A stretch of 64,000 bases of DNA from contig CAJQUW010007273.1 in assembly GCA_907163375.1 (NCBI GenBank), positions 363,001 through 427,000 of the forward strand, given 5' to 3'. A program made the position numbers and the translations under genes. The notes under the pieces are model-generated. The model searched no databases, was not told the origin of the DNA, and was given only the letters and a program-made list of their open reading frames with translations. Below, piece after piece: positions 1 to 64,000 of the stretch. Each line of letters starts with the position of its first letter. Position 1 is the first letter of the stretch. This stretch comes from Prostheceraeus crozeri (taxonomy: Eukaryota > Platyhelminthes > Polycladida > Euryleptidae).

Positions 1-3000
1 TAAGAAGAAGCAGAATTAGTGAAGAGAATAAATAAAAAAGGAAAAACAGCAGTAATATCAGCAGATGAGAAAGAGAACGGAAAAAGAAGAAGAAATGATG
101 GGATAAAGAAGAGCCACCTCTATGTAATTAACATTCTCAAAACATCCAATTTCGACTCGAGCCAGATGCGCACATCATGTCTCTGCTTTTCACGTCGTAT
201 TGTTTCAAATTGTCTCGTTATCGCAATATAACGTAAACTTGGTTCGAAGTTTCAATGTTGACGGCTTGCCTGACAAGGTCGGAGATTGTTATGACCTGCT
301 TATCATCGGTATGAAAGTTTTCAACGGTTGTTCACGCTGATAGCGTCTAGAATTTATCTCATTTAAGAACCGCAAACGAACTGTCTTTTGGCGCGGGGAC
401 AGATGGGAAAGAAGATAAACAGTGTGCAGGAGAATCAACCAAGTGATGAAAAGAACGAAATTCCAACGGTAAAAGATGCATGGAAAATTGAAAAAGTTCG
501 AAATTTCAGAGAATTAAACATGAGAGACAACATTGATAGGAGGATTCCAACAAATTGAAAGAAAACACAGATGAAAGGTGAAAGCAGGCACTTTTTATCA
601 AATGCTATGAGCGACAGATAATATGTTTTAACCATAGGAGGATCCCAAACTAAAGCAAGTTGTAAGCAATTGAATAAATAACACAATCTATTCTAGTTTA
701 TTAAATTTAGTTCAAGTTTGTCCCCCATTTAGCGATGGGCACATTACAGGGAAATGTTAAAAGAAAATACAAAATACAAGAAATTATAAAAGCTATGTGT
801 TCTGCCTACTGGCAGCATAGCTAATAAAGAATAATTAAATCGTTCATGCAAACTGTGGGAGAATTCGGTAATTTCTTGTATTAAGGGAGTTGTTTCTGAC
901 AAAAAGACAACGAAGGGGATCGATGATTCGGAGGTGACATAAAATGACAGATTCATTTTCGTTTCAAGAGATGTAGATCGAGTATAAACAGATTTTATCG
1001 CAGATGGTGACTAATAGCAGTTTCCTTTTTGAACTATTTTACTACGATTTCTGCAGAGAAATAGTAACATGAACATAATTGTTATCAAACCAAAATCGTA
1101 AGATAGAATATTTATTGAATATTGAATTCGAATTGAATATTGGAGTTTTCAATTAGTATTCAATTTTAGAGGAGTCTCAATATATTTTTATATGCCGACT
1201 ACTCGAAGGCATTCAAATGAATGTAGCAAAATAGCCTTTTTAGTTATTGGATAATTGTCGATTCGCGAGATATTTTTTCAAATACGAAATTGATTTACAA
1301 ATATCAGCAGAGATATACTATTTCTAGGCACTACGTAAGAATTACTGGAGACCCAACAGCAATGTTTCATGAGCTCCTCTCGTCTCCGAACATTTATGTT
1401 CAGATATTTAATGCAATTATTTGCCGTCTCAGTGTATTTAGTATAGTAGAAGCAGTGCTTTATTTGATAATGAATGAAAATCAAAATTAACAATTGCGTT
1501 GGTTCTCATGCAAAGACAAAATGCATCACAAAAGGAAAAAAGTTTTATCGAGCAATAGTGTGGGAAAAATAACTGTAAAACTTAAAGTTGTGGATAAGGA
1601 ACCGCGCATGAATTTGAATAAAATATGATGAGGATTTTCACAGGATTCTTGAGTATACGATAACTAAGCAAATACAACGTTTGGCGATGTTTTCAGCCGA
1701 GCAGTTGCACTAGGCTGAGACTTGATTCCAGACTTGATATCACGCCTACAATTCACGCCATCAGCTAGAACCCAAATTCCGATTTTTCATTGCTTCAAAT
1801 CATTTGTCCAGATGTTCTTTGTTTTTAGTATTTCAGTTCTAAGCTTCTGCTTGATGGCATTATACTTCGTGGAAGGGACAGAAATCAGCAACATTTTATG
1901 AAAGGAATATTTTTGTTTATTTTATGTGGAATGCTTGATTCGCTCACTAGCTCATGAAAAAACATTAGATTTTGAAGTCAACTTCAAAAGAGACCAGTGT
2001 GTCCTACATTTCCTTGGAATATCTTTCTGGGCTTCCTACCATGTCTTTCGCAGACTGTAGGAGAACTTGGAGGATATCCTTGTTCTATTTCGCTCTAACT
2101 GCAAAAGTGCTTTAAAGTTTTTATTTTCCTTATTATCTTATTAATTACGGGACAAATGAATCAATCAAATTTTTTGCAGCGCAACAAACTTAACATACAG
2201 TAGCTGATTTACTACTTTCAGAACTATCCAGAAGAATAATTTGTCACATATCGGTCAGATACTTGTCACACATGTATGTGACAGGTTCGTCATATTGCGG
2301 CATACTATGGTAGTGGCATTTCTCAAGTTGATCCATCACATATTCCGCCACAACATTATTTACAGTGTAGAGCAAATAACCAGCTCATGCAATGCAAATA
2401 GAAGCCAGTCTTGAAATTCTATACCTTCTCCTCGGCTTCATATCTTTTTCTGATGCCTACCTTTTTCATCTGTTCATGCATAAGCCTTTTCGAATTTAGG
2501 ACACTTCAACAAGTTATATTTTTCAGATATTGATTTTCCATTACTTCACCAATCTTGATGTGAAATAGAAAACGTGACTTGCAGTTCAGTGTTACATTTT
2601 GTCCTTAATACATGTACGATGCAAACTTGAACTGAAATTATCTATAATGCGTTTTTGCTTTCTCAAGACTATCAATGATAGAATTGCATTTAAAATCAAA
2701 TGATTATGATAACCTGAAAAAGCAGGACATTTTCATTAAGTTCTCTCTTTTCCATGTAAAACATGAAATTTCAAAGATTTCCTGTTGAGTGTCTACTTTG
2801 ACTTAATAATAATGTGAACAGCTTTAGTCATTCTGTCAGACGATGCAATTTGAAGAGGCTGACAAAGTTGATTTATAATGTAGTCAGCAGTGATTTGTTT
2901 ATTTTATTTCTGAATTATTCCCTGTACAATGTCGTCTCGTATGGCAGAAAGACAGGTAGACTGCGGCAAAAATGGATCGAACCGAACGAAAATCAGATTT

Positions 3001-3629
3001 AGAAAATCCTATTACAATATAAAGATGACGTTGCACTGAAGAATCAAAGGACTGCCGTTGAAGCATATTCAAGCGTCCTTGTAATTGAAGTTACTCCTGT
3101 ATAGCTTTTCTAGTAGCTACTTGTTAAATGACAGTACATACACCAAAATAGGAGCAATATATGCAATAATTTGATGACATACAGTTAAAAGATTTGTCGC
3201 ATGGAAGAAATGCAAAAAATGAATACATGGTACTCTGTTTGTAACCAAGTTTGTGCCTTGCAATAAAGTTTAGACAAATGAGCAATTTTATTCATATTGT
3301 CATCACATACTGTTCACATACATATTTTCAGTCAGTGCAGACGAGTATTATACACGTTATTCTCTCAATCTGTGAAGGCAATCTGTCATGATATGAAAAA
3401 TGTCGCAGGGCAATATCTTTTATCCTCGCCCTTGTGGGAGAGCAAGATAAATTTTCATAGAAATATTCATATTCTCACATTGGGTGCATTGGTTTTGGAC
3501 ATTTGCCATAGATTTAGAGGATACGCTATTCTATCAATCCAGCAGGCAAGAAAATCGTAGAAATCCGAGGCAGCGAAGTGGACGAGGATTTTTACATTTT
3601 CTTGCCTATCTGGCTTCATACATTGTAAA
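1..3629. other. AT-rich stretch without recognised gene
   Basis: I read both strands and found no ORF with a recognisable domain, no paired terminal repeats and no RNA gene. The short ORFs present have the composition expected of random AT-rich DNA. This is most simply intergenic or intronic sequence. Confidence 0.5.
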
Positions 3630-3780
3630 TCGCTCAATACCAATCACATACGAAGGATGCATACCAAAATATTTTTTGGTATATTTCTGTATTCTCTTGG
3701 TATATATTTGTATGCTTTTCGTATTTTATTTCAAATGTGGTATGCTTTTCATACTAAAGCCATACCAGCACTATGTTAAA
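3630..3780. repeat. CATACGAA/CATACCAA-rich tract, first block
   Basis: The words CATACGAA, CATACCAA, GGTATA and TTCGTAT recur on both strands at irregular spacing. The phrase ATACCAATCACATACGAA seen here recurs almost exactly in the second block near 4462. The tract looks like a decayed short-motif repeat or a fragmented inverted-repeat element. No coding function is apparent. Confidence 0.4.
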
Positions 3781-4309
3781 AGAAAGCATAAATCATGTCC
3801 AAAGTATGTTGATTTAAGGCCTTTTGTCAATAAAGATCACACTAATGTTACCACTGTTTTGTAAGTAGTGAGATAATGACATGCAAGAGTCAAACTTACA
3901 ATGCTGAATTCGATTTTAATACACGTAAGTGTAAGGCAGTTCATGAATAATAAATAAGTATTCAACCATCAACAATTACGCATTATGTAATTTTTGAAAT
4001 GAAGCATATTATCAATCCGAAATAAAAACACATTATAATTCATGAAGTATAGTTATGCTTGAGATATATAAGACAACATGATTGTACGAAAAATATGGTT
4101 TGAATGAATTGATGTTTATCAACTTGGCTCATAAAGTAAAGCTAACTAAACTTCTTGTTAATGTTGCTAGACTAGTAGCAACGACGACAATCTCGTGGGG
4201 CATAAACTTTCTAATCTAGTTAAAAATCACTGTATCAAACAAAAAATATTCACGACTGGTATTGCCGAAAAAAGTTATTTGACAGTAGTATGTAATACAT
4301 ATATTTTTT
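3781..4309. other. spacer, nothing recognised
   Basis: AT-rich sequence between the two CATACGAA-rich blocks. I see no gene, paired repeat or terminus in it. Confidence 0.4.
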
Positions 4310-4605
4310 TGCTATGTGACTTAAAGCTGCACATACGAAATGCATACTAGAGGCATACAAATAAGAATGAATTTGCATCGGGTCTCGTATATAAAGCATA
4401 CCAACAACACGTATTTCAGTGTAAAACAGCCAATCACAGATAGAATGGTTCGTATCGCTACATACCAATCACATACGAAAGTGAGATGTCGTATGAAAAA
4501 CATACCAGATCTCTGTAAACATACGAGAATCTCGTAACAGATGTTAGTTTCAAATTGCATGTGATTTTGGTATATGTTTGTATGTAACTTTCGTATCCAG
4601 CGATT
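4310..4605. repeat. CATACGAA/CATACCAA-rich tract, second block
   Basis: A dense second block of the motif seen at 3630-3780, with CATACGAAA, GCATACCAA, CATACCAG, GTATATGTTTGTATG and TTTCGTAT on both strands. The mix of forward and inverted copies suggests a degenerated palindromic repeat. ORFs crossing it are by-products of the motif. Confidence 0.4.
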
Positions 4606-4703
4606 TGCAGTGTAGAATACCTATTTTCACATCTTTGTGATAGAAATGTTTAATCTATTTCTAGTAATATTAATCGAACTTATACAGAAAGATCTAGATA
4701 TTT

Positions 4704-4924
4704 TTTTGATAAAAGGAAATGAAATTAATTCATCTTCCGACGCACAGACAGCTTGTTTTTACCTCGTAATATATATTTCGGTGCTCTTCTCAATCAGATT
4801 TTTAATTTACAATGCAAATCAAAAATCTGATTGAGAAAGGCGGTTCGCCGAAATATATCTTGCGAAGTAAACCAAACTGTCTGTGCGTCGGAGGATAAAT
4901 TAACTTCATTTCCTTTTATCAAAA
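4704..4924. mobile_element. 220-bp hairpin MITE-like element
   Basis: Two arms of about 100 bp (4704-4803 and 4821-4924) are near-complete inverted repeats separated by a loop of less than 20 bp. The outer ends read TTTTGATAAAAGG and CCTTTTATCAAAA, and the inner ends read TCAATCAGATTTTT and AAAAATCTGATTGA. The structure is that of a fold-back MITE. It has no coding capacity, and I could not identify a target-site duplication with confidence, so the superfamily is unknown. Confidence 0.65.
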
Positions 4925-5811
4925 TGTTAAATCTATAATCAAGAAAAAGACATTAAAGCCCAGTAATGGTACCATGTCTTATACATAGCAAACTTCATAG
5001 CACTCAAAGAGATCTAAGTGCAGTTGATATCTACATGGACACGTAGAAATGATAAAAGGTACAAATTGACTAACTTGATAAAAGAGCAATTCTTTAAAGT
5101 GCAGCTTAAGTTAGAGGAATACTCCCTTCCTTCAAATTCATTTTGAAACTCAATCTGCTCCGCTCTGGTGTCGACGACCATCTAGAATTTGCATATTAGA
5201 AGATCAACTTGATGTTTCAGATATGTGGTAAATTAGGTTGTTAAATTCTTTTGATTATTTTGTTCGGGGTTGTTCATTTTACGCCCCTTTGGATCGATTA
5301 TTGATTCAGGTGATTCAGGTGATGAATATTCCTCAGACATTGCTCAGAATTCCTCAGAGTTCGGACATCTCTGCGGTTCAAATACTGGAATTATTGTTTG
5401 TTGAAATACTGGAAGTTTTGCTCAAGCCGTCTCGTGTCAGTATTCATTCATATACTCATTCAAAACATTTTTACTTACATCCATCTGTTGCGAATACCAA
5501 ACTTAAGCTCTAAATTTTACATATTGACCAGATTTAAGATATAAGTGTTCATTACAACTCCGGTAACCGAAGTGATCGATTATTTGAAAGAATGGCTCTT
5601 GTTGTAATACCAAAACAGTTCTTGCGTAAAAGATACAGATCCAATAATCGCATACCTTCAGATTCAATAGCACAATATTGATTATTTTTAGCCGTCATCT
5701 GTCAATTTTTCATTGGTACCTCCATTTATGACATCGATTACTACGAGTAGTTGTCCATAGACACTGTAGGACATCAGGTCTGCTACAAATCATCAATGCG
5801 ATGATGATAAG
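4925..5811. other. AT-rich stretch, nothing recognised
   Basis: No gene recognised. A short internally repetitive part around 5310-5400 (ATTCAGGTGATTCAGGTGATG and repeated CCTCAGA words) keeps a frame open for 91 codons by repetition only. Confidence 0.4.
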
Positions 5812-6072
5812 TCAATGAGAGAGAATCACAATGTCGCAAGTTGGTCGAATTGGTGCATTCAGGTCATACTGCAATGGCAGTGGTAAAAATGTTAAAGCTT
5901 TACTTTCTCTAATGAGTTCACAAACAGAAATGAAATTTTCACCATTACTGTAACATTCACAGATGACTATGACTTGAATGCAGCTTGTTGACGTTATAAA
6001 CACTTCATCATGTCTATGGAAATAACACATTTGCAATGCATAATTATGGATATCCAAAGTCATAGATTTCAT
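5812..6072 (-). CDS. unassigned 86-codon ORF beside hairpin cluster
   Basis: This ORF starts at an ATG and encodes 86 residues. The composition is mixed and not low-complexity, but I recognise no domain. A perfect hairpin (6152-6203) lies just upstream on the same strand, between this ORF and the next 86-codon ORF (6177-6437). It could be chance, an exon, or a gene of an integrated element. There are no homologues I can name, so it is kept only as a weak candidate. Confidence 0.15.
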   Translation of the reverse strand: MKSMTLDIHNYALQMCYFHRHDEVFITSTSCIQVIVICECYSNGENFISVCELIRESKALTFLPLPLQYDLNAPIRPTCDIVILSH

Positions 6073-6151
6073 AGAAAATACTGGACTTTAATGTCATTTT
6101 CATTTCCTATGCAGATCTATGCATAAAAAAATACAGCTATGTTTTGAGGGC

Positions 6152-6203
6152 GTCAATGGCAAATTAGAGGGCCGCGTTAGCGGCCCGACAATTTGCCATT
6201 GAC
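6152..6203. repeat. perfect two-stage hairpin
   Basis: The outer stem is 14 bp (GTCAATGGCAAATT at 6152-6165 with its exact complement at 6190-6203). The inner stem is 7 bp (GGGCCGC/GCGGCCC) around a GTTA loop. It separates two minus-strand 86-codon ORFs and would fold strongly in RNA as well as DNA. Confidence 0.75.
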
Positions 6204-6437
6204 AGCCCGAAAAATGTAGATGTCATAATCATTGTATACCATGTTGCGAGATATTTCTATGGTTTCATTTCCAGGCCATGAATTTTCCGGGCCGTTAATG
6301 AATTTCTGGGCATTATCAAAGATATCAGTCTTATATACATGGTATACAATGCCCAGTAAAAGAAACAGGTTTGTAATAACAATAATAACCATTGTTACGG
6401 AGTAAGTAGGTCTGTCAGCCGATATTTCACGTGTCAT
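6177..6437 (-). CDS. unassigned small single-pass membrane protein ORF
   Basis: An 86-codon ORF from an ATG. Residues about 13-35 form one strongly hydrophobic segment (core VTMVIIVITNLFLLLGIVY) suited to a transmembrane helix, followed by a polar part with an N-glycosylation sequon (NET). A TATATAAA word lies 17-24 bases upstream of the ATG (6454-6461). The 3' end runs into the perfect hairpin 6152-6203, and other hairpins lie upstream. I recognise no family. It may be a real small membrane protein of an inserted element or only an open frame in hairpin-rich DNA. Confidence 0.25.
   Translation of the reverse strand: MTREISADRPTYSVTMVIIVITNLFLLLGIVYHVYKTDIFDNAQKFINGPENSWPGNETIEISRNMVYNDYDIYIFRAVNGKLSGR
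6231..6357. repeat. inverted-repeat pair inside hairpin cluster
   Basis: ATTGTATACCAT at 6231-6242 is exactly repeated in inverted form at 6339-6350. A second overlapping pair, CTGGGCATT near 6306 and AATGCCCAG ending at 6356, nests within it. These belong to the same hairpin-rich cluster as the neighbouring palindromes. Confidence 0.55.
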
Positions 6438-6471
6438 TTTTCTATGAAAATCGTTTATATATCTCCAATTC

Positions 6472-6589
6472 CAAATTAGACGGGCGTAATTGCATGATTA
6501 AGGCCGTCTAATTTGCTATGTAATACCATTGAGGTAGGAGCATTTCACCGTCCTACCTCAATACTGGCTTCCTAGGGCACTAACGTGCC
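6472..6589. repeat. run of three adjacent hairpins
   Basis: Three palindromes follow one another: CAAATTAGACGG (6472-6483) with 6504-6515; ATTGAGGTAGGA (6528-6539) with TCCTACCTCAAT (6551-6562); and GGCACTAACGTGCC (6576-6589). Parts of the first share the words CAAATTAGA and GGCC with the hairpin at 6152, so the cluster seems to have a common origin. Confidence 0.6.
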
Positions 6590-6609
6590 ATCGGATTTTT
6601 GCAATTAAA

Positions 6610-7143
6610 GCCCTATATCAATGGCCATTATTCTTATATTAACACTGCTATTGTTGAAAGTAGACATCGAGATTTGCCATAGAAATTATATTCACAAAAC
6701 AAATGAAAATGCTCTACATTGCTGCCCGAAAAGATCTATGTTAATGATATGATACGTAATTGAAGTGGACTGTGTATCAATGCCATGAATTCACAATTAT
6801 ACGCTAACTGAGACTTATAAAATATCTTTCACATGCAAAGATACACATTTTATCATTGCGAGATACATTGCTGCCTACATTTTTCAACTTTGTACCGTAG
6901 CTAAATTACACAGAATATAGAGTGACGGATGTTTCTGGTGGTAGACATATTTGCACACATCTGAAATAGCAGAAAAAATAATATGAAACTTTGCAGATCA
7001 GCTTTAAATCCTTTAAAATCTTGAATGATTTTGAAAATACATTTTTCACACTTAAAACTTATTAGACAGAAAGACATTTTTATTTAAACTCGGTGATTTT
7101 CATGAATTTCACTATAATATCTGGATTTTAGAAGTACAGGTGA
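6610..7143. other. AT-rich stretch, nothing recognised
   Basis: No gene, repeat pair or terminus recognised between the hairpin cluster and the exon-like block at 7144. Confidence 0.4.
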
Positions 7144-7368
7144 TTAAAGACGGATAACATCCATCATCTCCTCGTCCATCCCTGCATTCACCAGAGATTC
7201 CCCGAGCATTCTTCAATAACTCCTTTTTCTTTGATCTCGATGAGTGATGGAATACTTTCGACAAGATAAACATTTCCCAGTCTGCGAACAATTTTCCCTC
7301 GGCGCAACTTTTTTATGTTTGATTTATCATCACAAATGGGGAAGTGTTCCATTTGAACAAGATTTGAC
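7144..7368 (-). pseudogene. exon-like block C, possible 3' exon with frame change
   Basis: After a pyrimidine-rich stretch ending in AG (7369-7370), a minus-strand frame reads about 60 codons with protein-like composition, including KLRRGKIVRRLGNVYLVES and IPSLIEIKEKGVIEE, to a TGA at 7188. The +1 frame then continues sensibly (ESLVNAGMDEEMMDVIRL) to a TAA at 7144. This suggests either a frameshift in a decayed last exon or an alternative splice. I recognise no family. It lies on the same strand as, and downstream of, the blocks at 7801-8376, so all three may be pieces of one gene. Confidence 0.35.
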
Positions 7369-7800
7369 CTCGAATACAAGAAAAATCATCGCTCGCTCAT
7401 CATCCAAGTTTTGTTCAGCATCAAGCTAAGGTTTCAGCCTTAGGAATCTTTATGATTTCAATGCACGATATTAAAAGGAATTTGAGAAATCCTTTGAATG
7501 TCTATGACTCGATGAAACTTGTCAGAAGAAAACAACTGTCAGGTAAATGTGGATGGCGATGAATAAATCAACTTATGACAGTTGACGTGGAGAATTTATA
7601 GGCAGGGAATACAAAGAGAAAATTGACAGATGCTCAGAGGATATCAAAACGGGAAGGATTTTAACGTTTCAAATGCCATTCTATAAATTTTGTGAAAACA
7701 TATCATATCGAAACCGGTGGGTTCCATTGCTAAATTGTTGGTTAAAATGATTCCGTGTTCTTTATGATATATTTATACAGTGACAGCTGCTTCCGCTGAT
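7369..7800. other. possible intron
   Basis: AT-rich sequence between two exon-like blocks of the minus strand. It has no ORF or repeat I can name, and would be an intron if the blocks form one gene. Confidence 0.25.
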
Positions 7801-8203
7801 TCATAACGAATGACAAAAATAAATAATAGATAATAATTGTCGGTTTAATGGAGTGTCCTTGTATGCCTGCATCCATTGTAGCATATCACGGTCTCCATGG
7901 ACGGTGCAGGGCTGGTGTTGATTTGGTGCTGGATGGATTGGGCTAGATTGAAGCTGCTCTGGGTCCCATTTCGCAGCTTCGGGTGTATCTTTTACCTGAA
8001 TCGAAACGACTCGAAACTACTTCTGTGGATACATGCGACAATTTGGATCTGATAGATGAGCAAAAAATGTACCCTTTTCATCAATCTTTTCACGCACATT
8101 GTGTCCCTTTGAGAACAATTTGGCCAGCATTTTGTAATTCAATGCAGTTCTAATGCCACCATTCCCAACCTCGTATGATGCAGAGAACGCTCGCAAATTG
8201 TAT
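7801..8203 (-). pseudogene. exon-like block B with one in-frame TAG
   Basis: A TTTCAG acceptor-like site (8204-8209) precedes a minus-strand frame that looks coding: AFSASYEVGNGGIRTALNYK, then KLFSKGHNVREKIDEKGTFF, to a TAG at 8017. The same frame stays open after the TAG for about 70 codons, including KDTPEAAKWDPEQLQ and HGDRDMLQWMQAY, to a TGA at 7801. A donor-like CAG/GTAAAAG occurs just after the TAG. It may be a real last exon with an open 3' UTR, an exon spliced at that donor, or a pseudogene with a nonsense mutation. No family recognised. Confidence 0.4.
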
Positions 8204-8259
8204 CTGAAACTTCGTTTTTCAAAAATAATTTATGTATGAAAGAGTTAAACTTACGTAGA

Positions 8260-8376
8260 TTACGTAGTACACCAATTTTCATGCACTATTTCACAGAAAT
8301 CACCTATGGGAATTTCCGTTCGATAAAAATCCATTCCCATTGCAACATCATACATTGCCGCGAGAATTCTGGCGAC
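8260..8376 (-). CDS. exon-like block A, partial host gene candidate
   Basis: An acceptor-like TTTTGGTAG (AG at 8377-8378) is followed on the minus strand by a frame reading VARILAAMYDVAMGMDFYR and TEIPIGDFCEIVHEN, which ends at a TAA (8260-8262). Possible GT donors lie inside (for example at 8302-8303). Block B follows less than 100 bases downstream on the same strand. The composition is protein-like, but I recognise no domain, so this is an exon candidate and not an assigned gene. Confidence 0.35.
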   Translation of the reverse strand, partial: VARILAAMYDVAMGMDFYRTEIPIGDFCEIVHENWCTT

Positions 8377-9601
8377 CTACCAAAAGTAGTACCGTTAAAT
8401 GTAGTTACTGTATTTAGCGAATACCCACAGAAATCAATTTAATATGCTAATGGCCCATCTCACATCATTACACCACATTGATCTATTTCTTATTTGCCTT
8501 CAATCAAATGGATTTTAAAAAATTGACAGCTGATAATTTCCTTGACACTTTTTATAAAGTGTTTTGCGCTATAAATTGGAAATCTAATATCTCAAGCCGA
8601 AAAATTACGGTTGGATTTCTTTCAATTTAGTTCTTAATCTTGTAAACGGCTCCTCTCACGACATCAGTTGTGTGTTATGCGGTCGGAATCCAAGCAGTTC
8701 ACAGGAATTTATCATGGGAAACTATCAAGACAAGAAGGCGAAAAAGTATGTGAATTAAATGAGCATGAAAAACTTAAAGAACAAGGAAAAAGAGCAACGC
8801 AGAGAATACATCAATAAAATTGAAAATTTACCTGATTCTTGGAATGCTCACCAGCAACTACATAAAGAAATTAAGAAACACAAAAAATTTAACATTTAAT
8901 CATCAGTAGCATTCACGAAGCTTTTCTTTAGCTTCTTGGTGAATTTGAGCTTCCAAGCTTTTTTGACTAAAGCAAGGAAAAGCGTATGTACACTTCACGT
9001 CAAAATTTCTGCTCTGCAGTCTGCACGCGTCTGAAATTTCCTGTTCACACTACATGAACTTTTTCAGTCCAACCAGCTACGTCTAACACGAGAGTAGTAC
9101 GAAATTCATTTCCCGTATTAATTATCAATCAATGCCAAACAGTAGTTCAATGGAGGCGGTCCAACAGAATTTGGAATTTGCAAAGTATTTGAATTGGATT
9201 AAAGGTTCAGTAATTGATGTCAAAGGGCTGTAGAACTGCTTATCATATAAAGAATTGTTTATCATGCTGCTCTGAAATCATGGTTACATGAACTGAAGCA
9301 AATTTTGCTTGAATTCTATCATTCCTCAATGTGTTAACTTGTAAAATTCTATCTTTAATTGCCTTGCACGGGAGAAAATTCCTTTTTGCTACTATGATGA
9401 TTTCCATTTTTGCATAGTAGTAAACATTTTTCATTTTAGAGAAAAAATGAGAACACTTCCTTGGTATGGCGACGTTTTTGATTAATATGACACAAGTGAA
9501 AATAAAAATGTGAAAACCGCCCGACGTTTATTCATGGACAAACTGTCATTGGCAATCGATGGTTTAAATATCAAAAGTGACACCTCATCAATTCGTGTTT
9601 C
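8377..9601. other. mostly non-coding; two short plus-strand frames
   Basis: No recognised gene. Two short plus-strand frames have protein-like composition: 8759-8899 (Lys/Glu-rich, containing KIENLPDSWNAHQQLHKEI) and 9132-9233 (33 codons, containing EAVQQNLEFAKYLNWIKG). Neither is long enough to assign; they may be relic exons or chance. Confidence 0.3.
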
Positions 9602-10107
9602 CTATTCATGGATGGACAATGGATCCATCCTGATGTAATTCGCTTCAGCCATCCTAGTATAAATAGGGTGGCTGAAGCGATCGATGATATTGACAGCAAA
9701 GTAAAAGAGCGATCAGAATGATGTAGGACAATATGATCTGAGATGGCTCTCGTACTGTCTAGAGCTTCTACGATGTTCAGCAAAACGGACGCCGAAGAGT
9801 CGATTCGTAGATCCAATATAAGACTCATTGCACAATCTGCACGTAAATCGACATCCAACATAGCACATGCTACAATTATAATAATACTATATTAATTATA
9901 TTAATTTATTATATTATGAAGCGCTTGACAAACTTTGCAGTCACATTTTTCAGTGTAACTAAAATTGAAATTGCTGTAATTTTGATACCGGGTTGATTTG
10001 TTATTTTTCAATTTGTTAGCGCCTGGACAACGGTTTTCTAGATATTTGTAACTATTGCTAACGAAGTTCAATTTTGTATGAGACGGTACCCAGCTATCCA
10101 TATGCAT
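9602..10107 (-). pseudogene. GIY-YIG endonuclease relic, Penelope-like
   Basis: Read on the minus strand, the part 9602-9870 contains CRLCNESYIG followed by STNRLFGVRFAEHRRS, which matches the GIY-YIG nuclease core pattern C-x2-C-x3-YIG-x-T-x-R-x3-x-R-x2-EH. Further on comes AEANYIRMDPLSIHE, the position of the C-terminal Glu of the domain, ending at TAG (9602-9604). An in-frame TGA interrupts it near 9718. Upstream (9901-10107) is a frame ending in CDCKVCQAL, like the Cys-rich linker before GIY-YIG in Penelope-like elements, separated by an AT-rich run with stops. I infer a decayed 3' end of a Penelope-like retroelement; no reverse transcriptase is visible upstream. Confidence 0.6.
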
Positions 10108-10849
10108 ATAATTGCGGGAAATTATATCTATTAACTATTCAGAACTGACATTTATTTCTATTTCTGCAAAACGCAAACTGTCTCTGGTAAGTATTTGAAC
10201 TGTCAGTAGTCGGAACTTCGGAAGGAAAGAACTCAAACGCTTTCTGCTCAAATTTTCACATAAATACTTAAATTTTTCATGTTTTGTCTTCCATTTGATG
10301 ATGCAGAATGTGTGCGCCAAAATTTTTGAGCAACGCAATTTCACAGTATGGTCTCTTTAAAGCTAATGACACTTTTTCTTAACCTTAAGAAATACAATTA
10401 CACATTTAATGGATGTCATCAATTGTTCTATCTATCTTATCTTTTTATCTGTTTCCTGGTCAAATTTTCTAAATGTAAATAAAATCTGACATAAACGCTA
10501 GCTTTGTTAGCCTGTCTTGTCTTGTAGGCCTGCATTTGCGAAATCGTTAAAGACATTGCAACGCGTCCGGACAACAATGTAAAGAGTTCAGATACCACCA
10601 ATAAAGACAAAGTACCTTACTCCTGTGTTACTGAGAGATAATGGTATGGTGCCTGTATACAGGAATGTACGATCTCCAAGAGGAAATTGTGTTATCACTA
10701 TTAGATGAGGAAGGACAATTTCCAAAACTCCTTTAATAAAATAGGGCACCACATACTGAGTGTAATTGTACACTTTTGAAGTCAGCTACCCCAGCACCTT
10801 CCAAATCGATGGAAAAGAAGGCGTGGTCTTGTCGAGGACCACCTCGTTA
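10108..10849. other. stretch without recognised gene
   Basis: I looked here for reverse transcriptase motifs that should precede the GIY-YIG relic on the minus strand and found none. Nothing else is recognised. Confidence 0.4.
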
Positions 10850-11255
10850 AGGCTGGTTCACATTGAAAATCGCTGAAGTTCGACGTCGACGCGTTGCTTT
10901 GACGCTAGGCGCTTTCGTTAGACACAGCGTCATTTTGCTGGCGTTTTGGAAAAGTTAACGGATGAAGAGATCACTTTCGTCAGTGTTGTTCTGTTCACAT
11001 TGGTATCATCGACGTACTTCAAATTAGAGCACCATAATTTTTCAGACAAATCATACTCATGATCGTCACAAAAGTAGAAATGATTTGTAAGCCCTAGCGG
11101 TGAACGCAACGTCAATTATTTGGACAACCTGCCGATATCATTTGAACTTGACTTCCTTTCTTCAACGCTGCGTCTCAGCGCGCGTCGGTTGAATGACGTT
11201 GACTGCAAAATATTTCCAACGCAAGCGTCGAGCTTCGGGTAATGTGAACCAGCCC
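10850..11255. mobile_element. Harbinger-type MITE, 406 bp, TTA target duplication
   Basis: The ends are inverted repeats of about 15 bp: AGGCTGGTTCACATT at the left and AATGTGAACCAGCCC at the right. A TTA trinucleotide flanks both sides (10847-10849 and 11256-11258). The terminal sequence and 3-bp TWA duplication are typical of PIF/Harbinger MITEs. The interior is unusually rich in CpG words (GTCGACGCG, CAGCGCGCGTCGG) compared with its surroundings and carries no transposase. Confidence 0.85.
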
Positions 11256-11258
11256 TTA

Positions 11259-13937
11259 GCTTGATTTGTCGCTTATCGATTGCCACCACTGGGGGAGGGG
11301 GGTCATCTATGTAATACATGTATTATTACGTTGTAGAAAGAACAGGCATCTTCTCATCTGTGAGAATTATTGATGCTAGTGCCTCCATTTTCTGTACATA
11401 TTGATTGGAATATCTCGCCCCAGCCATGTAAACAAGAGAAGCATATCACTTCAAACAGAAGTAGTGATTTGTTTTTCCATTGTTGAATAACAAATCTTGG
11501 AAAGCTAGCTGTTTTCATTTCACTGTTGACCCAAATGAAGCCTTTTGTAATTCGACTATGGATGAAGCTTGGTTATTGATGAATGATGTAATCGTCTTCA
11601 GATTCTTGCAGATGGATGGATACATGCAGGCTTGCCGGTGGAGCGGGAAATTCCCATGAGGTGGGGAATAGCAACTTCAGTTATGGAAATCCCTATAAAA
11701 ATGTGACAGACCCCAGGTGATCTAATTGATATTTTCGTAGGTCTGCTGTTCGCTTTCATAAATGTAATACAAAGTTTGGTGAAATGCTGTCATACAAGAT
11801 GTAATACTAATGAGCTATTATGAAAATTATGGCATGGCATGATCAACATGTGCATTATCTTTATCTTATCTAGCGCGTTGCTGCAACAGAGACTTTAAAT
11901 CCTAAACTAAATTAAGTAATAAAAAATAGCATAATGCATACTTAACGCTTGTAAGTAATATATGAAGAATAAATCACTAGATATCAAATAAACGATAGTA
12001 AATTTCTCAGCTTGATTAAAGGTGAGACTGAGTGGCGCGTGCTTTAATGTACGAATTGAAATAATGCCAGGTTGAAATTTCTGTATCTGATCTTCGCACA
12101 TGTAGATGTCTAAGTCTATTTTCAAACAAATCTATGCACTTAGGCCTGCTGGATAGACCTGCTTCCATTTATATTGACCTGTGCACAGCATGCTCGAATA
12201 GCTGCAAGCAGACTCGCATTGGTTGGCAGGAATATTGCATGTAGGGACACATCTAAAGGAGGCCTATCATGTTCCTATTAGGCTTCATGTATCGACAGTT
12301 TTTTCTGCTATTTTAGCAAAACTTATTTGGGCCTAACTAGTTTAGAACATGTACTCATAAAAGGACATATTGTGACCTCTAATAAGGAAGCTAGATTAGT
12401 TATTGGAAATGCAAGTTTGCAGGGTAGTCTGATGGATTGTACGAGTAGACCTATCTTACGAGTCCTTTGCTTTTAGCTATCTGATGACATGCATAACTAC
12501 ATAGGGTTAATAAGATCCAATGGAGACACTTAGACTTGTTGTAAACCTATCCTCCATGTACATGGTAAGCTAATAGTGGAATATAATGTCCCCGAACCTA
12601 TGGGTCTCCTGTCAGCTAATTTTTTCAAAGAAATATTTGACTTATAGGAATAATTATGGGAAATAATCGTGCATTTTGAAAAATCCTGAGGGAATGGGAG
12701 TAACCATGGGAATTGCCATTGGTATCCAGTGGGAATGGAATGGGATTGAGACGAAGAAATCTCGTCCCGCGGCAAGCCTGGAATATATGTGTATAAATTA
12801 GATACACAATTAGATTTTACACAGTTGGGTTTTTTATGAAGTTGAGTTTATATATGACAGCTATATGATACATAAGATACATTAAATTAATATTGTCTCA
12901 TTGGATTCACAGTAACGCGATGATAAAGCGTCTGAGACAAAGTGATTTCAGTAAGTCAATGGCTGATATCGCGATGATTCTCTGTTGATAGAAACTGAGC
13001 TGCATGGATCCAGTGATGTAAAGTAGTCAGAGTTGAAAAGTATCAAATTTTGTCATTTCCCCTTCGAATTTCTCCTCACTCTTCGTGTTATCTGTCTGCC
13101 CTATACCTATCTTACTCCCAAAGTAGATGAAATCCATTTATCAATGTTCGTGTTCTTTTTGATAGCCGACAGAAACATCATATCATTTTCCTTGACTACA
13201 AGTCGTAAACCATGATATTTTCCATCGTTCTCATCGTAGTGTTGTATTCTTTTATAAATGAAGTTAACATGACCGAGTTTGGAACAATTTGACAATGTGT
13301 GTATAGAATTTGAATAAGTTGAAGCGATTAACACAATGTTGCGACAGCACTTGGAGATAAGAGAACTTATTTTACGACATTTTGTCAAGTTAGAACGCCG
13401 AGTACGAGACAAGTTGAGTACGAGAGAAGTGTAGCTATTTACATCTGAGGTGATTATGATAGCAGCTATGGAAGTCGCCCTCAAACTGGCATCCTGAAGT
13501 CTCATCTGAACCGCGATGGATTATAATAAACACAACCAAGTCGAAATTTGAATATTAAATTTCGCCTGGAAGTAAACAAATTTGCAGCAAATAGAGCTAG
13601 CTGATCAGTCGTAAAATTTCAGGAGACATTTGAAGAAATATGCGTAAGTCCTATGTTTGACAGAAGCGGGTAAAATATATCTCAGATGAATTGCATGTGC
13701 TTTGTATATTCAGAGATACAACTTTCATGTTGTGTTTTTATCACATTTCAGCACAGACGAGATTCATGCTCTTTGAATTTGAAAACAACAGGGCCCTATT
13801 GCGTCTAAAACTTTAGACATAGCTATCGTGATGCTTGACTACAGTGGGTAATCAAGCATTTTTTGGCAAATTCATGTTTTCCTGGAAGAATTAATGCAGA
13901 GGAGCTTCTAGGTCATTGGTCAGCACAAGTTTCTGTA
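11259..13937. other. stretch without recognised gene
   Basis: No domain recognised. A 132-codon minus-strand ORF (13107-13505) is the longest open frame; its composition is not clearly coding. Around 12640-12770 there is a GGGAATGGGA-rich and GGGACGAGATTTC-containing piece that resembles a repeat fragment but has no partner here. Confidence 0.4.
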
Positions 13938-14130
13938 GAATACAAGTCAGAAAATGAGACTTTCGCAGAATGATGTACTGCCTATAGCTACCACAAATGT
14001 GCGCGTCTGCCGAGTTCTACACTGTCCTTTGTCTTATCAGACAGGATAAAGGAAGAACACATGTAAATCCTATGGGAAGCAGGTGGAGGTTTTCGGTATT
14101 GATGAGATTAAACTGGTCACAATATTGTGT
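13938..14130. repeat. solo copy of inverted-repeat family B
   Basis: This segment aligns over about 190 bp with both arms of the fold-back element at 59080-59764. Shared words include GAGACTTTCGCAGAATGATGT, GCCGAGTTCTAC, TCTTATCAGACA, and AATCCTATGGGA against AATCCAATGGGA. It is diverged by many substitutions and has no second arm nearby, so it is an old single-arm relic. Confidence 0.55.
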
Positions 14131-14255
14131 TCGTCGGTAATGGGGTGCGTGCAAAATTTTAATGGGGCTACAGTTTGAGAGCTGTGGACGTTTTCTTCCT
14201 AAATTCGCGTACGCGTTTCTTACTATTTTCAAAACCTACCGTTTCAAGTCACCAC

Positions 14256-14470
14256 TACAGAGCTGATCATAAAAAGTGGACGATCTAATTAATTGATGAA
14301 ATTTAATCAATTCGTATGCCTTCCAGGACGTTCTACAACAGCGTTCTACACATCATTCGAAAGCTTCAATTCTCAGCTTCAAAATGAGCTATGATAGACT
14401 TGTACCCATTATTGCATATGTTGAGTAGAGCTCATAATATGAATATCACTCAATTTAGGATTTTTGAGTA
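14256..14470. repeat. solo arm of fold-back family A
   Basis: The segment begins AGAGCTGATCATAAAAAG and contains CGTATGCCTTCCAG, ACATCATTCGA and AAATGAGCTATGATAGACTTG. It matches the left arm at 19503 and, in inverted form, the right arm ending at 20576. Only one arm is present. Confidence 0.6.
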
Positions 14471-15598
14471 ATTTGAGTATTTGCGCCCATCCTTGTCCAA
14501 TTTGGAAACGCCATTCAGATGCCATGTATCCTTTAGCATCTACCGAGCTTGGTGCATAGCACTCATATCTTCTTCAAACAAGTACATTAATTGCAAATTA
14601 GGTAATACCGCAACAGGTGAGGTCAGTATGACCTCAGACTCACACAAACTCGTGAACCATAACTGTCCAGCTATTCTGCTTAATTTTAAATGAAATCGAG
14701 GCCTGAGATTCACCGCTCTCATGTCCTTAGCTTCGATGTCAAGCGGTGTCCCGAATGCTCAAGACAAGGAGCTGTATAATAAATTTCGTGAAGAAACAAG
14801 CGGAAAAGAGAATCATGAATGTTCCCATCTATCCCAGGAGAATTCATTTCGATTTGAAGTTGAATCAGAAAGACTTTGAAAATGATGCTGCGGAATTTAA
14901 AAGAATGAACATCAATTAAAAGAAAATAATTAATTGAAAATCTGAGCTGCCCTCAAAATGACCTTAAACTTCATAAATGCAAATGAAATAAAAGATAATT
15001 GTTCCTTCTACGTCGAAAAGGGCGTTCGTGGGATCGCAGACAAGTTTCACAGTGTCAGTGTTCATGTCTATATCTAATTAGAGATAATTCTTTGATGTAT
15101 CGGAGTATAATAGGTTTTATCAACGATGCTGTGACTTCGATATTCCTTGTCAATTATGATGCTCTACAGAACAATGTACGACATAATCAAATCAAAGCAA
15201 TGTTAATGAAGAACAGGAAAGTACACTGCTTGGACATTTTAAGGAAATTCTGTTATCAATAATCGCTGCAGACGATGAAAATTCTGAATTTTGAAGAGCT
15301 GTAGAGTTTTGCAACATCCTGAGAGCTTGAAAATGCCAGGGCTCGCGCCATAATCAAGTCCAATATATTGAGGCGACCCCCCCTCAGGTTTGAGCACTAG
15401 AATACATCATGGAGTCTAGGCATTAGCCTATACATTTGACACTTCAGAAATTGCAATAGCTTCAAGAGCGGGGTCATCTTGCAGAGAGAAGACACACTTA
15501 TTGACATCAAAAATCTAGGAGAATCTAGCTAGTGGAACACCTTGAATTTTCCAGTTGAAGACACGAGTCATTTCGCATTACAATAACTGGCACTGTGC
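14471..15598. other. stretch without recognised gene
   Basis: No recognised gene or paired repeat. Frames just upstream of 15599 carry stops (for example TAA at 15584-15586), so the P-element-like relic cannot be extended simply in this direction. Confidence 0.4.
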
Positions 15599-16219
15599 AT
15601 GGCCAAACTCGATGACGGCAAACTTGAGTTTTTGCGTGCCTTTGCAGACTGGATACGACGTTGGTGCGTAAGCCAGACCCCAGGTTTAGGTAAGCAAACT
15701 TTTGAAGAAGTTATATTTTCTACCATGAGCATCACAGACTTCTGTGATGACTTATTATCGTCTGAATTTGAATTTATCCTAACCAGGAATTTGCAAAGCG
15801 ATCCACTCGAGAGACATTTTTCGAGATACAGACAAATGTTGGGAGGGAGATTTTTGGTCGGTTTGTACGAAGTTCTTAAGTCTGAAAGGATAGTCAAAAT
15901 ACTTGCGCTATTCAAGCACTGTGAAATTACTGACTTAACGGAATTAAAAGTGAATCATGGTATCGATGAGAACATTATCCAAGATATCACGTCGAATATT
16001 GATCCTGCAGAAATCCCACCTATCGATCCACAACTAGATGGTTTTCTTCAATATGTGGTTGGATATGCGATGCGGCGAATTCGCTCTACTATCAAAATCA
16101 CTGCTTGCCCTTGTAGTGATGTCTTAAAATCAGACACCGTGCAGATTCATCAATATACAAGAGATTTGAATAGAAATGGCCTAACGATTGCAAGTAATGG
16201 AATTTATGACTACTTATAA
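15599..16219 (+). pseudogene. P-element/THAP9-like transposase, C-terminal fragment
   Basis: An open frame of 206 codons. Residues 67-85 read SDPLERHFSRYRQMLGGRF, followed by LYEVLKSERI. This block is characteristic of the C-terminal part of P-element/THAP9-type transposases (the pattern of D-P-x-E-x-x-F, then YRQ, then GG). The N-terminal THAP finger, the leucine zipper and most of the RNase H-like core are absent; the frame is closed upstream by a stop at 15584. It is therefore a 5'-truncated transposase relic, although this piece is still open. A separate THAP-domain relic lies at 49496-49669 but is too far away to be the missing part. Confidence 0.7.
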
Positions 16220-19200
16220 GAGTGTTTTGCCATACTTGACTTCCTAAACCCCTGATCTTCTCAAAATCACAAACAGTTTACGTGAAACCACTAAACGAGT
16301 TATATTTAAAATTACTTCCCTTTCCAGCCCGTTTGTCAGTTGTGAAAACACGGTAATATTACAACTAACATTTTAATGAATGTATGTATCAATGTATTTT
16401 TCAATAATGTACAAAAGCAATGTAAAGGCAATGTGCGGAAAGACACTGTTAAGGAGTTCAAGAAAAGGCAAAGTAGGAAAAGTAGAAGAAGTAATATGAT
16501 GATGTGTTTTGTTATTTTTACAAAAATCGGTAAACTAGATTATCTAATTGTAGTGGACATTGATAATATCTGCAGTAAGTATATTGCAGCATCGACATAA
16601 ATGTCAGGCCTGCTCCGTAAACGAGGCAGGAAGGCTAAGAATATTGCATCAAGAAGTAAATTAAGCGTTTCAATCATCTTATGACATCCTTTTTGATAGC
16701 AATGTAACGGAACTAATCAATTTTCGAACTATAGCTTTCTCTATTACAAAAGAATGATCGGTCCCCTTTTTTGGGAGCCGTTATGCACTATTCCTGGCCG
16801 TCATTCTAGTTGACCATGCACTGTGCCACAGTAAGAATGTTTGCTCCAAAAAATCCGCAAATGGAAATCTCTGCAGTCCACCAAAATGATGCAACTTTCA
16901 TTTATTATTCATCTAGCTTCGACACTGCCATGTTAGTTATCCTCCGTACCATCAAGTTTCTTGTACTAGGTCATTTTAAAACGAATAGTCTTCTCAGCTA
17001 CTAGTCCAAAATTTTTAATGTCAATAAGTGTGTTCTTCTCTCCAAGATGATCCCACTCTTGAAAAATTGCAATTTCTGGCGCATTAAGGCATTATTAGCT
17101 GTAGATTACGGCGACTGCCATGCTTTACTTAGGAAGCTATGAGTACGACTGGACAATTACTGATGCAATGTCGCAGTGCAACTAATTGAGCTAATTGAGA
17201 GGATCTATAATTGAAAAGTGGTAGTGAAATTAATTTTAGGGAAATGAGTCATATCTAATCTTGTCCCAAATTTAAAATCTAATCTTATTCCATTTACAAT
17301 TGCAGTCGTTTATATGTGTGTAAATGCTAATGGTTCTCCAATGAAAACTGATGAAAGGTGAAAACAGAAAAATAGTAGAACTTCATAGAAATATATAATT
17401 AGATTTTTCATACATAGATCCATTTGCATGGTTTCACTTCTGTTTCCTCAATATTTTAATTAATTGACACACGTTTCAATCAAGGAACAATCTCTGTGCT
17501 AGATTATAGCCAACTACAATCAGTATTTCATCAGAAAAATATTGACCTTGCATGAGACCTCCAAAGTTTTAGAGCTAGATCTCAGCTTAATTCTAAACTA
17601 GAGAATTAGCGAAATATGAACACAGTAGAAAGGAAATTGAAGATGACCTTTCAATGTAACACGAGAAAGTACGGCCCTTGATACGGATTTCTAGGCTTAC
17701 ACCGAGGAAATATAAATTTTGAGAACTATTTGTGAATGCTGTTCATTTCTCTGCATCACTGCTCTCTGAGGTGTTGTGGCTTTATGCCCTCATACTCCAA
17801 AGATAGTCACCGAAAAAATTAGAGTCGTTTGGAATTTCAAATGGATAGTGACACCGAGATCATTGAATAATAATAATTAGTCCTGTGCATCTGTTGACAA
17901 GAAACACTGGGGGAAAATGTGAGAAATTTGATCTGCAATTTTATGAAAGGATAGATACCTGGTACAATGGAGGAACGAAAAAAGTCGATTTTTCTATTGC
18001 AAGGTGATAGCGTCACTATTGGTCTTTCATTGGTCTACAATGTAGACCAGATTCCTGTTAGTTCCTTGATTTTATCAAATTTATCTCAATTCTCAATACT
18101 GAACTGAATCACCTTTTGTTTCACATTTTAACACGTGTTGAACTTGCTAGAAATAGAGCAGCTATCATGTTTCCACCTCACACAACTCTGATCTTTTCTC
18201 ATGGAATCAATGAATTGCTTCCGGCATAGATGAGACTTTTTATTTGCCTTCTGGCTGATACATTACTCGGTCTGCTTCTCCCAGGAGAGTACTAAGACAA
18301 CCATTACCGAATTGATTGTTTCCATTACGGAGGAGAAGTGGATGTGATATTCTATCTGTAAATGTTCAGTTCACTGACTATGACGCCATTTATTGTACAA
18401 TGTAGATATTATCCCCAATGTCATTGAAGTGGCTGCTGGGCGTGTCTTGAGGACTGTATCGAATGCCATAAATACTTAAAATTAGAATTAGAAATGAGGT
18501 GAAATGTTAATGTTTCCATTAAATGTCTCATTTTACGTGTAGGTGATTTGCTAGCATTTGAAATGATGGAAATAGACAGGTAATCAGTAGAACGATTTCG
18601 GTACTGGTATCAATATAACATTTGCATGGATTTTTGAGGACAATAATGTGGGACATTTGAGGGCGCGTAAGTGCCTAATATTGCGCCATGAGACTTCTTC
18701 AGTGATGTGATATAAAGTGAGACATGCAATCGGAGAGTAGGAGTTCGGCGTAAATGCAGTAGATTCGTAATAATAGATTCTCAAAACTCCTTGTGCCTAG
18801 TTAACGATTTTCTCAGTGCTCTGATTTGTAATGGTCTCAAATATCCACAAACAGAGAACAATAATTTCAATGTTTGAATAGGCTTAGTGTCTGATAGTCT
18901 CAATTTTACTGGAGCTTAAGGAATTTATCATGGTCTACAAATTAAGGACAATGTGTCAGCCAGACTAACTGTAAGCTTCTAATCACTAAATCTGAGAAAA
19001 TCTCAAAATATCCAGAATCGTGCGAAAATCGAATCCCGTCCGCCACTGATGTAAAGAGAAATAGTAATAACCGTGAATCTCGACAAAGTATACCGACGAT
19101 GTGTCAGCATTGTTCATCGTCATGATTTAGGTGCTGTTGACATGACAGCGCGTGTAAGCAGCGAAGAACGCCTATTTTTTCAATGTGCATGTTCATAGAA

Positions 19201-19502
19201 ATCCGATACATGCACATTAAAAACAAAAGTGAATTCTAAATTCACTCAATGTCAGCATGTGGAGGGATGTACTCGTACATGAATAACACTGCGGGATTAG
19301 AAATTAGAGTGACAGGTATATCTTATGTTTCTTTCAATGTTCGTGATCTAAGGCAAAGCCGGTGAGTTAATGCACATTTAGTGACAGTGAACTTTTCCAA
19401 GAGCTAGTTTATATCCTCAGCAAATGAAAGGAATTTCGTACAAAAAGATGACCAATTCTTGTACTTCAAAAGAAGTTAATATTCGTGTCTAATGATTCAC
19501 AG
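16220..19502. other. stretch without recognised gene
   Basis: No domain, RNA gene or paired terminal repeat recognised in 3.3 kb. Short ORFs such as 16810-17004 have no family I can name. Confidence 0.4.
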
Positions 19503-20576
19503 AGCTGATCATTAAGTCGACGTTCAATCGATTCTCATGCCTTCCAGTCGTGACACACAACAACGTGCCATATATCATTCGAGAGGTTTCATTATCAGCT
19601 TTCAAATGAGCTATGATGAACTTGCACCTGCTATTGTATCTGCCGAGCAGTGCTCAAAATATGAAAATTGCTTAATTTGCAAATCGTAAATTTTCAATAA
19701 GAAAGTATGATAATGAATCAGGCACATGCTAGGGAATACAAGCATTCTAACATATTATGTGTTATTATTACATCATATTAATTTATATTTATTATATTTC
19801 GTGAAGCTATCACGAAATCGTGACTTCAATGACTGAAAATGTCATATTCTCACGTTTTCATCAAAAATGCTAATATTTGGCATCTTCAGAATCCTTGCGA
19901 CATAAAGGAGTGCGAATATGCAAGCTGTATTCAAACAAGCAAAAGCACTTTTTCAAACTTCTTCAACATTTTTTCTCATAACCGCTAAAGTACACAAACA
20001 TCCAAGGTAGACAGTCTGTAGTCACCGTGAGAAAACAAAGACAAGCCTCCGCTAGTGTTCTTTTGTTTTGACCTTCGTTCACCTTGCATGATTTGGCGGT
20101 ATTGAGGAAAAATGTTCAACTTGTTTGAATAAAACTTTTATATTCTCACTCCTTACATCGCAAGGATTCTTAAGTCACCAGACAATAGCATTTTAGATGA
20201 AAAAGTGAGAATATGACATTTTCAGCCATAAGAGTGATGATTTTGTGATCATTTCACGAAATTTCTATTTCTTTCATAGTGCCTCGATTTCGATGACTAA
20301 TAAATCAAAAGAAAACTCAGAAAATGCTCGTTCTCCCCGTGCCTGTTTCATTATCATACTTACGTGTATTCTTATTATAAAGTTACGAATTGCAAATTGA
20401 GCGATTTTCACATTTTGAGTGCTGTCCAACAAGCACAATAACGGATACAAGTCTACCATAGCTCATTTTAAAGGTGAGAATGATGTATGACACGCTGCTG
20501 TGTGACAATATTGGAAAGCATGAAAATCGATTGAATTTCGACATGATTCAAGTGGTTCTCTTTTTATGATCAATTC
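19503..20576. mobile_element. fold-back element, family A, 1.07 kb
   Basis: Two long arms are inverted repeats about a centre near 20040. The left arm has CTGATCATTAAGTCGACG, TTCAATCGATTCTCATGCC, AAATGAGCTATGATG and TGAAAATGTCATATTCTCAC, then GAATCCTTGCGA. The right arm has the complements, in reverse order, through GATTGAATTTCGAC to ATGATCAATTCT. The arms are diverged by substitutions but collinear over roughly 500 bp each. No transposase is encoded. A single-arm copy is at 14256-14470. No clear target-site duplication was found, so the superfamily is unknown. Confidence 0.65.
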
Positions 20577-20746
20577 TTTTATGTAGAAAATAGGGACTCA
20601 CGGCGTATGCTTGTAGGCCTACATGTATGCGGTATTTGTTGTCACTTGACTATCACTAAGATTAGAATTAGATTCATCTGCGCGTGTCTTCGGTTTCCCA
20701 GAATAATGGAAGAATGGTATCTAACCTTAATATCGAAATGGCACAT

Positions 20747-21268
20747 CACAGAATTAGACAACTTGCTCCTTCTCGAATGGATAATTCGTGTATCGTTTAC
20801 TATTGGAAATGGCAAACACTAAGCTGACAGCAGAGGATACCAGAGCCAGTGAGAGAAGCGTGTGTGCTGTGGTATCACTTCGCACACACCAAAACATACA
20901 TCGTCTGGTAACATTCGATCAGTGTATGCACTATACAGTGAGAATGCTAAGAAGAGGGTGGTGGAATCATCAGGTGAACTAATTTTCGTGCGCCTGCTAT
21001 TTTTTTTAATAATGATCGGAAGGCCTAACATTATGGAGAAAACGTGTGCGCAATGATCTGAATTCTTCGAATCTGAAGGAAATTTGGCAATCAGAGCACT
21101 TTATTAGAATTCAGAGAAATCCGCAAGCGACGCACAACTTTTTTCCTATCTGCGTAAGGTATTAGGAATTCATTTTTGCCCACTTAGTAAGTTCCGCGAT
21201 AGCCGGCGATTTCGCATTAATCACACTTCTAGCAAACCGAAGCAGATAAACAAAATATTAATTCTGTG
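20747..21268. mobile_element. diverged copy of the 0.52-kb MITE family
   Basis: The ends are CACAGAATTA and TAATTCTGTG, as in the copies at 29611-30126 and 45131-45650. The interior shares CGCAATGATCTGAATTCTTCGA, TTTTTGCCCACTTAG and CACTTCTAGCAAA with them, in the same orientation as the 45131 copy. It is the most diverged of the three, and no 8-bp target duplication is recognisable, which suggests an older insertion. Confidence 0.6.
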
Positions 21269-21339
21269 CTTGATACACTTACTAGCGGAAAGTAAGTGTA
21301 TTACATTGTAAGCTTGCTTTTCCCTGGAATAGGACTTAC

Positions 21340-21568
21340 ATAATGCATGATTTTGCAAGACTTTCTATGTCCACAGGTTAGTAAGTTTCACGAAGCAGGT
21401 AATTATTTTCCTGGCTGGAAATTATTAACCTGGTGCAGACTTCTATGAAAAAAATCATGCATTATAACAGATAATGCATAGATTTCTTCGGTCATTATTT
21501 GTCATAATAACTTCGAGCCTTCGGCTCTCGGTAATTATAGCAATAATGACCTCAAATCTATGCATTAT
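21340..21568. repeat. two adjacent nested hairpins
   Basis: Hairpin 1 has ATAATGCATGATTTT at 21340-21354 with its exact complement at 21451-21465, and an inner palindrome GGTAATTATTTTCC/GGAAATTATTAACC. Hairpin 2 has ATAATGCATAGATTT at 21471-21485 with its exact complement at 21554-21568, and an inner GTCATTATT/AATAATGAC pair around CGAGCC-TTC-GGCTC. The two outer stems are near-copies of one another, only six bases apart. Confidence 0.7.
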
Positions 21569-24500
21569 CTATTACATAAGGATGCTTTAAACACTTCGGA
21601 TGCGTAAGAGCCTTCATGATGCAAAGTTGTGGATCTTGGTAGGACTCTGAACCTTCCACGGGATCCCGGTTTGAGTTAAGGGCAAGACTCAATATGTTTG
21701 GAATAGAAAGATGTTCCCAGATTCAAGCAATATAAGCACAAAAACCCTTGGCAACCGTGGACGCTGCTTACAAGGGCTCGTCAGTAAGGCTCGATATGGA
21801 ATGACACTCTGCAATCTCTATGATAAGATGTTTATTAATGCTGCGGTGCAGCTGTTGGTTAGACCGATGTCTCTTGCGCCAACCTCATAATCATGCATGT
21901 TTTTATAGAAGCTTATTTTTGCTTTTATTTTGTTACCCTGAGCATCGGGCAAACGATGCTTTCTTCTGCAGTGTGATTTGTGCTTCATATTATGTTTGCT
22001 ATGCATTGCCAAACAAATTTCTTTATTCAAACTTTTATTCTTTCAAAGCTCCATGAAAACAACTTTGATCAAATAAAATTGGTGCATTCAACATTGAGAA
22101 ACACTGCTCTAGAATGTTTCCAAATAATATCACATGGTCAATTTCACATACCTGTTGAATGTCAATTTCAAGTTATTGATTTGACTTGGAATTCAGTCAT
22201 TTGTTATTATGAAATGTTGACTAACTTTGTGATGGATGAATTTCTTACGGAAAATCTGTCACCAAAAGGGTCTAATCAAAATCTATCTCTTCCATATGTA
22301 GCCAAAGTGAATTGAGTTAGCTACAGTACAAAGTCGTTAGTGGTTGATAAATGGAATTAATTCCAATTTCTTCTGAGATGACTCTAAATAATTCACTGAT
22401 TGGAAAATCGCTCTATCGTTTCAACATTGGCTTTACAGATATTAACTGTGTGGCATTTATCGTGAAATGGGACAAATCCATCGCAAAATTGTGGGAATGT
22501 TTCAAAGGCAGGATTTCAAACACCTGCCACATAAATGTGCTGTGGTTCTGCTAATTACGAAGTCATATCTGCTAGGTTACCGTGCTCTTCATAAATCTAT
22601 ATTTATCATTTCATAGTGTTCATTGTCCTTATTCTACCCGTTGAATTTTGAGCTGCGAAAGCCCGAGGGACTTCTGGAGCTCCTCAGATTTGGCTGTTCC
22701 TAGGATCTATTTGTTACCAACATTAATGTACAACACAATTGGCGTATGCTCGTTCCAAAGGTGGTATTAGTTTTTATCAAATCCTTCACTTTTTAACTAG
22801 AAATAGAAGTTTGATATTTTGCAATCATAATTTTGACACTTTTTGATATAATGAACAACAATTCTCGATTTTCTAATGGGCTTAATTTGGTGAAATTCGG
22901 CATGATTATCGGAGCATGTGGAAAGTAAAATCAAAATTGCAACAAAGAGAGCGCAGCTTAAAATAATATCTTTAATACTTATCTATATGTTCGTCAGTGC
23001 GATATTTTGTGTGCTGATCAAACTGATGACACCGATCTTACAGATGACTTAGCAATTTTTGATTGTTCAATTGCTGAATTCATACTTCATTTTGTCAGAC
23101 AATGTCCTATAATTTTGATTGAATTCTGTTTGATATTTTTGATCGATCGTTTGATTTTCCTTGGGATTTCTTGTGGATGGGAGGTATCATGCCTTCAGAA
23201 TCACAAAGGACGGAAGCAACTGACATTTGGCCCATTTTCTTGCAAAGCATCGTAGCTCAGCGCACCACTGAGGCCGCGCGTAAGAGCTCTCCATGCAGCA
23301 GTTATGTGGGGAGGCCACATCATGTCAAGCCCGGAACCGAATATCCTTCAGTAAATCAGAAGACAGCAGAATCACAGCCGCAAAGAAGAAGAAGAAGAAG
23401 AGAACACAGCCGCAATTCTCAAATCAGAGGCTTGGTCTGTGATGGTTTGTGAAATAGCCAATGACTTGAAGAAGCTGCACTTGCATGCAAAGTCATATTC
23501 AATTTTCAGTATTTCCTCGATATCTATGTTATAGTGATCCTAATGTGATGCGCATATTGATATTTTTGAAATACACTGTATTTCTAAATATTGAAGTGAT
23601 GAGTTTAATTTAAAGTTGTCATCCTAAATTTTGAATAAAGTATAGCAGAATTCAGACTTTTTCAAAAAAAGTCATAAATTTCACCTCGCAACCATTTTGA
23701 GGATATTTTGGGGATAATGCGACAAAGCTAAAAATCACAAAGCGTGTGTCATGCGGATTAAATTGCAAACGTTCATTCGGGTAATTAAAATCAGATGACA
23801 GGGTGAGTCACATTGACATAAGTTCAATCAAACAGAAAAGGAACGCCTATAAGGTAATTGAAAAATATTTTAGTAGTTTTGATTGTATAATATAAAACCG
23901 TACAAATGCAATCAAAGACTGTATCCACGATTTGCCCTGATCTGAGGAAGAGAGGGTTTCTCCGAAAATGGTAGTCTTGGAGTAAAAACAAAGTGCGAGA
24001 TAGGATCTGGAACTTCCATGCCGAATAAGAACCTAAAGCGACTTGCTGGTGCTGACATGAGGACAATGAACACAAACGAATCAACCCGCAAACCATCGAA
24101 CAAATAACTCGATGACATCTGCAACGATTTTTTCAGCTTTCTTTACAGTTCTGACAGTTGAAACGGACGTGGGTAGCAGGGCACTTCGTTTTATTGACGT
24201 TTAGAAAGAACACCAGGAGTCAACTAAGGAAATATCCTCATCAAAAATGCCACAAAGGCCCAATCGTCCACTTCCCGTGGTTGAAGCAGACACGTGCACT
24301 GTCGAGAAGCAGAGATTAAATCACAGATGCGTCAAATATGTGTGATATCCTATAGAAAAGGTAAAGACCGAAAGATTTCAAAGTGCTGCATAGCGGACAA
24401 ACTTTTGATTATTTCCTCAAAGTAAACAAGATTAGAAAAGTACACGCAAAAAGTCAAATCAGTGAGATGTAAAGCTGTCCCCTACCACTGATGTAAGGAT

Positions 24501-25390
24501 GTCTGATCTATATTGTCTATCTTGAATTAAATGTGAACTCCTTGAATGTACATCTGTATGTGTCAAACACGTCTTCAAATAAAGTGTCTATTATCAACCT
24601 CACTCCATTTAATTATCTTACAAATTAAATTTTCAAAAATCAACTTCAAATTTCTGTCGATATGGGAAAGGAATCTATCAATGCACGTCGCTCTGTTTTG
24701 AATAAACAACCTAGGGCTCCAAAGAAACATTTGACAATCATTGCAAGTGAAAAGTTGAATCTTAGAGATTTTCTAATTTAAAGTTGTACACGCATTCAAG
24801 TCATTTATCATCGGATAAGGGCTTTACTTTAGTTCTCGTCATTCATTACGCTCTCTGACATTTCATTTAGACGACATATCTATGTCATTCAAACGATTTT
24901 GTTGTTTCAACGCACTTAAGAGGAACCATAAAACCCCAATTAAAGTTCAGATAATTCAAAACTATGCAATGATCGCTTTTCTTGGTCTGAAGTTTATTGG
25001 AATCGAATGGCATTTCGAGCGTGCGACAGTGCTGTTTGATGAGGAAATTATACACCGCGTCAAGTTATTAAATCTGAAAGGGATGAGTGGAATGGGCAGT
25101 TTACTTGTCATTGAGAGGAGCATGAATAATTTTGAAATGAAAATTCAACACTTCAAAGTGATATCTGTGACTGATATTCATCACACTAAATTTCAACTCT
25201 TGCAGTGACATTTATTATAAACGTCGTTCGTCAGCGATGATGCACGCTCTGCCACAAGTTGGACGTAAATACATGTAGTATGATTGATGAAAAGACTTTT
25301 CAATGTAATGATAGCATAATTTGATAGAGTTAATGTCTGCATGTGTTAGTGACCATTCAAATCAATTTTTACAAATTGTGAGTTTCGATC
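21569..25390. other. stretch without recognised gene
   Basis: No recognised family in 3.8 kb. Two plus-strand open frames are the best unassigned candidates: 21980-22315 (111 codons) and 24882-25208 (108 codons); neither shows a known motif. A (GAA)n run occurs near 23385-23402. Confidence 0.35.
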
Positions 25391-25809
25391 CTATGCAGCA
25401 GGGATGCGGAGTCGGTGTCCCGGAGTCCTATCATTTTGCTGGAGTCAGAGTCGGAGTCTCCAGACTCCGACCTATAACTAGACCCGAAGCATAATACAAG
25501 CAAATTATTTACCCTTGTGCATAGCTGTCATTGTCTTGATGTCAACTTTCTCCGTCAAACAAAAGTACAGAGACACTGCTGCATGCAAAGCTTGTCATAG
25601 TAGAGGGAATGAATCGTAATAGTGAAAAAGGATTGTCTTTTCACTCGGTGATTTAATAGAGAAGACAAGCCTTCCTATAGTCTCGATCACACTTACGCAC
25701 CGAAGGTCACATCAGAGACAAAAATGAAATACTAGTTTGCTTGAGAATATTACCTCTTACCCAGACATTAATCTTGCATGATGGCTCCTTCAAAGCGCAT
25801 ATTAAGATA

Positions 25810-27465
25810 CAGTCCGTTTCATAAAAAGCGGATCAGCCTAAAATTTGACTAAATAAAACATAAGTATGATACAGAAAGCATTTTTCATGTTATTTCATGT
25901 CCCTAATATATTTAAATGTCCTTATATAATCTGATAAGCTATGATACAGTAACGGTTCTTAAGAAGCTAATATTTTGTGGCCCTACCCTTATTGCCAATG
26001 ACATTACCAATTCGTCTAGGCATTGATTCGATGATATCGTTGATTTTTGACTGATCTAACTTTCTCCACTCTCTTTTTAACAGTGACATAAGTTGTGATA
26101 CGCCATCTGTAGGTAGCAGTGAACGACGAACATTACGTTTTAGAATACTCCATACATTTTCTATGGGATTCAGATCAGGAGAACGAGCTGGCCAAGATAA
26201 TGTCCTAAGTCCTAATTGAGACTTGCATAAGTTGACTCTACTACTCCTGTGACACGTAGCATTATCATCCATAAATAACCAAGTCGATGGATCACCAAGT
26301 TGATCTGTCATTTGGCCAATGTTCATTCGTAAAACATTCACATAGCGTTCAGAATTCATGGTTCCCTGCTGTATGTGAAGTTCAGAGCGGCCATTGGTCC
26401 AAATGCCAGCCCAAATCAGTAGAGTCGCACCACCTTGTACCCGGGGACGATGTAAATGTCTCGGAATTTCCTGATCAGATTTTATCCATAATCTCAATCG
26501 ACCATCACTATCCTTCAGACGGACTGATGCCTCATCAGACCAGACAACCCGATCCCATTGATTTCGCCAGTGACAATGACTCATTGCCCATCTGAGACGT
26601 CTTTTTGTATGCTGATCTGATAATTCGATCTGAGAGGGCCTCTTACAGCTCTTGAAATTCGACTCAATAAGTCTTCTACGAACAGTGGACTTAGAAATAG
26701 ACGAGACTAGTGCAGCCATCTCAGTTAACGAGAGACTTGGATCAACTTTAGCAAATCTCAAAATTAGGCGGTCTCTACGTTTGGATGTTTTGCGTGGACG
26801 GCCAGAGCCCTCTTTACGACAGAGTCGAAAATCATCATTATGCCATCGATGCACATTTGTGTAAGGGACATTTAGTCGCTTGCTTGTAGCTCGCAAAGAA
26901 AAGCCTAGTTCTAGCAAGACTGACACTTTGCCTTTTGTGAATGCGATCTCGTTATTGTTCATCTGTGCTTTGTATTGTTATCAACCGGTAAGAGATAGAT
27001 TTCTAGCTGAAAGCAATCAGGAGTGCTGCCAACACCACGGCAACGAAGTCAGGAAGCTATGGAACATGAAGTCCAGTTAATCACATGTAGCAGTTACATT
27101 ATTGTTGATGAATAATGGTGCTATACTGGCTCTGATTGACCGATTTTCTTTATTTTTGTTTTGCTTGATAGCTTTTGGCTTGTAGAACAACATATTACAT
27201 AACAAAGGAAACAAATGTAATTTTATAAGAGTGAGGTATGATTTTGTGTAACATTGCTAAATGAAGATCAAATTATCTACTACTTTTTTATCTATAACAC
27301 GAAAACAACTCAATATTCATGCTTGAAATTTCCAACAATGATATTAGTAAGCACAACTGACATATCTTCCAAATTTCAGAGAAATTCGTTCAAGTTTGGC
27401 GGAGTTAGACAAAGTTGAAGTTAAGGCGATGTTTAAGGGTGATCCATTTTTTATGGAATAATCTG
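25810..27465 (-). mobile_element. Tc1/mariner-like transposon, 1.66 kb
   Basis: Imperfect terminal inverted repeats of about 33 bp bound the element: the left starts CAGTCCGTTTCATAAAAAGC, and the right, read inward on the minus strand, starts CAGATTATTCCATAAAAAAT. Both ends abut TA (25808-25809 and 27466-27467), the target duplication of this superfamily. It holds one intact transposase ORF on the minus strand and lies inside the hAT element 25399-27779. Confidence 0.85.
25967..26962 (-). CDS. Tc1-like transposase, intact ORF
   Basis: 331 residues from an ATG, close to the usual 330-350 for Tc1 transposases. It cuts and reinserts its own element at TA sites in the nucleus. The N-terminal half (residues about 1-110) has two helix-turn-helix-like parts joined by a GRPRKTSKRRDR hook (54-65) for binding the terminal repeats. 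The catalytic DDE core has Asp143 (WSDEASVR), Asp233 (MDDNATCHRS) and Glu268 (SPDLNPIENVW), with 34 residues between the second Asp and the Glu, the DD34E pattern of the Tc1 branch. All three residues are present and there is no stop or frameshift, so the protein may be functional. The terminal repeats on both sides are imperfect, so mobility is uncertain. Confidence 0.93.
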   Translation of the reverse strand: MNNNEIAFTKGKVSVLLELGFSLRATSKRLNVPYTNVHRWHNDDFRLCRKEGSGRPRKTSKRRDRLILRFAKVDPSLSLTEMAALVSSISKSTVRRRLIESNFKSCKRPSQIELSDQHTKRRLRWAMSHCHWRNQWDRVVWSDEASVRLKDSDGRLRLWIKSDQEIPRHLHRPRVQGGATLLIWAGIWTNGRSELHIQQGTMNSERYVNVLRMNIGQMTDQLGDPSTWLFMDDNATCHRSSRVNLCKSQLGLRTLSWPARSPDLNPIENVWSILKRNVRRSLLPTDGVSQLMSLLKREWRKLDQSKINDIIESMPRRIGNVIGNKGRATKY

Positions 27466-27618
27466 TATAAAGTGCACTCATATTTTTTGAAGAAGGATGA
27501 GGAATTTTCCTGCCTGGTAGAGACTGGAGAAAAACCGCGTGAAGCACACATCATGAAGATGAGAGGAGCCCAGTCGTATGCATCCAACATGAAGCGACAT
27601 TTGATAAACTTTCATTGA
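27466..27618 (+). pseudogene. BED zinc-finger relic of a hAT transposase
   Basis: Immediately right of the Tc1 insertion, the frame reads KVHSYFLKKDEEFSCLVETG and ends ASNMKRHLINFH at a stop (27616-27618). The spacing of the aromatic block, the Cys, and the closing NMKRHL-x2-FH matches the BED finger at the N-terminus of hAT transposases, but the second Cys of the C-x2-C pair is lost (CLVE). The Tc1 element cuts the frame just upstream. It is therefore a dead N-terminal transposase fragment of the host hAT element. Confidence 0.6.
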
Positions 27619-27787
27619 AAATGATTGATAATTGATGCAGCAATAATCACTAAAGATAAGTTCAGGTAAGCCTATAATGATCTATGATGTAGGTTGCCAG
27701 TCTTTTTAAAAAACTGGGCTTTATATATTGACCACACGGAGTCGGAGTCCTGTCAAAATAATACGAATTCGTATCCCTGCTATGCAG

Positions 27788-29520
27788 CTAAACGGACGAA
27801 TTGCATGTGCAGCGACTAGCCTTGGATACTCAATCTTATAACAGAACACTGAGAACATTTTTCTTGGCAATTCCACATTCTACAACAGGCGCGCTCTTAA
27901 CATAATAGTGTGCTCAAGGAACACTAAAAACGCATTATACCAATTTTTCAATGCATTCGTTTGCACAGTTGCATCTTTCATACAACGATTTGATCTAAAT
28001 TCAAAGATTTCACGCAATCATTCATTGCCCACAGGTTTTGAAAACTCCGGTTACGGAAGAATTTGATCTTCACTGACTTCGCACGCGCAAATGTGATGAT
28101 GCCTATTACTTCACAGACATCGAACAAAGTATTGGAAAGTCAAATGCTGTAGAAATACTACTTATTAAAAGACTACTTATATTTATATTCCCTTCCTCGT
28201 TGCTAATTTGGTGACAAATCCTTTCGTGCTACTGGTCCACGTTGTTTCAATGAATTGCCACTACCTACATGTACTCGTCTCCTACCGAACTATCGACAAT
28301 TTACTTCAGCCTGTTGTCAACATTATTTGGATTGCTTCAGAAAATGATATTTGCATTTTTTTCATTTTGTATTTTTACCCTATCCATCATTTGCTTGCTC
28401 GACCACAACGACGATCCTATTGTGTTTCGAGATTAAAAAAAATATTATTATCATTATTATTATTATTATTACAAATTTTTGGTAATGGCTCATCTAAGTC
28501 GTCACTTGTATGTTTCTTTGGGTAGTGCTGTTTAAATTTAGAGATTGCAATTCTTTCCAACTTAACCATTGGCGTAAAAAGTGCTCGCGTGAGTACACAA
28601 CTTGTTACGTTAATTTTCGATAAACAATTCCTCAGTGAACATAAGCCAATTTTTTTAATGAATTTTCAATCTGATGAGCTATTGTTTTAAATTGAATATG
28701 AAATTTAGCATATTTAGGATGACTTTTCATCTACCTTCGTGAAAAACCTTCAATGTTCAATACCTAATTATCAGATAGGAATCTCGAAAGTTTTACACTT
28801 AAAGCACAATCATTCGAATATCGCTCGCATAACATATAAGTAAAATGACAAACGCAGCGAACTTTGCAGCTGTGAGTAATCGGCTAAGCTTCCAACTGAA
28901 CAAGTTGTCAAAGTATTCAAAATTCAAAACTACATATTCATTTGAGCGCAGAAAAATTGTGAAGTGCTAAGGATTAGATTGCATCAAATGATGCCGCAAA
29001 GTCATTGCCTCATAATAATAAAAGTCACATGGGTTGCAAAAAATGAACTTTAAATTGTACCTCGAACTTTGTGCATCATTTTCACATTAAACCTTAATTG
29101 AAAATAGTAATTGAGAATTGGTTTGAATTTGTAAAAAAAAAATCTTTGTGAAATGAATTACTAGTTCAATATGTTATATATCAATGTATATTCTCATTAA
29201 TTTACTACGCTTGGCTTGGTAGTGTTATTAGGTCGTGACTTCTGTAGCTCGCCGTTCTATAATTTCCGTCATCATATACATCCATTCGTATAGGAATTAT
29301 ATATCACCGTGATCGGCGTCGTCTCCTCTATCTTCGTATGTGCTTCGTTTCACTGTTGGTGTCATCGTTCTCAAGCTGTTCAGCTCTTTGAGTCTTCTGT
29401 GAGGTTGTGACAGTGTGCGCATGCGCAAAACTTTATGAACAGCTCTCCACGCTGCCCTCTTGCTGCAACAAAGCTAGAATTCTCTGATAACGATTGCCGT
29501 GTATGTTAAAGTAACGCGTT
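27788..29520. other. stretch without recognised gene; (ATT)n run
   Basis: No gene recognised. A short (ATT)n microsatellite lies at about 28442-28472. From about 29220 the sequence becomes richer in C and G and contains the palindrome TGCGCATGCGCA (29416-29427), an NRF-1-type site, which might belong to a promoter or to the 5' region of the downstream LINE. Confidence 0.35.
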
Positions 29521-29603
29521 GTCTTCCATAGTCTAGTGGTTAAGGCCGCCGTCGATTTGGGTTAGTCTCAGTTTTGTTGTGTGTTCGAATCCCTGTTGAA
29601 CAC
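29521..29603 (+). other. tRNA-like sequence (pol III A and B boxes)
   Basis: CATAGTCTAGTGGTTAAGG (from 29527) resembles a tRNA A-box region, and GTGTTCGAATCC (29581-29592) resembles a B box at suitable spacing. The acceptor ends do not pair well, so this is not a credible functional tRNA. It is more likely a tRNA pseudogene or the head of a tRNA-derived SINE. Confidence 0.45.
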
Positions 29604-29610
29604 TTGGAGC

Positions 29611-30126
29611 CACAGAATTAAATTGTTTAATCGTATCACTTTGCTAGAAGTGCAAACTGATTCAAACAGATGGCACATGCAGGAACTTAATAAGTGGGCA
29701 AAAAGAAATTTTTAATACCTTACAGAGATAGGAAAAATAGTCGTGCGTCGTTTGCGGATTGCTCTGAATTCCTTCAAAATGCTCCGATCGCCACGACTCC
29801 TTCACATTCGAAGAATTCAGATCATTGCGCAAACCTTTTCTCGATAATGTTGGGCTCTCCGATCATTTTAAAAAAAGTTAGCAGGCGCATGAAAAAACGT
29901 TCACAAACTTCTCTGTAGAACTTGACATCGACTCTCTTTGCTGTGTGATCCGGTTGATAAGTTACTGAAACTTTGCACAATTTGGCGTGTTTAATGGTGA
30001 ACTGGCTGCTGATTGTTCGATTGCTATGGTATTTAGTCAGTAGATTGTGCCATTTCATTTGCGTTACATGTTCCAATGCTTCCCTTCTAGTCAAACGGAA
30101 GAAGAGACGACCTGTCTAATTCTGTG
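29611..30126 (-). mobile_element. 0.52-kb MITE with 8-bp target duplication, copy 2
   Basis: The ends CACAGAATTA and TAATTCTGTG are inverted repeats. The flanks carry a perfect 8-bp duplication CTTGGAGC (29603-29610 and 30127-30134). The interior aligns in reverse orientation with the copy at 45131-45650 and the older copy at 20747-21268. The 8-bp duplication points to the hAT or P superfamily. No transposase is encoded. Confidence 0.85.
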
Positions 30127-30186
30127 CTTGGAGCACTTTATAGCTTCTCCATCTCTTTTGCGTGGTTTAAGTGTTTTGGAAGCATA

Positions 30187-30930
30187 ATGTCTCGGAAAGG
30201 TAGTTCTTCTAAAAGGAATGACCCACTGGAAATGACAGTCGATGAGCTGAAAGACAGTAAACTAACCAAGGCACAGTTATTGGAGGCTGTCATTTGCTTG
30301 AAAACGTTTACCCAAAGTACAGAGAGTAGGCCACCATCAAATCATTGCATCGTTGAGCAAAGTGAATTATTGTTGAACATGAATAGAAAACTTGATTTGC
30401 TAACAAAAGAAAATTCTACGTTACATGAGAAAGTCTCTGAACTTGAGAGGTTCATAACAATTCAAAGTGACATGATTGAATATCATGAAAGACCTTTCAG
30501 AAGGAAAAACATAATTTTCCATGGAATTTCTGAGGACGTTGGACATCTTAACTTAAAAGATTCGATTGAGAGCATTTTGGATGCCATTGGTGTTGACATT
30601 GACATTGATGGTGATGCTGAGTCTATGCACCGATTGGGTAAACTATCGAATGGGAAATATCGTCCTGTTAAGGCTGTTCTATCAGATCCTAAGAAGAAAT
30701 CTCTAATACTCTCGAAAGCGAAAAAATTGCATACTAATTACGAATTTAAGCATGTGTATATCAATCTGGATTACACTCCTGCTCAGCAAGAATATAATCA
30801 CAATCTTCGCATGCTTCGAGACAAAGAACGAGCAAAACCTGAAAACAAAGACAAGAAAATATGTATTTGGAAAAATAATTTGTACGTCGATGGTCATCGA
30901 ATCGACATCAAGTATCAACATTTTCAGTGA
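30187..30930 (+). CDS. LINE ORF1 protein (coiled coil plus RRM-like)
   Basis: 247 residues from the ATG at 30187; the frame is open a little further upstream, but this is its first ATG. The protein would bind LINE RNA as an oligomer in the retrotransposition particle. Residues about 55-100 are heptad-like (a coiled coil), then RRKNIIFHGISE opens an RRM-like domain. VKAVLSDPKKKSLILSKAKK and the region QQEYNHNLRMLRDKERAK follow, as in the C-terminal domain of ORF1 proteins of many non-LTR elements. It overlaps the next frame by four bases. No stop or frameshift is seen, although ORF2 is broken. Confidence 0.8.
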   Translation: MSRKGSSSKRNDPLEMTVDELKDSKLTKAQLLEAVICLKTFTQSTESRPPSNHCIVEQSELLLNMNRKLDLLTKENSTLHEKVSELERFITIQSDMIEYHERPFRRKNIIFHGISEDVGHLNLKDSIESILDAIGVDIDIDGDAESMHRLGKLSNGKYRPVKAVLSDPKKKSLILSKAKKLHTNYEFKHVYINLDYTPAQQEYNHNLRMLRDKERAKPENKDKKICIWKNNLYVDGHRIDIKYQHFQ

Positions 30931-31679
30931 ATGATTTTAGCTCAATCCGAATTTCTAAATGTCTGACATCACGAAAGCCGCTTAAATTGGGTCAGTCTGA
31001 CATTTCTCTTCTCTTGTTGAATGCACGTTCTGTCTTTAGAAAGTTTGATGAGTTATGTGTATTAAAGTCAATGTATCAACCTCTCATTATTGCGGTTACT
31101 GAATTATGGCTAAAAGCAGATGTGTCTGACGATATTTTGAAACTTAACTCATATTGTTTGTTTCATGACGATCGCTTGTCCCACAGGGATGGAGGTGTAT
31201 GTGTTTGGACTCATTCCAGTTTACATCCTTCGCTTATTTACCATCATAAAAGTGATGTTTTTGACTACGTCACTTTATTTATGGCTTCGATTCGAGTCTT
31301 ACTCTTGGCTCTGTATATTCCCCCGAGTTTATCTGCTTTCGAATGTGCCATCATATCATCTACAATCACTGATGTCATCGACTCCCACTTGCTTTCACAT
31401 CCAGACTCCGAAATAGTTTAGTGTGGTGATCTCAATAACTTCGACATGGTAAACCTGGAGGCACTGTTTGACTTATCTAACAAGGTTGATGCTCCCACGC
31501 GTGGGAATAGCATCCTAGATAAGGCATTCGCCAGCAACTCCATCACTTTGTTCAGTGACTGTGCCATACTTCCACCATTGTCGACGACAGATCTCAACTG
31601 CGTCTTGCTTATGAGCAAATCCAAAATTATTGACTTGACAACTACTCATGTAGTTAGAGATCTCAGTCAGTCAAACATT
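30927..31679 (+). pseudogene. LINE ORF2, endonuclease part, broken
   Basis: This is the start of the LINE polyprotein, an APE-type endonuclease that nicks target DNA. It has LLLLNARSVFRKFDEL (the N-A-R-S motif) and VTELWLKADV (the catalytic Glu in a T-E-x-W-L context). A TAG at 31419-31421 interrupts the frame just before CGDLNN, the usual G-D-x-N motif. The same frame then continues to 31679, where the LTR retrotransposon is inserted. No ATG opens this frame near the ORF1 end, so the natural start is unclear. The second part of ORF2 is at 41905-43860. Confidence 0.8.
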
Positions 31680-32568
31680 TGTAATGTTAGGATCGTTCTC
31701 AACCGTCAGGAAGTGAGCGATGCTAACATTAACTGCAGTTCTTAAATCCTCGACCCGTTGGACGATCCAAGATTGAAACCTAATGACCACTTAATATTAA
31801 TGAATAAAACAATCGGGGTAGAACAAATGAATAGTTATATTCCTGCCTTTACAACTTGGAAAAGAAAGAGAAGTGAGAATGATGACTACTAACAGAAGCA
31901 TGCACAAGTAGAGACTTAGATGAGTGTAATGCACGAAACTCGAGGCTCGGCGACACTCACCAGAAAATGTTGAATAAGGTCAAACAGACAGTTTGTAAGC
32001 GATACTTGTGCTCTGCTAGTGGTCTCGGAGGAGTCTTGTAATGTCATTTTATATTTCCGCAATCACCCAGGTTGAATAATTCTCCAAACTGTCGTCGAAT
32101 AAGAGTTGGCTACCGCGGATCACCTGCATCGTTGCGGTCCATCCATGGCGATTTGTCATGGACAACGTATCATTTCCAAAGTGATATAGTGTTGATAGTT
32201 GTTTTGCTGTCTCCGATGACCATTGTTGGTAGTGATTACACATATTGTCCATCGCCCTTGAACGGTTTGATCACGTTGTTTGTCTCTGATTCTGTTGTGC
32301 AATTTAGCATTTGTTAGTTGAGTCCGATGCTTGTATTTCTCCTGGTCTTTGCGTAATGCGACAATGAAAGATCCTTGCGTCATACCTCGGCACCGAAACT
32401 AATTAAGTTAAGGATTAAGGTATTTTATGTATGAAATCTAATTATTCAAAATAATGTTAACAGTATCTTATTTTCATATTTTAATAGGAACTAAAACCCC
32501 GGGATGTGTTTTACATCTTCTTATTATTTTCTAAACTTAATTGCAATAATAATTTGTGGAGTATTACA
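31680..32568 (-). repeat. 3' LTR
   Basis: 889 bp, starting TGTAATGTTAGG and ending GGAGTATTACA on the plus strand. By eye it is the same throughout as the copy at 41012-41900. In the element's orientation it is the downstream LTR. Confidence 0.95.
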
Positions 32569-32578
32569 TTCCTTATCC
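32569..32578 (-). other. possible polypurine tract
   Basis: Directly upstream of the 3' LTR in element orientation, the minus strand reads GGATAAGGAA, nine purines in ten bases. This is the place where plus-strand synthesis would be primed. It is short, so the call is tentative. Confidence 0.45.
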
Positions 32579-33506
32579 GTTGAGAAAAGTCGCGTCCCCG
32601 CGACAAATGATGTTTCTAAGTGCAGCTATATTTAAAAAATAAGTTTCTTATCTAGGTAAAAAAAATTATGGAAGGGATGCTAAATATATGGCGGATATAC
32701 GACTATTTTGGACTAATGAATGAAACTCTGTAATTATACGGTACGATGGTGCCGAGGAGACAAGGAATGCCGCCACCTCTACCGGCCCCGTATAGCCAAT
32801 GGGCGCGCCTCCGTGGACGTGATGAAATGAGCCGGCGACAGCCATAACAACAGAAGTTCGGACGGATTCCATTTCTATAATACAAAGGTGTTTCATTACT
32901 GATATGACGAGTACGGACATTTTATTAAATGAAAATGAAAAAGAAGGTTAACGCGAGAAACACAGTCATCATTCAAAGGCATTTGACATGAAGGTCTTGT
33001 TAGGACAAGGTAATCGACAGAGACGTTCAATTAAAGCAAGTTCTTAAGAAGAAAAAAATTCCAAGAAGTACATGTACAGTACATGCATGCATCAAGAAAA
33101 TTGCGATGAAATTCAAACGTTTCCTAAAATGGAGAAGTTCATAAACTAATCAAAGTTTTTCAAGTGACACACAGTAAAATTTCAGAAGAGAGTTCTACAA
33201 TTTACGACTAATCACCGAACACATGAATTAGGATAAAGAAATTTACACAATTACATTAAATTTCGTCAATAGAAGAAAAAACAGATTCAAATTACATATC
33301 TGGACATCACAAAGTGCCCCACACAGGGATAATTTTTAACTGCTACATTTTCAATACAACAGAATTGTAATAGTAATTGAACAATCATAATAGAATACGT
33401 AATTAACGTAAAGGAAAAAAAAATGTAGCAGAAACACTGACAGTATGATAAGAATATACGATATATTTCGGTGATTTGTGGATTCGGTCTGTTTTCTTTT
33501 TTCTTT
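32579..33506 (-). other. non-coding region between pol and 3' LTR
   Basis: About 0.93 kb without a convincing ORF. This is where an env gene would normally be expected in a gypsy-type element. I find no signal peptide, furin site or long frame here. A 107-codon frame (33287-33610) overlaps the pol end and is hydrophobic, but looks like chance. Confidence 0.6.
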
Positions 33507-36500
33507 TTAGTTTGTTGAGCTGGCAGAAACCGCAGCTCGAGACCGCAAATTATAAGGACATACAGAATTTTGCGATTGCTTATTGACTTGGATCGGAATA
33601 TCTGCGTCATTTATACGAGGTTCGTCTTGGTCGTTCAGAGTGATCGTTGGCCTAGGACTTCCATCTTTAATGTCAGATGGAGGAAAAACAGGTGTATGCT
33701 GATTTTTCGCTATTTTACAGCGATTAAGATTAACCCATTGACGCGAAGCTCGAGGTTGGTTTACCGGAACTATCAGCGCATTTGTGTCAGTTAATTGGAG
33801 AATACGGAAAGGTCCTTTCCATAGTTTTTGTAATTTTGGGGATAGTCCTTTCTTTGGCTGAGGAGTATAAACATAAATTCGGTCGCCAATAGTCAATTTT
33901 ACTGATGGTGTGGACGTTTTATCATACATCAATTTTTGATGTTCTTGAGCTTCCGTGTTATTATCTAAAGCCACTGACCAAGCAAGTTTTAGACGGTTTG
34001 ATAATTCAGATTTGTATTCCCGCACATCGAAAGGCATTTTTGTAGTTTGATCTTCTTGTAGCACTAAATCACAGGGGAGCAGTGGGTCTCTCCCAAAAAC
34101 TAAGTAATACGGACTTTCTTTTGTGGATGCATGTACGCTTGCACGATAAGCGAATAACACTGTGGGTATGTACAAATCCCAATCCGTTTGTGCTGCAGCG
34201 CAGTAATGCGACAGCATCCGTATGAGAACTCCATTCATTTTTTCACATAAGCCATCGGTAGCAGGATGATATGAACTGGTATATATCTTGTGCGTGTTCG
34301 TTAATCGGCATACTTCCCGCATTAATGTGCCTGCGAAGTTTGCTCCTCGGTCAGTTAATAATTCTCGCGGGGACCCAAAACGACAAACGATTTCATTCAC
34401 AAATATTCGTGCAACTGTCTCTGCCGATTGAGATTTCATAGCATAAGCTTCAACCCACTTAGAGGAATATTCGATAAATACGATGATGTATTTGTTTCCT
34501 CTTTCCGTTTTTGGTAGAGGCCCGACTATGTCACAAGCTATGCGTGTCCATGGATCAGGGACTGGAATTGAATGTAGAGGCATTTTTATTTTTGTATGCG
34601 GATTATTTTTCGCATTACATGACGGACAGTCTTGTAACCAGGTTTGAATGTCCTTGCGCATGTTAGGCCAAAAGTAAAATCTTGCAATTCTAGAGTAAGT
34701 TTTTTCAAATCCCAGGTGTCCACCGAAAATTCCCTCGTGAAATTCGAGAAATATATTGTGTCTATATGTAGCTGGTAGCACCAATTTCAATTTATCGTTT
34801 TGCTCTAAATGGTATAGTGTATCTTGTCGAATTCGAAATTTGTCAAACTCTTTGCGAACATACTCTTTGTCTGTATTGGATAATTTAACCGGACAGGATA
34901 TTCCCTTGAGTTTATTACTGATGGCTTGGAACAGGGAGTCTTCATTCTGTAAAGCTCTGACGTTGTTCATATCTGATATTGTACGCGTTACTGTAGTGCA
35001 TGTCAAATTTTGACTCGGGGACTCAGGAAGTCTAGACAAGGCGTCGGCATTATTGTTAACTCGTCCAGGCCTGTATTTAATAACCATATCAAATTCCTGT
35101 AATTTCAATGCCCATCGAATAAGCCGTGAAGAAGGATCTTTGTGAGAAAATAGCCATTTCAAAGGAGCATGATCTGTTACTACGACAAATGGTTTTCCCC
35201 ATAAATAACATCGAAATTGTTGAACTCCATATACAATGGCAAGAGTTTCTTTTTCAACCGTTGAAAAATTTCTTTCACTTTTATTGAGAGAACGGCTGGC
35301 ATATGCTATTGGGTGTTCATTTGATTTTTCGCCTTGGGACAATACTGCTCCTATTGCAAAATCGCTAGCGTCTGTATGTAGGATAAATTGCATTTGAAAA
35401 TTTGGAAATGCCAGTACTGGTGATGAGCATAATTTTGTCTTCAATTCTTCAAACGCACTTTGTTGGTCATTTTCCCATGTAAATTTTGCATCTTTCTTTT
35501 GTAGTCGTATTAATGGTTGTGCTATACTTGCGAAATTTTTGATAAATCTTCGGTAATATGAGGCAAGTCCTAGAAATTGTCTAATTTGTTTGATATTTCT
35601 TGGAACTGGATGATTTCTAATTTTCTCCGTATTTCTGGGGTCTGGTCTCATTCCGTCTGTTGATACGATGTGACCTAAATAATGGACCGATTTCTGCATA
35701 AACTCACATTTCTTGGGTTTAAATTTAAGACCACAATTTTTAAATCGGATGAGTAATTTTTCTAAGTCTTGGAGATGTTGTTCAAAGGAGGAAGAGTAAA
35801 CGATGATATCGTCAAGATAGACTAAACATGACTGATGTTGAATACCCGATAGAATTATTTCCATCGCTCTTTGAAAAGTTGAAGGAGCATTGCATAAACC
35901 AAATGGTAGTCTTTTGAACTGATATGTGCCAAAATACGTGGAAAAACATGTCATAGGTTTGGATGCTTCTGACATTTTTAGTTGCCAATAGCCAGAGAAT
36001 AGATCTAATGTCGTAAAGAATTTTGCATTCGTGAAATTATTGGCAATTTCTGTAATATTTGGAAGTGGATAACTATCCTTGATCGTAATTGCATTGAGTT
36101 TTCTGAAGTCCACTACAAATCTATCTGATCCATCTCGTTTTTTAACCAAAATAATGGGCGACGCGTAAGGACTGTTTGCCGGTTCAATAACGTCGGCTTG
36201 CAACATTTTATCTAAATGTTCTCTCAGTATAGGTTTTTGGCGTTCTGGGATTTTATAAGCTTTCTGGCGGATAGGTATATCGCTCTCCGTGCGTATCTGA
36301 TGTTCAACTCCTTCAAATAGTCCAAGATCGAACTCATTCAGTGAAAATACTGATTTATATTTAAGCAATAGTGCAATTAATTTGTCTAATTGCCATGGTA
36401 GCAAGCTTGGTGGGAGATTGAATAATTGCAAAAATTCTTTGTTTGATAATTCCGACTTTGATAGCTGATCATTGTTTTTTAATGATTCCTTGGTATAGGA

Positions 36501-38357
36501 GTAAGGCTTAACTTCACCCATTGTTTTTCCTTGGTTAAGCTGAATGGGTTCTTGCGAATAATTCGTTACCTTTAATGGTATGTGCTCTTGATTTGTAAAA
36601 GCTAAACTTGCTGCGACGACAATATGGGGATGAATACGATCATGAGGTTCGAATATTACTTCACTGATATCATTATCCTCAACTGTTCCATAAACAATCA
36701 TTTCTGATCTTGGGGGTACAACTATATCATTTGCGATTTTTACTAAACAAACGTGCTGTTCGGCTTCCGGAATTTCCATAACTTCTTTAACGTAGTCAAT
36801 GGTTATTGGACCCAATTTGGACAATAAATCGGTGCCCAAAATAGTTTCAAACGGAGCGTCTTTCAATACCACAACGTTGTGTCTGATAAACGTATCTCCA
36901 ATTTGAATTTTCGCCATTGTTTTTCCTAGGAGTACTAACTTAGTACCATTTACTCCTTTGGCCGTTGTATTCGTCGGCTCGATTGGCAATTTCAAATTTT
37001 GATGTAGCTTTTGACTCATAAGTGTTATTGAAGATCCAGTATCTAAAAGTGCGTTAACTGGGCGTCCCTGAATGTGTATTTTGATAAGAGAATTACGTGT
37101 AGTACCACATGCAGCAACAATGGATGCATTATTTGGTGCATAATTTATAGGCCAACTCTCATCAATTAAATCCATTTCTAGTGGTGCGGACGGCTCCATG
37201 ACCTCTGCTACTCCAGCTATGTATTCTTTCCTGTGAAACGGCAGCCGTGGCATTCGCAATTTTGGCGAGCGCTTTGCAATTTTTCGTGCAACCCATTGTA
37301 AAAGTTTGTAAAGCATTTGAACAGTGAAAATGCTACAGACGAGAAAAATCCATATTTCGCGGAAATTGAGTCGGAATCCTAACAGGAATCCGAATGACGT
37401 TTTATGAGATATCGTGTTTATTACATTTCTTGAAGCTGACTCTACGTCTGAACTTGGGTCTGCACCTAATTCCTCTAGGATACGTTGGTGACGAGAAATT
37501 GCATGGAAAATGTCGTTGGTAGAGTGTCGGGGTGAAAAATCTTTCCAGTCATGCACTGCCATGTTATGGAAAATTGTATGAGGGCTATCCGGCAGGGCAG
37601 ACCAATTAAATGTAAAAACTGGTAGTCTGTCAAATGATTTCAAAATCTCCAGGGATCCATCTGATTTATAATTGAAACAACTCTTTGAGATGCAGAATGG
37701 TATCTCTTGACGAGCATCACATGGGACATTTGGAGAATGATGTTGAATTATATTTGTCAATGGATCCATATAAGCAGTTCGATTTCTTCCAAATATGCGA
37801 AAATTGATTGGTAAGCGTGTGGTACATGAATTTCGCATCGGCAAAAATTCATAACTTTCTACTGGACTACATGGCCACACTTCTAAATAGTCGGTTGTGC
37901 TGCGTGCATGGATATACTCGGTATTCAAAATATTTCTTGCAACCAAGGTAGGGTGTGAGATTAAAGATGCCTTCAGTATTGAAATGGTTGATTTGTGATT
38001 ATTGCATATGGCCATCATCGCATTATTGAATGAAAATTTCACATAATTTGTCAGTGTTATTTGTAGTGCTTGTAACTGTGCAGCAACTGCCTCTGATGAA
38101 GTGGCGCTCCTCTTTGGTCTTAAACTGTTATTGAGAAATTCTTTTTGAAATGACGGAAACAAGTTTGACTTCTTTGCGATGTTTCTTGTGTTTACGTATA
38201 AGCCCTGTTCAGTCATAGTCAGTATCTTTCCACAATTGTTGTAATCTACTCTCTTTTTTGGAAACGTGATTGCTATATTGCTATCATCAGAAAGCCAAGC
38301 GTTGCCTAACTGGTGGCCACTTAATCTTTTCCAAAAAACGATATTTACATTCTTCAC
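33507..38357 (-). CDS. pol: Env C-terminal part - protease - RT - RNase H - integrase ORF
   Basis: 1,616 codons without a stop. Residues 1-360 are the C-terminal part of the envelope-like glycoprotein: a furin-type RPKR site (80-83), a Cys-containing ectodomain and a transmembrane segment at about 335-356, followed by a basic tail. Then come an aspartic protease (DTGS, 439-442); reverse transcriptase (YLDD, 847-850); RNase H (Asp996, Glu1035 or 1037, Asp1062); an integrase zinc finger (His1207/1214, Cys1244, Cys1247); the integrase core (Asp1276, Asp1336, Glu1372, 35 residues between the last two); a GPF motif (1515-1517); and a PYNLR tail (1601-1605). The first codon is GTG and lies inside the previous frame, which it overlaps by about 90 open bases in the +1 frame. 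It is therefore expected to be made by frameshifting, or the frame has been split by a one-base indel. Confidence 0.92.
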   Translation of the reverse strand: MKNVNIVFWKRLSGHQLGNAWLSDDSNIAITFPKKRVDYNNCGKILTMTEQGLYVNTRNIAKKSNLFPSFQKEFLNNSLRPKRSATSSEAVAAQLQALQITLTNYVKFSFNNAMMAICNNHKSTISILKASLISHPTLVARNILNTEYIHARSTTDYLEVWPCSPVESYEFLPMRNSCTTRLPINFRIFGRNRTAYMDPLTNIIQHHSPNVPCDARQEIPFCISKSCFNYKSDGSLEILKSFDRLPVFTFNWSALPDSPHTIFHNMAVHDWKDFSPRHSTNDIFHAISRHQRILEELGADPSSDVESASRNVINTISHKTSFGFLLGFRLNFREIWIFLVCSIFTVQMLYKLLQWVARKIAKRSPKLRMPRLPFHRKEYIAGVAEVMEPSAPLEMDLIDESWPINYAPNNASIVAACGTTRNSLIKIHIQGRPVNALLDTGSSITLMSQKLHQNLKLPIEPTNTTAKGVNGTKLVLLGKTMAKIQIGDTFIRHNVVVLKDAPFETILGTDLLSKLGPITIDYVKEVMEIPEAEQHVCLVKIANDIVVPPRSEMIVYGTVEDNDISEVIFEPHDRIHPHIVVAASLAFTNQEHIPLKVTNYSQEPIQLNQGKTMGEVKPYSYTKESLKNNDQLSKSELSNKEFLQLFNLPPSLLPWQLDKLIALLLKYKSVFSLNEFDLGLFEGVEHQIRTESDIPIRQKAYKIPERQKPILREHLDKMLQADVIEPANSPYASPIILVKKRDGSDRFVVDFRKLNAITIKDSYPLPNITEIANNFTNAKFFTTLDLFSGYWQLKMSEASKPMTCFSTYFGTYQFKRLPFGLCNAPSTFQRAMEIILSGIQHQSCLVYLDDIIVYSSSFEQHLQDLEKLLIRFKNCGLKFKPKKCEFMQKSVHYLGHIVSTDGMRPDPRNTEKIRNHPVPRNIKQIRQFLGLASYYRRFIKNFASIAQPLIRLQKKDAKFTWENDQQSAFEELKTKLCSSPVLAFPNFQMQFILHTDASDFAIGAVLSQGEKSNEHPIAYASRSLNKSERNFSTVEKETLAIVYGVQQFRCYLWGKPFVVVTDHAPLKWLFSHKDPSSRLIRWALKLQEFDMVIKYRPGRVNNNADALSRLPESPSQNLTCTTVTRTISDMNNVRALQNEDSLFQAISNKLKGISCPVKLSNTDKEYVRKEFDKFRIRQDTLYHLEQNDKLKLVLPATYRHNIFLEFHEGIFGGHLGFEKTYSRIARFYFWPNMRKDIQTWLQDCPSCNAKNNPHTKIKMPLHSIPVPDPWTRIACDIVGPLPKTERGNKYIIVFIEYSSKWVEAYAMKSQSAETVARIFVNEIVCRFGSPRELLTDRGANFAGTLMREVCRLTNTHKIYTSSYHPATDGLCEKMNGVLIRMLSHYCAAAQTDWDLYIPTVLFAYRASVHASTKESPYYLVFGRDPLLPCDLVLQEDQTTKMPFDVREYKSELSNRLKLAWSVALDNNTEAQEHQKLMYDKTSTPSVKLTIGDRIYVYTPQPKKGLSPKLQKLWKGPFRILQLTDTNALIVPVNQPRASRQWVNLNRCKIAKNQHTPVFPPSDIKDGSPRPTITLNDQDEPRINDADIPIQVNKQSQNSVCPYNLRSRAAVSASSTN

Positions 38358-39024
38358 TCTTATCCGGCTTCCAGATCATATACGAATTGTCTGAGAGTGC
38401 ACAACGTCCTTTTTGGTATGAGCATGTGCCTACATTTCCTCCACTGGATTCCATATAATTGCTAGCGTGACGCTTATAAACTGCAACATCCATTAGATAA
38501 CAATTTGTGACTTCAGTTCTATAATAACGACAACAATGGAATGGAGCTGTCGGCCATTCAAATTCATACTTTTTGTTAGTGGTCCAAACATCATTAGCGA
38601 ATACAAGTTTGCCATCGTAGCATTCCTTTTTCTTTATCATATGTTGACATTCCTCGTATGTCATTCGTAAGTGTTCCGTTTTTTTCTTAAGCCTTCTCTC
38701 ATCTCCAAAAAGGAATATGAGAGCATCAAAAGTTTTTCTTATTTTTATGCAATGAAATCCTTTTGAGTGATATTGTACTATGTTTTCCTTGTACAATGTA
38801 TAATCTTTAGAAATTGGTGTGGCTTTGTTTGATTCCATAACTTGGCATTCTTTTATCTTTGGAATATGCCACACTAATTTACCAGTTTTTGATTGGCAAA
38901 CCATGGGATTCGTGAATGCATCAACTGAATAGCATAGTGTCAATAACATGATCAATAATAGCGTTTTATTCCAAGGAATTGCATGATGCGTCAGTTTTTG
39001 CACAATGCTTTTTGAACATTTCAT
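37270..39024 (-). other. env: envelope-like glycoprotein region spanning both ORFs
   Basis: From an internal ATG at 39022-39024 (residue 671 of the upstream frame) follows a typical signal peptide, with a hydrophobic core TLLLIMLLTLCYSV at 691-704 and a small residue before the likely cleavage point. A Cys-rich, Trp- and Tyr-rich ectodomain runs to the end of that frame (38287). In the next frame it continues with the RPKR cleavage site, further Cys pairs, NWS and NRT sequons and a membrane anchor ending near 37290. Signal, cleavage site and anchor are what a fusion glycoprotein needs. The layout recalls the class III-like glycoproteins that invertebrate retroelements share with chuvirus-type RNA viruses, but this relation is only an impression. 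The frame changes within 38287-38357, so as it stands the region is not one open frame. Confidence 0.7.
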
Positions 39025-40935
39025 AATAGCGTAAAGTCGCGAATTTTTCTCTTTGAACTTGTTGTGAAAAACAGTAGCTTCAGTATTCTTTTCTACCTCT
39101 GCCTCAATTTGTTTGTGTATATTGGACTTTCCCTCGATGTCATTGATTTGACTATACGTTATTGATATGCCACACGAAGTATATTCAGACATAGTACTGT
39201 TCTTAAGCGTTTTTGGTATGGAAGTTTTCGTTATATCCGTATTTACTACTTCATCGTGACAGGATGCTGTATGTGAATCTAAGATTTCCTCTCCTGCACA
39301 TAAAGGATTCGGTCTTACTTTGCATTCCACGGTCTGGGGAACGCTTTGAGATGTTGGAATTTCCAGGGCGCAGACAATCGACGGTTCCTCATTGACCTTC
39401 ACCACTTGTGCGGTTCTGTCATTGTCCTCTTGACGATATGATTGCGTCGGAGATTCAATAAATAGCTGTTGGAGGTCATTCAACATTGCGTCATTGTTTG
39501 TAGAGGATTCTCCGTAGATGCCGTTGCAGTCGTCTGGGTGCTCAATGTAGACGATTTCTCTCTCCGTCTCGCTAAGTTCATCCTCGTCGTTCGGCGCATT
39601 ATGAGACTGTAAAATATATGGATTAGTTATCATTTCGCTAGGAGTCGGCGAATTTACACCAGCAACATATATATTCATATCTCTCTCGTTTCTTAAACGT
39701 GTTATAGCGCAATCATCATCTATGTCATCAACTGAATTTGCTACGTAAAAGTTATCATTTGTAGAGTAGCTTGACCTGCTACCTTCGTGCCTGTGGTCGA
39801 AATTTCTCTGCAAATCTTCAGTAGTTACTGCGTTCTGAGTAGTACGACCGGAATAATTACGATTTGAGGAAAAGGGTATTTGTTGTGTCTGTGTTGAAAA
39901 TCTAGAAATATTTCTGTTTACCTCGCTTCCCGAAAATTGGTTTTGGCGTGGCTGTGGCTGTTGCGAATCAAATCTTACCCTTCCTCCCCGCTGTGGAAGT
40001 CTTACAGGAGACGAGTATTGTGGCCTTCCTGTATAGTGATATCTCAGCCGTCGATTATTATTGAATTGGGATGATATCGGTCCGCGACATTCCCGTGCAT
40101 AATGTCCACGTTTATTGCAGCGCCTGCAGACGGGCTGCCCGTCGATCGTCCATTGGTTTGCTAAAGGTTTTGAAGTCCAAGCGTGTCGTTGTTGTGGCTG
40201 CTGTAAGTCACAAGGGCAATTTTGGTTGCTGTTTGGAAATTGAGAATTTGAATTTATCTGAGACATAAGTGTATTTATCTGGTCCGATATTGTAGAAACC
40301 ATTTTAAAACTGTCTGATGAATTATCTTCAAACAATACACTTCTTTGGCTATACAGTCTTTGTGCTAAATTGATCGCATCTTCGAAAGAAGGTGGATCGT
40401 TCTGTATCAAAATCTTTTTATACTCTGCTTTCAATCCGTTTATAAAGGCATTCATGGCTAAAGAGGATCTTACCGACTGATCCATATGAGGATAGGCTGT
40501 GCGAGCTAACCTTCTGATGGCTGCCGAAAATGAAGAAATGCTCTCTCCAATCTCTTGTTTCCTGTTGTGAAGACTCGAGGCCGCTGACCGTTGTAGATCC
40601 ACTGGTTGCAGTCGCGATGTTAATTCTGCTACAATTGTTCTGTAATCGGTTTTGGCTGCTGAAGGAAGTTGCCTGAAAGTTTCTAATGCATGAGATGTCA
40701 AATACATGGGGAGCATATTTGTTTTCTGCTTATCATTCCAACCTAGTGCACGACCAGTTAAATCAAGCTGATCGATGAATTCTGAAAATGTAAGCCCATT
40801 TTCATCCAAATCACCTGAAAAAACAGGTAGCGAGAAAACACTGTTAGTTTGTGGCACAAGTTTTGGACTTTGCAAAGGCAGGTCTTCTAATTTTAATGAA
40901 ATTTCCTTAAGCAAATTTGTGATGTCCGTGGACAT
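38287..40935 (-). CDS. gag: Gag with fused signal peptide and Env N-terminal part
   Basis: 882 codons from the ATG at 40933-40935, the first ATG after the primer-binding site; the frame is open 33 codons further upstream into the LTR. Counting from that upstream end, residues about 70-240 have the helical capsid-like composition of Ty3/gypsy Gag (a GRALGWNDKQK region, then an ALETFRQLP region). Residues 303-316 are a CCHC zinc knuckle (C-x2-C-x4-H-x4-C) for RNA binding. A long acidic and Ser/Thr-rich linker (about 320-680) follows. Unusually, the frame then runs without stop into a signal peptide (about 671-706) and a Cys-rich ectodomain. If translated through, Gag would be anchored to the ER membrane. 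A typical gypsy Gag ends after the knuckle and is less than half this length. Confidence 0.88.
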   Translation of the reverse strand: MSTDITNLLKEISLKLEDLPLQSPKLVPQTNSVFSLPVFSGDLDENGLTFSEFIDQLDLTGRALGWNDKQKTNMLPMYLTSHALETFRQLPSAAKTDYRTIVAELTSRLQPVDLQRSAASSLHNRKQEIGESISSFSAAIRRLARTAYPHMDQSVRSSLAMNAFINGLKAEYKKILIQNDPPSFEDAINLAQRLYSQRSVLFEDNSSDSFKMVSTISDQINTLMSQINSNSQFPNSNQNCPCDLQQPQQRHAWTSKPLANQWTIDGQPVCRRCNKRGHYARECRGPISSQFNNNRRLRYHYTGRPQYSSPVRLPQRGGRVRFDSQQPQPRQNQFSGSEVNRNISRFSTQTQQIPFSSNRNYSGRTTQNAVTTEDLQRNFDHRHEGSRSSYSTNDNFYVANSVDDIDDDCAITRLRNERDMNIYVAGVNSPTPSEMITNPYILQSHNAPNDEDELSETEREIVYIEHPDDCNGIYGESSTNNDAMLNDLQQLFIESPTQSYRQEDNDRTAQVVKVNEEPSIVCALEIPTSQSVPQTVECKVRPNPLCAGEEILDSHTASCHDEVVNTDITKTSIPKTLKNSTMSEYTSCGISITYSQINDIEGKSNIHKQIEAEVEKNTEATVFHNKFKEKNSRLYAIMKCSKSIVQKLTHHAIPWNKTLLLIMLLTLCYSVDAFTNPMVCQSKTGKLVWHIPKIKECQVMESNKATPISKDYTLYKENIVQYHSKGFHCIKIRKTFDALIFLFGDERRLKKKTEHLRMTYEECQHMIKKKECYDGKLVFANDVWTTNKKYEFEWPTAPFHCCRYYRTEVTNCYLMDVAVYKRHASNYMESSGGNVGTCSYQKGRCALSDNSYMIWKPDKSEECKYRFLEKIKWPPVRQRLAF

Positions 40936-40992
40936 TTTGATCAAATTTTGTTTGGTCTTACTTCGAGTCTCAATCTTGGTTCGACCGTGCTC

Positions 40993-41010
40993 ATCTCGGT
41001 GGGACCTCCA
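40993..41010 (-). other. primer-binding site, tRNA-Gln(UUG)
   Basis: One base after the 5' LTR in element orientation, 18 bases are complementary to a tRNA 3' end. On the plus strand they read ATCTCGGTGGGACCTCCA, which includes the CCA tail and agrees fully with the 3' end of animal tRNA-Gln(UUG) as I know it. It primes minus-strand DNA synthesis. Confidence 0.9.
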
Positions 41011-41011
41011 G

Positions 41012-41900
41012 TGTAATGTTAGGATCGTTCTCAACCGTCAGGAAGTGAGCGATGCTAACATTAACTGCAGTTCTTAAATCCTCGACCCGTTGGACGATCC
41101 AAGATTGAAACCTAATGACCACTTAATATTAATGAATAAAACAATCGGGGTAGAACAAATGAATAGTTATATTCCTGCCTTTACAACTTGGAAAAGAAAG
41201 AGAAGTGAGAATGATGACTACTAACAGAAGCATGCACAAGTAGAGACTTAGATGAGTGTAATGCACGAAACTCGAGGCTCGGCGACACTCACCAGAAAAT
41301 GTTGAATAAGGTCAAACAGACAGTTTGTAAGCGATACTTGTGCTCTGCTAGTGGTCTCGGAGGAGTCTTGTAATGTCATTTTATATTTCCGCAATCACCC
41401 AGGTTGAATAATTCTCCAAACTGTCGTCGAATAAGAGTTGGCTACCGCGGATCACCTGCATCGTTGCGGTCCATCCATGGCGATTTGTCATGGACAACGT
41501 ATCATTTCCAAAGTGATATAGTGTTGATAGTTGTTTTGCTGTCTCCGATGACCATTGTTGGTAGTGATTACACATATTGTCCATCGCCCTTGAACGGTTT
41601 GATCACGTTGTTTGTCTCTGATTCTGTTGTGCAATTTAGCATTTGTTAGTTGAGTCCGATGCTTGTATTTCTCCTGGTCTTTGCGTAATGCGACAATGAA
41701 AGATCCTTGCGTCATACCTCGGCACCGAAACTAATTAAGTTAAGGATTAAGGTATTTTATGTATGAAATCTAATTATTCAAAATAATGTTAACAGTATCT
41801 TATTTTCATATTTTAATAGGAACTAAAACCCCGGGATGTGTTTTACATCTTCTTATTATTTTCTAAACTTAATTGCAATAATAATTTGTGGAGTATTACA
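41012..41900 (-). repeat. 5' LTR
   Basis: 889 bp, the same length as and apparently identical to the copy at 31680-32568. In element orientation it is the upstream LTR and would hold the promoter. The target duplication CATT follows at 41901-41904. Confidence 0.95.
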
Positions 41901-41904
41901 CATT

Positions 41905-43860
41905 GATAAGTATGTTCATGCTCCTTCGTGCCTTGATTTTCATGATATGTATATAACGGAAGACATTGATCAAAAACTCATGATATTCTACTCAATGCTA
42001 TGGTCTTGCATCAATCTGATTCCACAAACCACTATAACGATGACAACAAAATATAAGCCCTGGATCACTCCTGCAATAAAACATATGATCAATCTTTGTT
42101 GGAAAGCTTTTAAAACCAATAACATGGCTGTGTATAATCACTACAAATGCAAAACGAAAGATGTGATTCGCAAAGCCAAAGTCCGATGGGCATCCAAGTG
42201 TACTGAATTGACTAGAAGCGTATGGAAGGTTGTGAATGAACTTCGTGGCTCCAAACAAAGATCATGCATCGGCAATTTGATTTCAGAATATCCTAGCATC
42301 CAGGATTGTTGGTAACGGCATAAACGACGCCTTTAAGAAGGTATTTATAGATGAAGAAGCTGTAAGCAACTTCATGTTATCTGTTGACGGGTATGGTTAT
42401 GCTTTAGATGATACGTGGTGTCCTTTGACCGAGCCACATTCCGTCTATTCTCTTCTTAGAAAACTCTCTATAAACAAATCAACCGGTAGTGACGGAGTAC
42501 ATCCTCGGTTCCTGAAAGAAGGTGCCTTGTTTCTTGCTGAACCGGTCACACACATAGTCAATACTTGTATTCTGCTAAAACATATGCCTAAATTATGGAA
42601 GTTTGGTACCATATGTCCTGTTCCAAAAACACCTGTACCAAGAATCGATCAACTTCGACCAATCACACTTCTGCCTATTTTGGCCAAAGTATTTGAGAAC
42701 CTGGTGCTGTCAAGCATCAAACCAAAAATTCTGCGTTATATCGACAAGAATCAATTTACGTATATTCCATCATCAACAACGTGTGCTCTCATCCATTTGC
42801 ATGATAGAATCACTAAGCTTTTGGAAATTATCGATAACGTTGGTGTTGCTTTCTTGAATCCAGACTGCTCTAAAGCGTTTGACACTATTTCGCATAAGGT
42901 TCTAGTTGAAAAGTTGATGAAATTTCATTTTCCATCGGATTTCGTGCAGTTTATTGCGTCTTACCTTGCGATCTATTTCAAGCAATACGTATAGGTGATT
43001 ATCAAAGCGAATATGTGGCTGTCACCAGTGGAGTACCACAAGGGTCAATCATTAGTCCCTTCTTGTTCATATTATATACGGTGGACCTCATAGAAATGCC
43101 TGTGAATTACATCAAATATGCAGATGATACTTTAATCATTCATCCAATATTCCACAACATCACTGAGTCATCATTCATCCAATATTCCACAACATCACTG
43201 AGTCAGTGAGCACTTTGAAGTCAACATTTTCCTCAATCGTGAAAAGAGTGAGACATTGCATTTGAAGGTAAATGTTGAAAAGTCCAAGCTGATATTGTTC
43301 CATAAAAAAGGCCTCTCTCTAAACAGAATGTGGTCGATTTGTATACCTGATGTTCCTAAAGTAAATTACATCAACATCTTTGGGGTTACTTTCAGTTCCG
43401 ACCTCAAGTGAGACAGACACTTTTCGAATGTTATTAAGAAGTGCAACAGTCGACTTTACGTTATGCTATGCGCATCATCAAAGACGTTGTTTCCCAAAAA
43501 GTTCTTACTTCTACATTCTATGGAATAGTTGTTTCACTATTGGATTATGTTTCTGCTGTATTTGTTTCCTTGCCGGCTCATCTACAGCATCACATTAACA
43601 CTCTCTTCAAAAGATGTCATCGTATTTTACATGGTTACTTTTGTGAATGTGATAAACTTGAGAATCCCAATGAACGCCGCTTTCGCATTGCTCATAAATT
43701 GTTCCTCTCAGCGGAAAAAAATCAACAGCACTCGCTACACTGTCTCATACCATATAGATTATCCAGAGCAAAGAAGTCTACAATTAAATTGACGAAAACC
43801 AGCAGAAGACACAGGCAATTCCAGGTTTTCATGTTGTCCTATCATGGTGGCCAAGCTTAA
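41905..43860 (+). pseudogene. LINE ORF2, reverse transcriptase part, broken
   Basis: Continuation of the LINE polyprotein beyond the LTR element. It has the linker KPWITPAIKHMINLCWKAFK, then a frame change and stop near 42315. The reverse transcriptase follows in another frame: NKSTGSDGVHPRFLK, RPITLLPILAKVFENLV, FLNPDCSKAFDTISH. A stop near 42994 and a further frame come next, with SGVPQGSIISPFLF and the catalytic YADD. A 35-bp tandem duplication (43137-43206) breaks it again, and a last open piece (43441-43860) carries the typical C-terminal region. APE endonuclease plus this RT suggests the CR1/Jockey group. At least three breaks make it inactive. Confidence 0.85.
43137..43206 (+). repeat. 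35-bp tandem duplication in LINE RT
   Basis: The unit beginning CATTCATCCAATATTCCACA occurs twice, head to tail, at 43137-43171 and 43172-43206, without visible differences. Thirty-five is not a multiple of three, so the event shifts the reading frame just after the YADD motif. Confidence 0.9.
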
Positions 43861-45130
43861 TGAATTTTGTGTTTTTCTATTCTCTACAAGCGCATAAACT
43901 TGATTTCAAATGGTGTACTTTTTCTTATGTATTATTTTTGATTTTCATTTCACTGAATAAAACACCTTCTTTCTCTCTTATATGACGTGCAGGCAAGCAA
44001 TATAAGATTTTAACGAAATGAATGATGAAATGAAAGATTAGTGGATATATTGAAGAGAAATTAACCAATCTGTGGTTGCAGTCATAAGACAGAATTTACG
44101 AGATCATGTGGTCCAGTGATACAAACTTCCCACCACACCGGTAGAAAACACAAAATTCGTCTAGAAAGCATCTTTGAAAGCCAAGGCCTATTTGAGAGTG
44201 GACGGTTCTCAAATGCTTGTTTTCGAGCAAATACAATGACTCATCATCGGTTTTGATGTTAAGTGATATCAGTTGAATTATATTATTGCCTGTCAAACAA
44301 ATTCATCACAAATATTCTAACTGATTATCTACCAGTGGATGACAGTTCCTTAGTACAATGACAATCAAACAATTTCATATCTCTATTTCACAATGAGCGC
44401 CAAGAGATAACAGCAACTTCAGCAAGTCAATTGCAATCAACGGAAGTTAGAAGGAAGAATAAAGTCGTTCTTATAAGCCGAGGAGTGAACCAAGAAGAAA
44501 TAAAAGATTGCCGTGAAGTTGCTTGCATCAGCGGCTATTGTGTAAAGAAAGTTCGAGGCACAAACTTTTCGATGACAAGTATTATCGAAAAGCTTGAAGC
44601 TACTCCTGTCCATTAGCAACAAAGGCGACACTCAACCTTAACCCGTTTGACAGTGGAGAGACGAATAATTAGTTATTGCCATTGTTGGAACATTCACTTC
44701 TCCCGTGCATTATCATAGGTGAGAGTTACGACACATGGATCAATTAAATGAATTATTATTCAATCTGTGAATTTGCATCGCTGGATTCATAGATATCCGA
44801 CACTCAGACACGCTGCGGACACGTTGCCATGACAAAAGTACAAACAAGTACTGAATACAGTGGCTGACATGACAATGCTAAGGCTCATTTACCTCGTAAA
44901 AATTGATAACAAGAAAACTTCTAGAATGGAAGTTAATCACAGAATCAGGTTGCTAAAGCTCGTTAGCTTGCAAACCATAGAAATCCGACTTTCCCTTCGT
45001 GATGGGGCTGCTGTCATGGACAACAGTTGCTTGCTGATGATTATTTCAGCTGCTCAGTGCCGAAGTACTGGCGAAAGGGCGGAGGCACACACGATAATCC
45101 ATAATAATAAGCCGCAAACAGAGTTCAAAC
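43861..45130. other. LINE 3' UTR and sequence of unknown origin
   Basis: The LINE 3' region probably extends to about 43990, with an AATAAA near 43956. From there to the MITE I see no recognised gene; a 93-codon ORF at 44860-45141 has no known motif. The LINE 3' boundary is not marked by a poly(A) run or a clear target duplication. Confidence 0.4.
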
Positions 45131-45650
45131 TGCAGAATTAGACCGGTCGTCTCTTCTTCTGTTTGACTAGAAAGGAAACATTGGAGCATGTAACGTCAAT
45201 GAAATGACACAATCTGCTGACAAAATACCGTGGCAATTGAACAATAACCAGCCAATTCAACATTCAACACGCCAAATTGTGTGAAGTTTCAGTGACTGTA
45301 ACAACCGGATCACACAGCAAAGAGACACAGACGATGTCAAGTTCTACAGAGAGGCTTGTGAACGTTTTTTCGTACGCCTGCTAGCTTTCTTGATTATGAT
45401 CGGAAGGACCAGCATTATCGAGAAAACGTTAGCGCAATGATCTGAATTCTTCGACTCTGAAGGAATCGTGGCGATCGGAGCACTTTGAAGGAATTCACAG
45501 CAATCCGCAAACGACGCACGACTATTTTTCCTATCTCTGCAAGGCACTAAACATGTCTTTTTGCCCACTTAGAAGCTCCTGCATGTGCCATCGTTTTGAA
45601 TCAGTTTGCACTTCTAGCAAAGTGACACGCTTAAACAATCTAATTCTGTG
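45131..45650 (+). mobile_element. 0.52-kb MITE with 8-bp target duplication, copy 3
   Basis: The ends TGCAGAATTA and TAATTCTGTG correspond to those of copy 2. The flanks are GTTCAAAC (45123-45130) and GTTGAAAC (45651-45658), an 8-bp duplication with one mismatch. The orientation is opposite to the copy at 29611-30126. Confidence 0.8.
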
Positions 45651-45673
45651 GTTGAAACACTTGAGTTTCATAA

Positions 45674-45920
45674 GGATAAGCCATAAGCCATAAGTCAAAA
45701 GCCATAAGTCGTCACCCGGTTGAGAATCCTTGGGCGATGATCTTCAACGACGTTGCGATATAACGCGTCATTCTTTATGCTTAAGCTTTATGCTCTTACA
45801 AAAATTAGAAAAGTGTATATTTTCTTCTTCTGCCTGCTTGCATCATGTGTCATGAGAAAATGACTTATGGCTTAGGAGTGACGTGACGCGGCTTGACAGT
45901 GATGGCTTATGGCTTATTGT
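45674..45920. mobile_element. small inverted-repeat element with AAGCCAT words
   Basis: The left arm has ATAAGCCATAAGCCATAAGTC and AAGCCATAAGTCGTCAC. The right arm has GACTTATGGCTTAGGAGTGAC and ATGGCTTATGGCTTAT. These are inverted repeats with internally repeated CCATAAG words. No coding capacity; no firm target duplication. Confidence 0.5.
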
Positions 45921-46096
45921 GTTTGCCTCCGGCCTAATTGACTTCGTTTTCTTAAAGATATCCGGTTTTTATTTACCCTTTCATATCATTTACACAGTAC
46001 ATACAAGGGATCTCATTTTTCTGCAGATAATCAAATTTCACTACCGATGAGATGAGGAATCAAATTTATGATGCTTTCATCAGATATAGATTGATT

Positions 46097-48429
46097 CAGG
46101 GCTGTGGAGCCGATGCGTTATCTCATCGGCTCCGGCTCCGACTTCAAATTCAGGTTCTATCTATGCTGGTTATCCTGGATCCGTTGAACGGGTTTTTTGG
46201 ATAACGGTGTGGCCTTTAGAGGCTTGCTACAATCATCAAATTAGTTTTCATTAACAAGCAACGACTTAAGTTAATAATAAAAATGATAATAGCCTAATAT
46301 AATGACAAATAACATACTTGTCATATATTTTTGCATGAATTGACTATCTCTGAAAGATAAAATAAAGTTATAGCCAGGATTGGTTAAATTAGATAAAGAT
46401 CTCCCGCACTGGCTAAAAATAAATTGGCCTAGCCTGCAACCAGTCTACTACGAGGCTACATTAAATAAGACCACATGAGTGATGATGATATACCTAATTA
46501 GCCGTCACAGGGGCCGAATAGTAGTATCAGCTTTTTAACAAAGCTTGAATATGAAACTGGATAGCGTATGCCTCTAAATAGCTTAGAGGGCCTGTATCTA
46601 CTCGAACATGGAAAGGGTATCGGCTATATAGCCAAATATACCGTATCAATAAAGATATCAATTGCTTTATTGAATATTAAAGTGTATATAGGCTAGCTTA
46701 GGTTGTTATTGTTATTTGTTATTGCCTTTATTCAATAGTCTGTTGGTCCATGAATAATATGATCGGTGGGTAGCCCACGACTCATCATCTGTAGAAATTG
46801 TAATTTAGACAGCCTCATTGCAGTGTAGGCTAGAAATGTACAATTGAAAATTATACTTAAAAAAATTTAAAATATCTAATTTAGGACAAGCTTTGTAATT
46901 CTATGCAGCATACTTAATAAGTTAAGGCTTAACTTACATTATATTAATTTCGTATTTTTCATTAGGCTATGGCGTAAAGTTGCACTAAATAATTCATCAA
47001 TGATTCATGTATATTATTATATTCAATTTATGTATAACATATTACCACTATTCCTCTGATGATGGTTAGGCTGATGAAACTGAACTCGGAGTATCACACA
47101 GTATGTTGCAGGGTGATATGCATAATAAAAATTTGACTGCGAGCACCGAGCAGAAATCCCATCTACTTTGCTAGCTTTCGAATGCGCGTGTGGTTTAATG
47201 TCACAGACAATAGAAAAGGGAGGTCAAAAGGCGCCTTTATTGAGAGCGTCTCAGTCTTTTTTTATTGTTTACATATAAGTCAGCATGATATCAGCATAAA
47301 GTGTTGACAGACGGAAAAAATAATAATGAAAATTCTTGAAATCCACAGGTCTATGACATTTGGGGAAATATTATTACACGATACGACTCTTGTGCAGTCC
47401 TCCCCCCCCCCATTTTTTCTCTGGTCAAAAGATGCAGCACCATTGGATGTCCGTTTCAGCATCACCGGTTTGAGTGTATCAAACCATGAGCAGCATTCCA
47501 TCACCATTCCGTGCTGTTGTAAAAATCTACGTGGGTAATTGCGATGTCATGGTCGCAAACTTCGTCACCAAGTCAACATTGTAATTTGCCTTCGGGTTTT
47601 TCGCATTGAAATATACCCTTTGAATTTTTAAGTCAAAGGAAATTCATTGTGAATGAGATACCTTTAAAATAATAGGGCGCTACTAGAAGTGGCTGGGTCG
47701 CTTATTGCTATAGCCACTTGAGGACTTGTAGTCAGGTCATTCGTGTGAGTGTGAAGAGTTATCCCTCCAATCAAAATTGATCAAATTGAATAATCAATTG
47801 TTTTGAAAAATGCAGGTGGGGGGACTGCACAAGAGCCTACAATACAATCTAAGGAAATTGGCATTGTCACAGATGCCAGTAGCTTCTGCCAGTAGCCATA
47901 CCGATAGATGATAGCCTACATAGTAACCGTATTAGATTTAAGACATTGCGCAAGAAATGTAGCTATATTATCTTTGCTGACTGAACTGGAAATGTGTACA
48001 CAAATGACTGGCGACTTGTCTCTAGGAATCTACAATCATCTAGTTAGCATGCATATAACAAGTCTTCAAATTAATGGATTTTGGAGAATACGTTGTCAAT
48101 ATGGAAATTAGTCTTACGAAACATATGCAATAAAAAAATATTACACATGTGTGTAAATATATAATAAATATAATACAAAAGAAGGCGGCAACTGCAAAGA
48201 AAGATATCGTGGAGGACAGATCATTGGTATACTTAAAAGACATATCTTTAGATTTCAAATGATTTAATTTTTTTATGATGCCAATTAATAACTTTCAAAA
48301 TTCTAGATTTATATCAAAGCTCAAACTATTGGAGCCGTAGCCGGAGCCTTTGTGATAAATCGGCTCCGGCTCCGGCTCCGACCAAAACCATCGGCTCCTT
48401 AAGGCTCCGGCTCCGGCTCCACAGCCCTG
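46097..48429 (+). mobile_element. non-autonomous hAT element, 2.33 kb, copy 1
   Basis: The ends are CAGGGCTGTGGAGCC and GGCTCCACAGCCCTG, flanked by a perfect 8-bp duplication GATTGATT (46089-46096 and 48430-48437). Both subterminal regions carry runs of the hexamer GGCTCC/GGAGCC, likely transposase-binding sites. The interior (about 2.2 kb) has no BED finger or hAT dimerisation motif I can find, so it depends on a transposase made elsewhere. A nearly identical copy lies inverted at 56200-58560. Confidence 0.93.
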
Positions 48430-48437
48430 GATTGATT

Positions 48438-49495
48438 GGTCATTTCAACAATTTTATGTAACTTTGAAGCAGAGGTTCCTTTAGCTTGTAGCAATAAGCT
48501 AAAACTAGCCGATACAGTTTTTCTCGATTCCCTTTTAGCCGATATTTGCAATGGTCAGATTATTGTGGCTCCTTAATTAATGGAATGAAATCTAGAAGAG
48601 AGCTGGAGTCCTCTTGAACATATAGTGAAATTATAGACAGTCATCTGATGCACAAACATAAATTTAATCCTGGATATCTTGACCAGCTTTGATCTTTACC
48701 TGCCATCAATCACATGCGACTTTCACTTTGCGCTGTACTGTAAGTTATGCTGAATCATGGCCACCCATGGTTAAATGCTAATATACATTAGATGATTTTG
48801 AGATCTGACAGCTTTTTATTATTACTGTGATTTTTCTTATCACTGTATTTTTGTTATGAGCCATTACTGTGGATGTAAGACCGAGATTCAAAAATCCTCG
48901 TGCCAGCTCTGTCACTCGTCATATTATATCTTGCAGAACCTTTAGCTAAAATCGTAGTCCGTCATTTTATTTTTCTATCATCGGTAGTAGTAACAATTAC
49001 CGCTATCTACAAATTCTAGAGTCGCTCATTATTAAAGCTATGATGCCGGCTCTTTGTGTACAGAAAGAAACGTATCAATGTCACCTTGTGAGGTAGCAGA
49101 TTAATATTCATGTTTATTAGCTCACTGTCGTAACCGCTCTCTATTTCAGACATTGTAGCTTGCATTCCATAATCCGGTGTGTTCCACTGACGTGAACCAG
49201 CGAAAGGCCTCTGGACATGTCCTCGCAATCATGTTACCTAACTTTTGTACTGTATTTCTTTCTTTTATTTAAAGGTGTAGTTCGGTGAAATTTTCAACCT
49301 TGTCTCAATGGCTTCTTCTTTGCATAATAGTCAATCTAGCGAACTTTGACACACTTCTGATTCCTCAATTAGCCGCAATCATCAACTTGAGGACATGAAA
49401 CGACGTCACATGTGCCAGTCATCTGATACGTTACTGTTGGCATGCTAGGTGACGACAAGAAGTCACTCTTGTTTCTGTTCCTGAACGCAGACACA
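48438..49495. other. stretch without recognised gene
   Basis: About 1 kb of AT-rich sequence in which I see no gene or repeat pair. Confidence 0.4.
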
Positions 49496-49669
49496 ATGCC
49501 TAAAATGGCACAATGCTGCGCATACATGTGCACAAACAAAGCGGACGATCCTAGGAAACCTTCCATCTACGACATTCAGAAAGACAAAAAACGGATGTGT
49601 AGTAGCATTGCACGAGCTCATATTAAACCGACGAGGCACGGTGTTGCATATTCTGAACCAATGTTCTGA
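49496..49669 (+). pseudogene. THAP zinc-finger relic
   Basis: 57 codons from an ATG. MAQCCAYMCTNKADD resembles the opening C-x(2-4)-C of a THAP domain, QKDKKR the conserved basic middle part, and IKPTRHGVAYSEPMF the end, where the usual C-x2-H of CSEHF is replaced (YSEP). The expected Trp in the middle is also absent. THAP fingers are DNA-binding domains at the N-terminus of P-element-like transposases and related host proteins. The frame stops at once, and no transposase core follows. I read it as a decayed N-terminal fragment of a THAP-type transposase. Confidence 0.5.
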
Positions 49670-50694
49670 AGCTTCAAATGAAATGATAAAATAAAAGATC
49701 TAAGATATTCAAAGTGTGATGTTGATGGAATATTGCAAAATCAGACAGCCTTTACTCCACTTGAGTAAGGAGGCTGTACCATGCTTGAAAATTGGAATCA
49801 AATTAGTATAAAATTTCTCTCGCTAAATGACACAGATGTTCTACGAAAACTTAATGAAAGTCGGGCCAAATTTGAGATGTTGCTATCAACTAATTCTCGA
49901 GACGAACTTCAATTTCTTCAGATAAAATGGACATGGATTTCGATAGTTACCATGTAATGCATGACTCTTCAGAAAGTTAAGAGAGTCAAGCTGCTCCAGT
50001 TCGTCTAACGTTTGATGTTCCATACAATTGCTTTTTGTGTTGATTTGCAGTACCGGTATATTTCTTGCACTCCTCCTATATTTCTGACACAGAAAATGTA
50101 CATTTCAGAATCTGACAGCAAATATACAGCGAACAATTATTTGTCGTATTTTGCCTCTCGTAGGCGTGAGTGTGTTGAATCGTGATTAGCCACATGTGCT
50201 TCATTTGGTTTTCACCGGATATATCCCATCTCATTCAAGAATAATCTAGTTACCTTAGGTCCATTCAGAGATTTGCTTGCTTGCATACCACAGGGTTCCT
50301 CTATCAGACAACCACAGCGAACGGTGCCTCCTGTCTAGTGCACGGCGCTCTGCTTCTCAGTAAGCAGGAATCGGCAGCTGTGACATCATCATGAATCTTT
50401 AACGTGAATCTGCATGCAAACTAACGAGAAGATCAACGTGACAGTGATACGAAATCGTCGTAGTGACTGAATACTTCAATATTCAGAAATAAAATGCGTT
50501 TCTGAACAAGAAGTGGATGCAGAATTATTTTGTTTTGGGATTTGTGTACAAACCAATTTTAACTTCTCATTGACATCTTTCAAGCCTTCAGTTTTAATTG
50601 TGTGAACAAATTTAAAAGAAAGAATGCAATTTTCGTGTTATTTCAGTGGGGAGAATTAATCGAAAGGAACCAAAAGTGCATGAGTTTGTGCATG
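49670..50694. other. stretch without recognised gene
   Basis: No continuation of the THAP relic and no other gene found. A short palindrome (CAGCCTTTACTCC/GGAGGCTG) is at about 49747-49776. Confidence 0.4.
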
Positions 50695-52078
50695 TATACT
50701 GCTCGCCAATAAGAAGTAGGACAATGGTCTCTAAGTTAAGTATAGACTGAAAACAGACCATAATCCAGACAAATATGCGTGTATTGATTGTAACAGGCAT
50801 GTATAAAGCTTATAAGAGGTCATTCATTATCGCGTGTGACCCCATCGAGTTTGAATGCATTGTTGAAGTCGTCCAGGCACTCTGTCAATAATGTGCTGAA
50901 TAGTCTCTAGGAACTTGGTTCCACTGGTAACGTAGCCTCTCCAGAAGTTATTCAAAAGTTGCCGGAGTAGTGAGCATTCGTCTGTTAGTTTTCGTTGTAG
51001 AACGTCACACACATGCACTACTGGCGATATGTCAGGGGATCTTGAAGGCCAATCAATCAGAAAAGCATTAGAATTTCGCAGCGTCGTGTTCACAGACGTA
51101 GCAGTATGTGGCCTAGCATTGTCTTGCTGAAGAGTAAGTCCAAATTCGTCGCAAGTTGGAATCATGATTGGCGTCATTATTTGGTCTCGATACTAATCAT
51201 CGTTCACTGTACCCTCTAGTCCAAATGAATCAATTCCGTTTTGCTCTCGTACCAGATTCCGGCCCAAACCATTATACTTCCACTTCCATGTCGATCATGC
51301 TCTGCGATGCAACAATCTGCAAACCGCTCTGTGGACAGACGACGAACTTGCACTCTTCCATCGTGAAAATCCAAGCAAAACCGAGATTCATGTGTCCACA
51401 GAATCCTGCGCCAAAAAGCAAAAGGAGCATCTATCAGGTTCCTACACCAATCAAATATTGTCTTACGCTGACTTAATGTTAGTGGTATTCGTAAAACAGG
51501 CCTGTAGGAACGATAACCGCCACATAGCATTTGTCTATAGGCAGTTCGAAGTGAAAACGTTGGGCGTCCAGGATGATGTAACCATTTGTAAACACTTCTC
51601 ATGCTACAAAATCTGCATCTTTTCCCTGCTAAAATAGGTCGTTGATCTTGCCTCCCACTAGTAATTCTTCGTCTACCACTACCTGGTTATCTCTCAACAT
51701 GTCCTTCTTCTCTATATTTATTTCACCGTTTCTCCACTGTTCTTTTAGAACAGTTCATCTTTCTCGCAACTTCTCCAATCGATACACCGGCTTCTAGCAT
51801 AAATAGGCTCGACAAGACGACCTTCATGAAAAAGTCACCTAATTGCTGTATTTCGTTATCTCAACTGAAGTCTGATCGAAGAAGTCGGGCATTTTAAAAG
51901 ATTGCTGACACAGTGAACATTGTTCATATTGTGTTTGTGTGATAAATACAATGAATCAACAATGAACGCAATTGAATAGTGATTCATTACAGCATAAAAC
52001 ATTTGGAAGTTTCAATAAAGTTTAGGTTCAATTCCCTGAAATTATGCTGTCCTATACCTTTTATTGGCGAGCAGTATA
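50695..52078 (-). mobile_element. inactive Tc1-like transposon, 1.38 kb
   Basis: Terminal inverted repeats of about 30 bp bound it: TATACTGCTCGCCAATAAGA at the left and, read inward from the right, TATACTGCTCGCCAATAAAA, followed by a shared TAGGAC. The ends abut TA. Inside is a frameshifted transposase relic on the minus strand. This family is different from the Tc1 element at 25810-27465 in both terminal repeat and protein sequence. Confidence 0.85.
50827..51602 (-). pseudogene. Tc1-like transposase relic, frameshifted, catalytic residues lost
   Basis: Two overlapping frames together cover the catalytic part of a Tc1 transposase. The first (51216-51602) has HPGRPTFSLRTAYR and LWTHESRF, in which the first catalytic Asp of the usual WTDESRF is His. 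It ends near a GSIMVWAGI motif. The second (50827-51177) has LQQDNARPHTA with the second Asp intact, then SPDISPVVHVCDVL, in which the third catalytic residue (Glu of NPIEHVWD) is Val. Further N-terminal sequence upstream is too decayed to follow. A frameshift plus two lost catalytic residues make it inactive. Confidence 0.85.
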
Positions 52079-54378
52079 TATTTGTGCAGCATTTGTGCAT
52101 GTATATGTTGCTTGACAATCATAATGTAAAGTAGAACATACAGACGTTACTAATAAAGAAGAGAATGAAAATTCATTGGTAGATAGAGTTGGTTATTTAC
52201 TAGTATATAGTAGATAGTGTAGCAGATAGATTTACAGTGCAAGCACACTGGCGTAGGCACGCGCTAGCATTAATATGATGCTATTTCGACCATTTCGAGC
52301 ACAACAAAGGTATTAATGATGCTTTTGATTACTCTATCAAAGATGCAATTCAATATTCAGTAATCTTGCGTAGCAGACGATGCAGAAACAGAGGAGTCTC
52401 TAAATAATGACAGAAAGTAAGATTCATCTGCAAAGGTCAGGCACTTCTTGGAGTGTCAAACTGAGACATTCTGTGCGAAATTAAGACATTGAATGACAAT
52501 GTGGGCTCGTGGACTCATGCACCTTGCAGTTCTAAAAAAGTACATCCCTAAGCTACTACATATTTTGTTTGGATTATGGAGAATGAAATGAATATCCTAC
52601 CTAGAGGCAGTTGTATTAGAGATTTCTAGACATGACAGACGTGATTGTCAATGAAATGCGTCGAATTCTCAAGGAAAGCATTTGATGACTTAGTTTGAAT
52701 TCTTTTAGGGCGCTTTAAGAAGTAAAATTAGTAGAAATCGACGTGCTATTTATGATTTTCTTATGTATGTCGAAATGTCAATACAACTGTCAGTTTTTTC
52801 TCTAAGCACTTGACCGTACTTGGCTCATTCGTGAACCTGCAATTATGGTAGCAACTAATTAATTTGTGTTTACAGATCAAACAAATTTGAGTATTCATAG
52901 AGTTAAATGACTTTCATCATCTATCTGTAATTTTGTTAGCCTTTGATGCGAAATTTGGGCCACAAAACTGCTCTGTGGCTAAACAAAAACTGTAGTAGTG
53001 GCAATAGAACTACTGTCTCATTGATCGGACAACTCAAAGAATTGCATTCCTGTCAACAACCATCTTGTCATTCGTCGGTCTGTAATTGGTTTAAGTATAA
53101 TGAAACAATGATAATGGAATAAGTTGTATAGAATGAATAGGTTGTAATCATATACGAACTAAATCACTGCAAACAGCTTCAATTTTAGGCATGTGACTTG
53201 GTTTTTTTCTTATTGAGAATGGTTTTAATACAACTGTTAAATTGCGTATATTAACGGATTTGACAAAGTTATTAAACGAAACCAGTCCTCCGACAAAGGA
53301 ATTTTTTCATTTGGCCTTCTAATCAGTTGGCAAGGAGTGAGCGGAGCCTGCTGTGGATTTTTTTCACAGCTTCTCTATCCATCTATCTAAAAGAGCTTAC
53401 TGCTTCGAATTGTGAATATAGTTGGATCGCATAGAAGTCTACAAACTGCACTTTACAATAAGTCATTAAATAGTGAGCAGAGAAATCTTTCTTTCTTCAT
53501 TTATGCAATAATTAACTGATCTGTTTGCTCTGACATCCACTCGGTGAAGAGGAAAACATTTGAAATATTTTGACAATGATGTTGACGAAGTTGATGATAA
53601 GAAGTATTCCATCATTGTTGTAAAACATAATTAGACTACTCAGTGTCTGTGCTTGTCGTCTCACAAAATATTCAGACGGAATCTCTCAGAATTCCAACGG
53701 AGATGGAATGTTATCAGTTTTATTGTACATCTGAAAATCCTGGAATTTATGCGGAGGATAAACTCCAATTACCTCTTTCTTTCTTCTTAGCTAGCTGTAT
53801 CAGTAAAGATTTGAAACATTGAAATATTTGCATTTCTATGCCACTGTTGAAACATAATTCGTCGTTAAGTTAAGACTGGTAATCGCATAATTATATTGTT
53901 TTTCAGGAAATTGTTATTGCGATCATTTACGTTTATCATATACTGCTGACTCACGGCACTTAAGTTCTACACTTCATTTGAAAATTCCTGTTATGAAAAT
54001 ACAAGCGGTGAAACAAAAAATTCTTCTTAGAAAAAAGAATGGATTGGACCGAACTTTTGGCGGGCGAATTTGTTGGTGATTTTGACCGTACATTTACTTA
54101 AGCGGAAGAATTGCTTTGTTCAGAAATCATTCAATAAAGATCTATGTCATAAAGTACTAGACTTCTTTTTGAATGGCCATTAAAAGTTCCGGCCGAATGA
54201 GGCTCAATAAAATACCGCATTAATAGCGAAAAATGCCAACACAGATTCGAAGTCGATTTTTATCTGTCAAATACAATTGAAAATATGGAGGCAATTGAAT
54301 CAGAAGCATTCTCGCAAGCTTCAGGTTATAGCATCCTGCCACAATTGTCCGCGCCAGGGGCCACAAAAAATGTACCGT
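52079..54378. other. stretch without recognised gene
   Basis: 2.3 kb of AT-rich sequence; no ORF with a known motif, no paired terminal repeats and no RNA gene recognised. Confidence 0.4.
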
Positions 54379-54471
54379 AATTAATTGATTGGTGTCATCG
54401 AATAGCTACAATTAATTGATTGGCGTAATCTAATAATTGCAATTAATTGATTGGTATAACGGAATATTTGT
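54379..54471. repeat. three tandem copies of a 31-bp unit
   Basis: Units starting AATTAATTGATTGG at 54379, 54410 and 54441 are exactly 31 bp apart and diverge in their second halves. This is a small minisatellite. Confidence 0.75.
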
Positions 54472-55552
54472 AATTTAACCCCTTCGTGCCTATGATGGTG
54501 CATTCGGTTCCCCTAACGTTACTTGTGGCTTCTGTATATGACTTGCTGAGGCATGTTCAGCAGTAGTAGTCTTTTTAGTGCTGTTCCTCGGATCTTAATG
54601 ATAAGTACTCGAATCGAAGGTAAAATTTTTCATGATCTCGGAGACGTTCTGTAGGAAATATTTCTGTAGGCTGCCTTTGCGAGAAGTATAATTGACTGAT
54701 GTAATTAATTCCATTTAGAAATCACATGCTGGCAAAAGTTATGAATCAAACAAACCATGAAATAACATTCGTAATCACCTTGGTATATCATGGCAATTTT
54801 GCTACAATTAACTTACAAATTTTTCACAGATGGAAGATAAACGCAAATACATAATTACATAAACACAGCTGAGTGCACTAACACAGAATAAGTGCTATTC
54901 CGAGAATAAATGAAAGAATACCTCATTCCATTTGCATCAACGCAGAATAGCTTATTCTTGGAATAAAGTTATTCCAAGATATACTTTATTCCGGAATAAC
55001 TGCTTCGGTATTGTACCAACAGCTAATAGTGTGACATCAGGAATAAATTGCATATTTGCTCGCTGAAATTTGATCCGAGTGTTCCCTAGCACAACTTTCC
55101 TTACGCATTCCTTGCGCTTGGCCAATCACGTAAGCCAAAGAGATAGAATCACGTCACTTCTGAAGTAACCGCGGCAGCCTAATCCTTCTTTGTGAGTTAT
55201 TCCGTATAGGAAGCCCATGTAAAACGGGCCACCCAAGGGTCAGCTCGATTTGTCTCAGTTTTATCGTTTTCGCGACTATCATATCACGTGTATAAATAGC
55301 GACCAATCATAGTAGTCTCTACACGTAACCTTGACAAAGATAACTACGTACTCGCTGCGCTAGCTTATTCAATGTTGCTTTCCCACTATCTTGAATAAGA
55401 AGAGGAAATTCTCTGCAGTAATATCTGGAGTAGGATATTAAACTGACCATATCGTTGTAGTTTTACTCTAATTAAGTGCTTATCATATTGTAAGCATGAT
55501 AGAATATCTCATTAAACCGATAAAATGCGATCTCTTAAGACTATGAGGAAAT
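54472..55552. other. stretch without recognised gene
   Basis: No gene found. TTAACCCCTTCGTGCC at 54476 resembles a piggyBac-type terminus, but no partner end is seen. Palindromic GGAATAA words cluster at 54890-55000. Confidence 0.35.
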
Positions 55553-55821
55553 GGGCAAAACGGGTCCTACCGGCTCGGGCAAATGAGGACTCTGACCCGT
55601 TTTGCCCTCTATTCGAAAATATCAGTATCAGTTTCTCAAATGATAGGGGTAAATGTAAAATTGTTTTTGAGGTGCGTTATCAATACAGACGATATGAACG
55701 CATAATATACTTGAAATACGCTCAAAAAGATATTCAATTTAATTTTGAACACCTATGCAGCTTAGACCAATGGCACAATCTCCTTGTACACGTATATAAC
55801 TCATCAAATTCGCTAAGCTAG
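55525..55821 (+). CDS. unassigned 98-codon ORF
   Basis: An ATG-started frame with basic and aromatic-rich composition (containing FEVRYQYRRYERIIYLKYAQ). No family recognised. Its first third overlaps the GGGCAAAACGGGTC/GACCCGTTTTGCCC palindromic motif, so it may be an open frame within an old transposon end and not a gene. Confidence 0.2.
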   Translation: MRSLKTMRKWAKRVLPARANEDSDPFCPLFENISISFSNDRGKCKIVFEVRYQYRRYERIIYLKYAQKDIQFNFEHLCSLDQWHNLLVHVYNSSNSLS

Positions 55822-58800
55822 CTTTTGTAGATGAAAATATGCATAAATGAAGGACATTAGAATTGATAAGAATGATAAGAAAATGAAATGAGCATAGACT
55901 ACAGTAGATTAAATTGCGTCTTTTGATATTTCAAGCGATGGTTTACAATTACAAAAGAAAAAGTAAACGGTGTGAAGGATAAACCGAAGAAGTATTGAAT
56001 CAGGCTTTGCATGAGATAAATGATAGCGATTTTGATGACTACAAATCTAATTAATAGCTGTTAAACGAAAAGCAGCTTTCCGTATGGTGCATGTAATGCT
56101 TTTTAAACACAATTATCTGAGAGTCCTATATGGAATAGCCTAGGCCACCTCACCGCTGTAGCATGCAACATTTACATGTGCGATTATAAGGGTTTAAATC
56201 AGGGCTGTGGAGCCGGAGCCGGAGCCTTAAGGAGCCGATGGTTTTGGTCGGAGCCGGAGCCGGAGCCGATTTATCACAAAGGCTCCGGCTCCGATAGTTT
56301 GAGCTTTGATATAAATCTAGAATTTTGAAAGTTATTAATTGCCATCATAAAAAAATTAAATCATTTGAAATCTAAAGATATGTCTTTTAAGTATACCAAT
56401 GATCTGTCCTCCACGATATCTTTCTTTGCAGTTGCCGCCTTCTTTTGTATTATATTTATTATATATTTACACACATGTGTAATATTTTTTATTGCATATG
56501 TTTCGTAAGACTAATTTCCATATTGACAACGTATTCTCCAAAATCCATTAATTTGAAGACTTGTTATATGCATGCTAACTAGATGATTGTAGATTCCTAG
56601 AGACAAGTCGCCAGTCATTTGTGTACACATTTCCAGTTCAGTCAGCAAAGATAATATAGCTACATTTCTTGCGCAATGTCTTAAATCTAATACGGTTACT
56701 ATGTAGGCTATCATCTATCGGTATGGCTACTGGCAGAAGCTACTGGCATCTGTGACAATGCCAATTTCCTTAGATTGTATTGTAGGCTCTTGTGCAGTCC
56801 CCCCACCTGCATTTTTCAAAACAATTGATTATTCAATTTGATCAATTTTGATTGGAGGGATAACTCTTCACACTCACACGAATGACCTGACTACAAGTCC
56901 TCAAGTGTCTATAGCAATAAGCGACCCAGCCACTTCTAGTAGCGCCCTATTATTTTAAAGGTATCTCATTCACAATGAATTTCCTTTGACTTAAAAATTC
57001 AAAGGGCATATTTCAATGCGAAAAACCCGAAGGCAAATTACAATGTTGACTTGCTGACGAAGTTTGCGACCATGACATCGCAATTACCCACGTAGATTTT
57101 TACAACAGCACGGAATGCTTCACTCAAACCGGTGATGCTGAAACGGACATCCAATGGTGTTGCATCTTTTGACCAGAGAAAAAATGGGGGGGGAGGACTG
57201 CACAAGAGCCGTATCGTGCAATAATATTTCCCCAAATGTCATAGACCTGTGGATTTCAAGAATTTTCATTATTATTTTTTCCGTCTGTCAACACTTTATG
57301 CTGATATCATGCTGACTTATATGTAAACAATAAAAAAAGACTGAGACGCTCTCAATAAAGGCGCCTTTTGACCTCCCTTTTCTATTGTCTGTGACATTAA
57401 ACCACACGCGCATTCGAAAGCTAGCAAAGTAGATGGGATTTCTGCTCGGTGCTCGCAGTCAAATTTTTATTATGCATAGCACCCTGCAACATACTGTGTG
57501 ATACTCCGAGTTCAGTTTCATCAGCCTAACCATCATCAGAGGAATAGTGGTAATATGTTATACATAAATTGAATATAATAATATACATGAATCATTGATG
57601 AATTATTTAGTGCAACTTTACGCCATAATGAAAAATACGAAATTAATATAATGTAAGTTAGGCCTTAACTTATTAAGTATGCTGCATAGAATTACAAAAC
57701 TTGTCCTAAATTAGATATTTTTAATTTTTTTAAGTATAATTTTCAATTGTACATTTCTAGCCTACACTGCAATGAGGCTATCTAAATTACAATTTCTACA
57801 GATGATGAGTCGTGGGCTACCCACCGATCATATTATTCATGGACCAACAGACTATTGAATAAAGGCAATAACAAATAACAATAACAACCTAAGCTAGCCT
57901 ATATACACTTTAATATTCAATAAAGCAATTGATATCTTTATTGATACGGTATATTTGGCTATATAGCCGATACCCTTTCCATGTTCGAGTAGATACAGGC
58001 CCTCTAAGCTATTTAGAGGCATACGCTATCCAGTTTCATATTCAAGCTTTGTTAAAAAGCTTATACTACTATTCGGCCCCTGTGACGGCTAATTAGGTCA
58101 TTGAATCAGCAATTGAAATCATCATCACTCATGTGGTCTTATTTAATGTAGCCTCGTAAGTAGACTGGTTGCCGGCTAGGCCAATTTATAAGCCAGTGCG
58201 GGAGATCTTTATCTAATTTAACCAATCCTGGCTATAACTTTATTTTATCTTTCAGAGATAGTCAATTCATGCAAAAATATATGACAAGTATGTTATTTGT
58301 CATTATATTAGGCTATTATCATTTTTATTATTAACTTAAGTCGTTGCTTGTTAATGAAAACTAATTTGATGATTGTAGCAAGCCTCTAAAGGCCACACCG
58401 TTATCCAAAAAACCCGTTCAACGGATCCAGGATAACCAGCATAGATAGAACCTGAATTTGAAGTCGGAGCCGGAGCCGGAGCCGAGCCGGAGCCTTTCAC
58501 ATCAGTGTCGTGGAGCCGGAGCCGGAGCCGATGAGATAACGCATCGGCTCCACAGCCCTGGTTTAAATGCGGTACTATTAAATGCAATTCCTATCCTGTT
58601 CGAGTTGAATGATGCGGTATCGCATGCGTAAATATATAGAAGTAAACAGTCCTTCAAATACTGACCCGTTTTGCCTTGAAAGTATGACCCGTCCTACCAA
58701 CGACTGTGGGCAAAATGGGTCAAGTGAAATCACTTAGATTTTTTCAATGTAGTTCTTAACCTATTGAATTTGTATGAATTTCAACCGTTTGCAACTGAAT

Positions 58801-58898
58801 AACATGCATTAACGCAAGTTTTAATCTTCTCTGTGATATTAAAGTATTATAAGACAAAGAGTTAATTAAGACATAATGCTAGATGATCCGTTTTGCCT
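55553..58898. repeat. dispersed GACCCGTTTTGCC motif, possible old element ends
   Basis: GGGCAAAACGGGTC (55553-55566) and GACCCGTTTTGCCC (55594-55607) on the left are matched on the right by GACCCGTTTTGCC (58663-58675), GGGCAAAATGGGTC (58708-58721) and GATCCGTTTTGCC (58885-58897). GGGTCCTACC and CCCGTCCTACC also occur on both sides. The hAT copy 56200-58560 sits between the two groups. Without it the span is about 1 kb, the size of a small DNA transposon with inverted ends. Confidence 0.4.
56200..58560 (-). mobile_element. non-autonomous hAT element, 2.36 kb, copy 2
   Basis: The ends CAGGGCTGTGGAGCC and GGCTCCACAGCCCTG are flanked by a perfect 8-bp duplication GTTTAAAT (56192-56199 and 58561-58568). 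The whole interior matches copy 1 (46097-48429) in inverted orientation with few differences. Near its right end it has an additional block of GGAGCC hexamers around CACATCAGTGTCGTGGAGCC that copy 1 lacks. No transposase is encoded. Confidence 0.93.
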
Positions 58899-59079
58899 GG
58901 GCTTCCCCTACAAGCGGGCGTTAACATCACATCAGCGTTTGGTTTTGATCGCTTGCTGTTTGGCAGTGTTACACCATGCAATTTACAATATATTCTGTAC
59001 ACTTTTTGAAAATTTGATTGAATTTAAGCAGTCATACTAAAAGCACAACCCGCAAATTATTTGATGAGCAAGACGGTGC
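58569..59079. other. spacer with GACCCGTTTTGCC motifs
   Basis: Apart from the motifs listed for 55553-58898, nothing is recognised. Confidence 0.35.
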
Positions 59080-59764
59080 AGTTTCCAACAGCGAGTTTTT
59101 CCAGGAAACGAGGCCGACAATGAGATTTTCACAGAATGATGTGCAATCTATGCCTACTACGAATTTGCGCATTTACCGAGTTCTACCAGGTTCCTCTTCT
59201 TGTCTGACACGATCTAAGAAAAACACATGATAATCCAATGGGACGCAGATTGAAGTTTTGGTTAAAATGAAATTTTCTTTATTTTCTCTTATCAACCGAA
59301 AAGTACTAAGTCTAGTGCCAAATCTTTTGACATGGGTCTTCAGGTCATTTCCTGTCATGTGTATGTGACATTATCATGCTACTTATTGGTGATGTATGAG
59401 AGAATGTGGTTAAATGTGGATAAAGTGGGCCAGCATGATGTTGTTTCCCAGTAGTGGAAGCAGGAGGCTTGCCAAGTATCAATGTCTGTAGCTTCATAGA
59501 GAGATGTTTATGAATATGATAAGACTTAGTAGGCCTTCTTTTCAGCTGGTAAGAGAAAACATTGAAAATTTCATTTTAACCAAAACCTGCAATCTGCGTC
59601 CCATTGGATTAATGTGTGCTTTTCTTTGATCGTGTCTGACAAGAAGAGGAACTAACTAGAACTCGACAGATGCGCAGATTTGTAATGACAGATTTGGGTG
59701 CACAGCATTCTGTCAAAGTCTTATTTTCGGCCTCGTCCCCTGCAGAAGCTCGTTGTGGCAACCG
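59080..59764. mobile_element. fold-back element, family B, 0.69 kb
   Basis: The arms at 59080-59302 and 59564-59764 are inverted repeats: ACGAGGCCGACAATGAGATT, TTCCTCTTCTTGTCTGACAC, AATCCAATGGGACGCAGATT and GGTTAAAATGAAATTTTC all recur as complements in the right arm. The central 260 bp is unrelated to either arm. No protein is encoded. A single-arm relic of the same family is at 13938-14130. Confidence 0.7.
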
Positions 59765-60945
59765 ACTTTTAAAATCTACATTCAAGAAAGTAGAGATTTA
59801 TCATAATGTTTGAAAGAACTGTATATTTTTTCGAAGTTTTACGTAAGACGAGTATTTGCTTGTTGTTAACATTTCTAAGTCTAAGAATGATAAAAGGAAC
59901 ATACTTTTAACACATAAAATAACATATGATCATAAGTTTTTATCTTGAAAGTGTGAGGGTTGGAAGATTGCTACACACTGAGAAAAAGAAGTAAATGTTT
60001 CCCTGTATGAATCAATTCGCGAAAATCACACTGTAATATGCCGACAGTCTGTGACAATTGAGCTTCGATTAGGTTGCTTTTCTGTCTGCGGTATTTCCTA
60101 ATCAGATAGAGTATTTCGTGCAAACAACTTCAAACGAAGGCATGTCATGTCAATATTTACATGCAGTTGTCTTTCGTTGAAAATTTCCACCAAGTGCGAC
60201 TCGTAACCATGCAGACTACATGAATAGTTAATCACGTCGATTATGTTCTGAGTCAGACCCGCTGAGCTTCTGATCACTGAGTGTCAAACCCGCATGCTTC
60301 TGACAGTAGGCCTACACGAGAAAATAATCTTCATTCCGTCAATTTCCTTTCTACTAAATCAAGATAAATGAAAAAAATGAAATAGCTATGTCATTTTATA
60401 AGTGCATGCGCAGGTGGTTAGTGCATACTACCGATCAAACGTTCCTGCAACCTAATTTTTCTTTAATTTTCAAAGAGAAGTAGCAGATTCTTACACCATC
60501 GGTATTAAGACCCAACAATGACGATCATTGCAAGTGAAATGGCACCCACTTTAACATAAATAGACGACATTTTATCATAACTTCCCGTAGTCTAACCAAG
60601 TCTTCGGAAAATAGTGTGATCATACGTGGCAGACATGAATGACATTTATTGCTGAACAAATAACTCGATATCATGCACGAATGTGTTAGCGCATAGTTTG
60701 CAGTACTTCTACCATAATTGAACGAGCTGTCATTTAGTTGAAACACAAGACACGAAGCGTGTAGAAGCACGCTAGTCTATGCGGTATTAGATTTCCTACA
60801 TGATACTGAGTTCCTGGCACTGGCACTGCTGGTGCTTACACTGATATTTCAATCCATTCAAAGCCTAGAATGTCCATGCAAGAGCCACTGCTTGAAGAAT
60901 GTGCTGTTTAAGATGCAAAGAGCTGTATTATCATGCTGGAAATAG
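59765..60945. other. stretch without recognised gene
   Basis: 1.2 kb with no recognised domain or repeat pair. Confidence 0.4.
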
Positions 60946-61488
60946 CGCTTTCGTTCGTTCTATTTCATGTTGAACACGGAAATGAATAACAAATTAGCGG
61001 CATGACGATGTCAGCACAAAAGATCAATAGTAAGTTAGTCACCAAGGCAGACGTAGAGTGAACAAGATATCTTTCTGTAGCCTACTCAAAGGTCGGGTGC
61101 GAACCGTTTAATGCACAATGTCTTGTAGATGGACAATAGCTAGAGATTCCTAGAACGGAAAACAATTTTAAAGCGATCCAGTGCGTCATCAACATTACAA
61201 AACATTAACTGAAGATGGCGAGTGATGGCACTAGATGCTGGCCGACTGGAGCGCGGTCGATAGCGGTTTGTGCTGTGAAGCCAATTGGGAACATGCTCAC
61301 GAATTCTGTCACCGAGCCGCCTACCAGTTCGCACCCGACCTTAGTGTAGGCTACAGAAAGATATCTTGTTCACTCTATGTCTGCCTTGGTGACTAACTGA
61401 CAATTGATCTTTTGTACTGACATCGTCATGCCGCTAATTTGTTATTCACTTCCTTGTTCAACATGAACTAGAACGGACGAAAGCACTC
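60946..61488. repeat. inverted repeat enclosing a GIY-YIG relic
   Basis: The arms at about 60946-61107 and 61328-61488 are inverted repeats with few differences: AACAAATTAGCGGCATGACG, AACAAGATATCTTTCTGTAGCC and GGTCGGGTGCGAA recur as complements. The 220-bp centre holds a minus-strand GIY-YIG fragment. Penelope-like elements are known for unusual inverted and direct terminal repeats, so this may be the terminal structure of one. Confidence 0.65.
61140..61334 (-). pseudogene. GIY-YIG endonuclease fragment, second family
   Basis: Minus-strand frame with TGRRLGDRIREHVPNWL, then SSAITRHLQ and DRFKIVFRSRNL. This matches the core of GIY-YIG nucleases of the Penelope-like kind, in which R-x-L-x-x-R-I-x-x-H-V-P is followed by S-A-I-x-x-H-L and a D-x-F-x-I strand. 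The Cys-rich lead, the YIG tripeptide upstream and the last Glu downstream are missing; the frame is cut where the inverted-repeat arms begin. It is not a close copy of the relic at 9602-10107. Confidence 0.6.
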
Positions 61489-62181
61489 GTTGATGAATTT
61501 GGTGTTTTTGTTTATCTATAAATTAGTAAGGGGTCAAATTTCTTTCGAAATAGCTGTAAGGCAAAAGTCAAAAACGGTGACTTCAACATATGACAAAAAA
61601 TATGACTACTGGGTCAACATATAACAGAAAATATTTAATATTACGTGGGAAACAAATTCATTCAATTACAGTGTAAAAACGCACTGTTTTACACTATAAA
61701 ATGTTACTGTTTTAACTAATTTCTAACTATTTATTAAACGGAGTGTAGACTAGATCTGTGAATGGATATTTTCACCACAGATTAGGCCAAATTTCTATTC
61801 AAATAGTCTCGATAATCACAGACAACTATTAGTATAAATAATTATTGCCGCCGTTTCTTTTTTATTTGTCTAATATACATATCCTACCACAATATTTGAC
61901 CCGAAAGTAGATTAGGTGTCAGAATAGCTATTTGCACAAATAGTGCAAAGCATTCATCTGTATTACATTTATCGCGATCATCATGTCTACGCACGAGCTC
62001 AAATGCAATTACGATGAATATCTTTGCACAAGTTCCGCAAGTAACTTCATATTTCACACAATCCTCAAAATCAATGACAATCAGAATTTTATAGCTGTCG
62101 GTTTGCCTTCATTCAGTTTTCAGTAGGATGCACATCAGAGCCGTTAGCAGTTTGAATAATACTAAATAATTTGTTGTAGAC
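61489..62181. other. stretch without recognised gene
   Basis: No gene or paired repeat recognised. Confidence 0.4.
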
Positions 62182-62260
62182 CAGGGTTGTCCAAAGTTTA
62201 CACGTTCGTGGGCTGCATTCAGCACGGAAATAAGACCGGGGCTGCTGTGCACATTATTCA
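62182..62260 (+). mobile_element. hAT-like left terminus, isolated
   Basis: CAGGGTTGTCCAAAGTTTAC followed by CGTGGGCTGCATTCAGCACGG is the terminal pattern of a common hAT group (CAGGGGTGTCCAAA and GGGCCGCAT). I found no matching right end downstream in the window, so the element is truncated or its partner end is decayed. Confidence 0.5.
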
Positions 62261-63564
62261 ACTTTTGCACTAGCGTTAAATTATCTTGATATTCATCATG
62301 AGAGCATATGACGAAATCTTAAAAGCATTTGGGATAAGAGCTTTCCCAAATTCATTCATAGAAACATGTTTTATAAAAATGGTACAGGTTACCTACAAGT
62401 AAATGGTAGTACAAGTACAAGTAGTGTACCTGCATTTTGGACGTCAACTTTTTCGTGTTAATGTCGACTGATGCTAGGGTGAAACGAAGACAAACCTCAA
62501 GAGATGTTTGATTCAGATGTCTTATATCTGGATTTGATCGACTTTATTGAGGAAAATGCTAACTCACAAAGGTGAGTACTTCCAAACAATGAGAGAAGGC
62601 GCAATCCAAAGCGGCGCAAATTATGGCACTGGTCTTCAGAAAGAAGAGGCCAAAATTTATTGATTGGCAGAGTGGCTTTGGTTGGGAAAAGTGATCATTT
62701 TGTAAGTCACACAATTGTAGTTGTAAACCATCTGCTTCTGATATATGCATTTGCTTTCAACGGAGTACTGGATGCATTGAACTTTTCTCAAGGTGCTGGA
62801 AATCTTGGAATCGTTTGCCGAAGTCTTCAACCAGGGTATCAAGGGCTTCAACAAAGCAACAGAAGTCATCAATATGAAATCGAAAATTGCAATTCAAACT
62901 TGAAATGCGTGCTTTAGAAAAAACATAAAAAGCATAACTCTAAAGATGTCCTAAATGAAATGATTTTTGAATTTTTCTAGAAGAGGACATAGGCCACGTT
63001 GGAGGAAAAATTGAAAGATTCTCTAGACAATTTTATCATTATATTTCGAATGACAGCCAAATCATTTATCTCCAAAGACTGATGATCATGATCGTCCTCC
63101 TGTCTTTTATTTTGTAGTGTTTTGTTTTTAAGCATTCAGCAACAAAAGAATAATGATCATATCATTTTAGTATCTTATTCAAATCGGAAATACTCAAGTG
63201 ATGCTCAAATGAAAGAGAATCAATAAGTGAAATACTTATCCAAATAACCATGATTAAATTTACCAACAAAAGCCATGGGAGCTTTTTTTAATACTGCGTC
63301 CATTGTCAGGGACAAGAAGAAATGAGAACTATTTAATACATATTTAACTGTAATATTATATACTTATATACTAGTATATATATGCTCAATATTCCCCGAG
63401 GAGTTGTTTCCAATAAGTAACTTAAGAACTATGTATAGGCAAGTAGCACCTAAGCCTAGTTTAAATTATCAAGTTGTTTTCTTCAGTTATCGGCAAGGTG
63501 ATGCAAGAAATATAGATATAACCTACATATTAATATTATTACTAGTTTCTAAAATATTATAGAG
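62261..63564. other. stretch without recognised gene
   Basis: No recognised gene. If the hAT-like terminus at 62182 opens a longer element, part of this could be its body, but no transposase motif is visible. Confidence 0.35.
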
Positions 63565-63640
63565 TAGGGCTGTGCGAGGTGCACCGGTGCACCGGTTCTA
63601 GGGCCGGTGCACCAATATGTGAGAATTTCGATCAAATTGA
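63565..63640 (+). mobile_element. hAT-like terminus near window end
   Basis: TAGGGCTGTGCGAGG is followed by GGTGCACCGGTGCACCGG (63579-63596) and GGGCCGGTGCACC. A GGGCTGTG end with GC-rich iterated subterminal words has the same design as the GGAGCC elements in this window. The other end would lie outside the window. Confidence 0.45.
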
Positions 63641-64000
63641 TGTTTTACTCAATTTCAATTACAGCTAATTCATTTCATCTGCTATTTTAATCACAGCAAA
63701 TTGGAAGAAAAGTAATTTAAGTATGAGCATGCAGCACAATTCATGCAATGCTAGAATGCAGCACATAAAGATTCCATTCTAATCCTGCTAACTGAAGTGA
63801 AAGTAAAAAAAGTCGGATATCTATGTTTAGAATTTACAACGTGTTCTTAGTTCAATGCAATCAGTCTGCATTATTGCTGGGTATTCGAGTCCCATCAGAC
63901 AGTCATCGTCTACATGACAGTCAGACAGAGACTCTATTATCTTATCTCAAATCTAATTACTCCTTAACAAGTCTGCACATGAGAGTGGATCTCACACCTG
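63641..64000. other. end of window, nothing recognised
   Basis: Possibly the interior of the element starting at 63565. No coding motif seen. Confidence 0.3.

What the first reader, a model, noticed from the sequence alone, without database searches (positions are those of the whole stretch)
31680..41900. LTR retrotransposon with gag-env-pro-pol order
Seen: a Ty3/gypsy element with LTRs, primer-binding site, zinc-knuckle Gag, protease, RT, RNase H and DD35E integrase carries a signal peptide, Cys-rich ectodomain, RPKR site and membrane anchor between the Gag knuckle and the protease DTGS. The 0.94 kb downstream of integrase, where env normally lies, is empty. Known: in retroviruses and errantiviruses env follows pol. 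Inference: an envelope domain has been inserted into the Gag-Pol polyprotein, giving an architecture I do not know from any described element.
Basis: partly seen in the sequence, partly recalled or inferred. Interest (0 to 1): 0.9.

Follow-up and report, generated by a model that had tools for sequence, protein, structure and literature searches.

The report
Retrotransposon with envelope inside Gag-Pol
A recently active jumping gene carries a virus-like cell-fusion protein in the middle of its main polyprotein, between the shell and enzyme parts, an arrangement seen again in many copies in the same genome and in distant relatives.

Summary
31680-41900 is a young Ty3/gypsy-type element on the minus strand (identical 889-bp LTRs, 4-bp target duplication, Gag, PR, RT, RNase H, IN). 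Between Gag's knuckle and PR lies a glycoprotein with signal peptide, Cys-rich ectodomain, RPKR and anchor. Sequence and fold evidence point to a class III fusogen (Monjiviricetes glycoprotein / herpesvirus gB type). The order is not a quirk of this copy: the genome has at least 109 env matches, a sister copy reads Gag-Env-PR-RT-IN as one 2502-aa frame, and seven database proteins (2294-2774 aa) share the order. Eleven cysteines are invariant in 17 of 17 Envs, and Env is under purifying selection much like PR. Two corrections: this copy has a frame break inside env that the sister lacks, and its 'empty' 3' region reflects loss of an ORF3 that sister copies keep. Likely mechanism (inferred): one polyprotein made at the ER, Gag and Pol cytosolic, Env lumenal. 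I found no such order in the papers held; the most relevant survey (Chary & Hayashi 2025) could not be read. New variant of a known kind.

The parts
41012..41900 (-). 5' LTR, 889 bp
   Evidence: identical to the other LTR
40993..41010 (-). primer-binding site next to the 5' LTR (resembles the 3' end of tRNA-Gln; tRNA assignment recalled, not from a call)
   Evidence: sequence
40084..40935 (-). Gag from first ATG through capsid-like part to the CCHC knuckle (40084-40131)
   Evidence: weak Pfam, below cut-off; ATG positions; BLAST to Gag of relatives
39025..40083 (-). stop-free, fast-evolving linker between knuckle and Env
   Evidence: dN/dS 0.68 (L032 vs L033)
38287..39024 (-). N-terminal half of Env with signal peptide (hydrophobic stretch 38908-38964), end of ORF1
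38287..38375 (-). overlap of ORF1 and ORF2, site of the frame break of this copy
   Evidence: continuous in sister copy and relatives
37299..38375 (-). C-terminal half of Env: RPKR 38109-38120, class III match 37686-38024, anchor 37299-37355
36819..37085 (-). aspartic protease PR
35091..36146 (-). RT (35664-36146) and RNase H (35091-35477)
34263..34775 (-). integrase: H2C2 zinc domain and core
32699..32947 (-). remnant (83 aa) of ORF3; the rest is deleted in this copy
31680..32568 (-). 3' LTR, 889 bp

Best explanation
It is a member of a large, recently active family of Ty3/gypsy-type elements whose single polyprotein has the order Gag - Env - PR - RT - RNase H - IN, Env being a class III membrane fusogen. 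Shown here: the order, the single frame in a sister copy and in relatives, selection on Env, recent insertion. Inferred: the genome-length RNA is translated at the ER as one chain. Gag stays in the cytosol; the internal signal peptide sends the Env ectodomain into the lumen; the anchor returns the chain to the cytosol, so that PR, RT and IN are cytosolic. Signal peptidase, a furin-like protease at RPKR and the element's own PR then separate the parts. This would make Gag, Env and Pol in equal amounts without splicing or frameshifting and give particles that carry a fusogen and could pass between cells, as errantiviruses do.
For: Sister copy C1541: one stop-free frame of 2502 aa with CCHC, Env, DTG and YLDD. 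109 env matches in the genome, seven in open frames of 2191-2729 aa without a stop in the match; 12 of 30 loci held have both env halves, PR and RT in one stop-free frame. Seven database proteins with CCHC, then Env, then PR-RT-RH-IN. Env purifying selection: dN/dS 0.20 and 0.15 against 0.15 for PR (L032/L033), 0.17 and 0.15 against 0.10 (L050/L051). Class III evidence: PF24664 in 7 of 10 own-genome Envs scanned, gB in 2, rhabdovirus G in 2; P0036 and P0038 at 9.8e-96 and 7.2e-102; 11 cysteines invariant in 17 of 17; 15 of 15 PDB fold matches at E<=0.001 are gB. Env and RT distances correlate, r 0.89, 0 of 2000 permutations as high. No in-phase splice-like pair around env in 7 of 8 loci.
Confidence: 0.65

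Rival explanations
1. Env is handled by splicing: unspliced RNA gives Gag-Env(-Pol), and an RNA from which env is removed gives Gag-Pol, or a subgenomic RNA gives Env, as errantiviruses splice their env.
For: Insect endogenous retroviruses make Env from spliced RNA (PMC12992720, passages); Env lies as a compact block between Gag and PR; L043 has in-phase splice-like pairs.
Against: In 7 of 8 loci no in-phase pair was found by a simple consensus scan. That scan reached only about 800 nt upstream of env, so a donor within gag was not tested. The stop-free linker and single frame would not be needed if Env were spliced.
Confidence: 0.22
2. The fusogen part is kept not for entry into new cells but to bring Gag-Pol to a membrane or to bud within the cell; the element is not infectious.
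For: Many copies in one genome are also what purely vertical spread would give; membrane targeting alone needs signal peptide and anchor.
Against: The whole ectodomain is conserved, with 11 invariant cysteines, RxKR in A1 and A3 alignments of the own-genome rows, and dN/dS 0.15-0.20, more than an anchor needs. RPKR-like sites are not in all relatives.
Confidence: 0.1
3. The arrangement is an accident of this copy or of the assembly: an env fragment landed in a gag-pol element.
For: The window copy has a frame break inside env.
Against: 109 matches of graded divergence in the genome, seven database proteins with the same order, selection on Env.
Confidence: 0.01

Closest known systems
Errantiviruses / insect endogenous retroviruses (gypsy, ZAM; Ty3/gypsy with env-F)
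   Same: Ty3/gypsy-type pol, LTRs, captured fusogen with furin site and anchor (PMC12992720, passages)
   Different: There env is a third ORF after pol, F-type (baculovirus-like), made from spliced RNA; here class III, between Gag and PR, in frame with both
Anakin (BEL/Pao with chuvirus glycoprotein, mosquitoes)
   Same: LTR element that took a class III glycoprotein from a negative-strand RNA virus (PMC7642597, passages)
   Different: BEL/Pao pol, not Ty3/gypsy; the place of the glycoprotein was not stated in the passages I saw
Jingchuvirales glycoprotein EVEs near gypsy fragments in arthropods
   Same: Glycoprotein of the same broad class beside gypsy-type sequence (PMC10084718, passages)
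   Different: Described mostly as fragments; two in complete elements (Bemisia unclassified, Anopheles Anakin), order not given in the passages
TelKA of bdelloid rotifers
   Same: LTR element with an env of negative-strand RNA virus origin (PMC5408684, passages)
   Different: F-type fusion protein as ORF3 after pol
Single-frame Gag-Pol elements (Troyka, Cer1)
   Same: Gag and Pol without a stop between them (PMC12440569, abstract and passages; PMC10309623, passages)
   Different: No Env within the polyprotein
Flavivirus and alphavirus polyproteins
   Same: Works like: topology set by internal signal peptides and anchors (recalled)
   Different: Not related; an analogy of mechanism only

Membership tests
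Ty3/gypsy (Metaviridae) | PR-RT-RNase H-IN order with CCHC Gag upstream | tested here: met
   Pfam coordinates; Gag families below cut-off
Ty3/gypsy (Metaviridae) | LTRs with TG..CA ends and 4-6 bp target duplication | tested here: met
   TGTAAT..ATTACA, CATT; TAAG, GTAC, CCTT read at three other copies
Ty3/gypsy (Metaviridae) | RT groups with Ty3/gypsy against other superfamilies | tested here: inconclusive
   Nearest proteins are gypsy-type in name or domains, but the trees hold no other superfamily
Errantivirus | env after pol | tested here: not met
   Env lies between CCHC and PR
Errantivirus | F-type Env | tested here: not met
   Pfam and fold matches are class III families; no F family among matches
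Errantivirus | Env from spliced RNA | not testable with these tools
   No RNA data; consensus scan only
Class III fusogens (Monjiviricetes G / gB) | Pfam match above cut-off | tested here: met
   27.6 against 27 bits for the window's env part, 24.7 within the whole ORF2; P0036 and P0038 far above; 7 of 10 own-genome Envs at E<=0.01
Class III fusogens (Monjiviricetes G / gB) | gB-like fold | tested here: inconclusive
Class III fusogens (Monjiviricetes G / gB) | membrane fusion activity | not testable with these tools
   needs a cell assay
Anakin (BEL/Pao with chuvirus G) | BEL/Pao pol | tested here: not met
   No BEL/Pao family among the 12 Pfam matches of ORF2; nearest proteins gypsy-type; which families mark BEL/Pao is recalled

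The most novel reading that the evidence does not exclude
A lineage of infectious, retrovirus-like elements makes Gag, a class III Env and Pol as one membrane-threaded polyprotein, so that a retrovirus uses the expression logic of a flavi- or alphavirus: no splicing, no frameshift, and Env in equal amount to Gag and Pol.
Probability: 0.5. Interest if true: 0.88.

Novelty: new variant of a known kind. Interest (0 to 1): 0.77.

Why it matters
In the env-bearing LTR elements whose order was stated in the passages read here, Env is a separate gene after pol, often spliced. An Env in the middle of Gag-Pol, kept by selection in many copies and in distant relatives, would be a second way to make an enveloped retroelement. 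It makes testable how Env:Gag:Pol ratios are set when all come from one chain, and a Gag-Env-PR frame is a marker with which to find such elements in other genomes.

Tried and rejected
Programmed frameshift at the ORF1/ORF2 overlap: rejected, because the sister copy and relatives are continuous there. Troyka (PMC12440569): no envelope and CG..CG ends. Protein search with ORF2 aa 1-430: none at E<=0.01; the PR-RT part found the relatives. Search with alignment A1: 10 hits, of which only P0029, already known, carries env. Viral-contig scans with the env part, the RT part and the env alignment A3: no relative confirmed. PDB by sequence: none for the C-terminal env half, one unrelated weak hit for the N-terminal half, gB at E 0.16 for the env profile, not significant. 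PHROGs: nothing useful. Rfam: none at gathering threshold; tRNA: none. Single-sequence fold: useless (pLDDT 38). One origin of the order: not shown. In the first RT tree (116 rows) the env label needed 6 changes, 3 forced by starred branches, 1 of 500 shuffles as low; P0046 (1782 aa, no env found) and the short P0058 (1090 aa) stood among env rows. For the second tree (52 rows) I dropped P0046, P0058, the partial P0032 and other rows to shorten it: 2 changes, 0 of 500 shuffles, one clade not rejected (p-AU 0.077). Literature searches for the order: 0 papers; 15 listed, passages of PMC10309623 read; 0; 18 papers, 15 listed; 4, passages of two read; Chary & Hayashi 2025 is not held.
Full report
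What is there. The element lies on the minus strand between two LTRs of 889 bp that do not differ at a single base, with the 4-bp duplication CATT, inside what looks like an older non-LTR retrotransposon whose ORFs lie on both sides (30091-31421 and 41827-42994; identified by eye). Domain scans give Gag weakly, each Gag family below its cut-off, and PR, RT, RNase H and IN clearly. Between knuckle and PR are a signal peptide, a Cys-rich ectodomain, RPKR and an anchor.

Is the order real and general? The genome (2.05 Gb, 14165 contigs, unnamed) has 109 matches to the C-terminal Env half at E<=1e-5, some contigs giving two pieces; it is a lower bound, since 107 of 218 candidates were scored. Seven sit in open frames of 2191-2729 aa with no stop in the match. 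Of the 30 matches whose surroundings I hold (L031, the window copy itself, to L060; the best-scoring ones), the N-terminal Env half is found in 30, PR in 27, and 12 have both Env halves, PR and RT in one stop-free frame. The rest are broken by stops or shifts, and the copy at C10263 lacks PR and RT. The sister copy at C1541, 98-99% identical, reads without a stop from before the Gag start to the end of pol, 2502 aa, with CCHC, DTG and YLDD in place. Outside this genome, the PR-RT search returned 3889 proteins of which the best 120 were listed. Eight of all 129 proteins held carry this Env (seven of the eight had built the profile): P0029, P0030, P0036, P0038, P0044, P0047, P0069 and the partial P0032. 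The seven long ones all have a CCHC motif, then a hydrophobic stretch, then an anchor, then DTGS. Gag similarity upstream is found by BLAST in six, and by Pfam below cut-off in P0069.

Is it functional? Between L032 and L033 dN/dS is 0.20 and 0.15 for the two Env halves, 0.15 for PR, 0.04 for RT and 0.68 for the linker; L050/L051 give 0.17, 0.15, 0.10 and 0.10. Against the reading: the window copy and C1541 give 0.71 for the N-terminal half, on six differences, some of which may lie beyond the break. Pairs with few differences (L035/L038, L035/L037, L039/L041, L040/L041, L058/L060) give 0 to 0.51 over Env and PR and say little, and the most distant pairs (L032/L041, L058/L059) are saturated at synonymous sites. 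Env and RT distances correlate at r 0.89 (0 of 2000 permutations as high, 17 rows), so Env has travelled with pol. Seven LTR pairs differ by 0/889, 0/890, one gap, 1/902, 1 with two gaps, 0/908 and 4/749, so several lines moved recently. The window copy and C1541 are identical over 372 Env codons but differ at 12% of synonymous sites in RT, a sign of recombination between copies.

The frame break. Because the sister and the relatives are continuous at that place, the break belongs to this copy or to its sequencing. With identical LTRs it is either very young, or the copy moved with proteins of others. I say only that unbroken copies exist.

How it probably works (inferred). One RNA, one chain: Gag in the cytosol, signal peptide, Env in the ER lumen, anchor, Pol in the cytosol; signal peptidase, a furin-like protease and the element's PR cut it. 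The long, fast-evolving, stop-free linker would give room between Gag and the membrane. The main rival is splicing; a simple scan found in-phase donor/acceptor pairs around env in 1 of 8 loci (L043), but it reached only about 800 nt upstream of env, so it weakens the rival without excluding it.

ORF3. In C1541 1347 nt near the 3' LTR that the window copy lacks hold most of a 524-aa ORF with no Pfam family above cut-off. It occurs beside the 3' LTR of four other copies (C13863, seen in both L015 and L016; C3404, L019; C3751, L028; C4607, L018). Its first ~372 aa are constrained (dN/dS 0.23, 0.47, 0.36, 0.59), while the rest in that frame is not (3.9, 2.8, 3.7), as expected if another frame codes there. 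C10263 lacks it too, with a slightly different edge. So the usual place of env is not simply empty in this family.

Place among the known. Pol and LTRs are Ty3/gypsy-type. Nearest are errantiviruses (env-F after pol, spliced; PMC12992720, passages), Anakin (BEL/Pao plus chuvirus glycoprotein; PMC7642597, passages), glycoprotein EVEs near gypsy fragments (PMC10084718, passages) and TelKA (F-type ORF3; PMC5408684, passages); each differs in order, class or pol as far as the passages tell. In the 52-row RT tree env-bearing rows cluster more than chance (0 of 500 shuffles) and need two changes; one clade is neither shown nor rejected (p-AU 0.077). The larger tree needed six changes, three forced by starred branches, and held an env-less row, P0046, and a short one, P0058, among the env rows; I dropped both, and P0032. 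A group in which no Env was found, with insect proteins (P0050 Osmia, P0113 Euphydryas), lies beside them. I found no described Gag-Env-Pol order in five searches of the held papers, of which I read passages, not whole texts. Most subscription papers and the eLife survey by Chary & Hayashi are not held, so priority is open.

Noticed in passing
L062:3137-4708 (C1541 copy); remnant at window 32699-32947: A third ORF between IN and the 3' LTR, lost by deletion in the window copy and in C10263 with slightly different edges, under constraint in its first ~372 aa; function unknown.
   Followed up: partly
window 37220-38375 against L032 (C1541): Env is identical over 372 codons while the neighbouring RT differs at 12% of synonymous sites: recombination between copies.
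   Followed up: no
P0038 aa 2457-2548; P0036 aa 2435-2595: After IN these two polyproteins carry further hydrophobic stretches, and P0038 an immunoglobulin-like domain.
   Followed up: no
G000:C111:453-22183: The LTR's 525-889 part recurs about every 4.3 kb (six places, 85-87% identity), as if an LTR piece were part of a tandem array.
   Followed up: no
window 33287-33610, minus strand: A 107-aa ORF with a hydrophobic stretch overlaps the end of pol in another frame; may be chance.
   Followed up: no
window 30091-31421 and 41827-42994, plus strand: ORFs of what looks like a non-LTR retrotransposon into which the element inserted (by eye).
   Followed up: no
window 25967-26977 and 51216-51686, minus strand: ORFs that look like Tc1/mariner transposases (by eye, not scanned).
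   Followed up: no
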